Assembly: GCF_000218875.1 (NCBI RefSeq)
Contig: NC_015709.1
Location: 1,178,001 to 1,242,000 of the forward strand
Length of the DNA: 64,000 bases
Direction: 5' to 3'
Source of the DNA: Zymomonas mobilis subsp. pomaceae ATCC 29192
Lineage (GTDB): Bacteria > Pseudomonadota > Alphaproteobacteria > Sphingomonadales > Sphingomonadaceae
Part shown: positions 1-64,000 of the stretch, piece after piece
Position numbering within the stretch: the first letter of the stretch is position 1
Layout of the letters: the number at the start of each line of letters is the position of its first letter
Position numbers and translations under genes: made by a program
Notes under the pieces: model-generated
Database searches by the model: none
What the model saw: only the letters and a program-made list of their open reading frames with translations
What the model was told of the DNA's origin: nothing

Positions 1-906
1 GCTTTACCCGGTTCGCTTTCTCCCAAAAATGCCATTACCGTTCCGGGTGGTAAAATTTCAGCTGTAAAACCTTTTCTGCCGGCATTCGGCGCATTGTGGA
101 ACGTTACCCCGCATGAAGAGATTTTTGCTAATATTCAAGAAAATATGCGCAGCTTTGAAGCAGCTGGTTATGGAAATGCAACGCCTTGGGGGGTGACCAG
201 TCAGGAAGCTTTTGAAGATTTTAAAAAGCATGGAAAACCGGAAACATCATGGACGTATGAAACGGGTATCCGCACCAAACGAAATATTCACTTTGGGCCA
301 ATGACAGGTTTTAGCGGTCAGTTGGGCTATTATCATGTGCATTTTTCAAATCGACTACTGGCCGTTTCTACAACGCAGACAAACTCTTCCATTGTTGGCA
401 GCGCAACCATCCTGACGAATGTCGGATCGGTGACAACCGATGGCATGGATTTATCCTTCACGATGAAATTTGGCCCCCATTTCTCGCTTTATAATGCCCT
501 TTCCTATAACCACTCGGTCTATAACGACAATTACAATAACGGTACTACCGAAGTCATGACGGCTGGGGAAAAGGTGACCGGTGTCCCTGACTGGGCAGAA
601 AAATTCGTCGGTAGTTTTGATTGGGGCAATTTTTCAGCCCAATTTATCGGTGACGTTATCGGTAGGCGCTATGCGACTTATACCAATGATCTGTCTGTTG
701 GCTCTTATATGCTGTTTAGCCTTAATGCAGGCTATACTTTTCATAATATCCCGCACGTCCGTGATTTACGGATACAAGGCAACATTACCAATCTGACCAA
801 TACAAAAGGTTGGTCAACGATTAATAGTAACCAAGCTTCCAGTCAGTTTACAGCCTATCCGATTGCACCTCGTATGTTCTTTCTTACCCTTCAGGCTGGT
901 TTCTAA
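1..906 (+). CDS. TonB-dependent receptor, C-terminal part (5' end outside window)
   Basis: The reading frame is open from base 1, so only the C-terminal 301 residues are present. The chain is rich in alternating aromatic and polar beta-strand segments and ends in LTLQAGF, the terminal phenylalanine signature recognised during outer-membrane assembly. This fits the barrel end of a TonB-dependent receptor, which imports a ligand across the outer membrane using TonB-ExbBD energy. A glycerophosphodiesterase starts 24 bases downstream on the same strand, so the pair may serve uptake and breakdown of a phosphorylated ligand; that link is inferred from position only. The plug domain and substrate cannot be judged from this fragment. 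Confidence 0.85.
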   Translation, partial: ALPGSLSPKNAITVPGGKISAVKPFLPAFGALWNVTPHEEIFANIQENMRSFEAAGYGNATPWGVTSQEAFEDFKKHGKPETSWTYETGIRTKRNIHFGPMTGFSGQLGYYHVHFSNRLLAVSTTQTNSSIVGSATILTNVGSVTTDGMDLSFTMKFGPHFSLYNALSYNHSVYNDNYNNGTTEVMTAGEKVTGVPDWAEKFVGSFDWGNFSAQFIGDVIGRRYATYTNDLSVGSYMLFSLNAGYTFHNIPHVRDLRIQGNITNLTNTKGWSTINSNQASSQFTAYPIAPRMFFLTLQAGF

Positions 907-930
907 GGTAATTTTTTAAGGTCTTTTATA

Positions 931-2055
931 ATGGTTACTTTAAACCGGCGGCGGTTGTTACAATTAACGGCAGCAAATGGCGTTCTCTTTCATACCGCGC
1001 TTTGGCCGACCTTAGCCAAAGCCGCCCCTTCTCTTGCCCTGAAACCGCTAATTTTTTCTCATCGCGGCGCTTCCGCCTTACGGCCAGAACATACGCTCGC
1101 CGCTTATGGAAAAGCAATTATAGATGGTGCCGATTATATCGAACCGGATCTTGTCCCAACGAAGGACGGGCATCTTATTGCTCGACATGAAAGTAATATT
1201 ACTGACACAACAGATGTTGCCCATCATACGGAATTTTCGAGCCGCCGCCGTAAAATAGTGATGGATGGCAAAGAACAAGAAGGCTGGTTTACAACTGATT
1301 TTACCTTGGCAGAAATCAAAACCTTAAGGGCTTGTGAAAGACTGCCAACAATCAGGCCGTTGAATACGCGTTATGATGGGTGGTTTGAAATTCCTACATT
1401 AGAAGAAGTGATCGACTTTGTTGCGGCGGCATCGACCTGCAGTAATCGTCTAATCGGCCTCATACCTGAAATTAAAAATCCAACGCATTTCCGAAAATTA
1501 GGATTTTCAATAGAAGATACACTCCTAAAAATTCTGGATAGTCATCTCTACACATCTCAGGCTCCTGTAGAAATTCAGTGTTTTGAAGATACAGCGCTTC
1601 GCTATCTTAGACAGAAGATCGGTTATACCCGTCCGCACTGGAAACTTATGTTTTTGTTAGGCGGGCGTCAGACGATCCCAGCCGATATTCTGGCGGTTGG
1701 CGGAAAAACGACTTTTGGCGATTTGATGACACCGGCAGCACTAAAAGACATTCGCCAATTTGCAGAAGCGATCGGCCCTTCTAATGATGATCTCATTCCG
1801 AAAACCCAAACAGGGCAATGGGGTAATCCCAGCAGTCTGATAGAAGATGCCCATGCTACAGGGCTGTTAGTCCATAGTTACACCTGCCGCCCTGAAAACA
1901 GATTCTTACCGCTCGCATTGCGCGATCAAGCAGGAGATAATGCCCGCAATATCAAAGGCTCGATAGCCGAAATAAGGCGCTATCTGGAATTGGGATTAGA
2001 CGGATTTTTTACCGATGATCCGGCAATAGGTCGATTAGCGATTGCAGAAACGTAA
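931..2055 (+). CDS. Glycerophosphodiester phosphodiesterase, exported
   Basis: This 374-residue protein belongs to the GDPD (GlpQ/UgpQ-like) family, which hydrolyses glycerophosphodiesters to glycerol 3-phosphate and an alcohol. The family motifs are visible: HRGAS at about 44-48 followed by RPEHT, then EPDL at 71-74, TKDG at 77-80 and the HE pair at 86-87, which supply the catalytic and metal ligands. Residues 1-32 form an export signal with a twin-arginine-like NRRRLLQL stretch, a hydrophobic core and an AKA cleavage region, so the enzyme should act in the periplasm. The length matches periplasmic GlpQ types. It follows a TonB-dependent receptor closely and is probably cotranscribed. Confidence 0.9.
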   Translation: MVTLNRRRLLQLTAANGVLFHTALWPTLAKAAPSLALKPLIFSHRGASALRPEHTLAAYGKAIIDGADYIEPDLVPTKDGHLIARHESNITDTTDVAHHTEFSSRRRKIVMDGKEQEGWFTTDFTLAEIKTLRACERLPTIRPLNTRYDGWFEIPTLEEVIDFVAAASTCSNRLIGLIPEIKNPTHFRKLGFSIEDTLLKILDSHLYTSQAPVEIQCFEDTALRYLRQKIGYTRPHWKLMFLLGGRQTIPADILAVGGKTTFGDLMTPAALKDIRQFAEAIGPSNDDLIPKTQTGQWGNPSSLIEDAHATGLLVHSYTCRPENRFLPLALRDQAGDNARNIKGSIAEIRRYLELGLDGFFTDDPAIGRLAIAET

Positions 2056-2160
2056 ATATCGAAAAGCGATGTTAACCTGACATGGGAGAGACACCCAAAG
2101 TTATCATCCCATGCGTTCCTTTTGGGAGAACACGCCCCCAAATGTCAGAACAAAATTAAC

Positions 2161-3075
2161 TTACGCCTCTATGATAAGGACTTCTCTTGTAACCTCAAGA
2201 AAACGCCTAAGCGTTGCAGTCTGATCATCCTGACGCCAAATGATGCCGGTTTCCAAAAAAGGTGCAGGCTTTTCCAAATCCAAATAATGAACATCTGTCC
2301 GTGCCATCTGGCGGAGCGATTGGGGGACAAGAGCGATACCCATTCCGGCGGCAACAAGACTAATAATAGTCTGCATTTGGATAGCCTGTTGGGCAATATG
2401 AGGGTATCCTCCCCATGAAGCGTAGTAATTCATAACCAGATCATAAAAGGCCGGTGCCAGAGGCCGTGGAAAAATAATGATAGGCGCTTCTATAATAGAA
2501 GCGGGTGATAATTTCCCTTGGACAAGGGAAAAGCGTTGGTTTCTAAACCAACTTTCTGGGACGGCGGCGATCAGAGGTTCTGATACAAGTTTGTGATAAG
2601 TAAGACCTATAGGCAGTGAGGCATTAGCGGGTGGTATAATTATCCCGACATGTCCGCGCCCATTAGCTATGGCTGTAATCTGCACATCACTTGTTGCTTC
2701 ATTCAATGAAAGTTCGACTTCAGGATAAAGCGACCGATACCGTCGAACAAGAGTCGGTAAAATATTAAAGTCGGCCGTGCTAACGAAAGATAGATGAAGC
2801 TGTCCAGCCGCCCCGTCCCTCAGATGTCTGGCGATTTCCGGTAACGCCTCGATACCCTCAAGCGCCTTCTTAACGTATCGAAGCCATTGCTCTCCAAAAG
2901 GGGTTAGCGCTACGCGACGCTTGGTTCTTAGAAAAAGGGGCGCTCTAAGTTCTTGCTCCAATCTTATTATAGATTGGCTAAGGGGTGGCTGTGTTATCCT
3001 AAGGCGCTCGGCCGCTTTCCCAAAATGCAAAGTTTCAGCGACGGCAACAAAATGTTTTAGCTGTCGAATATCCAT
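2161..3075 (-). CDS. LysR-family transcriptional regulator
   Basis: This 304-residue protein has the classic LysR N-terminal winged helix-turn-helix (MDIRQLKHFVAVAETLHFGK, with ITQPPLSQSI as recognition helix), followed by a periplasmic-binding-like effector domain. Size and architecture are standard. It is divergent from ilvD with about 100 bases between the starts, the usual layout for a LysR protein controlling its neighbour, so regulation of ilvD or branched-chain amino-acid synthesis is a reasonable but unproven inference. Its 3' end faces the GDPD gene. Confidence 0.88.
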   Translation of the reverse strand: MDIRQLKHFVAVAETLHFGKAAERLRITQPPLSQSIIRLEQELRAPLFLRTKRRVALTPFGEQWLRYVKKALEGIEALPEIARHLRDGAAGQLHLSFVSTADFNILPTLVRRYRSLYPEVELSLNEATSDVQITAIANGRGHVGIIIPPANASLPIGLTYHKLVSEPLIAAVPESWFRNQRFSLVQGKLSPASIIEAPIIIFPRPLAPAFYDLVMNYYASWGGYPHIAQQAIQMQTIISLVAAGMGIALVPQSLRQMARTDVHYLDLEKPAPFLETGIIWRQDDQTATLRRFLEVTREVLIIEA

Positions 3076-3176
3076 CTTTCATATTTCCAACGACTTAATT
3101 TAAAGAGAATAATATATTTCTCTTTGCTTTTCGAGTGGCCTAATAAAGGGTCATAAAAATTACATTAGGAAAAGCA

Positions 3177-5027
3177 GTGCCTCATTATCGCTCTCGAACA
3201 ACTACGCATGGTCGCAATATGGCAGGCGCCAGAAGTCTATGGCGCGCCACAGGTGTGAAAGAGGAGGATTTTGGTAAACCGATCATTGCGGTAGCGAACA
3301 GCTTTACGCAATTTGTGCCCGGTCATGTCCATTTAAAAGACCTTGGACAGCTTGTTGCGGGTGAGATCGAAAAAGCGGGCGGGATTGCCAAAGAGTTTAA
3401 TACTATCGCGGTCGATGATGGCATCGCCATGGGCCACGAAGGTATGCTTTATTCCTTGCCTTCGCGTGAATTAATTGCTGACTCGGTTGAATATATGGTC
3501 AACGCGCATTGTGCCGATGCCTTGGTCTGTATTTCCAATTGCGACAAGATTACGCCCGGTATGCTCATGGCGGCAATGCGGCTTAACATTCCGACGGTCT
3601 TTGTTTCAGGGGGACCGATGGAAGCGGGTAAGGTTGCTGTCAAAGGAGCCGAACGCGCACTGGATCTTATCGATGCGATGGTTATCGCTGCTGATGATCA
3701 TTTCACGGATGAAGATGTAAAAGCCGTTGAGCAGTCTGCCTGTCCGACTTGTGGATCATGTTCAGGCATGTTTACCGCCAACTCAATGAATTGTCTGACC
3801 GAAGCACTGGGTTTGGCCTTGCCCGGTAACGGCTCTGTTCTTGCCACGCACAGTGATCGTGAACAGCTTTTTCGCAAGGCTGGCCGCATTATTGTCGATA
3901 TGGCACGCCGTTATTATGAACAAGATGACGCGACAGTCTTGCCACGCTCTATCGCTACACTCGGTGCCTTTGAAAATGCCATGAGTCTCGATATTGCCAT
4001 GGGTGGCTCAACGAATACCGTGCTTCATTTACTGGCTACTGCCCAAGAAGGTAACGTGCCCTTTACCATGGCCGATATTGATCGGCTGTCTCGGCGTGTT
4101 CCGTGTCTATGCAAGGTCGCCCCTGCGAAGAATGACGTTCATATGGAGGATGTGCATCGCGCAGGAGGGGTCATGGCTATTTTAGGTGAGCTTGATCGCG
4201 TTGGTCTGATCGACACAAGCCTTCCGACTATTCATGCTCCGACATTGGCCGATGCGCTCGTTGATTGGGACATAGGACGCTCAAACAGCGAAGCGGCACA
4301 AACTTTTTACCGTGCGGCCCCCGGCGGCATAGCGACTCAGACCGCTTTCAGCCAATCCGCTCGTTGGGAGGAACTGGATACCGATCGTCAGAAAGGTGTT
4401 ATCCGTTCTGCTGAATATGCTTTCTCCAAAGATGGGGGACTGGCTGTGTTATTCGGGAATCTTGCCCCTGAAGGATGCATTGTGAAGACGGCGGGTGTGG
4501 ATGATTCAATCCTTACCTTTCGTGGTAAGGCAAGAGTCTACGAAAGCCAAGATGCAGCCGTTGCTGGCATTCTGGGTAATCAGGTTGAACCGGGGGATGT
4601 CGTCATCGTCCGCTATGAAGGGCCAAAAGGGGGCCCGGGTATGCAGGAAATGCTTTATCCGACCAGTTATCTTAAATCAAAGGGATTAGGGAAACTCTGT
4701 GCTCTCGTGACAGATGGTCGCTTTTCTGGCGGAAGTTCCGGTTTATCGATCGGTCATGTCTCACCAGAAGCGGCCGAAGGCGGATTGATTGCACTGGTCG
4801 AAACCGGTGATCCTATCGTCATTGATATTCCTCAACGAATTATCCATCTCGACGTGGACGATGCCCTTTTAGCAGATCGACGTCTATTGATGGAAAGTAA
4901 AGGCGCACAAGCTTGGAAGCCTCAGCATCGTAAACGTCATGTTTCATCAGCACTTCGCGCCTATGCAGCGCTAACAACAAACGCCGCTCGGGGTGCTGTG
5001 CGAGATGTCAGCCAGATAGAACGGTGA
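3177..5027 (+). CDS. ilvD: Dihydroxy-acid dehydratase
   Basis: This 616-residue IlvD dehydrates 2,3-dihydroxy-isovalerate and 2,3-dihydroxy-3-methylvalerate to the keto acids that precede valine and isoleucine. The N-terminus ([19 protein letters not shown]) and the iron-sulphur cysteine motifs [12 protein letters not shown] (about 120-131) and [11 protein letters not shown] (about 195) are clear, as are [12 protein letters not shown] and [10 protein letters not shown] near the C-terminus. Length is typical of the family. The start is GTG, chosen because an AGGAAAA ribosome site lies just upstream and the N-terminus matches the family. A strong hairpin terminator follows 75 bases after the stop. 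A LysR gene is divergent. Confidence 0.97.
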
Positions 5028-5102
5028 TGTAGGCGCTGATTATCGAAAAATAATAAAAAATAAAATAATACCTCTTATCTTATCTAATAATTTAAACAGT
5101 TT

Positions 5103-5155
5103 AGCGGGTTATCTCTTCTCGATATTCATCGAAAAGAAGATGCCCGCTTTTTTTT
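5103..5155 (+). terminator. Rho-independent terminator after ilvD
   Basis: A long stem begins AGCGGG, continues through ATCT and TTCTCGAT, has a short loop and returns via ATCGA, AAGAAGAT and CCCGCT, then runs into eight T residues. It lies 75 bases after the ilvD stop and ends just before the first CRISPR repeat at 5180. Confidence 0.85.
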
Positions 5156-5179
5156 AGAATGTTTAAAGTCAAGCAGACA

Positions 5180-5269
5180 CAGTTCATCCCCGCGTGGGCG
5201 GGGAACACTGCTAGTGATAACGCCACGACAAATTCTAGCCCGGTTCATCCCCGCGTGGGCGGGGAACAC
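5180..5269 (-). CRISPR. Detached two-repeat type I-E CRISPR fragment
   Basis: Two 29-base repeats (5180-5208 and 5241-5269) flank one 32-base spacer (5209-5240), giving the same 61-base period and repeat sequence as the main array at 10329-11028. The first copy differs at its second base (CAG for CGG), as expected for an old trailer-end repeat. By orientation relative to the main leader this fragment is leader-distal. No leader or cas gene adjoins it. The base after 5269 is already phage tail-gene sequence, so the array appears to have been split by the segment 5270-10328. Confidence 0.93.
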
Positions 5270-5810
5270 ATTAGCACTCGGAATGTTCGTTTTTGAACTA
5301 TCTTCTCTAGCGCCCGAAAACCTCGATCGGACAACGACGTGGGAATTTGGTTCTAACAAACGCTTGGGCGCACGTGAGGCGCTCCAGTTTACCGGACTGG
5401 GCGAAACCGTATCGTTATCCGGCACAGTTTACGCTGAAATAGCCAATGCGCTGGCATCAGAGCAGAACCAGAGGATCTCGCTCAAACAGCGCATCGATAA
5501 ACTCATTCATCCACAGATATCGAAATCGGGCATCTCTGATTTTCTGACTGGACGGCAAGACCAGCCGGATCAGAGCGCAGAAATAGTTTCGATTGATACG
5601 TTGCGAGAAATGGCAGACGAAGGCCAATCTTGGCAACTGGTTGACGGCACGGGCAAAATTTACGGCGCGTATGTCATCAAATCGATTTCCGAGAAGATGA
5701 AATATCTGTGGCAGGACGGTCGACCGCGCCAGATTGATTTCGGGATCGAATTACAGCGCGTCGATGATGACAATACAACCGCAAATTCTAGCAAGATCAC
5801 ATACGCATGA
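5214..5810 (+). pseudogene. P2 gpU-like phage tail protein, 5' end replaced by a CRISPR repeat
   Basis: From residue LALGMFVFEL onward (bases 5271 on) the translation matches the pattern of P2-type tail protein gpU: ALGMFVF, then TTTWEFGSN, LQFTGLGETVSLSGTVY, and YGAYVI near the end. The first codons are missing: the repeat at 5241-5269 takes their place. The frame is open backwards through the repeat, which would encode RFIPAWAGNT, and into the spacer, giving a chance GTG start at 5214. A more natural internal start is ATG 5283, although the family normally has a few residues before it. The stop overlaps the next gene by ATGA, as in a phage tail operon. It is probably a non-functional prophage remnant. 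Confidence 0.75.
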
Positions 5811-6785
5811 CTATTTTATCACCTGATTTCCAAGTCATTATCAATGGTACTGATGTTAGTCCTAAAATTCGGCCACGACTTATTAATCTAGATTTGCACG
5901 AATATGCAGGCGAGCAAGTCGATACACTAAATTTTGTATTGGATGATACGGATGACCGTTTAGAAATACCGAATATAGATGGACTGATCGAAATTAAAAT
6001 TGGTTTCAAAGGCCAGCCGCTCGTCAATAAAGGAAAATTTGTTTTCGAGAGCGTTCACTATGTCGAACCAGTAAAACAGCTTTCGATTACAGCCCACTCC
6101 GTAGCCGTCGAAAGCGCCATCAAAAAACGGATTGACTGTGCATGGCACGGTACCACGCTCGGCGCTATTCTGAAAACAATAGCTGATCGTAATCATCTGA
6201 CAGCCCGTATCGATCCGACGCTGTCCGCCTTGGCCAGTGGATCAGTGCATCAACAAAATGAGAGCGATCTGGCTCTGGTTCAGCGTCTGGCGCGCGAGCG
6301 AGATGCTACAGGCACGATCAAAAACAATCATCTCATATTTATTCCAAAGGGAACGAATGAGACGGCGACAGGGCAGAAATTGCCAATCTTAAAAATTCAG
6401 AAAAGCGCTATCACAAATTATAGTTACGATGTCACGCATGTCGATGCCAGAGCCATCGAAGCGAAATGGCACTCCAAGAAAAACGCGATACCATATCGTA
6501 AAATTCGGCGAAGGAACCGCCACTAAGCGGCTATCACATTGCTATTATAGCGCAGAATCTGCCATGCAGGCAGCACGGGCAGAATATAATCATCGGATGC
6601 GCGGAGACCAAAAATTACAGATCTATGTTGCAACAGGACTACCATCATTGTCTGTCTGCCAGCCGGTAAAAAACCAAGGGTTTAAATCAATCATAGATCA
6701 GCAAAATTGGCAGATTACCGATGTAACGCACACTCTAAATAATAGTGGTTTGATTACGAATTTTAATCTGGAGATTAATCCGTAA
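5807..6785 (+). pseudogene. P2 gpD-like phage tail protein, frameshifted
   Basis: The first part (5807-6526 frame) looks like P2-type late control/tail protein gpD: a beta-rich N-terminus, DLALVQRLARERDATGTIKN in the middle and NYSYDVTHVDARA near residue 210. Homologous-looking sequence then continues in another frame: KTRYHIVKFGEGTATKRLSH through NWQITDVTHTLNNSGLITN to a stop at 6785. The switch falls at a run of five A at 6479-6483, so a one-base indel explains it. Intact P2 gpD is of similar total length. The gene follows the gpU remnant with an ATGA overlap, in P2 order. No other tail genes remain. A sequencing error in the A run is the main alternative to true decay. Confidence 0.75.
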
Positions 6786-7095
6786 TAACAGCCTCACCGG
6801 AGAAGGGCACACCACAAAAGCTTTTCATTCCAGAGCTGATCCGACAGTTCTTATAGCGCCCTTGATCTTGAATAACAGCCTCACCGGAGAAGGGCACACC
6901 ACAAAAGCTTTTCATTCCAGAGCTGATCCGACAGTTCTTATAGCGCCCTTGATCTTGAATAACAGCCTCACCGGAGAAGGGCGCACCACAAAAGCTTTTC
7001 ATACCGGAACTAATCCGACAACTCTGATAATTACCGGCAATAGCTGCCGTACTGGCAAAAGCTAGTACGGCAGTGAATAAACAGTAAATTTTCAT
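6775..7095 (-). CDS. Small secreted protein with three cysteine-containing repeats
   Basis: This 106-residue protein has a Sec signal peptide (MKIYCLFTAVLAFASTAAIA, cleavage after about residue 20) and then almost nothing but three 29-residue units of the form NCRISSGMKSFCG.PFSGEAVIQDQGRYK. Each unit holds two cysteines, one after YK or YQS and one in SFCG, suggesting disulphides in the periplasm or outside the cell. At DNA level the unit is an 87-base direct repeat; the two copies nearest the stop are nearly identical, so the expansion looks recent. I do not recognise the family. It overlaps the end of the gpD remnant tail to tail. Confidence 0.65.
   Translation of the reverse strand: MKIYCLFTAVLAFASTAAIAGNYQSCRISSGMKSFCGAPFSGEAVIQDQGRYKNCRISSGMKSFCGVPFSGEAVIQDQGRYKNCRISSGMKSFCGVPFSGEAVITD
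6784..7020. repeat. 87-base tandem repeat, about 2.7 copies
   Basis: Units begin at 6784, 6871 and 6958, each with AATAACAGCCTCACCGGAGA, a period of exactly 87 bases (29 codons). The first two copies are near-identical over their full length; the third, nearest the gene's 5' end, has diverged at several positions. The repeat lies inside a minus-strand coding sequence and keeps its frame. Confidence 0.9.
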
Positions 7096-7157
7096 GCTTT
7101 CATCTTTTTATATTTTTATAAAATAATAAAATTATATTTATATAATTTTATATATAG

Positions 7158-7487
7158 CTACATAGCAGCTATTTCGTGACCTTGATGAGGCACAAATTTT
7201 TTTACTTTTTTGCTCTTAATCAAGTCTTTCGTAATTTCTTGTGCCTCTTTAAGATCAGTCAGATGCTGTATATTGAGCAATGTTTCTACACTAATTTCGA
7301 ATACAGCAGAAATGGCGGCTGCCATCCGTTCTGATAAGCGGCTGTTGCCGTTTAGCATATTTGACAAAGCAGGCCTTCCCACACCCAAAATCTGGGCAGC
7401 CTCTGTTACCGATAGGTTATTACGCTCTAATATATTGCGCCTTATAAAACCGCCGACAGGTTGAGGATGTGGCAAAGTGTAAGCCAT
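7158..7487 (-). CDS. higA: HigA-type antitoxin, XRE family
   Basis: This 109-residue protein has the HigA addiction-module layout: an N-terminal HPQPVGGFIRRNI stretch, then a helix-turn-helix (LSVTEAAQILGVGRPALSNML) and the SRLSERMAAAI segment typical of HigA. It would neutralise the toxin encoded just upstream and repress the operon through the palindrome at 7875-7902. The toxin gene precedes it, which is the HigBA order. A C-terminal lysine-rich extension (LIKSKKVKKFVPHQ) goes beyond the DNA-binding core. Confidence 0.85.
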   Translation of the reverse strand: MAYTLPHPQPVGGFIRRNILERNNLSVTEAAQILGVGRPALSNMLNGNSRLSERMAAAISAVFEISVETLLNIQHLTDLKEAQEITKDLIKSKKVKKFVPHQGHEIAAM

Positions 7488-7513
7488 TAATGAATCCTTT
7501 CTTTTCTAAAATA

Positions 7514-7816
7514 CTAATGATAATTTTCGTAATTGAGATCGTATATTTCTCCTCCTTTTAAGGAAAATGTCAGTCGCCATCGTCCCTGTGTTGTTAACGC
7601 CCATTGTCCTTCACGTTTACCCTGCAGTTTATGAGGTCGGACTTCCCATCCACAAGATGCGCAGTCTTTTTCCCAATCATCTTCGGAAGAAGATTGGATT
7701 AAGGTAAGCAGGTCGAGCAATCTTTGTCGTTCTGGTTGATTCGAGGGTAATTTGCTCAAATCCCCAGTTTTAAAATAATCTTTTAAGCCTTTGTGTTTAA
7801 TTGTCTCTATTTTCAC
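7514..7816 (-). CDS. higB: HigB/RelE-type toxin
   Basis: This 100-residue protein resembles the RelE/HigB mRNA-interferase superfamily: KHKGLKDYFKTG at the N-terminus, LPSNQPERQRLLDLLTLIQ in the middle and a HKLQGKREGQWALTTQGRWR core followed by DLNYENYH. Such toxins cut mRNA at the ribosome. It lies 26 bases upstream of the antitoxin gene and begins downstream of a palindromic operator. Length is normal for the family. There is a two-cysteine segment (CASCGWE) that I would not call a motif. Confidence 0.8.
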   Translation of the reverse strand: MKIETIKHKGLKDYFKTGDLSKLPSNQPERQRLLDLLTLIQSSSEDDWEKDCASCGWEVRPHKLQGKREGQWALTTQGRWRLTFSLKGGEIYDLNYENYH

Positions 7817-7874
7817 ATCATCATTACCTTTCCCCTTTCTATCTAAGAAGGTTTGTCAAAATTAATTGGCATAA

Positions 7875-7902
7875 TTGTATCCTGTATCGATACAAGATAC
7901 AA
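7875..7902. promoter_or_regulatory. 28-base palindrome, probable HigA operator
   Basis: Centred at 7888/7889, the core TGTATCGATACA is a perfect palindrome and extends to outer TTGTATC and GATACAA arms with a single mismatched pair. It lies about 60 bases upstream of the toxin gene start, where an XRE antitoxin would be expected to bind for autoregulation. The same spacer region also faces the ATPase gene at 8027, so it could affect both. Confidence 0.65.
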
Positions 7903-8026
7903 TATTTTTAATGAAATATTTTAGTTTTTGTCAAAGCTAATAAAAGACAGCCCAACTTTTAGATTGGGTTATGTTTTATAAATTTATTAAAATATAAAAA
8001 TATATTTTTATACTAAAGGGGGCATT

Positions 8027-9748
8027 ATGCTTATTAGAAAAATAAAAATCGAAAATAGTCTCGAGGTAGGAAACATTGATCTTGATTTCTGTGATGAAAA
8101 CAAAAATCCATATAGAACCATCATAATCGCTGGTGGGAATGGTACAGGTAAAACTTCTGTTTTAAAAAGTATTTTTCAGACGATAAGTGGAGATAGTAAA
8201 GATAATATTTCTGGAAAAATTACTCTAGAAATAGAGTTTGAAGAAGCAGATAGGCCATTTTTTGAAAAATTGCAAAATCATATGTTAGAATATGATTCTA
8301 AATTGAAAAATTTAGATTTTGACATCTTAGATGTAAAAAGAAAATATTATATAAAAAATAATCCTTTTTTGTTTACTCTTAAGTATGAAGATAAAGTATA
8401 TAAAATACTTAGGGGTAATCATTATCTCAATAATAGCTATCAAGAATTGATTAAATGTTTTTATTCTAAGGCTTTAGTAAATTTTGAAAAATATATTTCA
8501 TCTCATGCCACAGGAAGTGCTATAGATAATGCAAAAGTCGAAAGCAAACGGACTGACCTAAGTCTATCTCAAGATATTATTCAGCTTTTTACTGATATCC
8601 GTACAGCTGATAATGAAGACTTAGCTAAATATCATGATAGTCATCCTAATGAAATTATACCTGAAGAAATAGGAAATAAAAGGATGCAGCCTTTCTTAGA
8701 GGCTATTCAATATATGTTTCCTAATAAAAAATTTAAAGAAATAAAACAAAATGATGGATTTATAATATAGTTTGAAGAATTTGGACGTAAAAGTACAATA
8801 AATGATCTCAGTTCTGGTGAAAAACAAATCATATTTAGAGGCGGATTTTTTCTAAAAAATCTCTCTATTATAGAAGGGGGAATAGTCCTTATAGATGAAC
8901 CTGAATTGAGTTTGCATCCAGAGTGGCAAAGCCGCATTGTTGGCTTTTATCACCATCTTTTTTCTTCTCTTGAAGCTTGCCCTCAAATCATAATCGTAAC
9001 ACACTCGCCTTTTGTAATTCATGGGGCATTAGGCGCTAAAACGATAGTTCTGCAGAAAAATCAAGAAAATGGTCAGGTTGCCCCAATGACTGAACCTACT
9101 TATCCAACGATTGATGGTGATGCGGCCCTCTTTGCCTTTAATATTGATGATTTTTTAGCACGTCATAATGAGAAACCAATGGTGCTTCTCGTTGAAGGGC
9201 AGACTGATAAAGTTATTTTAACTGAAGCTTGGAGCAAACTCAGACCTAATTCTCCTATGAATTTTGAAATTCGAAATGCTTTAGGAATGAAAAGTATTGC
9301 GTCTACTCTTAATGACGCAAGCATACTTTTTTCTATCGGTGATAAAAAAATAGTTGGTCTTTTTGATTTTGATGATGCCTTTAATCAATGGAACAGGGTC
9401 TTTGGAAAACAGCCACCATCTGGCGAGGTGTGTTCTGGTTTAATGAAAAAGCATGAATCCAGCAGTCTCTATGCGATGCTTCTTCCAGTCCCAGAGTTTC
9501 GTAATGATTTTGCCTCTTTTGAACTCGCTGGGGAATCTCTTCTATGTATAGAATTTTTATTTCCACATGATTTGATGAAAGATATTATTCAAGAAACACC
9601 GCTACCGTGTGGTCAATCAAAAATGACAATAAAAAAGGGTAAAGAATCTTCTTTTGCTGAAAAAGTGAAGACTTTTCCTAAAGAGGCTTTCTCTGCTTTT
9701 GAGCCGCTTTTCGAAAACCTAGAAAGGATTTTAAAAAATGAATTATAA
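8027..9748 (+). pseudogene. OLD-like ATPase-TOPRIM protein interrupted by one in-frame amber codon
   Basis: One continuous frame runs from ATG 8027 (AGGGGG ribosome site) to 9748 and is broken only by TAG at 8768-8770. The first half holds a Walker A motif (GGNGTGKTS, about residue 37). After the stop come the ABC-type signature LSSGEKQI, Walker B LIDEPELSLHP and the H-loop VTHSP. A TOPRIM-like section follows, with LLVEGQTDKVIL and GLFDFDD. This order fits OLD-family and related ATPase-nucleases, many of which act in phage defence; the defence role here is inferred from family and setting. Base composition is much more AT-rich than the housekeeping genes, pointing to transfer. The stop may be a true mutation, a sequencing error or a suppressed codon. 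Confidence 0.75.
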
Positions 9749-9812
9749 TATTTTCTTATAAAATAGGCTAATGAAACAGCTAAAAGTAAACATTTATTTG
9801 TATATAATAACC

Positions 9813-9846
9813 AAGCCAGCCCCATTTCTGGGGCTGGCTTTATCTT
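9813..9846 (+). terminator. Rho-independent terminator after the ATPase-TOPRIM gene
   Basis: A perfect stem AAGCCAGCCCC / GGGGCTGGCTT encloses the loop ATTTCT and is followed by a T-rich tail. It lies about 65 bases after the stop at 9748. Confidence 0.85.
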
Positions 9847-9892
9847 ATTAAATTATAATTTTATTAAAAAATAAAAATATTAAAATATATTT

Positions 9893-9985
9893 TTATAAAT
9901 AACCTTCGATTTCGGTCTGTATTTTGAGTAATTGAGCGATCCCGCATAGCTTTGCTATTTCAAATTCAAGCTCACCAATATTCAT
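9893..9985 (-). CDS. Possible 30-residue ORF, unknown
   Basis: An ATG-started frame encodes MNIGELEFEIAKLCGIAQLL plus ten more residues before a stop. The peptide is acidic and would be helical. The open frame continues upstream without a start to a stop about 50 bases away, so this may be the tail of a decayed gene. No good ribosome site is seen. I do not recognise it. Confidence 0.25.
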   Translation of the reverse strand: MNIGELEFEIAKLCGIAQLLKIQTEIEGYL

Positions 9986-10050
9986 ATTTAAATTTCTTGT
10001 TTCGAGTATAAATTTTCGGATTTCTATGTGTTAGTCTGATTTAAATGAGA

Positions 10051-10327
10051 TTAGTAAGGGTTTTTTGTTCCAAGCTGTCCAGTATAAGGATTGACGTTAC
10101 CCCGAGTACTCCAGTTATCCATTTTTGTACTGTTCGGATTTGTTGCATGATATCCATTCACGTGTGTTCCATTCTGACGGTAGTAATCGTGAGTATAATG
10201 CTCTCTAGGGGCAGAGTATGAACTCGTAGATGATCTGGTCGAATTATAACTATGATATCCACTATAACCTCTAGCATTAACAATGCTGATAGGCATAAAT
10301 GCGAAGGCAAATATAACTAGAGCGCTT
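10051..10327 (-). pseudogene. Small secreted tyrosine-rich protein, start codon lost at the CRISPR repeat
   Basis: The frame encodes a hydrophobic signal-like stretch (TLSALVIFAFAF, then MPISIVNARG) followed by a Tyr/Ser/Asn-rich mature part ending GTKNPY. An internal ATG at 10296 gives an 81-residue product, but the hydrophobic core upstream of it is clearly part of the original signal peptide. Reading further upstream reaches the repeat at 10329-10357, where the frame meets TGA inside ATGAACC. The natural start and first few residues are therefore missing exactly at the repeat edge, mirroring the gpU remnant at the other end of this segment. The function is unknown; export is likely for the intact ancestor. 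Confidence 0.55.
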
Positions 10328-10328
10328 A

Positions 10329-11028
10329 AGGTTCATCCCCGCGTGGGCGGGGAACACAATGATCCTGAAGGCACGCCAGATTGGTGCAACGGTTCATCCC
10401 CGCGTGGGCGGGGAACACTGTACGCGGGCAAAGCATGAAGCAATCTCCTACGGTTCATCCCCGCGTGGGCGGGGAACACGAAAAACGTTAATCAGTATGT
10501 GTTAATTGCGTCGGTTCATCCCCGCGTGGGCGGGGAACACAAGGTACGGGAAAGTCTCATGTTATCGCGGCGCGGTTCATCCCCGCGTGGGCGGGGAACA
10601 CTGCGACACGGACAACGATAACTGGCGTTGAGACGGTTCATCCCCGCGTGGGCGGGGAACACGCTGAAAAATAATCGTAAATATGTCGTTTTTTCGGTTC
10701 ATCCCCGCGTGGGCGGGGAACACGGACAGGCAACGGAACCGCATCCGACAGCCTGCGGTTCATCCCCGCGTGGGCGGGGAACACGTAGCAAGCACTGGAA
10801 TTGGATTATACAAAACCGGTTCATCCCCGCGTGGGCGGGGAACACTCTCACTGACTGGCCACCCTTGCCAGTAGAGACGGTTCATCCCCGCGTGGGCGGG
10901 GAACACACGTGCGAATACCGGAACTAGAGTTTTAGGATCGGTTCATCCCCGCGTGGGCGGGGAACACATCAATGAGATGGTTGGAAGAACTATCATCGAC
11001 GGTTCATCCCCGCGTGGGCGGGGAACAC
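10329..11028 (-). CRISPR. Type I-E CRISPR array, 12 repeats and 11 spacers
   Basis: Twelve 29-base repeats start at 10329, 10390, 10451, 10512, 10573, 10634, 10695, 10756, 10817, 10878, 10939 and 11000, always 61 bases apart, so every spacer is 32 bases. The plus-strand repeat starts CGGTTCATCCCC and ends GGGGAACAC; its complement is the E. coli-like form starting GTGTTCCCCGC and ending GGGGATGAACCG. The array is therefore transcribed on the minus strand from a leader next to cas2, giving crRNAs with an AUGAACCG 5' handle. All repeats look identical except the leader-distal copy at 10329, whose first base is A. The newest spacers lie near 11000. I found no match of any spacer within this window. 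Confidence 0.98.
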
Positions 11029-11090
11029 TCATCCTTGTAAGTGCTTGATATTCAAATAGATTCACGATGTCAAAAAATCTACCAACTTTT
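11029..11090 (-). promoter_or_regulatory. CRISPR leader with IHF site and Cas1 upstream motif
   Basis: On the minus strand, reading toward the array, TTGGTAGATT (11076-11085) lies about 57 bases before the first repeat and a perfect IHF consensus TATCAAGCACTTA (11038-11050, pattern WATCAANNNNTTR) lies 9 bases before it. Both elements and their spacing parallel the E. coli type I-E leader, where IHF bending brings the upstream motif to Cas1-Cas2 for spacer integration. The leader sits between cas2 and the array. Confidence 0.85.
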
Positions 11091-11114
11091 TATAGGATAT
11101 TTAGAGCCAAAAAA

Positions 11115-12345
<1,231 letters not shown>

Positions 12346-12348
12346 GAT

Positions 12349-13083
12349 TTAATCACTCAAAGGACGAAGTAACAGCAATCCCAATCCAAAAGCTTTGCCG
12401 CGCCCGATGCCTGTAAGTAATGTCTGCTGCAAAGATTCGGGATGTGTGACCTTTAAAACACCTTCAATATCGACAAAAGAAAAGGTCGCTTTGCTTTTAA
12501 AAGCCATGTTGCTTTCGCCTTTTTGGGGTCTTCTAGGGATTTGATGCCGACCATAATTCATAAGCCCACAACGATCCCGTTCAATTTCTGCCCCTCGAGA
12601 CACAAGACGAGAAGCCAGCCACTCCAAAACGACATCTTCTTTTTCTTGGGAAGTCAGAGAATATCCTTGCTGTTTTTCTGCATGAATAAGCACATCGGTC
12701 GGCTTACTACGGGCCTGATACGGCTGAGAAAGCGCAATCGTCGGATTGACTCGAAGAGAAAATCCATAGCGTTTCTGGGCGACAAGATGAGGCGTATAGT
12801 CTTTGCTTTCCAAAGACCAGATTTCCGCCTTGTCTTTGGGAAAACGAGACGAGACTATAAGAAAGCGATCCTCATCAAAAGCCCGATAGATAAAATCGCG
12901 TTTTGCGGTCGGGTCATCGTCAAAAAGCGACCAGATAAGCTGATGACCGGCATCGGCATATTGAAGCTCTTTTTCAGAAGTATTCGGATCTATCCCCGAC
13001 GAGAGTTTTAATAATCTTTCCGAGATATTCAGCCTTGCCGAAATATCTTTCGAACGCAATTCTGCCAGAGAAAAATAGCTCAT
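12349..13083 (-). CDS. cas6e: crRNA endoribonuclease Cas6e (CasE)
   Basis: The start at MSYFSLAELR overlaps the cas5e stop by ATGA. The 244-residue product has the AGHQLIWSLFDDD segment with the conserved histidine of Cas6e and a glycine-rich C-terminal loop (TGIGRGKAFGLGLLLL) that binds repeat RNA. The enzyme cuts the pre-crRNA within each repeat and stays bound to the 3' hairpin as part of Cascade. The repeat here forms the expected CCCCGC / GCGGGG stem. Confidence 0.95.
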   Translation of the reverse strand: MSYFSLAELRSKDISARLNISERLLKLSSGIDPNTSEKELQYADAGHQLIWSLFDDDPTAKRDFIYRAFDEDRFLIVSSRFPKDKAEIWSLESKDYTPHLVAQKRYGFSLRVNPTIALSQPYQARSKPTDVLIHAEKQQGYSLTSQEKEDVVLEWLASRLVSRGAEIERDRCGLMNYGRHQIPRRPQKGESNMAFKSKATFSFVDIEGVLKVTHPESLQQTLLTGIGRGKAFGLGLLLLRPLSD

Positions 13084-13886
13084 TGCAGCCCCTCGATTCC
13101 GATAACAGAAGACATGGCAAAATTCTGGGGCTCTTCCCATGGTAACTGCCCTTCGGGACGATCTGAAAATTGCCAAAGAGCCCTATTGCGTAAAGCATCC
13201 CGCCTGACGCGTATCAGGGAAGTTTGTTTCTCTTCCTCTGCTAATCCCGCACCGGTTTCAAACCAAATTGGCTCCTGTTTGCGTTCACATTCATAACGGT
13301 CTCGCTTTTTTTTCAAGGGACAGTCATCGTTATAAAAATGAAATGCCTTGCGTAGGCCGGACGCTGTCATGATTTTTGGATAGGGTGGCGCAGATAAAGG
13401 ACAGGATTTACGTCCTAAATACAGAACAAAATTGGGATATTTCAGGAATTTTCCTAAAAGAGACAAATCCACAAGCTTTTCAGACTTTGCCCATAAGGCG
13501 ACTGTAAACGCAACATCGGTTTGATAAAAACGTTCAGAGATGACCGTATTGAGCTTATCTTTTGTATTCAAATCGCCCCTACGTGTAGAAATATCCTGAC
13601 CCGCTTTTTGTCTTTTTTTCCGATCTGCCTCCGATGGAATTTGAGCCGTGTGGAAATCACGCAACTTTTGCGGCGCGACATCCCTATGCACCGCAAAACC
13701 TAAATTTTCATCCAAGGCAAGAAGTTTAGGATCTTGGCGACCAAGGCCTTTAGCTGCCGCGACAAGGCCCAATATCGCCGATTTCGAAGGCACATCCCAA
13801 AGGCTGCGCCTTTCTCCCACTGCAATTTCGCCAAACGCTGCCATGGGGCCTTTTAGACGAAAGAGTAGAAATTCACGGTCAGACAT
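13080..13886 (-). CDS. cas5e: Cascade subunit Cas5e (CasD)
   Basis: This 268-residue Cas5e starts with EFLLFRLKGPMAAFGEIAVGE and continues RRSLWDVPSKSAILGLVAAA, the N-terminal RAMP pattern of the family. It contains the PYLGRK-type motif as LYLGRKSCPLSAP. Cas5e caps the 5' handle of the crRNA in Cascade. It sits 3 bases after cas7e and shares an ATGA overlap with cas6e, within the same operon. Confidence 0.95.
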   Translation of the reverse strand: MSDREFLLFRLKGPMAAFGEIAVGERRSLWDVPSKSAILGLVAAAKGLGRQDPKLLALDENLGFAVHRDVAPQKLRDFHTAQIPSEADRKKRQKAGQDISTRRGDLNTKDKLNTVISERFYQTDVAFTVALWAKSEKLVDLSLLGKFLKYPNFVLYLGRKSCPLSAPPYPKIMTASGLRKAFHFYNDDCPLKKKRDRYECERKQEPIWFETGAGLAEEEKQTSLIRVRRDALRNRALWQFSDRPEGQLPWEEPQNFAMSSVIGIEGLQ

Positions 13887-13889
13887 CGG

Positions 13890-14966
13890 TTAAATCCGGT
13901 CAATAATATTTTGAGCTTGTTCTACCAAGGCAGCGAAAGGAAGGCTTTCACTATTGCCTACATTCATTTCAACACTTTCAATCCTTTCATCATAGGCTTG
14001 GGTATAGTTTTCCTGAAGCTTTTTCAGACGTTTGATAGATGCTACCATATAATCATCATCGTCATTATCTAATCGGCCAACCGGACACTGGAAAGCTTGC
14101 GCCAATGAGCGCGGCGCTTCGGTGCCAATCTCTTCCAGAATAAAATGAGCGCGGCTATGGCTGGCATAGCTATTTTGTTTGCCTCTGGGGCTAACCTTCG
14201 CTGCGGCTTCAATCAGTGCTTTTAAGGTTGATTTTGCGAGCGCTTTATCGCCATCAAGGTTATTCAAAAGTAAATCTGCATTAACACATATATATAAGTA
14301 GAATGTACCTGCGCCATATTGCTGGACACCCAGAAAACCCGCCCCATTAACAGCAAGATCATCTTCGTTTTTCAGATCATCAACGGCTGTGTAAAAGTCA
14401 TCCTCTACCGCGATGCGGTGTGTAGTGAAGGCATGGGCGACCTGCACTGCGGCTTCAACATCATAACCGGGATTATCCGCTAACATCCGGCCAAACATGG
14501 CAATATCAGCCGCGCGAGGCTTATGTTTCAGGATAGTTAAGCCTTTTAAATCTGGCTTTTCTACAGCCGATAACTTTTCAACCAATTCATCAAGTAAGGC
14601 TAACTCGTCAGGCCCCAAATGTACTAACTGTTCTGTTTTAGATTTGTCTTCTTTTTTAGGTTTTCCTAACTTGGCGGCGGTAATAACAGATTCAGCACGT
14701 TCTTGTGCTTCCGCTTCATCAAGACCGGCGGCTTTTAAACCATCTACCAAGGACTTCATAAAAACGATCGAACGCTTACCCAAAGCTTGCGGTAAATTAT
14801 CTGCAAAAATATCAGATTCACGAAAAGCGCGCTTTAAGCTTTGCGATGAAATACGAAGACGTTCTGCGCCCCCATATTTTAAAGTTTTTGGCCGCCCCGT
14901 ATCATCACGGTTTAGATTGGAGGCCGGATAACTATTTAAAATATGAAGTTGAATAAAATGTGCCAT
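13890..14966 (-). CDS. cas7e: Cascade backbone subunit Cas7e (CasC)
   Basis: This 358-residue Cas7e begins FIQLHILNSYPASNLNRDD and has the RISSQSLKRAFRES segment diagnostic of the family. It also contains FGVQQYGAGTFY-like sequence (FLGVQQYGAGTFYLYICVN) and the PRGKQNSYASHS region. Six copies of Cas7e form the helical backbone along the crRNA spacer. Length and motifs are normal. It follows cse2 by 44 bases. Confidence 0.95.
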   Translation of the reverse strand: MAHFIQLHILNSYPASNLNRDDTGRPKTLKYGGAERLRISSQSLKRAFRESDIFADNLPQALGKRSIVFMKSLVDGLKAAGLDEAEAQERAESVITAAKLGKPKKEDKSKTEQLVHLGPDELALLDELVEKLSAVEKPDLKGLTILKHKPRAADIAMFGRMLADNPGYDVEAAVQVAHAFTTHRIAVEDDFYTAVDDLKNEDDLAVNGAGFLGVQQYGAGTFYLYICVNADLLLNNLDGDKALAKSTLKALIEAAAKVSPRGKQNSYASHSRAHFILEEIGTEAPRSLAQAFQCPVGRLDNDDDDYMVASIKRLKKLQENYTQAYDERIESVEMNVGNSESLPFAALVEQAQNIIDRI

Positions 14967-15010
14967 TTTTTCTTTATCCTAAAATAAAATTATAGATTTT
15001 GAGAGTATTT

Positions 15011-15640
15011 TTATGCTTCCAATTCAGGCACATTATGAATGTTGTAATATCGACGTGCCCATTCTCGCTTAATTCTGTCGCCTTCTTTTTTATCAAACCA
15101 TAAATAAAGAGAACGTCCCAATTCCCCGACATCGACAGGCGCGTTATTAAGTAAAGCAATCAATCTGCGCGCTTGGACAAATAATTGGCTTTCCGTTTCA
15201 GCACGCATCAACGCAATAAAACGCATTTCATTCATAAGGGGCTTATCGCCCTCTTTCTTGCTTTTGGAACCAAGATAGGACGCAGGATGTTTTTCGGCAT
15301 ATTCTTTTACATGTGCCAAGGCATAAGCTGTCAGGGTCAACCAATTTTCACGGGCGAGTTTGTTTTTCTTGGACAGCTCATTCCATTTTTCAAATGCACT
15401 TATTTTCCTATACAGACTACGGAAAGGGGTGATTTCAAGGGCTGTAATCACATCGGGTTGAGCAATTTCTTCATCGCCAATCAACGCAAGGCGTTTCAAT
15501 TTGGCGACCGAAGCACGATTTCGATCTGGATTGTTTTTATTTATAAATTCATTCCACCAATCCTTAAAAATAGGATGATATAGGTCTCGGGATTCATGAC
15601 TCTTTGGCTGGGATGACTGTTCATCTTTAGTCTTTGTCAC
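15011..15640 (-). CDS. cse2: Cascade small subunit Cse2 (CasB)
   Basis: This 209-residue, helical and basic protein matches the Cse2 small subunit in size, position and pattern (FKDWWNEF near the start, NRASVAKLKR, and DVGELGRSLYLWF near the end). Cse2 dimers stabilise the displaced strand in the Cascade R-loop. Its ATG overlaps the cas8e stop by ATGA, indicating translational coupling. Confidence 0.92.
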   Translation of the reverse strand: MTKTKDEQSSQPKSHESRDLYHPIFKDWWNEFINKNNPDRNRASVAKLKRLALIGDEEIAQPDVITALEITPFRSLYRKISAFEKWNELSKKNKLARENWLTLTAYALAHVKEYAEKHPASYLGSKSKKEGDKPLMNEMRFIALMRAETESQLFVQARRLIALLNNAPVDVGELGRSLYLWFDKKEGDRIKREWARRYYNIHNVPELEA

Positions 15641-17265
15641 GCCGCTTTCCTTTTACTTTTGCCACTTTGTTTTGATTGCAAACCCAATGCTGATTGAGCC
15701 ACTTTTAACCATAAAAGCTTGCTCAGATTATCTTGTGCAAAGACTAATCGACGGGGATTTTGACCTGTTAAGCTGCTGACATCGACAAAGGCATTAAAAA
15801 CCGAATATGCTTTTTGACATAAATTTTTATGCCATTCTTGTCGCAAATCTATATCATTTATACCTAGACAGCCGCTTTGGGCGCTACGCTCCTTTAAGAC
15901 CTTCAGATATTGTTGAAAATCAGGTTGCGTTATGTCCCAAAACTGATCAGAGGCCTCTTTTAAAGATTCTTTGGCATTGGAATCAATGCGATAGCTCCCA
16001 TCTTTCTGTTCCTGTCCATAAAGAGCAATACGACAGGTAGAAAGAACTGCGCGTGCAGCTTCATCTGTAGCATCAATGAAATCTTTGACTGATTCTTTGA
16101 GATTTTCATGGCTATCAGGAAGCCACGGCGTTTCAGCATGAAGCCATTGCCGAGCCTTCCACTTATCCATATCATAGCCAAAGGCTTCTATTTTTTCTGG
16201 CGTCGCGACATCCAGAATATCTTCGATTTCTTCTTTGCGGGATCCCCAATTTTTTAAAGACTGTGCTGGAGTACCGTTAAAGCCCCACCATCCCAGCCAG
16301 TCTTTATAACTGGAATTTCCCGCATGAGGATGGATGGGTAATAATTTCTTATTTTTATCGCGGTAATAAGGGGATAAGGGATGTTGCCAACATTGATAAT
16401 CGCCTCCAGGATTTTGGTTGCGATAATTCTCAACAACTAGCCCTTTTTGGCCAGTCAGACTGCATTCCCCTTCAGTAAAAACCAAACGAATTCGACGAGG
16501 ACAAGCAAAGAAAGCCAATGCGAGCGGTCGTCCATCTGACGAAATGCTTACCCCCTTATTGGATAGAATTGTTGGTTGCAGCCATGGGAATATCTGCGCT
16601 TGAATAGCCGCCAAATCCTTCTCATCATGGTTCTCAAGATAGGGTATATTGGCCCAGACTTTATCCCATAATCTCGTCATTTTTTGGCCTGATCGTAAAG
16701 GCGCAATCAGAGTTGTAAGAGGCCCCCCGCCCCGCAGAGAAGTCCGATAACCCCTCCCGCCCGAAGGCGCATAAGTCTGGAGTGTGATAAGTGCTGCCGC
16801 TGCATAAGGCTGACAGAGCGCCGTTACTCCACCTCTTTTGACGAAAAGATCGGTATTATTTTTTTCAGTATTTTCCCCCGGTGCCTCTATCAACAAACTA
16901 CTGACCGGCTTCGGCAATTGGGCTTCAAGCGAATCAAAATCCTGAAAAGCTAAAGGGCCATTCCCGTCAAAGTTCAAAGAAGGAAGAAAAGGACACCATT
17001 TTTCCTGAAGCTGCGCTGATGTAGGCGGCGTTTCAAAATATTCAGCCCATGCACCAGCCTCCCTCTTCAGGAAAGGAAAAGCTAGAAAAGTCAAACCGAT
17101 CAAGAATTCTGAGACGGCCGCATTCCAATCAACACGGGGAAAATCGAGCGCCATAACGGGATCAGTGGCAAACTGATCTGTCAGGCCACAAGGAGAAATA
17201 TAGTCTTTCTTCCCTGATAACCGTCTAACCTCAAGCCAAGGATCGGCTAACAAATTAAAAGGCAT
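15637..17265 (-). CDS. cas8e: Cascade large subunit Cas8e (Cse1/CasA)
   Basis: The start is placed at MPFNLLADPWLEVRRLSGK because CasA proteins begin this way and an AAGGAT ribosome site precedes it; a longer frame to 17325 exists but adds an atypical leader. The 542-residue product recognises the PAM and recruits Cas3. The YAPSGGRGYRTSLRGGGPL region corresponds to the conserved middle of the family. It is the first gene of the Cascade operon, downstream of a 628-base AT-rich gap after cas3. Confidence 0.95.
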   Translation of the reverse strand: MPFNLLADPWLEVRRLSGKKDYISPCGLTDQFATDPVMALDFPRVDWNAAVSEFLIGLTFLAFPFLKREAGAWAEYFETPPTSAQLQEKWCPFLPSLNFDGNGPLAFQDFDSLEAQLPKPVSSLLIEAPGENTEKNNTDLFVKRGGVTALCQPYAAAALITLQTYAPSGGRGYRTSLRGGGPLTTLIAPLRSGQKMTRLWDKVWANIPYLENHDEKDLAAIQAQIFPWLQPTILSNKGVSISSDGRPLALAFFACPRRIRLVFTEGECSLTGQKGLVVENYRNQNPGGDYQCWQHPLSPYYRDKNKKLLPIHPHAGNSSYKDWLGWWGFNGTPAQSLKNWGSRKEEIEDILDVATPEKIEAFGYDMDKWKARQWLHAETPWLPDSHENLKESVKDFIDATDEAARAVLSTCRIALYGQEQKDGSYRIDSNAKESLKEASDQFWDITQPDFQQYLKVLKERSAQSGCLGINDIDLRQEWHKNLCQKAYSVFNAFVDVSSLTGQNPRRLVFAQDNLSKLLWLKVAQSALGLQSKQSGKSKRKAA

Positions 17266-17893
17266 AAAAAATATCCTTTTGCCGTAAGGAAGAATATTGA
17301 AATTATTTTCATAATTAAATGGCACAAGGAAAGTTTAACAAAAGTTAATTTTTTGAGTTATGTTATTTAATAATTTTTTTTAAAAGAAATTAAGATATAA
17401 ATATTTGTTTTTATTTAAAAAAATTATTTTTTATACACTCTTCAATAAAATTTTCTTAAAAAAGTAATATCATTGAAGCATTTCAAGAGTTATACTGTCT
17501 TAAAAGGTCCCTCTTTATTCTTCCTTACTTCAAAGAATATTTTTGGCTGGATTAGAGAGATAAGATCACTGTCCGTGGAGGATAGGTATTATCTAAATGA
17601 TCATGAGAATAATGATACACGATATACTCTAATATTAGTAATAATATTGCGTCATCATTTTAAAATTATGACTTTGGTTTATCGGCTGATCATCACGCGA
17701 CTCTACCTGATCAGATTAGCGTTGCTATTCATTCGAAATGAATAAGTATTTTTTCAATAAATTAATTTATTAAACAAAATAATAAAAATCACATATCAAA
17801 AAAGTTATCACAAAATAAACTACGGATATATCCTATAAAAAATTCATCAATACTTATATAGTAAACAAAAAATAATATTTATTACATTGAATA
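17266..17893. other. AT-rich intergenic region between cas8e and cas3
   Basis: This long AT-rich stretch presumably contains the promoter of the Cascade operon. A few poor inverted repeats around TGATCA are present near 17690-17720. A TTG-started open frame on the plus strand (17473-17745) has no ribosome site, low-complexity hydrophobic composition and no recognisable family, so I do not call it. A gap between cas3 and cas8e is also seen in E. coli. Confidence 0.6.
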
Positions 17894-20581
17894 CTAAATT
17901 ATAGATAAACCTTTCTCAAAAGAATAATAGACTTTTCGTTCTTTTCCTGATGGATCAATAATACAGTTTTCCCAAACACCTTTCTCTGGGCTCGACCTTA
18001 AGGGTAAAATACGAGGCGCCTCATAATGTTTCGACCATTGATCTTGCATCTTCTGGACAGAAGCATTGAGAGAAGCATCCTCTATTTCTGCCACTTCTTT
18101 AAACTGATTATGGCGCAAGGTGATTTCAGATAAACGCCAAGCCAGCCTTTCATCCTCTGCTTGTGCCCAAGGCGTTAAATGCCCGTTTCCCCAGCATCCT
18201 AGACGCAAGGTCACCCCCTCCGCGTCTAATCGAGTAGGTGTTTTGGCATTCACCTCGAAGAGGGTCTCTTTATACTCATTCTCTATTTTTAAAAAATTGA
18301 AGTTAGCCATACTGCGTTTTTCGTTACGCTTACTGCACGCAATATTACTCGCCTGCTGTAATGCCTCAGGACAATCACCATTCTTATCAAAAACAGGTTC
18401 AATCAAAGAACGAGGAGATTGGCTCAAACAAGGCAGTCCACCCATCTTTTCTAATGTATACACTGTCCGCCAAAGCTGTCCGAAATCACTATAAACATAC
18501 TGTCCTTTAGGAAAAAGACTGCTGACCCAATCTTCTGGCGCATCTGCTATTGCGGAATGACTTACAAGCCATAATTCAGGCGGTGATCGATCGGGGCGAT
18601 GGGTATGGCGATGCAACCGCCCTGCCCGTTGAATAAGCAAATCCATCGGGCATAAATCGGTTGCCATATAGTCAGCATCCAAATCGAGGGATTGCTCTAC
18701 CACCTGTGTAGCAATAACGATTTGTCCCGCCCGTTGTTGGATCGTGCTCTCTTTTCCCAACAGCATTAAAATTTCATTTTCACGCTCTTGTCGGTCTTTC
18801 AGACAAAATCGAGCATGAAATAAATGCAATTTCACGGTTTCAGGGGCATGATCTTTTAACCATTCGTAAGCTTCTAACGCCTCGGAAACCGTGTTACGGA
18901 TATAAAGGACGCAATTCCCTTGCGATGCCTTAAATAATATCGTCTCTAAAACCTGTTCAACAGAAGAGAAAAATTTAACCGGAAGGTCTCTGCGACTTCC
19001 GCGCAAGGCTGCAAGCGGATATTCGTCAGAGTGTTTCTCGGGATCGACATAAGTCACCAAAGGAAAAGGGGCATTCCTCTCTACGACGTTATAATCCCCA
19101 CCAAACGCCTGCACAAATCCTCTTTTTTGCGCCTGTATCAGGGTTGCCGATAGAATAATAACCGATCCCCCTAAGGCAGCTTGAAATTCTATCAGCGCTT
19201 CGATGCCCTTTGTCATATAGCCGTCAAAACTATGTGCCTCATCAATAATAAGAACACGACGGGATAAGGCCGCTAAACGCAAATTGTTATGGCGAACGGG
19301 TAGAACGGCTATTAAAGCTTGATCAATCGTTCCGATGCCGAATTGCGCTAAAAAAGTATATTTCTTATTTTCAGCAAAGAAAGCCGCACAATTGACTTCT
19401 GCAGGTATATCATCAGGGTCATTGCTGCCTTTTTTATATCGAGAGACACCCTCAATCGATATTTGGAATTTTTTATGAAAATCACGAGCGCTATGAGCCA
19501 GCACTAACGAAGGCAAAGCATTATCAGCAAATAACGCCCGATATCCCTTTTCTATACGAGCATAAAGGCCATTCGCCGTCGCCATTGTCGGAAGCGCCCA
19601 ATAAATACCTTCAGCAGAGCCACTTTGCATCAAGCGATGCGCCAGAATAAGCGCCGCTTCGGTTTTACCGGCACCGGTAAAATCTTCAATAATATAGAGA
19701 TGGCTGCCCTTATTGGGTTGCTGTTGCTCCGCCCATTTTTGTAAAGGCGTGGCCGTTACATCTTCTTTGAAATAGCTTTTTAAATCAAAATGCGTGGCGA
19801 TAGCGGCTTCTGCTAACTGCGCTTCTGTGATAGCGGTTTTTGCTTTTTCTTGGGCTTTTTTCCAATAATCGGCCAAGGAAAAATCTGGTTTTTCATAAGG
19901 GAACCATCCTTTTTCGGCATTGGAACCGAGCCAATCGGCTAGGATAACTAATCCTGCAATGCACCATGTAGCTTCTTTAAGGGCATTTTTTTCAGATCTT
20001 TGAATTTCTTTTCGTTCTGGCCAACCGAATAAATCAAAAATATCTTTGATATAATTCTGGGCATCGTCAATAGCGGATGAAGCGATGGCATTACCTAAGT
20101 TTATTTCTGTTGCCGGTGTTCCGTGATGGGAAAAAGCGGCATGAAGCCAGTCGTCAAAATATTCGTTTTTCTTAAAAGTGGGATCAATTCTGTCTTTGCA
20201 TTTTTTCCAAAAAGTATATCCAACATCACCATGCCCATATCTCAACCAGTCCTCGCTATTCAGCGTATGCCCTGATATTTCTTTAGCTAAATCCTCATTT
20301 TTAGATTGGAAATTTTGAGCAAATTTTCCAATATCGTGCAAAGCCGCCATCAAGATAAGTTGATGTTTCACCTCTGTTTCAGAAAAAGCGCCTTTTTTAG
20401 CGATTTCTTGCACATAACGGGGTCTAATATCCAAAATCGCTTCCATCGCAGCTGCAACATCCAAGCTATGATAGGCCAAAGGATGCCACAACATTTTTTC
20501 AGGTAAATCATCAAGCGTTTTATATTTTCCCCAATAGGATTTAATATATGGTTCAATAGGTTTTAAGAAAACAGAATTCAT
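17894..20581 (-). CDS. cas3: CRISPR-associated nuclease-helicase Cas3, type I
   Basis: This 895-residue protein has the fused HD-nuclease and superfamily 2 helicase layout of type I Cas3. The HD motif is at about 82-83 (ALHDIGKFAQNF), Walker A at about 300 (DFTGAGKTEAAL), the DEAH box in LIIDEAHSFDGY, motif III in ILSATLI and motif VI in QRAGRLHRH. It is recruited by Cascade to degrade target DNA. The gene is intact, of normal length and on the same strand as the Cascade genes. Confidence 0.97.
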   Translation of the reverse strand: MNSVFLKPIEPYIKSYWGKYKTLDDLPEKMLWHPLAYHSLDVAAAMEAILDIRPRYVQEIAKKGAFSETEVKHQLILMAALHDIGKFAQNFQSKNEDLAKEISGHTLNSEDWLRYGHGDVGYTFWKKCKDRIDPTFKKNEYFDDWLHAAFSHHGTPATEINLGNAIASSAIDDAQNYIKDIFDLFGWPERKEIQRSEKNALKEATWCIAGLVILADWLGSNAEKGWFPYEKPDFSLADYWKKAQEKAKTAITEAQLAEAAIATHFDLKSYFKEDVTATPLQKWAEQQQPNKGSHLYIIEDFTGAGKTEAALILAHRLMQSGSAEGIYWALPTMATANGLYARIEKGYRALFADNALPSLVLAHSARDFHKKFQISIEGVSRYKKGSNDPDDIPAEVNCAAFFAENKKYTFLAQFGIGTIDQALIAVLPVRHNNLRLAALSRRVLIIDEAHSFDGYMTKGIEALIEFQAALGGSVIILSATLIQAQKRGFVQAFGGDYNVVERNAPFPLVTYVDPEKHSDEYPLAALRGSRRDLPVKFFSSVEQVLETILFKASQGNCVLYIRNTVSEALEAYEWLKDHAPETVKLHLFHARFCLKDRQERENEILMLLGKESTIQQRAGQIVIATQVVEQSLDLDADYMATDLCPMDLLIQRAGRLHRHTHRPDRSPPELWLVSHSAIADAPEDWVSSLFPKGQYVYSDFGQLWRTVYTLEKMGGLPCLSQSPRSLIEPVFDKNGDCPEALQQASNIACSKRNEKRSMANFNFLKIENEYKETLFEVNAKTPTRLDAEGVTLRLGCWGNGHLTPWAQAEDERLAWRLSEITLRHNQFKEVAEIEDASLNASVQKMQDQWSKHYEAPRILPLRSSPEKGVWENCIIDPSGKERKVYYSFEKGLSII

Positions 20582-21107
20582 AATAACTATTACTCATCTA
20601 CTTTAACTTTTTAATCTTAATATCGCCTTCTATAAATTAATACTCATTTTTAAATAAGTATGCTTTTTACATAAAAAGATCAAAAAATTATTTTATATGG
20701 ATAAATCATAAACAACTTCTAAAATAATAAAGTAAAAATGATGTAACAATGGCTATTTTAGGAAATAAATACGATTTCAAAAATTATTGTTGATTGTATT
20801 ATCAAGGATTTATTACTGCCAATAAGGCGGCCTTTATTGTATCTAATTTAGGGCCAAGAAAAATATATCCCAATTTTATATCAAGGATACATAAAGCTGG
20901 AGAGATAAAAACTATGAAAAATAATAAGTTTGAAATTTAGAAATAAATTGAAATAAAAAATTATAAAATTCGATCCTTATTCTCAGTAAATTCTGATTTT
21001 ATAGCCCTTCGATAATCAGAATATAACTTAGGCTGCCTATCCATAAAGTAGCCACAGATTGCCTATATCTCTTTTTCTTTTTGCATGGATAACTTGAGAA
21101 ACAAATT
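20582..21107. other. AT-rich intergenic region between cas3 and queH
   Basis: This region holds the divergent promoters of cas3 and queH. An open 49-codon plus-strand frame (20794-20940) without a good start encodes SNLGPRKIYPNFISRIHKAG and looks more protein-like than its surroundings; it may be a gene fragment, but I cannot assign it. Nothing else is recognisable. Confidence 0.4.
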
Positions 21108-21761
21108 ATGAATGATATACAATATCCACTTGTTTCACCGCCTAATAAGGGTGAAAAGGTGCTTCTACATTCTTGCTGTGCACCTTGCTCCGCCAGAATA
21201 ATGGAAATTTTATCCTTGTCTGGTATTAACTATACTGTTTTCTTTTATAATCCGAATATTCACCCTGAACAGGAATATCTTTTACGTAAGGAAGAAAATA
21301 TCCATTTTGCCAAGAAGCAAAATGTTCCTTTCGTTGATGGGGATTATGATCAAGATAACTGGTTTGAGCGCGCGCAAGGTCTGGAATGGGAACCAGAGCG
21401 CGGTATGCGCTGTACCCTGTGTTTTGATATACGCCTTCAAAGAACAGCGCTTTTTGCAAAGGAACATGGTTTTTCAGTGATGACTAGTTCTCTAGGCATA
21501 TCGCGTTGGAAAAATTTAAACCAAGTGAACGACTGTGGGAAACGCGCCGCTGAACTTTACGAAGGGCTGACATACTGGGATTTTAATTGGCGTAAAGGGG
21601 GGAATAGCGCCCAAATGATCGAGATATCCAAACGTGAAAAATTCTACCAGCAAGAATATTGTGGGTGTATTTATTCATTACGCGATATGAATAGACGTCG
21701 TCGAGAGCAAGGACGGCCTGCTATTGATATAGGGAAATTGCAATATGGTAAAAAAGATTAA
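21108..21761 (+). CDS. queH: Epoxyqueuosine reductase QueH
   Basis: This 217-residue protein belongs to the QueH (DUF208) family, which reduces epoxyqueuosine to queuosine in tRNA. It shows the paired cysteines HSCCAPCS near residue 22, [13 protein letters not shown] near 105 and YCGC near 185, the cysteine set expected for an iron-sulphur enzyme. [11 protein letters not shown] is also characteristic. It stands alone between cas3 and a remnant-rich region. Length is typical. Confidence 0.92.
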
Positions 21762-21814
21762 AGGGGCATAGCTTTAAAATTCTGCTAATATAATTAAAAT
21801 ATATCATTACTCAT

Positions 21815-21970
21815 TTATAAAAGTTTTTTAAGACCTTGGCAGAGGGTGCACGCTACCAGCCTTTTGTGACAATCTTTGGCTTCCCAATCTTCGGTTAGAT
21901 AGTCACAATGGGCACCTACATAAAAAGGCCGGTAGGGTGCTGTTTGATCTTTTACGATACAATTTTGTTA
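21815..21970 (-). pseudogene. Cys/His-rich coding remnant, unknown family
   Basis: An open minus-strand frame with no usable start encodes about 49 residues: QTAPYRPFYVGAHCDYL and, further on, WEAKDCHKRLVACTLCQGLK, then a stop at 21815-21817. The spacing of C and H residues looks like a metal-binding module, so this is probably the C-terminal end of a degraded gene. The same bases contain an imperfect inverted repeat (21848-21866 with 21922-21940). I do not recognise the family. Confidence 0.35.
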
Positions 21971-22050
21971 AATTCGTTACAGCTGTAGTCAATAACCTTG
22001 AAAAAAGGATACAGCTTCAAATAATTCTATGAATAATGTCTTTAAAAATT

Positions 22051-22080
22051 AAGTGCGGCCCTGATAACAGGAACCGCACT
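22051..22080 (-). terminator. Hairpin terminator downstream of the racemase gene
   Basis: On the minus strand the stem AGTGCGG / CCGCACTT closes a loop containing TGTTATCA and is followed by AATTTTTAAAG. It is placed about 100 bases after the racemase stop. Confidence 0.55.
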
Positions 22081-22179
22081 CAAAAGATTTTTCTTTAGCC
22101 TCCGCTACATTTAACCCTGTTTTAGCCTTTTGCTGTGGCTATCAGATTAAATGCGTTGGAGAGAAAATGAGATCGGTGT

Positions 22180-22893
22180 CTAGGCTGCCTTGTTGATATC
22201 ATTTTTTTTGAGAGAAAAACGAACGGCTGCCTTTGCATGAATTTCCGTTGAATCATAACAAGGTAATGCAAGCATTCTCTCGTTAATGAGAAGCGGAATT
22301 TCGGTACACCCCAAGATAACCGAATCGATACCCTTTGAACGCGCTTTCTCAATAATATCAAGATAACGCTGCCGCGAAGAATCCTTGATTTCCCCTTGGC
22401 ATAACTCACCAAAAATGATGTCATGAACCGCGCCTCTGTCATCCTCTTCAGGAACAACAACGTTCAAACCATGACTACGCATACGGTCTGTATAAAATCC
22501 GTGTTCCATCGTATAACGTGTTGCCAGCAGAAGGGGACGACGACGCCCATCTGCCTTTAAAGCGGCGGCCGTTTCATCAACGATATTAATGAGTGTTACA
22601 CCTGACATTTTTTCTACGGTATCTGCTACGAGATGCATCGTATTAGTGCAAATCAGCACACATTCAGCACCTGCATGCGCAAGACGGGCTCCGGCAGAGC
22701 CTAAAAGTACCGCAGCATCCTTCCACCGATCTGCTTTTTGTAAGGCTACGACTTCAGAAAAATCGAGTGAATGCATTACTAAATCAGCCGAAACCAACCC
22801 CCCACAGGCTTCCCGTATAGCTTCGTTGATTATCTGATAATAGGTAACCGTTGATTCCCAACTCATACCACCGATTAGACCTATTCTTTTCAT
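22180..22893 (-). CDS. Aspartate/glutamate-type amino-acid racemase
   Basis: This 237-residue cofactor-independent racemase of the Asp/Glu racemase superfamily resembles the YgeA/RacX branch. It starts KRIGLIGGMSWESTVTYYQ and has the two catalytic cysteine sites: LICTNTMH near residue 82 and LGCTEIPLL near 195. It would interconvert L- and D-amino acids in the cytoplasm. The divergent Lrp/AsnC gene 170 bases away probably senses an amino acid and controls it. The exact substrate cannot be read from sequence. Confidence 0.88.
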   Translation of the reverse strand: MKRIGLIGGMSWESTVTYYQIINEAIREACGGLVSADLVMHSLDFSEVVALQKADRWKDAAVLLGSAGARLAHAGAECVLICTNTMHLVADTVEKMSGVTLINIVDETAAALKADGRRRPLLLATRYTMEHGFYTDRMRSHGLNVVVPEEDDRGAVHDIIFGELCQGEIKDSSRQRYLDIIEKARSKGIDSVILGCTEIPLLINERMLALPCYDSTEIHAKAAVRFSLKKNDINKAA

Positions 22894-23063
22894 GCTTCAT
22901 TCTCTTAAACTTGATTCCCAACCTAGGAATAAGAATGGCACCAATTTCGCGCGAATGGCGCGCGTTGTTATAGGCTATAATAGAATAATACGCGAAAAAT
23001 ATGCATAATTTACAATTATAGCGCAAAAATATTGCAAACCGTTTAAACATCCCACATTCTATA

Positions 23064-23528
23064 ATGATGATTGATAATCGCGACCGTCGTATCCTTACGA
23101 TACTTCAAACCAATGCCGAGACACCCCTAACCGATATAGCGGAACAGGTTGCCTTATCGCCGTCTGCCTGCTCACGCCGCATTACGCGTTTACGGGAGGA
23201 AGGCTATATAACAAACACAATGACCTTATTAGATAGGCAAAAAATCAACCTTCCCACGACAATTTTCTTGCTTGTAAAAACGGGTATTCATACAGAAGAT
23301 TACCTTACGCACTTTCATTCAGCGGTTAATGCTATTCCTGAAATCGTTGAAGTGCATAGGCTGACTGGAAACTTCGATTATATTCTCAAACTGGTTTTAC
23401 CGAATGTTGAGTATTATGATACTATATACAAACAGATCTTAAGGCGTGTCGCCTTTCACGATATGTCGGCCTATATCTCCATGGAAACAGTCAAGCTTTC
23501 ACCGTCATTGCCGACAGCTTATATTTGA
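23064..23528 (+). CDS. Lrp/AsnC-family transcriptional regulator
   Basis: This 154-residue protein has the Lrp N-terminal HTH ([21 protein letters not shown], then [18 protein letters not shown]) and a C-terminal RAM domain ([21 protein letters not shown]). Such proteins bind amino acids and form octamers. It is divergent from the racemase gene, a common regulator-target arrangement. Length is typical. Confidence 0.92.
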
Positions 23529-23619
23529 TAAAAAACCAATCTTTGGATCCAAAATTCACTCAATGTATTTTAAGGATAGATCTAAATTTCCTTCTAATAA
23601 AAATGATAGAGGATGAAGA

Positions 23620-23703
23620 ATGGTAGAACAGATGAATCATAAAATTGTGTGGGCTCGAAGACCGACAGGACTATCGACAGTGGATGATTTTATAATCGAA
23701 TAG
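23620..23703 (+). pseudogene. NADP-dependent oxidoreductase, N-terminal fragment
   Basis: This frame encodes MVEQMNHKIVWARRPTGLST and VDDFIIE before a stop. It is the typical N-terminus of the zinc-free MDR oxidoreductases (curcumin-reductase/leukotriene B4 dehydrogenase type, NHKIV.ARRP.G.P...DF). Homology ends abruptly at about 23703. The C-terminal half of the same kind of protein resumes at about 26480 on the same strand, so the gene appears split by a 2.8 kb insertion. Confidence 0.6.
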
Positions 23704-23973
23704 GCTATGATTTCCATGAGCCAAAATCTATATAAACGGAGTAGCCGCGTTCGACAAACTTATCCCTTATTTGTACCTAGTTATTTTAGGTGAATAGTAT
23801 ACTAGCTATGCACCCACCCAGTATATTTTTGCGTAAAAACAACTCAAAAATGCACTAAAACCTTACTTAGTTATTAAGATTGATGCGTGATAATTAAGCA
23901 AAATCTACCTACTAGGAAATATGAAGGCATATAGATTAAAACTGAAATCACAGCTCACCAAAGATAGGCCATA

Positions 23974-24453
23974 TTGCTCCGAGCTTCACCACGTGTGGCC
24001 CAAGTTTTACTCCTAATGATAGTAAGAATGGGTACACATAATGCCGTATTTATGAGCCAACAGGCCTTAACTAAGCGCATGCATGCACCCGATCCATTGA
24101 TACAGTAAAACGTGCGCTCACTATACTAAAGTAGGACACTGGATTAAAGTTCGTCAAATTGACGACAGAGGTACAGTTAATGCTTATGGTCTTAGTGACC
24201 CTGTTGCCTAGTCAGGAGCACATGAAGGCGATAGCCTACGGCATAGCTTGTTTTCAGCTTCTGTGGTGGTATCTTCTGACAAGCAACCTGACAAAGACAA
24301 TCTAGACACACAGCCCCTTCTCTACGGTCCTTGCCAACTCTTTATCAGGGACAACAGTAATTACCTACGAGTTCGAGTATGTTGCTATCCCCCCAGTCCT
24401 TCTTAGAAGGTTTGGAAATAAATCTACTAAGTCGTCAAAAGTATGATGACTAA
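23974..24453 (+). pseudogene. Plasmid-type replication protein, decayed
   Basis: Three frames must be joined. The frame from 23974 gives SPRVAQVLLLMIVRMGTHNA followed by VFMSQQALTKRMHA, an HTH-like part. The frame from 24134 gives GHWIKVRQIDDRGTVNAYGL, DPVA, a TAG where the family has tryptophan, then RHSLFSASVVVSSDKQPD. A last frame near 24390 gives SPQSFLEGLE. The pattern (WI.VRQI...GTVNAY, RYSLFSA.V.VSS..QPD) is that of HTH replication proteins on small alphaproteobacterial plasmids, recalled from family knowledge. At least two frameshifts and two nonsense codons make it inactive. It lies beside the restriction-modification genes, suggesting an integrated plasmid. Confidence 0.6.
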
Positions 24454-24506
24454 GAGCTCTCTCAACAACCTATTCTTTTAAGAATGACTTATAGAAAACG
24501 GAAAAA

Positions 24507-25427
24507 ATGCCTTTCTTACCGTGTGATATAACCCCCAAAGCTCCCCCGATAAAAATACAAGGGATCAAGACAAAAGTCATTCCTCTGATTGCCAAGTCAA
24601 TTCAATGGGATGGACAAGGATGCTGGATTGAACCTTTCTTAGGTTCCGCCGCAGTGGCCCTCAATATCGCGCCGCAACGGGCACTATTGGCTGATACAAA
24701 TGAACATTTAATTAGATTATATAAAGAAATTCAAAATGGATCTATTAATGGCAAATCCGTACGCAACTATCTTGAAAAAGAAGGAAAAACCCTAATAGAA
24801 AATGGAGAAAGTCACTATTACTATATTAGAGATAGATTTAACGATCATGCGAACTCTTTTGATTTCTTATTTCTTAGTCGATCATGTTTTAATGGGATGA
24901 TGCGGTTTAACAAAAAGGGACGATTTAATGTGCCTTTTTGTCGAAAGCCAGAGCGTTTCCGTCCGGCACTTGTAACCAAAATCACAAACCAAGTAGAGTG
25001 GGCTAAAAAAATAATAACGGGGAAAGATTGGAAATTTGTTTCTCAAGATTGGCGTTCCACAATTTCCTGTGCACAGCCTAATGATATTATATATTGCGAT
25101 CCACCTTATGTCGGCAGGCATACAGATTATTATAATGGATTCACAGATAATGAATCCGACGAACTTGCTAAGGCATTAAACAAAACAAAAGCCTCCTTTG
25201 CTTTATCTAATTGGTTAGAAAACAAGTATCGTCGGAATGATTATATAGATCGTTGGTTTTCAGATTATCCCCAACGTACCATGTCCCATTTCTATCACGT
25301 TGGACCACAAGAGCACCTTCGTAATGAAATGATAGAAATCGTTGTTTTATCTAAAAAAGCAGCCGCCATCCCAACAGAACATGAGGAATTAAAAAAGCCT
25401 TTGGTTAAAAGAGCGGAACTGGGTTAA
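24507..25427 (+). CDS. EcoRV-type DNA adenine-N6 methyltransferase
   Basis: This 306-residue protein belongs to the D12 (Dam-like, alpha) class of adenine-N6 methyltransferases. The SAM-binding motif is IEPFLGSAAVALNI (about 42-55) and the catalytic motif is DPPYVG (about 197-202); the SRSCFNGMMRFN segment is also typical of the class. It pairs with the adjacent EcoRV-like nuclease, so methylation of GATATC is inferred. The two genes converge and overlap by 39 bases at their 3' ends. Composition is AT-rich, consistent with acquisition. Confidence 0.88.
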   Translation: MPFLPCDITPKAPPIKIQGIKTKVIPLIAKSIQWDGQGCWIEPFLGSAAVALNIAPQRALLADTNEHLIRLYKEIQNGSINGKSVRNYLEKEGKTLIENGESHYYYIRDRFNDHANSFDFLFLSRSCFNGMMRFNKKGRFNVPFCRKPERFRPALVTKITNQVEWAKKIITGKDWKFVSQDWRSTISCAQPNDIIYCDPPYVGRHTDYYNGFTDNESDELAKALNKTKASFALSNWLENKYRRNDYIDRWFSDYPQRTMSHFYHVGPQEHLRNEMIEIVVLSKKAAAIPTEHEELKKPLVKRAELG

Positions 25428-26132
25428 ATTTGAATAATCTTCTCTCTCTTTTTTTGTCCGTCCATACTGACGCCAGTATTTTAGGAATTCATCTTCAGAT
25501 GTAAACGGGCCACGCCCATGCCAGAAATCATCAATATTTCCATTGATACTACCGATATTAGTCGTGTTTCCACTTCCAGCACGATCAGAGGCAATCTTCC
25601 ATTTCTCTTGTACAAAAAATTCCACATTCCCAAATGGAAGTGGAATTTTTTCCAAATCTTGTACTGAGAATTTATGCTCAGCAAGTGACTTCTTGCTTGC
25701 TATTCTATTATATACAAATCCTATAATCCAGTGTTCAGAATAATCTGAAAATGGGTAAACAATATTTTTCTTTTCATTACCTTCTCTTATGAAACTAGTA
25801 TATCCGCCTAATGTATAACTGAACTTATCTTTATCATGTATTCGGTAAGTAGTCTTAACATCTATTGCAATTTTTTCAGGTTGATCCTCCCCTCTATGAA
25901 AAGTAAAATCTGGATAGTGGTTTTGAACATTGGGTTCTACACATTCATAACCAAGAGACTTGGCAGCAGCATAAACGGCTGGACGACTAACCAGTTCAAA
26001 AATAGTACTGAGCACTTTAGTATCTGCACCTAAAGGATAAATGCATCCAGATCTATCAACAATACCACAGACTGCATAGGCATTAGATAATTTACTTATT
26101 TCACTAATAAGAGTAGATTTAATAATATTCAT
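25389..26132 (-). CDS. EcoRV-like type II restriction endonuclease
   Basis: This 247-residue protein resembles R.EcoRV along its length. It has VCGI then IYPLGADTKVLSTIFEL, QNHYPDFTF with D75, IAIDVKTTY with D91 and K93 (the D...DxK catalytic triad), GGYTSFIR and HWIIGFVYNR. It also has the recognition loop AGSGNTTNIGS and SEDEFLKYWR..GRT near the C-terminus. It should cleave GATATC to blunt ends, an inference from the conserved recognition loop. The methylase gene is convergent rather than head to head. GATATC occurs in this window (for example near 5516 and 8597), so host DNA would need protection. Confidence 0.9.
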   Translation of the reverse strand: MNIIKSTLISEISKLSNAYAVCGIVDRSGCIYPLGADTKVLSTIFELVSRPAVYAAAKSLGYECVEPNVQNHYPDFTFHRGEDQPEKIAIDVKTTYRIHDKDKFSYTLGGYTSFIREGNEKKNIVYPFSDYSEHWIIGFVYNRIASKKSLAEHKFSVQDLEKIPLPFGNVEFFVQEKWKIASDRAGSGNTTNIGSINGNIDDFWHGRGPFTSEDEFLKYWRQYGRTKKEREDYSNLTQFRSFNQRLF

Positions 26133-26470
26133 AATAGACGCCCCTTTATTATCATAAAATTTATTACCAATTACTAGGTAAAAAGTATGATATATTGCAA
26201 TATTATATTTCTATATAATCATTATAACCTATAACATCTAAGGTTAGACGCTAGCAGCGTTTGAATTCACTCCTATATCTTTAAATGTATAAAGGGAATA
26301 GTAAGGACAGGTACTTTCTCGGACAAAACGTGGATGATAACAGAACCGTTGATAAAGATGATTCGCCTTCGTGGTAAGACTGGGCTGCCGACTGTGTCGC
26401 ACATGCCATTAATGATATTCTGACAGCATGAAAATGGAACAAAAAGACAGAAAATTCCTGTCAAATTGCA
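26133..26470. other. Intergenic region upstream of the restriction gene
   Basis: This region contains the promoter side of the EcoRV-like nuclease. A short inverted repeat TTACC / GGTAA lies near 26163-26182, but I see no controller gene. The rest (about 26270-26470) is degenerate sequence leading into the oxidoreductase fragment; no frame is readable with confidence. Confidence 0.4.
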
Positions 26471-26479
26471 TTGGGTCCG

Positions 26480-26946
26480 AGGTGGTTCAACGAACTTGGA
26501 TTCGATGCTGCGGTTGATCATCATGCTAGTGATTTTCCAGCGCAGCTTAAGGCAGCTTGCCTAAAAGGTATTGATGTCTATTTCGAAAATGTTGGTGATA
26601 AAGTCTGGGATACGGTATGCTCACTTCTGAATGATTTTGCACGAATACCAGTCTGTGAGCTTATCTCTCAATATAACGATAGAATACGTTCCCGACCGGG
26701 CCGGATCGCTTACCAAAAGGGATGCTTGATGTATTAAGCAAAAGCTTACTCATCCATGGATTTATCCAGCTGGAATTTGCTGACCAACGCGAAGAATTTT
26801 ATAAACAAGCCGCTACGTCGATTTCTGAAGATCGATTACGTTATCGCAAAGATATTATTGTCGAAGGACTAGAAAACCCAATCGATGCCTTTATTAGGCT
26901 GCTACAAGGACACAACTTTGGCAAGCTTATCGTCCATGTTAGCTAA
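26480..26946 (+). pseudogene. NADP-dependent oxidoreductase, C-terminal fragment, frameshifted
   Basis: One frame gives ELGFDAAVDHHASDFPAQLK, then KGIDVYFENVGDKVWDTV and ARIPVCELISQYN. A shift near 26680-26700 moves to a second frame, GPDRLPKGMLDVLSKSLLI, then GFIQLEFADQREEFYKQ and GHNFGKLIVHVS. These are successive conserved blocks of MDR-type NADP-dependent oxidoreductases (GIDVYFENVG is the signature). Missing are the N-terminal and nucleotide-binding parts. The N-terminal fragment lies at 23620-23703. Confidence 0.75.
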
Positions 26947-27106
26947 GTAGAGAACCGAAATTGTAAAGCCAATTTTAGATCTTCCTCACGCATATACTCA
27001 AGAACAAGATCATCTGATAATTTTGTATAGTGCTATTTCCACATGGTAAACTCAGTCGGATTATGGCAATAATAGACGGTAACAGCAATTTTGTAGGTTT
27101 TCGTTT

Positions 27107-27691
27107 GTGCTTATTGGCTATATGCGTGTTTCGTCAGTGGACGATCGTCAATCCATCGACCTACAACGTGATGCGCTCATTGCCGCAGGAGTGGACGAGC
27201 GAAATCTCTATTCAGACAAGGCATCAGGTGCACGCGATGATCGCCCCGGCTTGAAACAATGCCTTGCCTATTTGAAACCAGGAGACGCATTAGTTGTCTG
27301 GAAGCTTGACCGATTGGGACGCTCCCTTCCTCATTTGCTGGCGATCATTACTGACTTGAAGGCTCAAAACATCGCCTTCCGGTCTTTAACAGAGCAAATG
27401 AATACGAATACCCCCCATGGTGAATTGCTCTTTTCATTATTTGGTGCCTTAGCCCAATATGAGCGTGCCCTTACCCGTGAACGTATTATGGCAGGGCTCG
27501 CCGCCGCAAAAAGACGAGGAAGACGCGGGGGGCGGCCTCATAGCATCGACTCTGAACAGATTGAACAAATTACCGCCGCGTTAGATAATGGGGCTAGCAA
27601 AGCCTCAGTCTGCCGTAGCTTCAAAGTGCCCCGTTCGACCTTAATCGATACGCTCAAACGAATAGGGTGGACCGCGTCCGTAAAAACCTGA
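27107..27691 (+). CDS. Serine recombinase (resolvase/invertase family)
   Basis: This 194-residue serine site-specific recombinase starts GYMRVSS with the catalytic serine at about residue 9 or 10. It has DRPGLKQCLAYLKPGD, VWKLDRLGRSLPHLL and LFSLFGALAQYERALTRERI, all typical of Tn3-type resolvases and Pin/Gin invertases. A C-terminal HTH follows (GASKASVCRSFKVPRSTL). The start is GTG. Such genes are common on small plasmids and transposons; here it lies beside other plasmid-like relics. No res or inverted-repeat sites could be assigned. Confidence 0.9.
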   Translation: MLIGYMRVSSVDDRQSIDLQRDALIAAGVDERNLYSDKASGARDDRPGLKQCLAYLKPGDALVVWKLDRLGRSLPHLLAIITDLKAQNIAFRSLTEQMNTNTPHGELLFSLFGALAQYERALTRERIMAGLAAAKRRGRRGGRPHSIDSEQIEQITAALDNGASKASVCRSFKVPRSTLIDTLKRIGWTASVKT

Positions 27692-27776
27692 TGAATATGT
27701 TATTTTTTGCCGCTTTCTTTCATTTTGATTGAAAGCGGCCTAAAAAGAGAACAATTTTTAAAGGTAAAATGACACC

Positions 27777-28367
27777 TTAAAGCGAAAAATTCAGGTTTTT
27801 AGCAAGATGCTGACGGTAATGGGCAATTGTCTGTTCTACAGAAGGGACTTTCATTACGTCCGTCGCTAAAAAAGTGGGCAGTTTTGAAAGCGCTAAAAAC
27901 GCATTGGCTTTATGAAAAGGAAAGTAAACTGCATCTATTCCCTTTCCTTCAAAGAACTGTGTAGGATCGGTAAAAGCTTCATCTGGAGCATTCCAAGTAA
28001 CAGATAACATATATTTTTTACCGTTTAGCAGGCCGCCCGAGCCATATTTCCGTTTAGGATCAGAACGGGTGCGTCCGTCATTGGCATAGAGTGAGCCATG
28101 CCCTTCAGTGAAAACTTCATCTATATATTTTTTTACAATCCATGGGATATCCATCCACCAAGCAGGCATCTGGTAAATGATTAAATCTGCCCATAGAAAA
28201 TTTTGCACTTCCTCTTGGGTATTATAGCCATCGTCTATTTTGGTCTGACGAATTTCGAAACCCGCCGCTGAAAGGGTCTCAATCGCGATCTTATGCAAAG
28301 TATCATTCAGACGCCCATAAGAATGGGCAAAGACTTTACTACCATTTAAAAGAAATATATTTTTCAT
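27777..28367 (-). CDS. mdaB: MdaB-type NAD(P)H:quinone oxidoreductase
   Basis: This 196-residue flavodoxin-fold protein matches MdaB. It has FLLNGSKVFAHSYGRLN at the N-terminus, LIIYQMPAWWMDIPWIVKKY with the flavin-contacting PAWW segment, and FTEGHGSLYANDGRTR and KKYMLSVTWNAP. It would reduce quinones by two electrons using NADPH, protecting against oxidative stress. A LysR regulator is divergent from it, about 230 bases away, and may control it. Confidence 0.88.
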   Translation of the reverse strand: MKNIFLLNGSKVFAHSYGRLNDTLHKIAIETLSAAGFEIRQTKIDDGYNTQEEVQNFLWADLIIYQMPAWWMDIPWIVKKYIDEVFTEGHGSLYANDGRTRSDPKRKYGSGGLLNGKKYMLSVTWNAPDEAFTDPTQFFEGKGIDAVYFPFHKANAFLALSKLPTFLATDVMKVPSVEQTIAHYRQHLAKNLNFSL

Positions 28368-28598
28368 TAATAATTGATCCTGTAGGCTTAAATAAATACC
28401 GCATTATAATATGAAGAAAAATCCCTCTATTCAGTGGTAGACAACGTTCAGAAAAAAGAGGGCATCGACCTTTATAGACTTTATCGAAGACAACAATCTT
28501 CTTCTGGATATAAGGATAGCATATGAAATTTTCATAGCCCTTGATAACCCCTTTTCGTTCCATAAAACTTGTGAATAGGCTTCATAGAAAGGCATGGA

Positions 28599-29501
28599 AT
28601 GGATAATCGGATCGGCGAAATGCAGATCTTTTTGCGTGTTGTAGAAAAGGGCAGCTTTTCCGAAGCGGCCAGAATGTCACTGACCACACCCTCAACGGTC
28701 AGCAAATTAATTGCCCGTATCGAAGCGCGGCTTGGTGTTCGCCTGATTGAACGCTCAACGCGTCACCTCTCGGTTACAACAGAAGGGCAGGTCTATTATG
28801 AACGGGCGCAGGCCTTAATTGAGGAACTCGAAGACATCGAGCGTTCGCTTATCACGGGTGCGGTCCAATCAAAGGGCGCTATTCGGATCAACACATCTGT
28901 TGCCTTTGGCCGTCTGGCGCTTGAGCCCCTCCTTCCTGCTTTCTGGGACTCCTATCCAGATATTCTTATCGATTTATCCCTTTCCGATGAAATGGCCGAT
29001 ATTTATCTAGATCGAACGGATATCGCTTTCCGTGTAGGAAAATTACAAGATTCAAGCCTTAATGCCCGTTATATTGGAACAGCACCGCGTAAAATTGTTG
29101 CCTCACCCGACTATCTAAAACAATCTGGAATTCCATATACAATTGATGATCTGGATCACCATCGATGTTTAGGCTTCAATTTCCGAAGAGCGGCACCGGT
29201 CTGGCCTTTACACGACAAGGGACGGCTCGTGGATCGGATAGTACGGGGCCCTCTTTTGGCTAACAATGGGGATACTGTTCACCGCATGGCGCTTCAAGGG
29301 GTCGGTCTGGCCAGACTTGCTGAATATCATGTCAGAGATGACTTAAAAACAGGGCGTCTTATTGCCGTAGTTGAGCAGCCTGAAGCTTTAGATGAAGAAG
29401 ATATTCACGCCCTTTATTTAGGAGGACGTCAACTGCCCCAGCGTGTCCGCGTATTTTTGGACTTTGTCGTTCCAAAACTTCAGGCTTATCTTAACAATTA
29501 G
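28599..29501 (+). CDS. LysR-family transcriptional regulator
   Basis: This 300-residue regulator has the LysR HTH at the N-terminus (MQIFLRVVEKGSFSEAARMS, then TPSTVSKLIARIEARLGVRL) and a LysR substrate-binding domain. The pattern is that of the large DsdC/AaeR-like group with IERSTRHLSVTTEGQVYYER. It is divergent from mdaB, so an oxidative or quinone-stress role is plausible. Its stop lies two bases from the end of the convergent SRPBCC gene. Confidence 0.9.
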   Translation: MDNRIGEMQIFLRVVEKGSFSEAARMSLTTPSTVSKLIARIEARLGVRLIERSTRHLSVTTEGQVYYERAQALIEELEDIERSLITGAVQSKGAIRINTSVAFGRLALEPLLPAFWDSYPDILIDLSLSDEMADIYLDRTDIAFRVGKLQDSSLNARYIGTAPRKIVASPDYLKQSGIPYTIDDLDHHRCLGFNFRRAAPVWPLHDKGRLVDRIVRGPLLANNGDTVHRMALQGVGLARLAEYHVRDDLKTGRLIAVVEQPEALDEEDIHALYLGGRQLPQRVRVFLDFVVPKLQAYLNN

Positions 29502-29503
29502 GC

Positions 29504-29917
29504 CTAGGCCTCAAGAATAGATTTGGCATGGGTAACGCTGGATTTATAGGCATTGCCATAGCGTTCGATAGCTTCACTCTCGCTTAATCCAGCAGGTTCA
29601 AAACGACTACCCCAACTAATTACGCATGAATCTGAAGTTTTCTCTTCAACGCTCACTTTACCGATATAGTTTTTAACAGGATCTGGCCCTTCAACATAGG
29701 CATAAGTGTATAAACGTGCCTGTTCGTCAAAGGTCAACATGCGTTCACGAATAGTGATCCCCCCTGCTGCCGTCAGATGCCGAACACGCCCACCTTCTTC
29801 AAGCACACTTGTCTCTATCATGGGTATCCACAAAGGAAGACTGTCAAAACCTCCCAGCAATCGCCAAGCCCTGTCTGCACTCACGGCAACCTCTATTTTA
29901 CCGACGACCTCAATCAT
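29504..29917 (-). CDS. SRPBCC family protein (polyketide cyclase/dehydrase type)
   Basis: This 137-residue protein has the START/SRPBCC lipid-binding fold pattern: IEVAVSADRAWRLLGGFDSL, WIPMIETSVLEEGG.VR, a TIRERMLTFDEQ.R.YTY strand pair, and a C-terminal helix. These proteins bind small hydrophobic ligands; the ligand cannot be read. It converges with the LysR gene. Confidence 0.8.
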   Translation of the reverse strand: MIEVVGKIEVAVSADRAWRLLGGFDSLPLWIPMIETSVLEEGGRVRHLTAAGGITIRERMLTFDEQARLYTYAYVEGPDPVKNYIGKVSVEEKTSDSCVISWGSRFEPAGLSESEAIERYGNAYKSSVTHAKSILEA

Positions 29918-30673
29918 AACGCTTTCCTTTTAACTCTATACAAAAATGCTGACAGGTAAGTTTTTTGCAGCCACTTTAGAGACGTATTGTTTCCCTATGG
30001 TTTTAAGGAAAGAATAACTACCCCTTTCATGCACATAAAACTTATGAACCCAATTCGTTAATGGGATTAACCATGATAATTTTCATTTATAAAACAAAAC
30101 GGGTCTTCTGATGGTTAATTTGCGCAAAAGGCTATTTATGTCTTCTTCACAAAAAAAGGATTGGAAAGAACGGATTTTATAAATTGACGATAATTTTTAA
30201 TTTCTAGTGGCCGAAATATAAAAAAGACTTTATCTAAAAAATAAAATGATCTTAGTCATAAAGCGGCTGCCTCTATAGTAAGCAACACGCTAACTTATAG
30301 AAAAAGAATCTTTCATATTTATCTTAAAATCCTAATTACCCAGATAATAGTACTCTATCTAATAAATTTATATATAAAATTTAATTATTTGGGATCTATA
30401 TAGATAAAATCACAATATTCTTATTACCAGCAAAGCAATAGAATCCCTGTTCTATTTAATTTTTTTAAAAATGCTCAGTTGTAAGGTAAACTTCTCTATA
30501 AATGTAATTACAGATCATTCTCAATAAAGTTATCCAACTTTCTAATCATGGTAAAATATTACCTTTTACTTGACATAAAAATGTAACATTTTATACGAAA
30601 TGATACTGCCTAGTATGGTTGGCGATCCTATGATTTCAGTCTGACAAGATCGCTATTTTTTAGGGCTACAAGA
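29918..30673. other. AT-rich intergenic region
   Basis: About 750 bases with no credible gene on either strand. They separate the SRPBCC gene from the kinase/flippase cluster and probably hold the promoter of that cluster. I see no RNA gene or strong terminator. Confidence 0.5.
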
Positions 30674-31402
30674 ATGTCTAAAACAGGATATTGTCAGCAG
30701 ATCAAGAGATCCGCACCCCTTATCGCGCTGGTGGGTGCAGACGGTAGTGGAAAGTCAACTGTTGGTCAGGAACTTCTGACGTGGCTACAACCCATGCGTC
30801 CGACGGTATTATGCCATCTTGGGAAGCAGACAGGAAACTGGGGGCGCGCAATTAGTCGTTTGCCTTTCTTTGGAAACAAACTGGACAAAGGTATTATAAA
30901 GCACTCGTCCAAAGCGCGGGATGAAAAGGGAGCCGGTGCGGTCACATCGATCATCATTTTTCTGTTCTCTATGCGCCGTGTAATCCGTTTCATGCGCATG
31001 CGTAGATTGCACGCTAGAGGCTTAACTATTTTGACTGACCGGTACCCACAAGCGGTGGTACCCGGCCCTATGGATGGACCCGGGTTAGTAGCGAGACACC
31101 CTAAAGGCATTATAGCGCGATTTCTGACACGCCGTGAGCAATCTTTGTATGACTGGATGGCGTCCTATTCACCGGATATTGTTATCCGTTTGAATGTTAA
31201 TCTTGAAACAGCTATCAAGCGAAAACCTGATCATCGCCCCGCCTCTCTTGAAAGAAAGGTAAGCGATGTCCCTCGGCTAACCTTCAACGGGGCCCCTATT
31301 CTTGATCTGGATAGTACGGAACCGCTGGATCAAGTCCTTGCAAAAGCTAAGGAAGCCATTCTTACGATCACCACGCGTTATGACCATAAAATCTCTGAAT
31401 AA
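30674..31402 (+). CDS. Thymidylate-kinase-like P-loop protein (first of a tandem pair)
   Basis: This 242-residue protein has a P-loop LVGADGSGKST (about 19-29), a DRYPQA motif (about 121-126) like the DRY of thymidylate kinases, and a late RKPDHR segment resembling the R-rich lid. It is longer than housekeeping Tmk and lacks its usual neighbours. It is followed by a clear paralogue, then a flippase. Such Tmk-like proteins occur in surface-polysaccharide loci with unknown substrate. The cluster suggests a role in envelope glycan phosphorylation; this is inference. Confidence 0.7.
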   Translation: MSKTGYCQQIKRSAPLIALVGADGSGKSTVGQELLTWLQPMRPTVLCHLGKQTGNWGRAISRLPFFGNKLDKGIIKHSSKARDEKGAGAVTSIIIFLFSMRRVIRFMRMRRLHARGLTILTDRYPQAVVPGPMDGPGLVARHPKGIIARFLTRREQSLYDWMASYSPDIVIRLNVNLETAIKRKPDHRPASLERKVSDVPRLTFNGAPILDLDSTEPLDQVLAKAKEAILTITTRYDHKISE

Positions 31403-31412
31403 ACCTAGGGAA

Positions 31413-32189
31413 ATGTCACTAGACAAAAAGCGGCCTTTTGACAGCAAGCAGGCTACAGAAAAACATGCCCCGCGTGGTAAATTAATTGCTCTTGTCGGGT
31501 GTGACGGCAGCGGCAAGTCCAGCTTAACCTCTGATCTCATTGGGGTCTTGCAAAAATACCGTCCTGTCAGACGTTATTATCTTGGCCTTGGATCAGGTGA
31601 TCTTGGAAGAAAAATTGGTAAAATTCCCCTTGTCGGTTCTTGGATAGAAAGCCGCTTAAAACAAAAGGCCAAGGCTACCCGAACCAAAGGAGAAAAAATC
31701 CCAGGAGCTTTAACGGCACTGGTTGTTTATGCTTTCTCTTTAATACGCTTTTTTCACTATCTTCAGATGCGCTATGCCTTAAATGCTGGCATCACAGTCA
31801 TTACGGATCGCTATCCCCAAGCAGAAATTGCGGGTCAATGTGATGGGCCCGGTTTATCAGCAGCCAAAGCCGGAAACCGATTTGTTGCCTGGCTGGTACA
31901 GTCAGAAGCGCGTCTTTACCGCCGGATGGCCTCCTTCCATCCTGATCTTATATTACGTCTTGATGTCGATGCGGAAACCGCCCACGCCCGAAAACCAGAT
32001 CATGACATTGAAGCTATGCGTATCAAAGCCGCTGTCATGAAACAGCTAACCTTCGGAGGCGCGCATATGGAAATTATCAATGCAACGCAGTCTTATGAAG
32101 CTGTCTGGGATACGATAATCCATTTTATCCAGCCTTATATGAATGACGATCTATCCGATAATAAAAACAGCCGTCCTTTGCAGTTCTAA
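31413..32189 (+). CDS. Thymidylate-kinase-like P-loop protein (second of a tandem pair)
   Basis: It shares with its neighbour the P-loop (LVGCDGSGKSS), the GKIP-x-VGSW / SRLPFFG segment, TDRYPQAE and ARKPDH motifs, and the same order, so it arose by tandem duplication. The start is uncertain: ATG 31413 with AGGGAA close by, or ATG 31380 overlapping the previous gene; a frame open further upstream is not supported. The role is unknown beyond nucleotide-dependent phosphotransfer, and it is probably linked to the flippase downstream. Confidence 0.7.
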   Translation: MSLDKKRPFDSKQATEKHAPRGKLIALVGCDGSGKSSLTSDLIGVLQKYRPVRRYYLGLGSGDLGRKIGKIPLVGSWIESRLKQKAKATRTKGEKIPGALTALVVYAFSLIRFFHYLQMRYALNAGITVITDRYPQAEIAGQCDGPGLSAAKAGNRFVAWLVQSEARLYRRMASFHPDLILRLDVDAETAHARKPDHDIEAMRIKAAVMKQLTFGGAHMEIINATQSYEAVWDTIIHFIQPYMNDDLSDNKNSRPLQF

Positions 32190-32249
32190 AGAAGTTCAGT
32201 TATTCCGTGCGGAAATAATCAACAAGGTAGGAAGCAATAAGGATTATAT

Positions 32250-33569
32250 ATGCCAAGTTGGTTGAATGACCGCGTTTTTCGGACTGTTTTAAAAAATGCT
32301 GGCTATCTGGGTTCAACGAAAATAGTCGGTGCTATTTTAGGTCTCGGGGCACTCGTCGGTGCAGGGCGTCTCTTAACCTCTGTAGAATTTGGTACGCTCA
32401 TGCTGATTCATACCTATGCTCTTGGGGCGGGCGCGTTAACCAAGTTTCAAAGCTGGCAGATGATCCTTAAATTTGGCGCTCGGCCCTATGAGCAGGGCAA
32501 TCAAAATATCGTCAGCAAGACTATCCGTTTTGCAATGGGATTGGATATTTCATCTGGTTTTTTAGGAATGATTGCGGGAATGATCCTCCTGTTAACAGCA
32601 GGCACTTCATTCGGTATCGGCTACCAATATACGGCTATTGCCCTTTTATACTGCACGCTTATTCCTACGATGTCTTCCGCAACACCAACAGGTGTATTGC
32701 GTTTGGTAGGCCGTTTTGATCTGATTGCTAGACAACAAATCGTTACCCCTCTCCTACGCGGCCTTGGCGTTCTGGTCGCTTGGCTTTTCGGGCTGGGTTT
32801 TTCTGCCTTTGTTCTCACATGGTATATCGGTGATATTGCCGGGGATCTCGTTCTGTGGGGGATGGCGATACAAGAACTTCGCAAAAGAAACATGCTCTCT
32901 TCACTACGGCCTAGTCTACGGGAGGCCCCTACCCACCTGCCTGGAGTATGGAGCTTTGTGTGGTTAACCAATCTTAATACGACGCTCGATGCCTGCTGGT
33001 CTCCGGTTGGAAATCTAATCGTTGGTGGAATGCTCGGTCCGGCGGCGGCTGGACGTTACAAAATTTCGACGACATTGCTGGATTCTGCGATCAAACCTGC
33101 CCGTTTTCTAGAAAAAGGGTTTTATCCTGAAATCATGCGGCTTGATCCAGCAAGCCACCATCCTTGGCGTCTTTCGTTACGGACGGGGTTGCTATCTGCT
33201 GGAATCGGCCTTTGTATTATGCTGGCGATATTGATAGGGGGAAAGCCGCTGATTAGCCTTTTTGGGCATAAATACAGCGATGCTTCGACCCTCATGATGA
33301 TTATGTCACCTGCCTTGGTGGTATCCATGGCTGGGTTCCCCCTAGAATCCTTGCTCTATATGGCAGGGCAAGCCAAAGCGGTTCTTGGTGCACAGATTGT
33401 TGCCGTGATAACGTATATTATCGCACTTGTATTTTTAACGCTCGAATTTGGCCTGTATGGCGCGGGAATAGCCTATGTGCTAGGCATTCTTTTACTGAAT
33501 GTTCTATCCTTGGCACCGGCTATCGCCAGTTATGCACGTCGTCATACCCTAGCGTCTATTGAACGCTGA
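32250..33569 (+). CDS. Polysaccharide/oligosaccharide flippase, MOP superfamily
   Basis: This 439-residue integral membrane protein has about 12 hydrophobic segments and the Wzx/PST-type N-terminus (KNAGYLGSTKIVGAILGLGA, then GRLLTSVEFGTLML). The C-terminal half has LFGHKYSDASTLMMIMSPAL, typical of the family. It would move lipid-linked glycans across the inner membrane. A good AAGGAT ribosome site precedes ATG 32250. It sits in a short run with two Tmk-like proteins upstream and a CHAD-like protein overlapping its end. No glycosyltransferase or polymerase adjoins it here. Confidence 0.85.
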   Translation: MPSWLNDRVFRTVLKNAGYLGSTKIVGAILGLGALVGAGRLLTSVEFGTLMLIHTYALGAGALTKFQSWQMILKFGARPYEQGNQNIVSKTIRFAMGLDISSGFLGMIAGMILLLTAGTSFGIGYQYTAIALLYCTLIPTMSSATPTGVLRLVGRFDLIARQQIVTPLLRGLGVLVAWLFGLGFSAFVLTWYIGDIAGDLVLWGMAIQELRKRNMLSSLRPSLREAPTHLPGVWSFVWLTNLNTTLDACWSPVGNLIVGGMLGPAAAGRYKISTTLLDSAIKPARFLEKGFYPEIMRLDPASHHPWRLSLRTGLLSAGIGLCIMLAILIGGKPLISLFGHKYSDASTLMMIMSPALVVSMAGFPLESLLYMAGQAKAVLGAQIVAVITYIIALVFLTLEFGLYGAGIAYVLGILLLNVLSLAPAIASYARRHTLASIER

Positions 33570-34467
33570 ATATTACAATAAATATAGCGAGAAACGGGTG
33601 ATTTATCAAAAAGCACGTAAGAAATCGGTTTTTCTTGCATCTCCCTGCTTCACAGATTTACAACTGGACAGAGTATTTAATAATATTCTGCTCGATGATG
33701 TGCCTCATATGGAGGCTGCCTGTCCTCAAGAGACAAGACCGGCCTTAAGGCCAGAAGATAGTGAAGATTGTTATCGACTCTGCTGGCAACTTTTGGAAAA
33801 AGGGGCTCATATAGCTTCCTTTCGACGACTTGTCGGACGCATTATAGCCCGCGGCGGGACAGATGATCCAGATGAGCGGCTTGATTTCAAATATGTCCGT
33901 GCAAAATTCAAGCACATCCGATTTGCCTGCGCAAACCTTGATGAACGGCACCGCTATCCGTGGTCTGTTAATTTGGCAACCAGTCTGATGGGGCATATGC
34001 AAGATGCCTTCAAAAACCATCAAAAAACAAAAACTGTTTTATGGGGCAGTTTACTCTGGCTTGTACTGCTACCACCCTTTTATAAAATAGTTCAGTATCA
34101 ACTTTCAGAGTTCAGACCCGCGACAAAAACAAGTCTGTTAGAGTACTTTCGAAAACAAAATGGTAAAATTCGCGCGGCGCTGAATAGACAAAAGGTTACG
34201 GGGCATCAATTTCATGACATCCGTAAAATCATTAGCCGCCGCATCGCTTTTAACGACACACTCCGTGTTATCCATCCAGCAGAATGGAATGACCAGATGT
34301 CCTTATATTTGGCAACGATCAATGGCTTGATGGGTGACATGCATGACGTTCTTGTCGAGAAAAAGATTAAAGGGGAACAGGACTACGACAAGGACACATT
34401 TCCGTTACCGGATAATATCCTTACACGATTGGCCACGCTTCTGGCTCTTGGCGAAAATGGTTTTTAG
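33559..34467 (+). CDS. CHAD-like domain protein
   Basis: This 302-residue basic helical protein contains two related blocks: RAKFKHIRFACANLDERHR followed by LMGHMQDAFKNH, and QFHDIRKIISRRIAFNDTLR followed by LMGDMHDVLVEKK. The HD.RK..RR..F / L.D..D pattern is reminiscent of CHAD domains, which bind polyphosphate through conserved histidines and basic residues. A hydrophobic segment (about 157-170) might be membrane-associated. The start is uncertain (TTG 33559 overlapping the flippase end, or GTG 33598). The assignment is tentative. Confidence 0.5.
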   Translation: MNAEYYNKYSEKRVIYQKARKKSVFLASPCFTDLQLDRVFNNILLDDVPHMEAACPQETRPALRPEDSEDCYRLCWQLLEKGAHIASFRRLVGRIIARGGTDDPDERLDFKYVRAKFKHIRFACANLDERHRYPWSVNLATSLMGHMQDAFKNHQKTKTVLWGSLLWLVLLPPFYKIVQYQLSEFRPATKTSLLEYFRKQNGKIRAALNRQKVTGHQFHDIRKIISRRIAFNDTLRVIHPAEWNDQMSLYLATINGLMGDMHDVLVEKKIKGEQDYDKDTFPLPDNILTRLATLLALGENGF

Positions 34468-34561
34468 AAATGTAATAAGCAGGCTTAGATTAAATGGCCT
34501 TGATTGCAGGGTCTAAAAAAGACGTCCTTAATTTTCTCTTTCTTGATAAGGAAAACCTATA

Positions 34562-35293
34562 ATGACAAACCGCGTTGCAATAATCACAGGTGGCAGCAGA
34601 GGTATAGGGGCAGCTATTGCAGAAAAACTGGCCATGGATGGTTTTGATATAGCCTTTTCTTATGCGCGCAGCGCCTCACAAGCCGATGTACTTCGCGAAA
34701 AAATTGAAAAATTGGGCCAAAAAGCCTTAGCCATTCAAGCCGATGGTTCCACGGTTGAAGGCAATAAAAAAGTCATAGCAGAAACTATTAAATATTTTGG
34801 CCGTCTAGATGTTTTGGTCTGTAATGCCGGTATGTATCCCTATAAAACTATCGATCAAGTTACAGTAGAAGATATTGATCAAACCCTTAACCTTAATCTT
34901 CGCGCGGTTATGGTCGAAACAGCAGAAGCCGTGCAGCATATGTCTGCGGGTGGAAGAATTATTTTAATAGGATCGGTATTTGCTGAACGCGCCCCTTTCC
35001 CAGGAATTTCTTTATATGCTTCCACAAAAGCGGCTCTAAAAGGATTTGCTAAGGGGGCGGCGCGAGACCTTGGCTCCAAAGCTATTACGATCAATGTTAT
35101 TGAACCGGGGCCAATCGATACCGATATGAATCCCGTCAATGGCGAAGCGGCTCATTTAATTTCTAGTTTTGTGGCAACAAAGCATTATGGAAAAGTCAAT
35201 GATATTGCACGGACAGCGTCATTTCTGGCCAGTCCTGATGCGGGTTATATTACCGGAACAGCAATCCCGGTAGATGGGGGCCTTTTAGCCTAA
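34562..35293 (+). CDS. SDR-family oxidoreductase (3-oxoacyl-ACP reductase-like)
   Basis: This 243-residue classical short-chain dehydrogenase has the cofactor motif TGGSRGIG (about 9-16), NAG at about 89, and the catalytic GS...YASTK set (Y at about 154). It has a C-terminal GTAIPVDGG. It resembles FabG-type NADPH enzymes, but the substrate is unknown. It stands alone after the flippase cluster. Confidence 0.88.
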   Translation: MTNRVAIITGGSRGIGAAIAEKLAMDGFDIAFSYARSASQADVLREKIEKLGQKALAIQADGSTVEGNKKVIAETIKYFGRLDVLVCNAGMYPYKTIDQVTVEDIDQTLNLNLRAVMVETAEAVQHMSAGGRIILIGSVFAERAPFPGISLYASTKAALKGFAKGAARDLGSKAITINVIEPGPIDTDMNPVNGEAAHLISSFVATKHYGKVNDIARTASFLASPDAGYITGTAIPVDGGLLA

Positions 35294-35393
35294 TCATTTA
35301 TAATGATGCTTATCAATCCCTGTTTTTTTTATTGAAAACAAAAATTTAGTTTCAAGTTATACCTCTCAAAAAGCGCTGTCTGATCCACTATAA

Positions 35394-35990
35394 TTAGTCT
35401 TTAACGGAAATATAGTGAGGCAGCGCTTCAACGCGCGTCAGCCATTGCCGTAAATCAGGGTAAGGTTCTAAACTAATGCCGCCTTCTGGCGCCAAAGATA
35501 AATAAGGATAAGCTGCACAGTCAGCCAAAGTAGGCTTACTGTCTGCTAGCCATAGATGTGTCGCAAGATATTTATCAATAATCGTCAATGTCCGTCGGCT
35601 TGCAGCAAGGGCATCCTCATAACGAAGCGGTGTACCAAATAGCTTCACCAAACGGGCGTCCGCTGGGCCATGCTGTATTTCATTCGTGCTGACGGAAAGC
35701 CATGCCACTACACGCGCACGGATAGAGGCTTCTCTAGGCCACCACGCCTGCTTCCCAAATTTTTCGGCCAGATAAACAAGAATAGCTTGAGAGTCCCAAA
35801 TAACGACATCGCCCTCTTTAAGCACCGGAACCTGCTGCCAAGGATTAAGCGCTGTGAACCATGGTTGCTTCTGTTCGCCCACGCTAAGATCAACATTCTG
35901 TATATCGAGATCAATCTCCGCAAGTGCCGCAAATAATCGAACTTTGTAGCAATTTCCCGACGGAGGACAGTTATAAAGAATAATATGCAT
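35394..35990 (-). CDS. Glutathione S-transferase family protein
   Basis: This 198-residue protein has a thioredoxin-like N-terminal domain (ILYNCPPSGNCYKVRLFAAL; VPVLKEGDVVIWDSQAILVYL with the glutathione-contacting WDSQAI) and a helical C-terminal domain with PTLADCAAYPYL, which carries the conserved aspartate. It conjugates or reduces substrates with glutathione in the cytosol. It is of usual length and apparently monocistronic. Confidence 0.9.
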   Translation of the reverse strand: MHIILYNCPPSGNCYKVRLFAALAEIDLDIQNVDLSVGEQKQPWFTALNPWQQVPVLKEGDVVIWDSQAILVYLAEKFGKQAWWPREASIRARVVAWLSVSTNEIQHGPADARLVKLFGTPLRYEDALAASRRTLTIIDKYLATHLWLADSKPTLADCAAYPYLSLAPEGGISLEPYPDLRQWLTRVEALPHYISVKD

Positions 35991-36268
35991 TATAGCCGAT
36001 TACTCCAACTTATCACTAGACAGACAGGAATATAGACAATAATTTTTTATCTTTAAAAAAAGGATAGATAAAATTTCTTAAATAAAAAATAAATATTTTT
36101 AAAATATATTTCGTTTTTATTATATTTTACAATATCATTATAAATAATATTTTTTTGGGAATATTATTTAATTCTGACCTCCTTTTACATCCTCTTTGAA
36201 TAGGATAAAAAGGAAGTCAGAATAGACACGTAAACTTTAGTATTAGCCTCAACATATGCATTATAGCA
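35991..36268. other. Intergenic region between the GST gene and the ter cluster
   Basis: AT-rich spacer of about 280 bases holding the GST promoter and the long hairpin at 36171-36222. No gene is seen. Confidence 0.5.
36171..36222 (-). terminator. Long hairpin downstream of the ter cluster
   Basis: The arms ATTCTGAC.TCCTTTT and AAAAGGA.GTCAGAAT pair with one mismatch and continue into an inner ATCCT / AGGAT stem, making a hairpin of about 20 base pairs with a short loop. It lies 47 bases after the last ter gene on the minus strand. The tract after the stem is AT-rich but not a clean T run, so it may end transcription weakly or protect the mRNA 3' end. Confidence 0.6.
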
Positions 36269-36844
36269 TTAAATATTGACGCCATAATTTTTAGCTAGAG
36301 GCCCAAGACCCCCATTATAGCCCTGTCCTATTGCGCGAAAAGACCATCCGCTATCCTTACGGTAAAGCTCAGCAAAAATCATCGCGGTCTCAGTTGATGC
36401 GTCTTCGGAAAGATCATAACGCACAACTTCAACGCCCGTTTTCTCGTTTACGAGCCGTATATACGCGTTGGACACCATACCAAAATTCTGACGGCGCGCT
36501 TCAAAATCATGAATAGTGACGGCTATCGCAATTTTTTCAATATCGGTTGGGACTTTTGACAAGGTAAGTTTAATTTGCTCATCGTCACCATCCCCACTAC
36601 CGGTAAGATTATCGCCTTGATGCTCAACGGCCCCATTGCCTACAACAGTTTGATTGTAGAAACAGAAATCCATATCATTGCGCACATGCCCATCTTTGCG
36701 GAGCAAGAAAGCCGACGCATCAAGATCAAAATCCGCGCCATCCGAAGCGCGAACATCCCATCCGAGACCGACAAGAACGACATCAAGTGAGGCATCGGTC
36801 TTAGTAAGACTGAGATTACCCCCTTTTTGAAGGGAAATAGCCAT
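36269..36844 (-). CDS. terD: TerD-family tellurite/stress resistance protein
   Basis: This 191-residue protein has a canonical TerD domain: [34 protein letters not shown] with acidic calcium-binding residues, [17 protein letters not shown], and the C-terminal [22 protein letters not shown]. It is the last gene of a minus-strand cluster of TerD- and TerC-type genes. Such clusters give resistance to tellurite, colicins and phage, and form a calcium-dependent membrane-linked complex. Confidence 0.92.
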
Positions 36845-36873
36845 AATATATCCTTTCTTAAATTAGACTTGTT

Positions 36874-37914
36874 TTAAGGCTTAGAAATCAATTCTGGGTG
36901 AAACTTATTCCATCGAATAGATGAAAACAGGGCAAGTCCGATTAAACCGGCCCCCACAAAACCCGTAATAATTTCTGGGACAGCCTGATGAACGCTGATA
37001 AACATCAAGGCTGCCAAGGCAAGAATGGCCCAAAATGCCCCATGCTCCAGATAACGATATTCTGAGAGCGTCCCTTGTTTAACAAGCATGATGGTAAGGG
37101 ATCGAACGAACATGGCACCGATCCCTAAACCAAGGGCAATGACAAACAGATTTGTTGAAAGCGCGAAAGCACCGATCACACCGTCAAAACTAAAAGAGGC
37201 ATCCATGACTTCAAGGTAAAGAAAAGCACTTAGACCCATTTTTGCAACGGTCACCGTTGTCTCTTCTGGCGCTTCAAGAATTGTTCCAATCGCTTCTACT
37301 ATAATGAAGGCAATCAAACCGAAAATGCCAGAGACGAGAAATGTAAGCGCCTCTGACTCTGTTAGAAATCGGGACATGCCGAAGAGCGCTAAAAGAACAA
37401 TGCCTATTTCTATGGCTTCCAGTTTAGATAATCGAGACAGTTGCCGCTCGATAAAGGCGATCCAATGCACTTCTTTTTCGCCATCAAGGAAGTATTTTAA
37501 GCCCACCATAGCCAAAAAAGCCCCCCCAAAACCCATAATCCCGGTATGGGCACCTGAGAGTATCTGTGTATATTGATCAGGATGTTTAATGGCGAGTAGC
37601 AGCGCAGAAACAGGCCCAAGATGTGCCGCAAATCCGACGATAACAAGCGGGAAAAGTAGCCTCATGCCAAAAACGGCGATGAGTATGCCCCACGTTAAAA
37701 AGCGATGCTGCCATACATCATTCATATTGGTAAGAACGGTAGCATTCACGACCGCATTATCAAAAGAGAGCGAGACCTCAAGTATACCAAGCACGATACA
37801 GATAAATACTATCGAAAGAGCACCCGCAGCAGTACCTGTCCCATGATAGCCTAAAATTGCAGCCAAACAGAGACAAACCACTGTAAAGACCAAAGATCCC
37901 TTAAAATACTTCAT
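36874..37914 (-). CDS. TerC-superfamily membrane protein (DUF475 type)
   Basis: This 346-residue integral membrane protein has about nine hydrophobic segments. It contains the TerC-type acidic motifs in membrane helices: GILEVSLSFDNAVVNATVL (about 43-61) and VMDASFSFDGVIGAFAL (about 236-252). The form with a long loop (HPDQYTQILSGAHTGIMGF) matches the DUF475 branch. TerC-like proteins are thought to move metal ions (manganese or calcium) and to partner with TerD proteins. It is located between two TerD-family genes. Confidence 0.88.
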   Translation of the reverse strand: MKYFKGSLVFTVVCLCLAAILGYHGTGTAAGALSIVFICIVLGILEVSLSFDNAVVNATVLTNMNDVWQHRFLTWGILIAVFGMRLLFPLVIVGFAAHLGPVSALLLAIKHPDQYTQILSGAHTGIMGFGGAFLAMVGLKYFLDGEKEVHWIAFIERQLSRLSKLEAIEIGIVLLALFGMSRFLTESEALTFLVSGIFGLIAFIIVEAIGTILEAPEETTVTVAKMGLSAFLYLEVMDASFSFDGVIGAFALSTNLFVIALGLGIGAMFVRSLTIMLVKQGTLSEYRYLEHGAFWAILALAALMFISVHQAVPEIITGFVGAGLIGLALFSSIRWNKFHPELISKP

Positions 37915-37949
37915 AAGCTATGCCCTGACATAGTATAATATTTATAAAA

Positions 37950-39092
37950 TTAATCCTTGGAACCAGAAGTCCAACGAAGGTGAATACCAATATTATCTGC
38001 AAATTTTTTTTGATCACCGAAATATTCTACTAGACGGCTGACTTTCATCTTACCCTTATCATTGTCGATAAGGGCGACACCACACAGCCTCATGTTATTC
38101 CGTCCTTCGGTCATTCGAACTTCTAACGGAGGCTGGCCCGGGGATGTAATAGTAACGATGCCATTTGTTTCATTCCAATTTGGAACGCCTTCATAAATCA
38201 GCGCAAAGACAGCAACTCTTTGGATCTCATCAAAATGTTTGCCGTTAATCCGGATTGTTTCACCGGACAAAACATCGCCTGTTCTGTCATCACCCGATAG
38301 TTCTAAATAAGGCGCCTCATCAAAGTGGCCAAAGGCATTGCCCAATGCCTGAACAATACCTTTTTGACCATCTTTCATGATATAAAGGCAACCCAGATCC
38401 AGATCGATAGCCTTATTGGATCGGTTGCCACCAAAAAATCCCCGTTTTGGAGAGGTGCCCCGAGACCAGTTTAAATTGAGCACAATCTCGCCAAAAGCAC
38501 TTCCTGTTTTTTCAAGACTGATCGACTGTTTCTTTTCCAGCGTTACTTTTTTTAAATTTAATCTAGGGGGCGACGGCTGTTGCGGAGCAGGCGACTCGAT
38601 TTCGCCTCCAAAATACGTGATCAAAGCCGGCAAACCTCCGTTAAAGCCTTGACCTATGGCCCCGATACGCCAAGAACCGGCATGACGATAAAGCTCTAAC
38701 ATCATGACCGCCGTTTCACTCGTCAAACCTTCCTTACCGTTATAAACGGCTTCCCCTTGTCCGATAGAAACGCGGAGTTCTTCAGCTTTACTGATGGGAG
38801 CGGCATCATTTGTTGCTGAAAAGACAATTCTGTCGATTGATGCTGGCACGCGATCAACATCTATCGTAAAACGTGTCTGTCCAGAATGAGATTCAAAAGA
38901 AATAGTGCTATCTGGACTATGAGGATTACTAAATAATATTACATAACGATCATCGCCTATCTTCCGATCAGAAGTAAGCCCAAAGGCGACAATATCAATA
39001 TTTTCTGGGCGATGGTTAACGGTTATAATAATAGGGCCATTGGGTATAATATCACGAAGAGGTATTTTTTGGCCGCGCGCTAATTCAATCAT
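37950..39092 (-). CDS. TerA-like protein with two TerD domains
   Basis: This 380-residue protein contains two TerD-like domains. The first (about 1-165) has the late WRIGAIGQGFNGGLPALITYFG block but a degenerate start. The second (about 175-380) starts KKVTLEKKQSISLEKTG and has IVLNLNWSRG..KRGFFG and AIDLDLGCLYIMKDGQKG. The fusion matches TerA-type proteins. A proline-rich linker (SPAPQQPSPPR) joins the domains. It is in the middle of the ter cluster. Confidence 0.82.
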   Translation of the reverse strand: MIELARGQKIPLRDIIPNGPIIITVNHRPENIDIVAFGLTSDRKIGDDRYVILFSNPHSPDSTISFESHSGQTRFTIDVDRVPASIDRIVFSATNDAAPISKAEELRVSIGQGEAVYNGKEGLTSETAVMMLELYRHAGSWRIGAIGQGFNGGLPALITYFGGEIESPAPQQPSPPRLNLKKVTLEKKQSISLEKTGSAFGEIVLNLNWSRGTSPKRGFFGGNRSNKAIDLDLGCLYIMKDGQKGIVQALGNAFGHFDEAPYLELSGDDRTGDVLSGETIRINGKHFDEIQRVAVFALIYEGVPNWNETNGIVTITSPGQPPLEVRMTEGRNNMRLCGVALIDNDKGKMKVSRLVEYFGDQKKFADNIGIHLRWTSGSKD

Positions 39093-39296
39093 AAAACGCT
39101 CCTAATATATTAAATTTAATTGGATTATTTTAAAATTTATTGCATGCTTTTATGAAAAGCGGCTTCTTCGTGATTGTAAAATCAATTTTTTATCTAAAAT
39201 ATTTTTAAATAATACATCAATTTTTGATGATTATATACTGATAATTTGTTTCATATCTTTTCAAGAGAAGACCGAGATTAAGAAAAGAGTATCCGC

Positions 39297-39872
39297 TTAC
39301 AGGCACGAAGCTATAGCGCTCATCATTTCCCGAAATGTTCGGCCTGTAGATTTCAGCCCAATCGCTTTCATTTGCCATTCTCCAGATCGACGACTCAAGC
39401 TGCACATAATTAAACCGGTATGAGAACCACTTTCTGTAAGGTTATAACGCGCTAACTCAGTATTTTTGTCTATATCCAAGAGACGAACATAGGCATTTTC
39501 GATCTTGTCGAAAGTATCGCCTTGAAAGCTATTAATGGTAAAAATCAGTGTTAAGACAGAGGAGGGTAATTTAGAAAGATCAACATAAATTATTTCATCA
39601 TCCCCTTCACCGTCTCCCGTCAGGTTATCACCTGAATGAATGACGGAGCCATCTTTACTTTGTAGCTGGCGAAACCATACAGTATCTATTATGGAAGCTT
39701 TATTATCTATCAAAAGACAGGACGCATCTAAATCAATATTATTATCAGATAATAAACGGGAAAAAAAACCACGTGTTTTTTTTGCATCCCAACCCACACC
39801 AAAAGCAATCCGCCTAAGCTTTGTATCTTTTTTAGTAAGCGAGATTGTCTGCCCTTTTAATAAGGAAACCAT
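39297..39872 (-). CDS. TerD-family protein (TerZ-like)
   Basis: This 191-residue TerD-domain protein has LLKGQTISLTKKD, IAFGVGWDAKKTRGFF, NIDLDASCLLID, IHSGDNLTGDGEGDDE with the calcium-binding acids, and GEWQMKAIG near the end. The final residues (KSTGRTFREMMSAIASCL) depart from the usual FNGGL ending, so the C-terminus may have been altered. It is in the ter cluster. Confidence 0.82.
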   Translation of the reverse strand: MVSLLKGQTISLTKKDTKLRRIAFGVGWDAKKTRGFFSRLLSDNNIDLDASCLLIDNKASIIDTVWFRQLQSKDGSVIHSGDNLTGDGEGDDEIIYVDLSKLPSSVLTLIFTINSFQGDTFDKIENAYVRLLDIDKNTELARYNLTESGSHTGLIMCSLSRRSGEWQMKAIGLKSTGRTFREMMSAIASCL

Positions 39873-39900
39873 AATATTATCCTAACGCGTTATAGGGTAC

Positions 39901-40398
39901 TTATGGGGTGTCAGTCCTATCAATAATATAGCGTGAATAAAGGGCCTCTAAGCCCGTATTAAAGGATTCACCAATGGCTCTAAATCTCCATATTGAGCCA
40001 CGACGGTATATTGAAAAGGCGACTAAGGCCCTGCCTTCCGTATATTCGCTTAGATCAAACAATGCATTGTTTACCCGAACGAAAATGTTGCCTGCACGGT
40101 TAAGTTTTACACGTATCATTCCCGGCTTATCTGTATGAATGACAACAATTAGGGCAGCAATGGATGCGGATATAGAGGCAGTATCAATGACAAGACGCAA
40201 AGAACTAGACTTTTTAAGAAAAGAAACGCCTTGAATCTTATCGCCTAAAGACCAATCAGAAATAGCATGTTCCTGTGCATCCACAGGAATAGTCATAAGT
40301 TGAAGAGCCCCTTCAGGTATCAACTCCGGCTTTGCTATCTCGAAGTCAATTATTTGACGTTGGTTTGTTAAATCAAACCGCTGGCCTCTTACGATCAA
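39901..40398 (-). CDS. Divergent TerD-like protein
   Basis: This 165-residue protein keeps the C-terminal TerD pattern (IWRFRAIGESFNTGLEALYSRY) and the N-terminal VRGQRFDLT strand, but lacks the DNLTG..DGDDE acidic calcium-binding motif of its neighbours. The only in-frame start is TTG at 40398, with no strong ribosome site. It is the first gene of the ter cluster. It may be a structural partner rather than a calcium-binding member. Confidence 0.65.
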   Translation of the reverse strand: MIVRGQRFDLTNQRQIIDFEIAKPELIPEGALQLMTIPVDAQEHAISDWSLGDKIQGVSFLKKSSSLRLVIDTASISASIAALIVVIHTDKPGMIRVKLNRAGNIFVRVNNALFDLSEYTEGRALVAFSIYRRGSIWRFRAIGESFNTGLEALYSRYIIDRTDTP

Positions 40399-40609
40399 AT
40401 CGTACTCATTTTTAAAAAATGTTAATATTTATAAATTATCATTTTTTAAAATATTTTCAACATTTAAATATTGAAAATAAAAACCTATTTTTTAAGTGCC
40501 TTTTCTTCAAATCTAGGTTCATCTCTAACAAAGGTAAAAATTCCTATTAGACGTTGAATAGATAAAAAATATACATAACCTATCCTCAACAACAAATAAC
40601 TATTTAATA

Positions 40610-41287
40610 TTAAATAGTTATTTGTTGAAGATTATCATTTTGTCCTTTAGTAAAACCCCAGATATGCTCTGCAAAAACATGTCCCTTTCCTTTATAGAAA
40701 GCACCAGTATGATGAAGAGGTGTAAAATAATGGCTGGGCCATAAGGTATAGTTATATTGAAGATTCTCTCTATGGATTTCAGTTACCAACTGAGGTCCCG
40801 TAAGCTGCCAGAGAGGAATACCGAGAATAGTAGGTCTATTATAAATAGTTTCGATAAGTTTAGCGAGAAAAGGATGCTGGGGGACAGTCGCCATGACATT
40901 ATTACCTATAAGGTTAGGTCTTGTATGTTCGTTTTCCCAACCAAGACAAATGTCACTATCAAAAAGCCAATCTTCTAAGGGACGAACGCAATAACTGTCG
41001 GCATCAACATACAATCCACCTTCAAGGAAGAGAATTTCATAACGCATCATATCAGAAATCCCATGAAATTTCCTATATTCAAGAAGGGTTTCCATATGTT
41101 TGACATTATGCCACGGATGATTGGCAAAAATATTATTTTCCCATAATTTAACCCGCCAACTAGGATTTTTCTCAATCCAACTGTTAATGAAATGATTAGG
41201 TCGTTTACTCTGGTTACCAATCCAAATAATATGAATAGTTTTTGGTATAGATATTTTTTTAGTATTATATCCGTATTTATCGACCAT
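40610..41287 (-). CDS. Glycosyltransferase family 32 protein (OCH1-like)
   Basis: The start at MVDKYGYNTK is chosen because a perfect AAGGAGG lies just upstream. The 225-residue product has IPKTIHIIWIG, KNPSWRVKLW, SDMMRYEILFLEGGLYVDAD with the DxD sugar-nucleotide motif, and GNNVMATVPQHPFL. These are the blocks of GT32 glycosyltransferases. It is adjacent to the ter cluster with a 210-base gap. The acceptor is unknown. Confidence 0.85.
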   Translation of the reverse strand: MVDKYGYNTKKISIPKTIHIIWIGNQSKRPNHFINSWIEKNPSWRVKLWENNIFANHPWHNVKHMETLLEYRKFHGISDMMRYEILFLEGGLYVDADSYCVRPLEDWLFDSDICLGWENEHTRPNLIGNNVMATVPQHPFLAKLIETIYNRPTILGIPLWQLTGPQLVTEIHRENLQYNYTLWPSHYFTPLHHTGAFYKGKGHVFAEHIWGFTKGQNDNLQQITI

Positions 41288-41600
41288 ACTTCGCCTCCTT
41301 AACATATAAAAATAAAAAAATTCATCATTATACTCTATAAAAAAAATTTATTTACAAATAAAAGAAGTCATAAAAACAAAAATCATTTAAAATTTAAGAA
41401 AAACATTCTCAGAATAATATTCTATATTAATAAAATTATATTTTTTCTAAAAAATTTAGAAATAGCAAAAAATAAATAAATAGAAATGAGACTGTCTTTT
41501 TCCTTTAATATAACTGGGATACGAAAAATGGGCAGGAAGGCGCCTGTTTACGATAAATATCTCGAGGATTTATCCCGCTAATCCCTTCAATCATTATTCC
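41288..41600. other. AT-rich region between GT32 gene and orphan CRISPR leader
   Basis: Very AT-rich, with no gene on either strand. A segment at about 41563-41590 reads on the minus strand TTGAAGGGATTA then GCGGGATAAATCCTCG; its second half resembles the 3' half of the CRISPR repeat (GCGGGGATGAACCG) and lies where a first repeat would be relative to the orphan leader. The first half does not match, so this is only suggestive of a decayed repeat. Confidence 0.35.
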
Positions 41601-41602
41601 TA

Positions 41603-41690
41603 TAAAGGATTGATATTAAATATTTAAACACTATTCACGACGTCAAAAAATCTACCAAATTTTTATAAGCTATTTAGCCTAAAAAAACAG
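41603..41690 (-). promoter_or_regulatory. Orphan copy of the type I-E CRISPR leader
   Basis: Over about 50 bases this matches the leader at 11029-11110: ATTCACGA.GTC followed by AAAAAATCTACCAA, then TTTTTATA and TATTTAG, with only a handful of mismatches. On the minus strand it keeps TTGGTAGATT (complement at 41649-41658) and a perfect IHF consensus TATCAATCCTTTA (complement at 41603-41615), even though the bases between and inside them differ from the main leader. No intact repeat follows. The orientation is the same as the functional leader. Confidence 0.8.
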
Positions 41691-41726
41691 TTTCTTTTAA
41701 GCTTAATTTGATTCAAAAAATCAGGA

Positions 41727-41757
41727 ATAAAAAAGGCCACCCTTTTAAGGCGGCCTT
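41727..41757 (-). terminator. Rho-independent terminator after pal
   Basis: On the minus strand a stem AAGGCC.CC / GG.GGCCTT closes a TTAAAA loop and is followed by TTTTTTATT. It lies about 45 bases after the pal stop. Confidence 0.8.
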
Positions 41758-41798
41758 CTATTTGGTTCGGAATAATTTTACACTTTTGATTTACATCA

Positions 41799-42329
41799 TC
41801 AGTTAGGCGTGACTGTCACAGCGCGCCGGTTCTGAGCCCAAGCCTCCTCATCAGAGCCCAAAGCAAGAGGCCGTTCCTTACCATAGCTGATCACGCTGAT
41901 AGAATTGGCGACACCGCCCTTGGCAAGATAATCATGGACGGCATCAGCACGCTTTTCACCTAAAGCAAGGTTATATTCGCGCGTACCCCGTTCGTCGCAA
42001 TGACCTTCAATACTGACATGAACGTTGGGGTATTTCTTTAACCATCTAATTTCACGATCCAAAATTGCTGTGGCCGTGCTATCAAGATCATATTTGTCAG
42101 TTGCGAAATGGACCATATCGGTACCAACCTGACGTAAAAAATCAGCATGGGAGCCCGGAACAACCGTATCCTGAACTGAGCCCATATTACTACTATTGTT
42201 ATCAAGATGGGCCGGTGCTCTTGTTGCCGGTGGAGGTGGTAAGTTAGCCGCCTTGGGTTGATGATCCGAACAAGCGGCAAGTGCTGCTAATCCGGCGAAT
42301 AGACTTATCGTTAATTTAATATTAGCCAT
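41799..42329 (-). CDS. pal: Peptidoglycan-associated lipoprotein Pal
   Basis: This 176-residue lipoprotein has a signal peptide with lipobox LAAC at about residues 17-20 and a proline-rich linker. Its OmpA-like peptidoglycan-binding domain (VHFATDKYDLDSTA; VSIEGHCDERGTREYNLALGE) has the conserved D and R that bind diaminopimelate. Pal links the outer membrane to peptidoglycan and works with TolQRAB. It is the last gene of the tol operon, 120 bases after tolB. Confidence 0.95.
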   Translation of the reverse strand: MANIKLTISLFAGLAALAACSDHQPKAANLPPPPATRAPAHLDNNSSNMGSVQDTVVPGSHADFLRQVGTDMVHFATDKYDLDSTATAILDREIRWLKKYPNVHVSIEGHCDERGTREYNLALGEKRADAVHDYLAKGGVANSISVISYGKERPLALGSDEEAWAQNRRAVTVTPN

Positions 42330-42449
42330 TATAACCTCCCGGTCATGCGGTCCGCCATGCCATGAAAAAACAGCGGTATTAAAAGTAAAATCACCGAATC
42401 ACTTAAATAGTTCAGAGATTATCTTCCAAACACATAAAATAATAAAGAA

Positions 42450-43847
42450 TTATGGTAGTAATGGCCCCCATGACGGATCAGATCCATCCAAAGGTGTGGG
42501 AATATGTCTCTCATTAACCCCTGTAAGATCAACAGACCATAATTCGGTATGTCCAGAATTTCGCGCTGTTCTAAAGAAAGTAATGACACGACCATTAGGT
42601 GACCAACTGGGGCCCTCATCTTGCCATCCGTTGGTCAAAATCTGTTCACCTGTGCCGTCTGTTTTCATTATACCAACGTGAAAGCCACCCCCAATTTTGG
42701 TAAAGGCAATCAGATCACCGCGTGGACTCCATACAGGCGTAGCATAGCGCCCATTGCCAAAGCTGATACGGCCCTGATTAGAACCATCCGCATTCATAAT
42801 ATAAAGCTGCTGTGTACCGGATCGATCACTTTCAAAGATAATTTTTGAACCATCAGGGGAAAAGCTCGGCGCTGTATCAATGGAAGGCGAGCTTGTCAGA
42901 CGGGTCGGACGCCCTCCCGTAACCGGAACTTTATAAATATCAGTATTGCCTGAAATCGACATTGAAAAGACAATGGTTTTACCATCAGGAGAAAAGCGCG
43001 GCGCAAAAGTCATATAAGGCTGATTAACAACCAACCGGACATGCCCTGACCCCAAGGTATAGACGTAGATGCGCGGAGTATTTCCGACATAGGATAGATA
43101 AGTAACCGTTTGCTGATTAGGCGCAAAACGTGGGGTCAGCACCATAGATTGACCATTAGTCAAAAAGCGGTGATTAGCCCCGTCCTGATCCATTATAGCC
43201 AATCGTTTCAAACGATGATTTTTCGGGCCAGTTTCTGATACATAAACAACTCGACTATCGAAATAAGGTCCTTCCCCCGTTAAACGCGTATAAACAGCAT
43301 CTGCGCATTTATGCGCTGCCCGTCGCCAATCTGCTGGTTTTACAACAAAACCTTTATGCAGCATCTCTTGAGAAGCAAAAACATCATAAAGGTAACAACC
43401 AACCGTCAAGGTTCCATCGCCATTAGCCTGAACAAAACCCTGAACTAAGGCCTGTGCACCACTTGATAACCAATAGCTATATTGAGGTGCCGTTACTTCT
43501 GGAAAAGAAACGGTATGTAAAGAAGCCTGTTGAGAAGGCGTAAAAAGACCGCTCGATTTCAAATCATTGGTAATAACCGCAGAAACCTGCCGCCCCAAAA
43601 TAGCAGTGGTGCCGGCTAATGTTTCTACAACACTAGGGGTTGGCATCACCGGCACAGCAATCGGCATAGGCTGGGAAATGCCACCCGTAATATCTACCCG
43701 CAAAATTCGGCGGTCACCCTGATTAGCGGGTTGGGCACCATTGTTACCCGCAGATTGTACAGGGGGCGGGGGCGTCTGCGCGGAAAGGGCAGAAGCGCTG
43801 ACAGCCAGTAAAGCGGTTACCGCCAGTTTTCTGATCACGCTGCTCAT
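42450..43847 (-). CDS. tolB: Tol-Pal system periplasmic protein TolB
   Basis: This 465-residue protein has a signal peptide (about 1-23, ending ALSA), an N-terminal alpha/beta domain and a C-terminal six-bladed beta-propeller. The propeller is shown by repeated FSPDGKTIVFSMS, FSPDGSKIIFESDRSG and WSPRGDLIAFT blocks. TolB binds Pal and TolA in the periplasm. The region after the signal is extended by a PQ/N-rich stretch. It lies between tolA and pal. Confidence 0.95.
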   Translation of the reverse strand: MSSVIRKLAVTALLAVSASALSAQTPPPPVQSAGNNGAQPANQGDRRILRVDITGGISQPMPIAVPVMPTPSVVETLAGTTAILGRQVSAVITNDLKSSGLFTPSQQASLHTVSFPEVTAPQYSYWLSSGAQALVQGFVQANGDGTLTVGCYLYDVFASQEMLHKGFVVKPADWRRAAHKCADAVYTRLTGEGPYFDSRVVYVSETGPKNHRLKRLAIMDQDGANHRFLTNGQSMVLTPRFAPNQQTVTYLSYVGNTPRIYVYTLGSGHVRLVVNQPYMTFAPRFSPDGKTIVFSMSISGNTDIYKVPVTGGRPTRLTSSPSIDTAPSFSPDGSKIIFESDRSGTQQLYIMNADGSNQGRISFGNGRYATPVWSPRGDLIAFTKIGGGFHVGIMKTDGTGEQILTNGWQDEGPSWSPNGRVITFFRTARNSGHTELWSVDLTGVNERHIPTPLDGSDPSWGPLLP

Positions 43848-43900
43848 TTAATCAATCCTTATTAAAGGCCGGGCTTTCGTCACAGGCCGCTTTATTCTTA

Positions 43901-44956
43901 TCAGTGCATTTGCGCCGGAATAAAACCAATATCAATTTCATCCCAGCCTCCTTTATAAAGATCGGCCGGTAAATGTAATGGAGCACAGCGTAAAACGGCT
44001 CGACGACTTATCTCTGTCATTTGACGGGCATAAGATCGATTATTCGCATTAAGGCCGTTTTGTTCAATAACCTCTGGCACACCATTTACGGAACCATCCG
44101 GATTAAAACGCAACCGCAAAACTGTTACAATATGCATAGCATCTGTTCCCCCTAAGGCACCCAAATCATAACAAGGTTGCACCTGTCGTTTGATGGAGGC
44201 CCCCAGACCATTCAACGCTAAACCGGAAATCGCAGCGGCTTGGGGTTTAGAAGAGGTTCCGGTGCCATCTGTAATACCCTTTAAAAAATCGGGTCCTAAA
44301 TGGGCACCACTACTACGCGTATTTTGAACTTTACCTTTTTGACTATCTACTGCGCTATTCTTTTCTTTCCCTTTATTATTATCGGTGTTGCTCACCGCCT
44401 TAGGATCAGAAACATTAACCTGAGATTTAGAAAAAGCCTCCATCAGATTCTTTACATCTGTATGATTCTTGCTTTCTGCCTTAGGCGCAGGCTTGGGGGA
44501 TGGCTCGGCTTTAGGGGTAGGCAGCTTAACCAACTTGGGTTGGGGGATCGCTTCTGGTTTGGGTGGTAAAGGCGGTGCGACTTTGGGCGTAGGCGTAGGC
44601 TCTGCTGCGGGCTTGGAAGGGGCTGTTTTTTGAACAGTAGGTTCAGGCTTAATAACAGCTTTAGGGGTAGCTTTTGGCGAAGCTTCTTTTACGACAGCCG
44701 GCTTCTCAACCGGAGCCGCTTCTTTTTCTGGTCCTAAATGAGGGGCTGTCTGTGCCCGCATAGGGGACGGAGAAGCTTCCGGTGAGGAGGAATGCATACC
44801 CACCCCATTTGCAAAAGTAACTTCAATGGTATCAATCGGCTGGATTTCACGCTTTTCGGCAAAGGTAAAACGAATTAAGAAGATGAGTAATAAAAGCGCA
44901 TGCGCGGAAAGCGCTATAAGCAATCCGCGCTGTGTCGCTGATCTAGACGTCATCAC
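43901..44956 (-). CDS. tolA: Tol-Pal system protein TolA (TonB C-terminal type)
   Basis: This 351-residue protein has one N-terminal membrane anchor (about 12-32) and a long proline/lysine/alanine-rich periplasmic spacer (about 60-200) with repeated PKAEPSPKP-like units. A small C-terminal domain follows (CYDLGALGGTDAMHIVTVLR) like TolA/TonB. It transmits TolQR energy to TolB-Pal. Its ATG overlaps the tolR stop by ATGA. Confidence 0.9.
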   Translation of the reverse strand: MMTSRSATQRGLLIALSAHALLLLIFLIRFTFAEKREIQPIDTIEVTFANGVGMHSSSPEASPSPMRAQTAPHLGPEKEAAPVEKPAVVKEASPKATPKAVIKPEPTVQKTAPSKPAAEPTPTPKVAPPLPPKPEAIPQPKLVKLPTPKAEPSPKPAPKAESKNHTDVKNLMEAFSKSQVNVSDPKAVSNTDNNKGKEKNSAVDSQKGKVQNTRSSGAHLGPDFLKGITDGTGTSSKPQAAAISGLALNGLGASIKRQVQPCYDLGALGGTDAMHIVTVLRLRFNPDGSVNGVPEVIEQNGLNANNRSYARQMTEISRRAVLRCAPLHLPADLYKGGWDEIDIGFIPAQMH

Positions 44957-45492
44957 CGCACGCTACCTTTAGCTACAGATCGAGATTTACTTATAGAACT
45001 ATCTTGCGAAGAGGTGCCCGTTGTCACAAGCGCTACTTTTTTAAGCCCGGCGTGATCCAATTCGCCCATCACCTGCATTACCTGACCATAATTAAGTATC
45101 CGATCCGCTTTTAAATAGATCGTTTGTTCAGGCGCTGCCGTAGGCGGTGCATCAGGATCGTTATCCCCGCTTACTTCTTCATGTCGTGCCAGCGAAGCCT
45201 CGTGGATAGCCTGCAAACGAGCAGGGAGATCGGCCATAGCCACAACATCATCATCGACATGAACGGTGCCATCAGAATCAATGGTAATAGTGATAGGCTT
45301 TTCTTTCGATACCAATGCTTTTGCACGACTATCGGGCAAATTGACGGCAACGCCCGATACCATCAAAGGCGCGGTTACCATAAAAATAATCAGCAACACC
45401 AACATCACATCGACTAACGGTGTAACATTGATTTCCGCCATCAATGGCCGGCGGGCCGCCCCTTTGCGGCGTCTTGAAGAAATCGATCCCAT
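44953..45492 (-). CDS. tolR: Tol-Pal system protein TolR (ExbD family)
   Basis: This 179-residue protein has one transmembrane helix (PLVDVMLVLLIIFMVTAPLM) with the proton-path aspartate (VDVML) and a periplasmic ExbD/TolR domain ending ADHAGLKKVALVT-like. An insertion of about 20 acidic, alanine-rich residues (ASLARHEEVSGDNDPDAPPT) lies in the periplasmic part. It forms the TolQR stator and shares a one-base TGATG overlap with tolQ. Confidence 0.93.
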   Translation of the reverse strand: MGSISSRRRKGAARRPLMAEINVTPLVDVMLVLLIIFMVTAPLMVSGVAVNLPDSRAKALVSKEKPITITIDSDGTVHVDDDVVAMADLPARLQAIHEASLARHEEVSGDNDPDAPPTAAPEQTIYLKADRILNYGQVMQVMGELDHAGLKKVALVTTGTSSQDSSISKSRSVAKGSVR

Positions 45493-46202
45493 CAGTGACG
45501 CGCATCCATCGCACGACTAAGCGTGATATAAATCCGGTCTGAAAAACGGTTAAGCTGTGCTTCAAAATTATTCACACTATGGGACATACGGTTATAAGCT
45601 ACGCTGGCTGGAATAGCGGCAAACAGGCCAAGCGCAGTTGAAAACAAAGCTTCAGCAATGCCCGGACCCACAATTGCCATAGCGGTGTTACCACCAGCCG
45701 CAATCTGGCTAAAACTATGCATAATGCCCCAAACCGTACCAAATAAACCAACAAAGGGAGAAACAGATCCAATCGTTGCAAGGCTTGTCAAGGGAGAAGC
45801 CATTTCCTCAACAGAGGCGCCAACAGCACTTTCCAAAGAGACTGCCAACCGTTCACGCTCGCCTTCATGGTCTATAACACGGCCTGCATTTTTGACCGTT
45901 TGCATAGCGGATAGAAAAATACGGGCAGAAGGATCGGTACTTCCAAAATAGCGATCATAAAACCGCTCTAATTCACCCATGGATTCGGCTTTAGTATAAG
46001 CACGTTCAAAATTACGGCTGCCATGACGCATAGAACGGGCTCGAAAGCCTTGGCCTAAAATTAACGCCCAACTCCAAATACTGGCACACAGCAATAACAG
46101 CATGACCAATCGGCCGACCATATCAGCATGGAGAAATAAGGTTATTGGCGATAAAATAGAATCGGCCAGCCCTGCATCCCCAGATATTCCCAAAGAAGGC
46201 AT
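45492..46202 (-). CDS. tolQ: Tol-Pal system protein TolQ (ExbB family)
   Basis: This 236-residue ExbB/TolQ protein has three membrane helices, the large cytoplasmic loop and the conserved GLFGTVWGIMHSF and TALGLFAAIPASVAYNR motifs lining the proton channel. With TolR it powers TolA. It is translated just upstream of tolR and three bases after the thioesterase gene, in the usual ybgC-tolQRAB-pal order. Confidence 0.95.
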   Translation of the reverse strand: MPSLGISGDAGLADSILSPITLFLHADMVGRLVMLLLLCASIWSWALILGQGFRARSMRHGSRNFERAYTKAESMGELERFYDRYFGSTDPSARIFLSAMQTVKNAGRVIDHEGERERLAVSLESAVGASVEEMASPLTSLATIGSVSPFVGLFGTVWGIMHSFSQIAAGGNTAMAIVGPGIAEALFSTALGLFAAIPASVAYNRMSHSVNNFEAQLNRFSDRIYITLSRAMDARH

Positions 46203-46205
46203 AAT

Positions 46206-46709
46206 TTAGTTACTTCCTTTCAACCCAATATTATCGGTTATGCATAACGGTTCAAATAAAGACCGCCATAAAGAAGGTAAACGACAAGGGCGACCATCGA
46301 CAGAAAGAAAGGCAATCACCGCTTCAGTTTCGACTAACAATTGGGAATCACGAAAAATCTTTTGTTGTAATTGTACAGTAGCCGCTTTTAATCGGGTGAG
46401 TTGGGTTTGTACTTCTAGTCTATCATCTAACCAAGCAGGCTGTCGGTAACGAATTTTTTGTTCATGAATAACAAACATACCGACTCCTTCGTTATAAGCA
46501 GCCCGTTGATTAATACCCAAAAGCTTTACTAAGTCCGAACGAGCCCGTTCTGCAAAACGTAAATAGTTAGCATGATAAACTCGTCCCGAAAGATCCGTAT
46601 CCTCATAATAAACCGTTAAAAAAAAGGAATGTGTTTGTTTCTTCAAAATACCATCGGCAGAAAGAGAGATATTTCTGTCCATAATGAGACTATTCATGGG
46701 TACGCTCAT
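46206..46709 (-). CDS. ybgC: YbgC-type acyl-CoA thioesterase
   Basis: This 167-residue hotdog-fold thioesterase has VYYEDTDLSGRVYHANYLRF, the YbgC active-site signature with the catalytic aspartate and histidine. It acts on short acyl-CoA or acyl-ACP and sits at the head of the tol operon, as in many proteobacteria. An AAGGAT-like ribosome site supports ATG 46709; the first 25 residues are less conserved. Confidence 0.92.
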   Translation of the reverse strand: MSVPMNSLIMDRNISLSADGILKKQTHSFFLTVYYEDTDLSGRVYHANYLRFAERARSDLVKLLGINQRAAYNEGVGMFVIHEQKIRYRQPAWLDDRLEVQTQLTRLKAATVQLQQKIFRDSQLLVETEAVIAFLSVDGRPCRLPSLWRSLFEPLCITDNIGLKGSN

Positions 46710-46910
46710 TATCCCATCCTTTTTCTAAAGGACAAAAACTCAAAACAGAAGGACTATTCTTTAGTGACAAAGGTATAATAAGGTACATTATCAAAATCAC
46801 CTGATAATTATTTTACAAATAAACACCTAAAATCGATCTCATTATAACTTTACAAATTTTTTATTTAAAATTTTAAAGCTAAATAAAATTCGCTTGGAAT
46901 ATCTCAAAGG

Positions 46911-47963
46911 TTAAGGTGCCTTGAATAAACCCGGCTGATTATCGGCTTTATCTGAAGAGGAAGCCTCTTTCATCGGTTCGGGCAAGCCAAGATGCTGCCA
47001 AGCTAAACTGTTAAGCTGCCTTCCGCGCGCCGTACGCGCCACTAAACCCAATTGAATTAAATAAGGTTCGATAACCTCTTCAACGGTATCGCGAGGCTCG
47101 GACAGACCTGCCGCCAATGTATCGACTCCGACAGGGCCACCTTTATAGATGTCAGCAATCATCATCAGATAGCGGCGATCCATCAGATCAAGCCCTAATT
47201 TGTCAACTTCCAAACGATTAAGGGCTTCATCGGCAATAAAATGATCAACGACTTTCGCCGCCGCCACATCCGCAAAATCGCGCACACGACGTAGTAAGCG
47301 CCCTGCAATACGAGGGGTGCCCCGTGCCCGCCGCGCAATTTCTTCAGCGCCATCAGGCGAAATAGCCATATCCAGTAATCGTGCTGCGCGGGTGATAACC
47401 TGTCGTAATTCCTCAATAGTATAAAATTGAAGTCGGATAGGAATACCAAACCGATCCCTTAAAGGCGTGCTCAGCAAACCTTGTCGGGTAGTTGCCCCTA
47501 CTAGAGTAAAACGAGGTAAATCGATTCTAACGGAACGGGCGGAAGGCCCCTCGCCGATCATCAAATCTAATGCCCGATCTTCCATTGCCGGATAAAGGAC
47601 TTCTTCAACCGCCGGTTGAAGACGATGAATTTCGTCAATAAACAAAACATCACCATCTTCCAGATTAGTCAATAAAGCGGCAAGGTCGCCTGACTTTACA
47701 ATGACAGGGCCGGAAGTGGCTCGAAATCCGACGCCCATTTCACGCGCAACAATCTGGGCAAGCGTGGTTTTGCCTAATCCGGGTGGACCAAAAAATAGCA
47801 CATGATCCAAGGCTTCTTGCCGCCTTTTGGCCGCCTCGATAAAAATACGCATATTTTCACGGGCAGCCTGCTGTCCGATAAACTCGTCAAGAGAGCGGGG
47901 GCGTAAAGCCTGATCGGTATCGCTCCCTTCCGATTCAGGGTTTAATAAATTATTCCGCGTCAT
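46911..47963 (-). CDS. ruvB: Holliday junction branch-migration ATPase RuvB
   Basis: This 350-residue AAA+ helicase has Walker [13 protein letters not shown] (about 59-70), Walker B FIDEIHRL, the sensor [18 protein letters not shown] with the arginine finger, and a C-terminal winged helix. With RuvA it migrates Holliday junctions. Unusually it is separated from ruvA by two genes on the opposite strand (48114-49581). Confidence 0.97.
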
Positions 47964-48113
47964 AAAATTAAAGAGACCATGATAAGGGCTGAAAATAAAG
48001 CTTTTTCAGAAATAGGCCATAGGCGCTTCGATAATGAAACCTTACAGTAAGGCTATTCGTTGCAGCCTGTTACAAGACTGTTATTCTTCATAATCCGATC
48101 AGGAGATTAAGCA

Positions 48114-49043
48114 ATGACTGATAAACCTGGGGTTCTTTTATTGACCCCTCTTTTTTATGGAGAACGGGAAAAGCTGGATACGCTGTTCACGGTCTATGAA
48201 TTCAAGACGAAAATTACCCCAGAGATAGCGGGTAAAGTGAAGGCGTTAATCGGGGATGGTCAGGCCAAAGTCGATGTCGCTTTAATGGACACCTTTCCTA
48301 ATCTGGAAATTATAGCACAATATGCGGTGGGCTTTGATGGCATCGACCTCCAAGCGGCTAAAAAAAGAGGTATCCGGGTTTCTAATACCCCCGGTGTTTT
48401 GACCGAAGATGTTGCTGATATGGCACTAGGCCTGTTTATCAGCTTAAAAAGAAATCTGATTCCGAATGATCGACTGCTGCGTGAAGGGGGCTGGCTTAAC
48501 AAAGAAGAAATTCCACTTAGCCATAGCGCCAGCAATTTAAATGTTGGTATCTTTGGCTTGGGTCGTATCGGCCATGCTATTGCAGATAGATTAGCGCCGA
48601 TGTCAAAAAGCATCAGCTATTGCACCCGTCATAAAAAAGACGTCCCGTGGACGTATTATGACAATGTCACCGATCTAGCTAAAGCCGTTGATGTCCTCAT
48701 CCTTGCCGCACCGGGTACCAATGAGACCAAAGGGTTAGTGAATAAAGCTGTTTTCGAGGCCTTAGGTAGCCAAGGGGTGTTGATCAATATTGCACGGGGT
48801 CTCATCGTTGATGAGCCTGCCTTGATCGAAGCCTTGGACAAAAATATTATTGCCGGAGCTGCCTTGGACGTATTTGCTCATGAGCCTAATGTCCCAAAAG
48901 CGCTTATTCAATCCTCCAAAGTTGTATTACAACCGCATCTTGGTAGTGCCACGGTCGAGACCCGCACAGCAATGGCCAATTTGGTTATTGAAAATCTTCA
49001 GGCTTTTTTTGCTAAAAAACCACTCATCACACCAGTTATCTAA
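48114..49043 (+). CDS. D-isomer-specific 2-hydroxyacid dehydrogenase
   Basis: This 309-residue dehydrogenase of the glyoxylate/hydroxypyruvate reductase family has the NAD(P)-binding VGIFGLGRIGHAIADRL (about 143-159), the HPHLGSAT-like catalytic histidine region (QPHLGSATVETR) and the conserved R and E of the active site (IARGLIVDEPAL; DVFAHEP). The substrate is a 2-hydroxy or 2-keto acid, not defined further. It is divergent from ruvB, interrupting the usual ruvA-ruvB unit, and ends in a strong hairpin terminator. Confidence 0.9.
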   Translation: MTDKPGVLLLTPLFYGEREKLDTLFTVYEFKTKITPEIAGKVKALIGDGQAKVDVALMDTFPNLEIIAQYAVGFDGIDLQAAKKRGIRVSNTPGVLTEDVADMALGLFISLKRNLIPNDRLLREGGWLNKEEIPLSHSASNLNVGIFGLGRIGHAIADRLAPMSKSISYCTRHKKDVPWTYYDNVTDLAKAVDVLILAAPGTNETKGLVNKAVFEALGSQGVLINIARGLIVDEPALIEALDKNIIAGAALDVFAHEPNVPKALIQSSKVVLQPHLGSATVETRTAMANLVIENLQAFFAKKPLITPVI

Positions 49044-49063
49044 TTAATGCCTATAAGAACGTA

Positions 49064-49104
49064 TAATAACAGATCGGTAATTATCCTGCCGATCTGTTAT
49101 TATA
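49064..49104 (+). terminator. Hairpin terminator after the dehydrogenase gene
   Basis: A perfect 15-base stem, ATAATAACAGATCGG pairing with CCGATCTGTTATTAT around an 11-base loop. It lies 20 bases after the stop. The following AT-rich tail is not a pure T run. Confidence 0.75.
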
Positions 49105-49239
49105 ACATAAATTTTGTAGTGTAATTCATCGGAATAAATTTATAAATTACGAATATATCCAATTTGCGTATCTTTTATCCTGATCTTATTTCGAATAGAG
49201 AATGCCCAAATTAAGCTAATCTCGTTTCGGGAGCGAAAG

Positions 49240-49581
49240 ATGCACTATATTGTGAAGAGACGAAAGCTACAAAGAAGAGTAAATTCTATGGATATAAAAA
49301 CAGCCGATGTGGATACAGAAGATGAATTAACTTCTGAACTTTTAAAAGCGCAACGGCAAGTGGAACAAGCCAAGGCACGTTATAAAAGCTTGGTTGCCAA
49401 ACAAACCGCGGAAAGAAAAAAACTCGCCGAAACACGGCAAAAAATTCTGGGTGATTTGCTTATCAAAGCGGCACAAAAAGATGATCGCTATAATCGTGTT
49501 ATCAAGGTGCTTCTCGATAGTATTCCTGAGGGAAAACGCCATAAAGCTTTCAACAATTGGGAAGTGCCTCAACCTCAATAG
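49240..49581 (+). CDS. Small coiled-coil protein, function unknown
   Basis: This 113-residue protein is highly charged and helical: LLKAQRQVEQAKARYKSLVA then KQTAERKKLAETRQKILGDL form a coiled coil, and the tail is IPEGKRHKAFNNWEVPQ. The layout is reminiscent of small accessory mobilisation proteins (MobC/TraC-like, with RK.AETRRKIL), but I would not assign it. A GGGAG ribosome site supports ATG 49240. It converges on ruvA. Confidence 0.6.
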   Translation: MHYIVKRRKLQRRVNSMDIKTADVDTEDELTSELLKAQRQVEQAKARYKSLVAKQTAERKKLAETRQKILGDLLIKAAQKDDRYNRVIKVLLDSIPEGKRHKAFNNWEVPQPQ

Positions 49582-49690
49582 AAACAGATAATTTGCGTTT
49601 ATGAAAAAAATACCCTTGGGAAATACTGCCGAAATAGCATTTTTTAAAAAATCTATGATGAATTGACAGCGGATTCCCGAAGAACCCCTT

Positions 49691-50326
49691 CTAATGTTTA
49701 GAAGATAATCGCAAAGCAAGGCGGACAAGTGCATCCAGTGTTGCGGTTTCACCTAACTCTTCTATCGCTGTATTAACCGCATTTTGCGCTTCTGAAGGAC
49801 GGAAACCTAAATTCAAAAGCGCAGAAACGGCATCGGCTGCGAAATCATGGTTCGATGAGGATGGCTTGCCGCCTATATCCTTAACCGAAAGCTTTTCTTT
49901 TTTAAGAGAAGATAACAGGCCAGAAGCGGCAGCTTTATCCTTTAACTCGTTGACGATCCGCTGGGCAATTTTAGGACCAATACCATTAGCGCGGGTTACC
50001 ATCGCTTTATCGCCGCTAGAAATTGCTACCGCGATAGCCTCGGGTGTCAAAACAGTTAGGATAGCTAAAGCACCTCTGCCTCCGACGCCTTGCACTGAAG
50101 TTAAAAGACGAAACCAATCTCGCTCAACTAAAGAGGAAAAACCATAAAGCGTAATGGCCTCTTCTCGAACCTGTGTTTCGATATGAACCGTTACTTCACC
50201 CTCGATGGTCGCAAAATACTCCAAACTCCGCCCAGATAATTGTACCAGATAGCCCACGCCATTTACGTCAATAATAGCGGAATCGGCATTTGCTTCGGCC
50301 AAAAACCCGACTAACCGTGCAATCAT
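49691..50326 (-). CDS. ruvA: Holliday junction-binding protein RuvA
   Basis: This 211-residue RuvA has domain I ([29 protein letters not shown]), helix-hairpin-helix repeats in domain II ([20 protein letters not shown] and [20 protein letters not shown]) and domain III ([19 protein letters not shown]). It binds four-way junctions and loads RuvB. It lies 40 bases after ruvC. Confidence 0.96.
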
Positions 50327-50365
50327 CTTATTAATTTCCTACCCAAAAATCAGCCTGCCATCCAA

Positions 50366-50875
50366 TCAAGTATTCGGAATACGGCGGGCATAGCCTTGTG
50401 CCGTTGCCCGATGATGGGCATGGGTAATCGCGACGGCCAATGCATCGGCGGCATCGGGTCCCGCCAATTTTACACCCGGCAATAAACGGGAAACCATAGC
50501 CTGAACCTGTTTTTTATCGGCACTTCCTGTGCCGACAACCGCCTTTTTCACGACATTAGGGTGATATTCACCCACGACCAATCCTGCTTCGGCAAGACTA
50601 AAAAGCGCGATACCCCGCGCCTGCCCTAACTTTAAAGTGGATTGGGCATTACTATTACCTAATACTTCTTCAACGGCGGCCGTTTGAGGTTGATGTGTCG
50701 CAATCACAGCGGCTAGCGCATCATGTAATAAGGCCAGCCGCCGTGCTAACGCCATGGAAGGATCGGTGCGAATTTGCCCATTAGCAACATGGCTTAAACG
50801 ATTACCATTAACCGTTATAGCGCCCCAGCCGGTCGTACCCAGTCCGGGATCAAGGCCAAGCAGAATCATTGTCAC
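50366..50875 (-). CDS. ruvC: Holliday junction resolvase RuvC
   Basis: This 169-residue RuvC has the acidic catalytic set: D8 in [14 protein letters not shown] in AAVEEVL (about 70), and the two aspartates in [16 protein letters not shown] near the end. It cuts Holliday junctions symmetrically. It is cotranscribed between yebC and ruvA. Confidence 0.95.
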
Positions 50876-50903
50876 CGAGAAGGTTCCTTCCCTTGGAACA
50901 AAA

Positions 50904-51653
50904 TTATTCCTGCCCCAACCGTTCCATCACTTCATCAGCAACATCATAATTGGCCCAGACCGTCTGGACATCATCATCATCTTCCAACCATTCAATCAGC
51001 TTGAACAGGGTAGCCGCTTGGGTTTCATCGACTTCGATCAAAGTCTGAGGCCGCCATGCCAATTTAACCCCTTCAGCTTCGCCTAAAATCGCTTCAAGTT
51101 TGCCAGCCACTTCATGGAGATCAGCCTGTGCAGTCCAGATTTCATGTTCTTCATCCGAAGAAGAAACATCTTCGGCGCCAGCCTCCAAAGCGGCTTCAAA
51201 AATCTTTTCTGGATCACCCGCTTCGGCTTTATAGGTGATTAACCCCATACGATCAAAACCATGGGTAACAGAACCGCTGGTGCCTAAATTGCCGCCATTT
51301 TTAGAAAGCGCCGTTCTAACATTGGTAGCCGTACGGTTACGATTATCGGTCAAGGTTTCAATAATCAAAGAAACGCCAGCAGGCCCAAAGCCTTCATAGC
51401 GCAATTCTTCATAATTCTCGCTATCACCACCGATAGCTTTGGCAATGGCGCGCTCAATATTATCTTTCGGCATACCGCCAGAACGCGCAGCAGAGACAGC
51501 CGCTCTTAATCGGGGATTCGCATTGGGATCCGGTAAGCCCGATTTCGCTGCAACCGTGACTTCACGGGATAATTTTGAAAAAAGGGCTGAACGCTTCTTA
51601 TCCTGTGCCCCTTTGCGATACATGATATTTTTAAATTTTGAATGGCCTGCCAT
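50904..51653 (-). CDS. yebC: YebC/PmpR-family protein
   Basis: This 249-residue YebC-family protein starts [20 protein letters not shown], has [14 protein letters not shown] and the [14 protein letters not shown] block, and ends with the acidic YebC C-terminal domain. Members were described as DNA-binding regulators and more recently linked to translation of proline-rich stretches. It is the first gene of the yebC-ruvC-ruvA unit. Confidence 0.95.
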
Positions 51654-52147
51654 GGTTCCGTCTGTCTATACGCATAATAAAATATTCCCGTAATACGGGA
51701 AATCGAAATAACCGATTTTAAAATCAGCCTTATCCTAAGGAATTAGCTAATTGCTATGCTTAAAGATTTTAAAATCCCCAAGCATAACTTTCGGTAAAGT
51801 TTATAGCCGGATTGATTTTTGCCAATTCAGGCTAGGAACAATTCTTATTAAAGCCGATTAATTCAGACTTTATAAAAAGAATACCATACCCGATACTGCA
51901 AAAACCTGAATTAACCCGTCACCGATTCTTAAAATTAAGATATCGATTTATAATCAAAGACTCGATTGTCAGATTTTTTCGAAAAGCAATGAAACGAATA
52001 GACTTTAAATTATTTTAAACGCTTCATCCTTTTTCCAAGATCGCAACAATCGGATAAAGTCCCAGTCTATAGGTTAAATTCCACTTCAGGACAATCCGGC
52101 CGTTTTGGCTTTAAAATAATAACGGCCCTAATCTGCCCTTGGAATAA
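51654..52147. other. Intergenic region between yebC and gapR
   Basis: About 490 bases without a gene. Two weak hairpins occur: ATCGAAATAACCGAT near 51702, and GGCCGTT / AACGGCC at 52098-52127, downstream of gapR but without a T tract. The yebC promoter must lie at the left end. Nothing else is recognisable. Confidence 0.5.
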
Positions 52148-52387
52148 CTAGTTCAAACCTAATGCATTACGATAGGTTTCCAATAAAGCATCCATTTCAT
52201 CACGGGCATCTTTTTCCATTTTCCGTAAACGGATAACAGAACGCATTGTTTTTGCATCAAACCCTTGGGACTTAGCTTCCAGATAGACATCACGAATATC
52301 ATCCGCCATGCCTTTTTTTTCTTCTTCGAGTCGTTCAATCCGTTCAATAAACAGACGAAGCTGATCGGCTGCGATATGTTCCGACAT
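52148..52387 (-). CDS. gapR: GapR (DUF2312) nucleoid-associated protein
   Basis: The start is placed at [20 protein letters not shown], preceded by GAGGAA, rather than six codons upstream. The 79-residue product matches DUF2312/Gap[37 protein letters not shown]. In Caulobacter GapR clamps overtwisted DNA and supports replication. It is characteristic of alphaproteobacteria. It is divergent from pyk. Confidence 0.93.
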
Positions 52388-52708
52388 AAAAAACAAATTC
52401 CTCAATAAAAAATGACTGAATATATAATTTTCATCCGCTTTCCAAAAGAAAAGCAGACAGCATACAGTTTAACCTATCAAGGCTGGATGAAAAAACTCAC
52501 TATGCGATATTCTTAGGGCAAGAGACAGGAAGGATGGCGTTTTTCTCCCTGAAAATACAGAAAAATATGATCTTTTTTGCACGAAACGCTTCCATTTTCC
52601 TTTTATTTGTAACAGATTGCCGCACGAACTTGTGCTTGATCATCTGATGATAGAAGCGCAATGGGATTACCTGTGATATTAAATCAGCAAAGCGGAAGGA
52701 ATAGAAGC
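52388..52708. other. gapR-pyk divergent intergenic region
   Basis: About 320 bases holding the gapR and pyk promoters. The pyk leader before the TTG start has a good ribosome site (GGAAGGAAT). No attenuator-like hairpin with a T run is evident. Confidence 0.5.
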
Positions 52709-54136
52709 TTGACTGAAGGACTTTTCCCACGCGGCCGTAAGGTACGTGTTGTTTCCACGCTGGGCCCGGCCAGCTCCACCGCAGAACAGATTCGTGACCG
52801 TTTCTTGGCTGGTGCGGACGTATTCCGTATCAACATGAGCCATGGTGCTCATGAAGAAAAGAAAGTGATCGTTGACAACATTCGTGCGCTTGAAAAAGAA
52901 TTCAACCGCCCGACCACGATTCTTTTCGATCTGCAAGGCCCGAAGCTTCGCGTTGGCGATTTCAAGGGCGGCAAGGTCATGCTGAAAGAAGGTCAAACCT
53001 TTACCTTCGATCAGGACACGACGCTTGGTGATGACACCCGCGTTAACCTGCCGCATCCTGAAATCTTCAAAGCACTTGGCAAGGGGCATCGTCTTCTTCT
53101 CGATGATGGTAAGATCGTTGTTCGTTGCATCGAATCTTCCCCAACCAAAATCGTTACCCGCGTCGAAGTTCCGGGTCCGCTTTCCGACCATAAGGGTTTC
53201 AACGTTCCTGACGTTGTGATTCCGCTTGCAGCGCTTACGCCAAAAGATCGTAAAGATCTTGACTTTGCGCTTCAGGAAAAGGCCGACTGGATCGCGCTTA
53301 GCTTTGTTCAGCGTGCAGAAGACGTTATCGAAGCTAAAGAGCTCATCAAGGGTCGCGCACCGCTTCTCGTAAAGTTGGAAAAGCCGGCTGCTATCGATAA
53401 TCTCGAAGCTATCCTTGCTGAAACCGATGCTGTCATGGTTGCTCGTGGTGACCTTGGTGTTGAATGTTTGCCGGAATCCGTTCCGCCGACGCAAAAACGC
53501 ATCGTCGAACGCTCCCGCCAGCTGGGTAAGCCGGTTGTTGTTGCAACGGCTATGCTTGAATCCATGATCAAAGCACCAGCCCCAACCCGCGCCGAAGTCA
53601 GCGACGTTGCTAACGCCGTTTACGAAGGTGCTGATGGTATCATGCTTTCTGCAGAATCTGCTGCTGGTGACTGGCCGCATGAAGCTGTTAACATGATGCA
53701 TCGCATTTCTTCTTATGTTGAAAATGCACCGGGTTACATTGAACGCGTTCGCTTCACCCCGACCCCAGCAGAAGCCACCACGGTTGATGCTTTGGCTGAA
53801 AACGCCAGCAAGACGGCTGAAACGGTTGGCGCAAAGGCTATCGTTGTCTTCACGGAAACCGGTAACACTGCACAGCGCGTTTCCCGTGCTCGTCCGGTTG
53901 TGCCGATTTTATCCCTGACCCCCAATGCTACGGTTGCCCGTCGTTTGGGTCTGGTCTGGGGCGCTCAGCCGATCGAAGTTCCAACGGTTAAATCCTTGGA
54001 AGAAGCTAAGAAGCTGGCTGCTGAAACCGCTAAAAAATACGGTTTTGCAAAAGCTGGCGACAAGCTGGTTGTTGTTGCAGGCGAACCTTTCGGTAAAGCT
54101 GGCACCACCAACATTGTCGATGTTATCGAAGCTTAA
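52709..54136 (+). CDS. pyk: Pyruvate kinase
   Basis: This 475-residue pyruvate kinase converts phosphoenolpyruvate and ADP to pyruvate and ATP, the last step of the Entner-Doudoroff pathway in Zymomonas-like bacteria. Motifs are RRKVRVVSTLGPAS-like (RKVRVVSTLGPASS), FRINMSHG, the LVKLEKPAAIDNLEAIL active-site region with the catalytic lysine, MVARGDLGVE, and MLESMIKAPAPTRAEVSDVA. TTG 52709 is preferred over ATG 52661 because GGAAGGAAT lies at ribosome-site distance and the protein then has the expected N-terminus. Codon use is strongly biased, indicating high expression. Confidence 0.95.
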   Translation: MTEGLFPRGRKVRVVSTLGPASSTAEQIRDRFLAGADVFRINMSHGAHEEKKVIVDNIRALEKEFNRPTTILFDLQGPKLRVGDFKGGKVMLKEGQTFTFDQDTTLGDDTRVNLPHPEIFKALGKGHRLLLDDGKIVVRCIESSPTKIVTRVEVPGPLSDHKGFNVPDVVIPLAALTPKDRKDLDFALQEKADWIALSFVQRAEDVIEAKELIKGRAPLLVKLEKPAAIDNLEAILAETDAVMVARGDLGVECLPESVPPTQKRIVERSRQLGKPVVVATAMLESMIKAPAPTRAEVSDVANAVYEGADGIMLSAESAAGDWPHEAVNMMHRISSYVENAPGYIERVRFTPTPAEATTVDALAENASKTAETVGAKAIVVFTETGNTAQRVSRARPVVPILSLTPNATVARRLGLVWGAQPIEVPTVKSLEEAKKLAAETAKKYGFAKAGDKLVVVAGEPFGKAGTTNIVDVIEA

Positions 54137-54498
54137 TTTTTAAGCCTTCATCGCATAACAGCGAAGAAAAAAGCCGGGGTATTTACTCCGGCTTTTTTTC
54201 TATAATTTTCAGACCGTTCAAAATCTTGTCGAGAAAAGACCTTTTACAGCCTCTACAGCCTCTACAGCCTATGCAAATATCTTGGCTTGAAGGTTACTTT
54301 ACTCCCTATTTATAAAGTAATATTTACCTTCCTAAAATTGGGCTAACTAGGCTGGCCAGCCTTATTGATACGCGCAGAAAAAATTTCTGTGGAAAAGTAG
54401 AAAAGCAGACAGCACGAAACTGAAATAATTATTAAAGTGCAACATTTTTTCTGCCCTTAAGAATTCCCTCTTCCTAAAAAATCCGATACGGCAAAATT
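54137..54498. other. Intergenic region between pyk and trmB
   Basis: It contains the pyk terminator and, at 54245-54271, three tandem copies of a 9-base unit TACAGCCTC (the last copy ends in A). The rest is AT-rich and presumably holds the trmB promoter; no gene is seen. Confidence 0.6.
54170..54199 (+). terminator. Rho-independent terminator after pyk
   Basis: The stem AAGCCGG / CCGGCTT with extra GT/AC pairing is followed by seven T. It lies about 35 bases after the pyk stop. Confidence 0.88.
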
Positions 54499-55194
54499 AT
54501 GACTGAACGCCTTATTCATGATCCGCTGACGATCCGCCGCCTTTATGGAAGACAGCAAGGCCATACGCTTCGTACTAAACAAGCCGAACTTGTAGAGAAT
54601 ACGCTTCCGACTCTTGAAGTCGCTTCTACAGGCCCTGTTTTGGCCACTGACTTATTCGGAGATGATCGCCCTTTAGAATTTGAAATTGGTTTTGGAAAGG
54701 GAGAACATCTTGCGGGGCAGGCGCGCATGCGTCCTCATCATGGTTTTATTGGCTGTGAACCTTTTTTAGATGGAGTCGTCGGGCTCCTTACAACTATCGA
54801 AAATGATCACCTAAAAAATATTCGGCTCCATCGTGGAGATGCCTTAGATGTTCTCGAACGCTTGCCAGATAACTGTCTGGATCGGGCTTATTTATTACAT
54901 CCAGATCCATGGCCAAAAGCCCGTCACGCTAAACGTCGATTTATGAATCATGGCCCAATTGGTTTAATTGCTCAAAAAATGAAAAAAGGGGGCGAGTTTC
55001 GCTTCGGAACCGATCACCCAATTTATTGCCGTTGGGCTATGATGATTATGGGACAGCGTCCGGATTTTGAATGGTTGGCAACGACACCTCAAGACTTTCT
55101 CAAGCGACCTGAAGATTGGCCTCAGACACGTTATGAAAAGAAAGCCCGCCAAAATGGACATGAAGTCTGGTATTTCCGCTATCGCCGCCGATAA
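54499..55194 (+). CDS. trmB: tRNA (guanine-N7-)-methyltransferase TrmB
   Basis: This 231-residue enzyme methylates G46 of tRNA. The SAM site is FEIGFGKGEHLAGQA (about 57-71), and the family signature LLHPDPWPKARHAKRRF (about 132-148) is complete; the C-terminal RYEKKARQNGHEVWYFRYRR is typical. The start is ATG 54499. It stands alone. Confidence 0.95.
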   Translation: MTERLIHDPLTIRRLYGRQQGHTLRTKQAELVENTLPTLEVASTGPVLATDLFGDDRPLEFEIGFGKGEHLAGQARMRPHHGFIGCEPFLDGVVGLLTTIENDHLKNIRLHRGDALDVLERLPDNCLDRAYLLHPDPWPKARHAKRRFMNHGPIGLIAQKMKKGGEFRFGTDHPIYCRWAMMIMGQRPDFEWLATTPQDFLKRPEDWPQTRYEKKARQNGHEVWYFRYRRR

Positions 55195-55377
55195 AGTAAA
55201 GTGAAGATAGCTTATTTTTGTTATTCAAAATAGAAATAGTATTTTCTGGAAAATTTCAAAGAATATAGCGCCAAAATACTATCTATGTTTTCTTGTTTTG
55301 CAGGCATAAATATGCTTGTCACTAAAACATAATACAAAAATATTGCTTCTATCGAAGTACTAAGAGAGGAAAAAGAC

Positions 55378-56268
55378 GTGTTGGAATTCTTGACCTTGCT
55401 GCTTGCCCAGCCTGTTCAGGACGGTAAGCTCAGCACAGTTTCAGACAAAATCGAAAGTTCTGTTTCTGGAAAAAATGCTGCGCCTCTCTCCGTCATGCAA
55501 TCTAGTCAATCCAACACGCGACCGGCCCCTATATTAGATTCCTCTGAACCGGACAGTTCTTTGTTCAAGGTGCCGACAACGACAGCGACGACGACTGCCC
55601 CGATACAGCCTTCAAGTCAGCCTCAAGGGCAAGGGGACGAACATTTAGTTCAAGTGGATTCCAGCAAGGGATTTCAGTCTTTTATGGCTGATTCTCGGGG
55701 CATTATCGCTAATGCCCCTTCACGCGAAGCGGTAATGTGTCGCCTTAACGAGAAAGGTCCGGCTTTGGTAGTTCAAGCGGTCGGGCTGAAAGACCGGAAA
55801 GGCTTACTTAGAATTGACCTTTATCCCCCTACGGAAGATGATTTTATGGCCGACGAAGAGGATTTAGCCGCAGCGCATAAAATCTTTAGACGGCAAGAAA
55901 AAATTATTCCACAAGAAGGTCTGGTCAAAATTTGTGTGCGCGTTCCCAAAGCAGGAACTTATGCCATAAGTCTGACGCATGATCGCGATGCCAATCATCG
56001 CGTTACAGTCTCTGAAGACGGCGTCGGGGTACCAACGAATCCACCTCATCTTTTACACGAACCTCGGCTGAATGAATCGCTTGTAAATGTTGGGCCGGGT
56101 GTGACTATCATTCCAGTACGCTTTAGTTATCGTCGGGGGTTATTATCTTTTGCCCCGCTTCGTAAGAAAGATACTATCGACTATAAAGCGTCTGTTGATT
56201 ATAAAACACCCCCTGATAAAGATCCTAAAAATGTATCCTATAAAAAAATGTCCCAACCAGAAGGATAG
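55378..56268 (+). CDS. DUF2141-like envelope protein, putative
   Basis: This 296-residue protein starts at GTG 55378 with AGAGGA upstream. The N-terminal 95 residues are low-complexity and Ser/Thr/Pro/Gln-rich after a short hydrophobic start (MLEFLTLLLAQ). The core (about 118-230) has AVMCRLNEKGPALVVQAVGL, GLLRIDLYPPTEDDFM, VPKAGTYAISLTHDRDANH, a pattern like the secreted DUF2141 beta domain. It ends in YKASVDYKTPPDKDP. Function is unknown; export is uncertain because the signal is weak. Confidence 0.55.
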   Translation: MLEFLTLLLAQPVQDGKLSTVSDKIESSVSGKNAAPLSVMQSSQSNTRPAPILDSSEPDSSLFKVPTTTATTTAPIQPSSQPQGQGDEHLVQVDSSKGFQSFMADSRGIIANAPSREAVMCRLNEKGPALVVQAVGLKDRKGLLRIDLYPPTEDDFMADEEDLAAAHKIFRRQEKIIPQEGLVKICVRVPKAGTYAISLTHDRDANHRVTVSEDGVGVPTNPPHLLHEPRLNESLVNVGPGVTIIPVRFSYRRGLLSFAPLRKKDTIDYKASVDYKTPPDKDPKNVSYKKMSQPEG

Positions 56269-56296
56269 GACATTTCTTAGATCATTTTTCTAGGCC

Positions 56297-57970
56297 CTAC
56301 TTCTGAACAGATCGTTTGGCCTTAAATTCAGAGGTAGGTTGCCATTCTGGCCAATTATTGGAAAAGGCGAGATCATAGCCCAGCTTATAAAGCAGGTCAG
56401 TATCTTCAGCCGCCCCTTCAAAATTGAGCAATGGACTCCAAACATCACAGGTTTGATGATAACATTTCATGTAATCAGATAACCATTTTTCGCCTGCTGG
56501 CCTACCGCCACTTCGCAGATCATAGGCACCTGCCATGCCCATCATAAGTAAAACCGGCACCCCTCTTCGGGCAAAAGGTAAATGATCAGCTCGAAAAAAC
56601 AGACCCCGTTCCGGCAATAATTCCGGCGTTACAACGCGATCCTGGTCACGAGCCGCTTTGACTAAAGCCGTTTCAAGATCATTCTGGCCTGCCCCTATTA
56701 ATAAAACATCTTTGGCACGCCCCGCTGTCTGCAACACATCAATTGTAAAATTGGCAACCGTTTTATCCAACGGATATAAAGGATGTTCAGCATAATAAGA
56801 GGAGCCCAGTAATCCGCGCTCTTCAGCTGTCCATGAAGCAAAAACCAAAGAACGATCCGGTACAGGGCCTCGTTTAAAAGCGTGGGCCAGCTCTAAAACA
56901 CCAGCAATCCCGATCCCATCATCAATAGCACCCGAACGGATAGTGCGCCCTTCTTTATCCGCTGCACCGATACCATAGGCATCCCAATGCGCTCCAAACA
57001 TAATAGTTTCATCAGGGCGTTTTTTACCCTTGATGCGTCCTAAAACATTATAGCTAGTGATCTTTTGATAACGAAGCGGCAAATCAGCAGACAAAAAAGT
57101 ATCGGGTAATAAAACAGGCTTAAAATCACTACGACGCGCCTGTTTTTTCAAATCGTCGAGATCAAGCCCCGCCTGTGCAAAAAGATTTCGAGCGGCATCA
57201 GCGGATAACCATCCTTGTAAGGCAACCGGCTGATCTCCACTGCTCCGAACAATATCATAGCCCTCACCGGCCGGTGCCGTGACAGTATTCCATCCATACC
57301 CTGCTGCCATAGTATCATGTATAATTAAAGCCGCGACCGCGCCCCTTCTCGCGGCTTCTTCATATTTATAGGTCCAACGGCCATAATAGGTCATAGCGCG
57401 TCCACCGAATTTACCAGAAACCGCTTCATCAGAAGCCGCGGCAAAATCAGGATCATTAACTAAGAAAACTGCAATTTTACCTTTAAGATCAAAACCTTTA
57501 AAGTCATCCCAGCCCCGTTCCGGCGCAGAGACTCCATAGCCGACAAAAGCCATAGGCGCATTCATAAGTGTAATTGTATCAACAGGACGGAGACTGGTAA
57601 GATAGATGTCTTTATTTTGCTGTAGACCGAAAGCGCTATAAGCCGTTTTAATCTGTAACTGCCGAGCCGGCCCCATCTTCGTATGAATCAAAGGAACCGC
57701 TTGCGTCCATCCCCCATTTTCACCCGCAGGTTCAAGATCTAAAGCCTTATACTGACGAATAAGCCATGCAATCGTTTTAGTCTCGCCAGCTGTTCCCGGG
57801 GCCCGTCCTTCCAAATCATCCACAGAAAGAGCTCTGACAAAATCAGAAAGTTTTTGCGCGCTAACTGGCCCCGTCACAGACGAAGCGATTGCGGCATGGG
57901 GAGGCAATAAAAGGCTTCCCCAAAATACAGCCGCCATCGTCAGTTTTAAAGAAAACTGCCCTGTTTTCAT
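56297..57970 (-). CDS. M28-family metallopeptidase, exported
   Basis: This 557-residue protein has a signal peptide (about 1-28), a PA-domain insertion and an M28 aminopeptidase core. The zinc-ligand and catalytic blocks are FGAHWDAYGIG, SGAIDDGIGIAGVLELAHAF, ASWTAEERGLLGSSYYAEHP and the downstream HLPFARRGVPVLLM. It would trim N-terminal residues from peptides in the periplasm. Neighbours suggest no specific pathway. Confidence 0.92.
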   Translation of the reverse strand: MKTGQFSLKLTMAAVFWGSLLLPPHAAIASSVTGPVSAQKLSDFVRALSVDDLEGRAPGTAGETKTIAWLIRQYKALDLEPAGENGGWTQAVPLIHTKMGPARQLQIKTAYSAFGLQQNKDIYLTSLRPVDTITLMNAPMAFVGYGVSAPERGWDDFKGFDLKGKIAVFLVNDPDFAAASDEAVSGKFGGRAMTYYGRWTYKYEEAARRGAVAALIIHDTMAAGYGWNTVTAPAGEGYDIVRSSGDQPVALQGWLSADAARNLFAQAGLDLDDLKKQARRSDFKPVLLPDTFLSADLPLRYQKITSYNVLGRIKGKKRPDETIMFGAHWDAYGIGAADKEGRTIRSGAIDDGIGIAGVLELAHAFKRGPVPDRSLVFASWTAEERGLLGSSYYAEHPLYPLDKTVANFTIDVLQTAGRAKDVLLIGAGQNDLETALVKAARDQDRVVTPELLPERGLFFRADHLPFARRGVPVLLMMGMAGAYDLRSGGRPAGEKWLSDYMKCYHQTCDVWSPLLNFEGAAEDTDLLYKLGYDLAFSNNWPEWQPTSEFKAKRSVQK

Positions 57971-58001
57971 AATCTTCCCCCCGTTAAACCCTCAATAAAA
58001 T

Positions 58002-59594
58002 TTAAGGTGTTAAAACTGTATCAACTGCCACGGGCAAGGTATCTGGATAATCGAGCATATAATGCAAACCGCGGCTTTCTTTACGGCTCATGGCACAACG
58101 CACTATCAGGCTTGCCACATCAATTAAATTCCGCAATTCGATCAATTCAGGCGAAACGTGGAAATTGCCATAATATTCAGCAATTTCATGTGCCAGATTA
58201 TCAAGGCGATGATGAGCGCGCGTTAAACGCTTTGTTGAACGGACGATACCAACATAATCCCACATTGCCCGTCGGATTTCATGCCAATTATGCTGAACAA
58301 CAATCTCTTCATCCGAATTAGTAACCCTGCTATCATCCCAAGGACGAACAGCGGGCGGTTCTGCCAAATCATCCCAATTTTCTGTAATGTGCTTGGCGGC
58401 GGCTTCACCAAAAACCAGACATTCCAGTAAAGAATTACTGGCAAGACGATTAGCCCCATGCAAACCGGATTGGGCAACTTCACCGATAGCGTAAAGGCCA
58501 GGTAAATCGGCCCGACCGTTCAAATCAGTCAAAACCCCACCACAGGTATAATGCATTGCCGGTACAACCGGAATCGGTTGTTTGGTAATATCAATACCTT
58601 GTTCTAACAAATGCGCACGAATAGTGGGGAAATGCTGTTCAATGAATTCAGCAGGACGATGACTTATATCAAGATGGACATAGTCAAGCCCCAATCTTTT
58701 AATCTCATGATCAATAGCCCGGGCGACAATATCACGGGGTGCCAATTCATTTCGCGGATCAAAATCCGGCATGAAACGGTGACCATCCGTTGGGATTTTA
58801 AGCTGTCCCCCCTCACCGCGCATCGCTTCTGTAATTAAAAAATAGGTACCTTCAAGACTATAAAGGGCGGTCGGATGGAATTGATTAAATTCGAGGTTAG
58901 AAACCCGTGCACCGGCCCGCCAAGCCATAGCGATACCATCACCGGTTGCCCCCTTGGGCGCGGTCGAATGCTGGTAAACCTGCCCCGCGCCTCCCGTTGC
59001 AAGAATGGTAGCCCGTCCTAAAAAGCGCTGAACCTTGCCATTCCAAGAATTATAGGCATAAACACCATGAACCGCACGGCTGTCCGATGGATCTTTACAA
59101 TGCCGACCTGAAATCAGATCAATTGCGGCCATATCAGGAATTAAACGAATGCGGGGATGGGCATGGGCTGCTTTTTCTAACGCTTTTTGAACCGCTAAGC
59201 CCGTTGCATCATCGACATGCACAATACGACGATGGCTGTGTCCACCCTCACGCGTTAAATGCCATCGTTCACCAAATTCATTACCATGGTTAAAAGGAAC
59301 ACCGATTGCAGCAAGATTTTCAATCGCTTTTGGGGCATGTTCTACCACATATTCAACGGTTGAACGGCGGTTTAACCCCGCCCCTGCCGTAAAAGTATCT
59401 TTAATATGGTTCTCGAAATTATCTCCAGCATCCAGAACAGCGGCAATACCACCCTGCGCTTTAGCAGTTGAGCCATCGGAAATGGATCCCTTTGCCAAAA
59501 CCGCAACATCAAAACGATCAGCCAGATGTAAAGCAGCGGTTAAACCGGCTGCCCCCGATCCAATGATAACGACATCAAAAATCTTGTCACTCAT
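58002..59594 (-). CDS. nadB: L-aspartate oxidase NadB
   Basis: This 530-residue flavoprotein makes iminoaspartate for NAD synthesis. The FAD site is VIIGSGAAGLTAALHL, followed by STAKAQGGIAAVLD, REGGHSHRRIVH, GATGDGIAMAWRAGARV and PVVPAMHYTCGGVLTDLNGR. The C-terminal helical domain has ESRGLHYMLDYP. nadA and nadC are not adjacent here. Length is normal. Confidence 0.95.
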   Translation of the reverse strand: MSDKIFDVVIIGSGAAGLTAALHLADRFDVAVLAKGSISDGSTAKAQGGIAAVLDAGDNFENHIKDTFTAGAGLNRRSTVEYVVEHAPKAIENLAAIGVPFNHGNEFGERWHLTREGGHSHRRIVHVDDATGLAVQKALEKAAHAHPRIRLIPDMAAIDLISGRHCKDPSDSRAVHGVYAYNSWNGKVQRFLGRATILATGGAGQVYQHSTAPKGATGDGIAMAWRAGARVSNLEFNQFHPTALYSLEGTYFLITEAMRGEGGQLKIPTDGHRFMPDFDPRNELAPRDIVARAIDHEIKRLGLDYVHLDISHRPAEFIEQHFPTIRAHLLEQGIDITKQPIPVVPAMHYTCGGVLTDLNGRADLPGLYAIGEVAQSGLHGANRLASNSLLECLVFGEAAAKHITENWDDLAEPPAVRPWDDSRVTNSDEEIVVQHNWHEIRRAMWDYVGIVRSTKRLTRAHHRLDNLAHEIAEYYGNFHVSPELIELRNLIDVASLIVRCAMSRKESRGLHYMLDYPDTLPVAVDTVLTP

Positions 59595-59663
59595 AAGGTC
59601 AAACGACCTCCATTTCTGATTTCCAGCACCATAAACCGCCTATCTTTTCGGCGAAAATGGTCA

Positions 59664-60623
59664 TTATGTTAGCTGTGCTTCCGGTATATCTCGCGTTAAT
59701 GTTAAAAATATATCTTCCAGATTAGCTTCATGGGTTGAAACATCAACAATAGCGAGATCAGCCTGTTCGATCACAGCTAATATTTCACCGGCATTTATCT
59801 TTGCCTTATCATAGCGAATATGCAAACGCGACGGCGCAATAATTTCAGCAGAGGCATGATTATTATGCTGTGACATCCATACAGCTAAAATGGATGGCAA
59901 GGTTGTGATCTTATTACTAAGAATGACATCCATGCTCTTATCACCCACCATATTCAATAAATGAGAGGTCGGCTGATTAGTGATCAGATGGCCATGATTA
60001 ATAATAGCAATTCGATCACATAATTGTTCCGCTTCTTCCAGATAATGCGTCGTAAGGACAATGGTAACGCCTTGATCATTCAATTTTTTAACGTAAGACC
60101 AAAGCTGTTGCCGCAATTCTATATCAACGCCTGCCGTTGGCTCATCCAGAACCAGTACCGGAGGAGAAGCGACCATAGCCTTAGCTACCAATAACCGCCG
60201 TTTCATCCCACCCGATAAAGAACGGGCATGAGCAAAAGCTTTATCTTCAAGATGCATCGCCTCTAGCAATTCCATCGTCCGGCGCTTTTTCTTTGGAATA
60301 CCGAACAGGCCTGCATAGACTTCCAAAGTCTCAAAAGGCGTAAAGAAAGGATCGAAAAAAATTTCCTGAGGAACAATACCTATAGCTGAACGGGCGTTTA
60401 AAGGATCTTCATCAATATCAAAACCCCAGATAGAGACGCGACCCGCTGTTTTACGGACGAGTCCGGCCAAGATATTAATAGTCGTGGACTTTCCTGCCCC
60501 ATTAGGGCCAAGTAAGCCACAGATAGAACCTCGCGGAATTTTTAAATTCAGATTAGTAAGCGCCTGCTTCCCGCCTTGATAAACTTTAGACAGACCTTCA
60601 ATATGAATAGCCGCTTCACTCAT
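59664..60623 (-). CDS. ABC transporter ATP-binding protein
   Basis: This 319-residue ATPase has Walker A GLLGPNGAGKSTTINIL (about 34-50), the signature SLSGGMKRRLLVAKAM, Walker B VLVLDEPTAGVD and the H-loop TTHYLEE. It resembles the DrrA/NodI-type drug- or polysaccharide-exporter ATPases, with a C-terminal extension of about 90 residues. No permease gene adjoins it in this window, so its partner is encoded elsewhere or just out of view. It lies 33 bases after the YggS-type gene. Confidence 0.9.
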   Translation of the reverse strand: MSEAAIHIEGLSKVYQGGKQALTNLNLKIPRGSICGLLGPNGAGKSTTINILAGLVRKTAGRVSIWGFDIDEDPLNARSAIGIVPQEIFFDPFFTPFETLEVYAGLFGIPKKKRRTMELLEAMHLEDKAFAHARSLSGGMKRRLLVAKAMVASPPVLVLDEPTAGVDIELRQQLWSYVKKLNDQGVTIVLTTHYLEEAEQLCDRIAIINHGHLITNQPTSHLLNMVGDKSMDVILSNKITTLPSILAVWMSQHNNHASAEIIAPSRLHIRYDKAKINAGEILAVIEQADLAIVDVSTHEANLEDIFLTLTRDIPEAQLT

Positions 60624-60656
60624 GGATGGACCCTTTCAGGCATAGGTAGAATTTCC

Positions 60657-61340
60657 TTAAGCCCGATGTCCAAATAAAGCAGTCCCAACCCGAATATGGG
60701 TCGCCCCAAGGGTGATAGCCAATTCATAATCGGCAGACATGCCGATAGAAACCGCGGGCAAACCAAGATCATGCGCCATTTTGACAGTAAGGGCGAAATA
60801 AGGCGCGGGTTCTACTTCTAATGGGGGCACAGACATTAAACCAATAATGGGAATACCTGCATCACGACATTGCTTTAATATCGCTTTGGTATCAGCAATA
60901 TCACAACCGCCTTTTTGCTCTTCTTCGCCGATATTCACCTGAATAAAACATTCTGGCCGTTTATCTAATGTATCCATGGCACGCGCCAAGGCTTCAATCA
61001 AAGACGGACGATCGACAGAATGGATGGCATCAAATAATTCAACCGCTGTTTTTGCTTTATTCGATTGCAGCTGCCCAACACAATGTAATCGAATATCAGG
61101 GGTTTCTTTAATCAGCGCCGGCCATTTTTCCAAAGCTTCCTGAACACGGTTTTCACCAAAAACGCGCTGCCCTTCAGCGATTAAAGGAAGGGCCGCTTCT
61201 GCCGGATGCAGCTTAGAAATAGCAATAAGCTCAATATCTTCAGGCTTGCGACCAGCCGTTTTCGCGGCCTTCGCTATTTTAGCCTGAACAATGCCAAGCG
61301 GCGATAAGGTATCATTATGAGAAGGTGCATGGGTCATCAT
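60657..61340 (-). CDS. YggS-family pyridoxal-phosphate homeostasis protein
   Basis: This 227-residue protein has the PLP-binding lysine in LIAISKLHPAEAALP (about 44-58), FGENRVQEAL, HCVGQLQSNKAK, VNIGEEEQKGG, and SIGMSADYELAITLGATHIR near the end. YggS/PROSC proteins bind PLP and balance vitamin B6 and amino-acid pools. It is probably cotranscribed with the ABC ATPase. Confidence 0.94.
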   Translation of the reverse strand: MMTHAPSHNDTLSPLGIVQAKIAKAAKTAGRKPEDIELIAISKLHPAEAALPLIAEGQRVFGENRVQEALEKWPALIKETPDIRLHCVGQLQSNKAKTAVELFDAIHSVDRPSLIEALARAMDTLDKRPECFIQVNIGEEEQKGGCDIADTKAILKQCRDAGIPIIGLMSVPPLEVEPAPYFALTVKMAHDLGLPAVSIGMSADYELAITLGATHIRVGTALFGHRA

Positions 61341-61584
61341 AAAAAGACGCTATCATTTTTTTCTGATTTTCAACAGATTTTCCTGATTTTTCGGATTTAA
61401 AGCCCCAAAAACAGGAAACACGGAATATTGAATACAATATCAGACTATCTAATGATAAAAATTAAAAAATACGATAAAGTATAGCGTAAAAAGCAAAATA
61501 TCGTTGTCCAGTTATAACTGGATGATGTCTTGTTATATACTGATATGATCAAAAAATGACGTGTTTTAAGGAGTCTCTAACCCA

Positions 61585-62064
61585 ATGAAAGCTTCCCCTG
61601 CCTTACTTTTTGTCTGCCTCGGCAATATTTGTCGTTCGCCTTTAGCTGAAGGCGTCTTTCGCGATCTGGTGACAAAGGAAGGGCTGAAAGTGACGCTTGA
61701 TTCTGCGGGTACGGGCGATTGGCACATCGGTTCCCCCCCTGATAAACGGGCTCAGGTAGCAGCCTTTAATCACGGACTGGATATCAGCGGATTAAGAGGG
61801 CGGCAAGTCACGCGACAGGATTTTTATCTATTCGATTATATTATCGCGATGGACAGTAAAAATTTAACCAATCTAAAACGATTACAACCCAAAGATGGTA
61901 AAGCCAAATTATCTTTGTTGATGGATTATGTAACAGGATATGAAGGAAAATCGGTCGCTGATCCTTATCATGGGGGCGCCGAAGATTTTGAGAAAACATG
62001 GAAAGATGTTTCAACGGGTGCCAAAGCGCTTCTTACCTATCTACAACGCCAGCATACACTTTAA
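61585..62064 (+). CDS. Low-molecular-weight protein tyrosine phosphatase
   Basis: This 159-residue phosphatase has the P-loop FVCLGNICRSPLAEG (catalytic cysteine about residue 11, arginine 17) and the general-acid aspartate in VADPYHGG. It removes phosphate from phosphotyrosine proteins or low-molecular-weight substrates. It is divergent from the YggS-type gene, and is followed by a fructosamine-kinase-family gene after 80 bases. Confidence 0.94.
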   Translation: MKASPALLFVCLGNICRSPLAEGVFRDLVTKEGLKVTLDSAGTGDWHIGSPPDKRAQVAAFNHGLDISGLRGRQVTRQDFYLFDYIIAMDSKNLTNLKRLQPKDGKAKLSLLMDYVTGYEGKSVADPYHGGAEDFEKTWKDVSTGAKALLTYLQRQHTL

Positions 62065-62144
62065 ACTTTTAGCTATAAAATGAACCTATAGCTATAACGG
62101 CTAATCTTAGTTTTTCTAAAAAGCCGTTTATTTAAGGTAATCTG

Positions 62145-62975
62145 ATGAGTGACCGTTCTTCTTTCTCTGTTTCCAATGATGCCGCCCGCCTGATCGGCCA
62201 ACAATTAATGCGGGAAGAACGGTTACATGGAGGTGACTTATCTCAAGTTACCCAATTATGGCTAGAAGATGGGAGTCATGCTGTCGCAAAAAACAGTATT
62301 TTTCCTGATCGAGAAGCTCAAATGCTAGAAGCCATTGCTAAAAGTGGCGCACCTGCCCCCCAAGTTTTAGCCGTTGATGATAAACTTCTTGTGATGCAGT
62401 GGTTGCGGAATCGGGATGTCTTGCACCATGCATGGAGCGATCTCGGCAAAGTGTTGGCGCTCCTCCATACTGTACATGGGCCGCTTTACGGTTGGAACCA
62501 CAATTACGGCTTGGGAAATATAACGATCCTCAACGGATGGATGCGAAACTGGCCAGATTTTTGGGGCGAATATCGTTTAAGGCCGCATCTACCCCATATT
62601 TCACCGGATTTAGTCGATAGGCTTGAAGAACTGATCGAAGATTTACCGCAACGTTTACCGATGACACCGAAACCTGTTTTACTCCATGGGGATCTTTGGG
62701 ACGGGAATATTCTGGTGGATGATGGCCGAATAGTGGGGTTAATCGATCCTTGTTGTTACTATGGCGATGCCGAAGTCGATATAGCAATGATCAATCTCTT
62801 TGACCGTCCCAGTGGCTCTTTTTATGAATCTTATGAAACCTACCATCCTTTAATGGCTGGATACGAAGAACGACTGAATATCTATAAATTATGGCCTGCG
62901 CTTGTTCATTTGCGTCTCTTTGGGGATGGCTACCGCCCCTTGGTCACACAACTACTCAAGTCAGCAGGCGTTTAG
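62145..62975 (+). CDS. Fructosamine kinase family protein
   Basis: This 276-residue protein of the fructosamine-3-kinase/APH-like fold has LLHGDLWDGNILVDDGRIVG (catalytic aspartate about 186) and LIDPCCYYGDAEVDIAMINLF. The early LLVMQWL and HAWSDLGKVLALLHTVHGP blocks are also typical. It phosphorylates glycated amines for repair, by family. It is in tandem with the small phosphatase. Confidence 0.9.
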   Translation: MSDRSSFSVSNDAARLIGQQLMREERLHGGDLSQVTQLWLEDGSHAVAKNSIFPDREAQMLEAIAKSGAPAPQVLAVDDKLLVMQWLRNRDVLHHAWSDLGKVLALLHTVHGPLYGWNHNYGLGNITILNGWMRNWPDFWGEYRLRPHLPHISPDLVDRLEELIEDLPQRLPMTPKPVLLHGDLWDGNILVDDGRIVGLIDPCCYYGDAEVDIAMINLFDRPSGSFYESYETYHPLMAGYEERLNIYKLWPALVHLRLFGDGYRPLVTQLLKSAGV

Positions 62976-63089
62976 AGATTAGAATTTTTATAAATGGGCC
63001 TTTTTTAGAGAGAAAAACAGAAAATTTGCAAAATTATGCAAAGATAAGGTTGACGAAAGCGTAAAATCCGCGCATTGGGCGCAGTGGAT

Positions 63090-63163
63090 GGCTCGATGGC
63101 GGAGTGGTTACGCAGAGGACTGCAAATCCTTGCACGCCGGTTCGATTCCGGCTCGGGCCTCCA
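63090..63163 (+). tRNA. tRNA-Cys (anticodon GCA)
   Basis: A 74-base cloverleaf: acceptor stem GGCTCGA pairs with TCGGGCC (one T-G pair), the D-arm has GAGTGGTTA, the anticodon loop CTGCAAA carries GCA, the T-arm is GCCGG TTCGATT CCGGC, and the encoded 3' end is T followed by CCA. The CCA is encoded in the DNA. Confidence 0.95.
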
Positions 63164-63430
63164 TTCTCCTTTTTATTTTCCTATTAATAAAAATGATCAA
63201 GCAGCGGTATTTTATTAAAACTGACTCCTTTTCTTTATTATCGTATAATAACGTAACGATAATAGATGCTTAGATTAAAGCGAGGGGCGGCTATAAAATA
63301 ACCTATTGAGCCCTATTCCTCCCCTTTTCGATCTATACGTCTTAAGCAATATTAGCCTTTTACCTTTTAAAAACCGTTTTTTTCTAATCGCCCTCTTTTC
63401 GATAAAGCGAGAACAGGTTATTTTTCGGCT
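63164..63430. other. Intergenic region between tRNA-Cys and ybaK
   Basis: AT-rich, with no gene or clear terminator. A minus-strand open frame here overlaps ybaK and has no family features. Confidence 0.5.
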
Positions 63431-63907
63431 ATGACGAAAAAAACACGCGGAACGGTTTTTCTGGAAAAAGCCAGTATTGAATTTACGGTTCATCCTTATG
63501 AATATGATGCAAAGGCGCAGGCCGCCGGTCTTCAGGCAGCAGAAGCGCTGAACCAACCTCCAGAGATTGTCTATAAAACCTTGATGGCCGAAGTGGATGG
63601 CAAGCCCGTCTGTGCTGTTGTGCAGGTGCATCATGAAATCTCGATGAAAAAGCTTGCAGCAGCAGCTGGTGGGAAATCAGCCCATATGATTAAACCAGCA
63701 GATGCTGAACGGATGACGGGCTATCATGTGGGCGGTATCAGCCCTTTTGGGCAGAAAAAACGGGTTCCCGTGATCTTCGACGAGGCGGCTTTTAGCGCTG
63801 AAAAAATCTTCATCAATGGTGGTCAACGCGGGGTATTGGTAGCCCTTAACCCAGAAGAGGCACGGCGGGTTGTCGACGGTAAAATCGCGGCTATCAGTGA
63901 CAGCTAA
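63431..63907 (+). CDS. ybaK: Cys-tRNA(Pro)/Cys-tRNA(Cys) deacylase YbaK
   Basis: This 158-residue YbaK protein hydrolyses Cys-tRNA(Pro) made in error by prolyl-tRNA synthetase. It has FTVHPYEYDAKAQAAGLQAA, PPEIVYKTLMAEVDGKPV with the catalytic-region lysine (YKTL), and GYHVGGISPFGQKKR, the family signature. The GGISPFGQK block distinguishes YbaK from ProX. It lies 270 bases after a tRNA-Cys gene. Confidence 0.93.
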   Translation: MTKKTRGTVFLEKASIEFTVHPYEYDAKAQAAGLQAAEALNQPPEIVYKTLMAEVDGKPVCAVVQVHHEISMKKLAAAAGGKSAHMIKPADAERMTGYHVGGISPFGQKKRVPVIFDEAAFSAEKIFINGGQRGVLVALNPEEARRVVDGKIAAISDS

Positions 63908-64000
63908 ACCTCGAATTTTTAAAACTGTTATTTCGTTCTTTTTTCTTCACTAAAATAGGACGCAAAGCGATAACGCGCTTGCTAAACTTTAATGTCCTAT

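Follow-up and report, generated by a model that had tools for sequence, protein, structure and literature searches.

An orphan type I-E CRISPR leader in Zymomonas mobilis subsp. pomaceae, likely the stump of a lost third array

The genome of Zymomonas mobilis subsp. pomaceae harbors three copies of its type I-E CRISPR leader, the third of which stands alone on the minus strand at about 41594-41679 of the window, that is, of the whole stretch of 64,000 nucleotides analysed here (C1:1178001-1242000). Judged by sequence comparison, it is a genuine leader, homologous to those of the arrays of its own genome, and it is likely the stump of a third type I-E array that would have been lost from this site, leaving a leader that now drifts. 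When positions 41540-41720 were compared by BLAST with 40 genomes, two significant places were found besides the query itself, both in this same genome: the leader of array A3 (C1:1312060-1312146; E 2.0e-16, 78%) and that of array A2 (C1:1189048-1189114; E 1.3e-12, 84%). The latter upholds the homology with the functional leader at 11029-11110 that had been claimed in the initial annotation of this DNA. In the other 39 genomes, the best place reached only E 0.0125.

The whole genome (2,061,413 bases in 3 contigs) was also searched for the 26-nucleotide leader core. With up to 3 mismatches allowed, this core was found at three places in 2.06 Mb, two of which lie in front of arrays; since it occurs at just these three places, the element is not a scattered intergenic repeat, an alternative that the initial annotation had itself raised. 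The two functional elements that it had described, namely the anchoring motif and a perfect match to the IHF consensus, are both present (Table 1). The IHF match was scored, in the orphan and in the array leaders alike, against letters that we take to be the consensus; it starts at -22, exactly as in A2 and A3. Matches of 9/9 are not rare when considered alone, with 7 of them in the window on both strands.

Table 1. Orphan leader, expected repeat site and cas-linked CRISPR locus (coordinates of the window)
Feature	Position	Strand	Basis or remark
Leader core, anchoring motif TTGGTAGATT + TTGAC(G)TCGTGAAT	41633..41658	-	25/26 identical to both active leaders
8-bp insertion TTTAAATA, slippage-like of TTTAATAT	41621..41628	-	Alignments; the near-duplicate makes exact placement ambiguous
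IHF consensus match TATCAATCCTTTA, 9/9	41603..41615	-	Consensus scoring
Leader end TAGGAATAA; G->A at leader -2 and -5 relative to A2/A3	41594..41602	-	Alignments
Upstream leader flank GGCTAAATAGCTTATAAAAAT, partial similarity	41659..41679	-	Alignment
Expected site of first repeat; 11/28 matches, not significantly above controls	41566..41593	-	Alignment and controls
Leader A2 of the cas-linked array; core 11060-11085, IHF 11038-11050	11029..11110	-	Alignment
Array A2: 12 perfect repeats, 11 spacers of 33 bp	10330..11028	-	Repeat search
Type I-E cas genes Cas2, Cas1, Cas6e, Cas5, Cas7, Cse2, Cse1, Cas3	11115..20581	-	Pfam

The cas genes of the window encode proteins that all match their Pfam families (8/8). 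Array A3 is located outside the window, about 92 kb from the orphan leader (C1:1311054-1312057), and is composed of 17 repeats and 16 spacers. Its spacers 5 and 6 are identical, and three repeats at its far end carry one change each. Because A3 is a second array with a leader beyond the window, the orphan is the third leader of this genome. The earlier suggestion of a relic of a second array is therefore retained as regards an orphan leader and a relic, and corrected as regards the number.

A CRISPR leader requires correct spacing of its elements. As in an E. coli-type I-E leader, the orphan carries the anchoring motif TTGGTAG followed by an IHF consensus; unlike such a leader, it is 8 bp too long between the motif and the IHF site, is changed at position -2, and lacks a repeat-spacer array. 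Indeed, owing to the insertion at 41621-41628, the GGT of its anchoring motif starts at -63 from the junction, as against 54-55 bp in all nine alphaproteobacterial array leaders compared, of which A2, A3, and that of genome G406 were found independently of a leader-plus-repeat BLAST, whereas the other six are plasmid leaders (two near-identical ones being from Acidiphilium) that came from such a search, which may favour conserved spacing. The Roseomonas hit among these six covered just the IHF-repeat end of the query. The same distance is also 54 in the leaders of Vibrio halioticoli and Salinivibrio. The initial annotation was thus right that the motif and the IHF match are kept, but it did not report the 8 bp inserted between them.

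The passages of PMC10011333 that deal with the E. coli leader place the IHF site at -9 to -35 and the Cas1-Cas2 contacts at -1 to -4, and describe an IHF-induced bend through which an element at -50 to -55 meets Cas1-Cas2; the need for correct spacing is also drawn from these passages. With their motif at 54-55 bp, the array leaders fit this layout. The orphan misses the position of the upstream element (about -50 to -55), its motif being present but with the GGT at -63, and docking of Cas1-Cas2 would presumably have been lost.

A second distance is altered as well. The TTGACA-like box is separated from the hexamer at the IHF position by 25 bp in the orphan versus 17-18 bp in 9/9 array leaders, the hexamer having been chosen by a loose pattern near the expected place (a second, unlikely hexamer in A2 gave 28). 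The box and the hexamer are placed like a -35/-10 pair, which suggests that the insertion would break this pair too; in the array leaders, the -10 element of the pre-crRNA promoter may overlap the IHF site. A TTGACA-like box 17-18 bp before a hexamer at the IHF position was seen in leaders A2, A3, L099-L104, and L107.

The anchoring motif is a genuine I-E leader motif. Leader A3 together with its repeat matched 74 plasmid records, of which 8 of the higher-ranked were examined (H1, H3, H4, and H13-H17). The motif also precedes the I-E-type repeats of Acetobacter pasteurianus, A. persici, two Acidiphilium species, Roseomonas marmotae, Fuscovulum blasticum, and G406; in A. pasteurianus, both Acidiphilium, and Roseomonas, a Cas2e annotation adjoins the leader. 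Outside the genome under study, 6 of 9 leaders have an IHF match with 7-8 of the 9 consensus bases, starting at -21, and the best match is 6/9 at -31 in A. persici and G406 and 7/9 at -25 in Salinivibrio. Among 385 genomes drawn from the class, a leader match was obtained in three: Z. mobilis subsp. pomaceae itself, G406, where it is followed by an I-E-type array, and G416, where it was set aside as a chance match, with no array in the ~250 bases after it. Within the family of G406, the leader was found in one of nine genomes, G406 itself; it was found in none of four genomes reached via Gluconacetobacter and Commensalibacter loci, and viral contigs gave no exact leader match. The plasmid leader of A. 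persici (L104, about 290-312) harbors two GGTAGA motifs 13 bp apart before its array.

Preservation of the functional elements, with changes confined to free positions and linker bases, had been taken as what either selection on Cas1-Cas2 and IHF recognition or a recent relic would produce. Two substitutions contradict such a confinement: the last base of the TTGACA box is A in 8/8 non-redundant active leaders and G in the orphan, and position -2 is G in all eight and A in the orphan. When alignment columns were classed as conserved or free by six leaders of other species, which leaves small numbers, the orphan differed from A3 at 4/28 conserved and 3/32 free positions (p = 0.69) and from A2 at 4/28 conserved and 10/32 free positions (p = 0.14), the latter comparison leaning towards free positions; A2 and A3 differ from each other at 2/28 and 7/32 (p = 0.15). 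In these alignments, the conserved positions of the orphan show no significant sparing. Given this result, the +8 bp spacing, the missing repeat, and the lack of an acquisition-like direct repeat (see below), the proposed selection is not supported. Of the eight non-redundant active leaders, five likewise deviate at 2/17 columns that are invariant in the rest; the orphan deviates at 2/15. Because active leaders depart at a similar rate, the substitutions alone do not prove that the orphan is decaying, and the case against its function lies in the spacing and the missing repeat, not in the substitutions.

In a repeat search of the genome with up to 3 mismatches, no repeat was found at the orphan leader, in agreement with the earlier observation that no intact repeat follows it. 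A half-matching, decayed repeat had also been suggested, and this is unproven. The in-register site matches the repeat as given in Table 1, and the alignment one base off reaches 12/28. These two offsets are among the three best ungapped ones of a 297-nt stretch, which mildly favours a remnant. However, the anchored gapped score, calculated with the genome's own repeat as a query and two bases of slack, was reached in 7-12% of controls (459 of 4000 minus-strand positions drawn at random from the window, 299 of 4000 local shuffles), and the local gapped score was not significantly above that of shuffles (p = 0.30 over 297 nt, p = 0.27 over the first 60 nt). The E. coli-type repeat scored better (p = 0.007), but it was not counted, having been picked after looking. 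The repeat-like trace GCGGGATAAATCC at the junction may be real. Where A2 and A3 share the same base, the orphan departs from them at 7/58 positions in the leader versus 17/28 in the repeat (Fisher p = 5.7e-6). Selecting positions in this way enriches constrained leader sites and brings some bias, although the difference is wide. This points to a repeat side that was lost or replaced at the junction and did not fade at the same rate as the leader.

An acquired spacer would leave its mark as a direct repeat at a distance of ~61 bp. No direct repeat of at least 10 nt was found at this spacing in 41280-41740; the two detected there have spacings of 108 and 70. An open reading frame of 29 amino acids (MIEGISG...; 41505-41594, minus strand) starts one base before the expected beginning of the repeat, and no relative of it was found among the 39 other genomes (best E 0.33).

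The surroundings were compared with the genomes of three other Zymomonas species. In all three, DNA similarity ends at the stop codon of pal (10-12 kb compared). The glycosyltransferase gene located 3' of the orphan lies elsewhere in one of them (G002) and was not found in the other two (G001 and G003). An array at the syntenic position between pal and this GT32 gene, for which the initial annotation had proposed to search, is present in none of the three. No significant leader match (0/3) and no I-E repeat (0/3) were obtained in these genomes either; no close Cas1 was found in G001, and G002 and G003 gave weak matches only, with 26-34% identity. The site after pal thus appears as a variable one that is without an array in the other species, the comparison being across species and with a single pomaceae strain. 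Searches with 41400-41800 against plasmids and with 41500-41620 against phages gave no match. The 295 bases at 41306-41600 gave weak matches in AT-rich DNA of the genus, the best outside their own place having E 1.4e-4. A contig search with Pal returned 35 loci, none titled Zymomonas, in a collection that may lack records close to the window.

The reading that we favour, a stump left by a lost third array, involves three steps. A leader with its array would once have been located after pal; the array would then have been lost, the break falling at the first repeat or slightly within it, so that the leader was left alone; and the remaining leader would finally have gained the slippage-like insertion and its substitutions. 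The orphan would be more of a fossil than a working part, and it is probably inert. Counter-evidence comes from the core and the IHF site, which are very well kept (25/26 and 9/9), and the reading is further weakened by the lean of the A2 comparison towards free positions and by the possible sampling bias among the leaders used for the spacing. As in degenerate or relic CRISPR loci, a leftover CRISPR piece is found away from the cas genes. In such loci, however, the usual remainder consists of repeats, whereas here the leader is kept and the repeats are gone. An orphan CRISPR leader without repeats was not found in the literature, within open-licence papers, which is weak evidence of absence.

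A leader that had been copied to this site alone, through ectopic recombination or gene conversion for instance, without ever having had an array, would look the same as a stump. Such a copy would account for a similarity that stops at the leader end and for the lack of a significant repeat remnant. It is nevertheless an unlikely origin, as no mechanism for copying just a leader is evident, the other two leader copies both have arrays, and the best ungapped repeat offset falls within one base of the expected place.

Somewhat less likely again is that the leader has been reused as a promoter or an IHF-controlled switch for the glycosyltransferase gene (40610-41305, minus strand). Its orientation is right for this role, and a promoter-like match, TTGACG-16-AATATT, is found on the minus strand at 41646-41619. 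By contrast, the region contains two promoter-like matches, one per strand, versus a shuffle mean of 3.0, the orphan does not keep the TTGACA-17-TATCAA layout seen in A2 and A3, and TATAAT hexamers at 41327-41332 and 41435-41440 (minus strand) are nearer to the gene.

That the orphan still works as an ectopic acquisition site, with IHF bending the DNA, Cas1-Cas2 docking at the motif, and prespacers being joined next to 41593, is very improbable. The anchoring motif and the 9/9 IHF match are kept and the same genome encodes Cas1 and Cas2, but the spacing is 8 bp too long, no repeat is recognisable, and the ~61-bp direct repeat expected as a trace of acquisition is absent. Slightly more doubtful still is a version in which the lone leader nucleates an IHF-Cas1-Cas2 complex of altered spacing, such that spacers enter repeat-less DNA and could seed a new array. 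The weakest proposal, and a barely credible one, is that a crRNA-like regulatory RNA of the CreA/CreR kind, which consists of a degenerate repeat and a spacer-like guide, is made from the orphan leader: GCGGGATAAATCC is at about the right place for the repeat, but the predicted fold of the 101-nt RNA is no better than that of shuffled sequences (z = 0.01), none of 6 Rfam matches reaches the gathering score, and there is no second repeat.

If the orphan is indeed the stump of a lost array, it has implications beyond this locus. Because CRISPR finders rely on repeats, they should miss a leader whose array has been lost, and the present case shows that an array-less leader can be detected from the leader sequence alone. 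Counting such stumps would allow the frequency of array loss to be estimated. In addition, the orphan provides a natural +8 variant with which the strictness of the motif-to-IHF spacing could be probed.

Finally, the window contains a mini-array at 5181-5269, made of 2 repeats and 1 spacer of 33 bp and devoid of a leader core. When its spacer was compared with the phage collection, nothing was found up to E 1. The mini-array sits in a group of phage-like tail genes, immediately upstream of a P2 GpU-like one.
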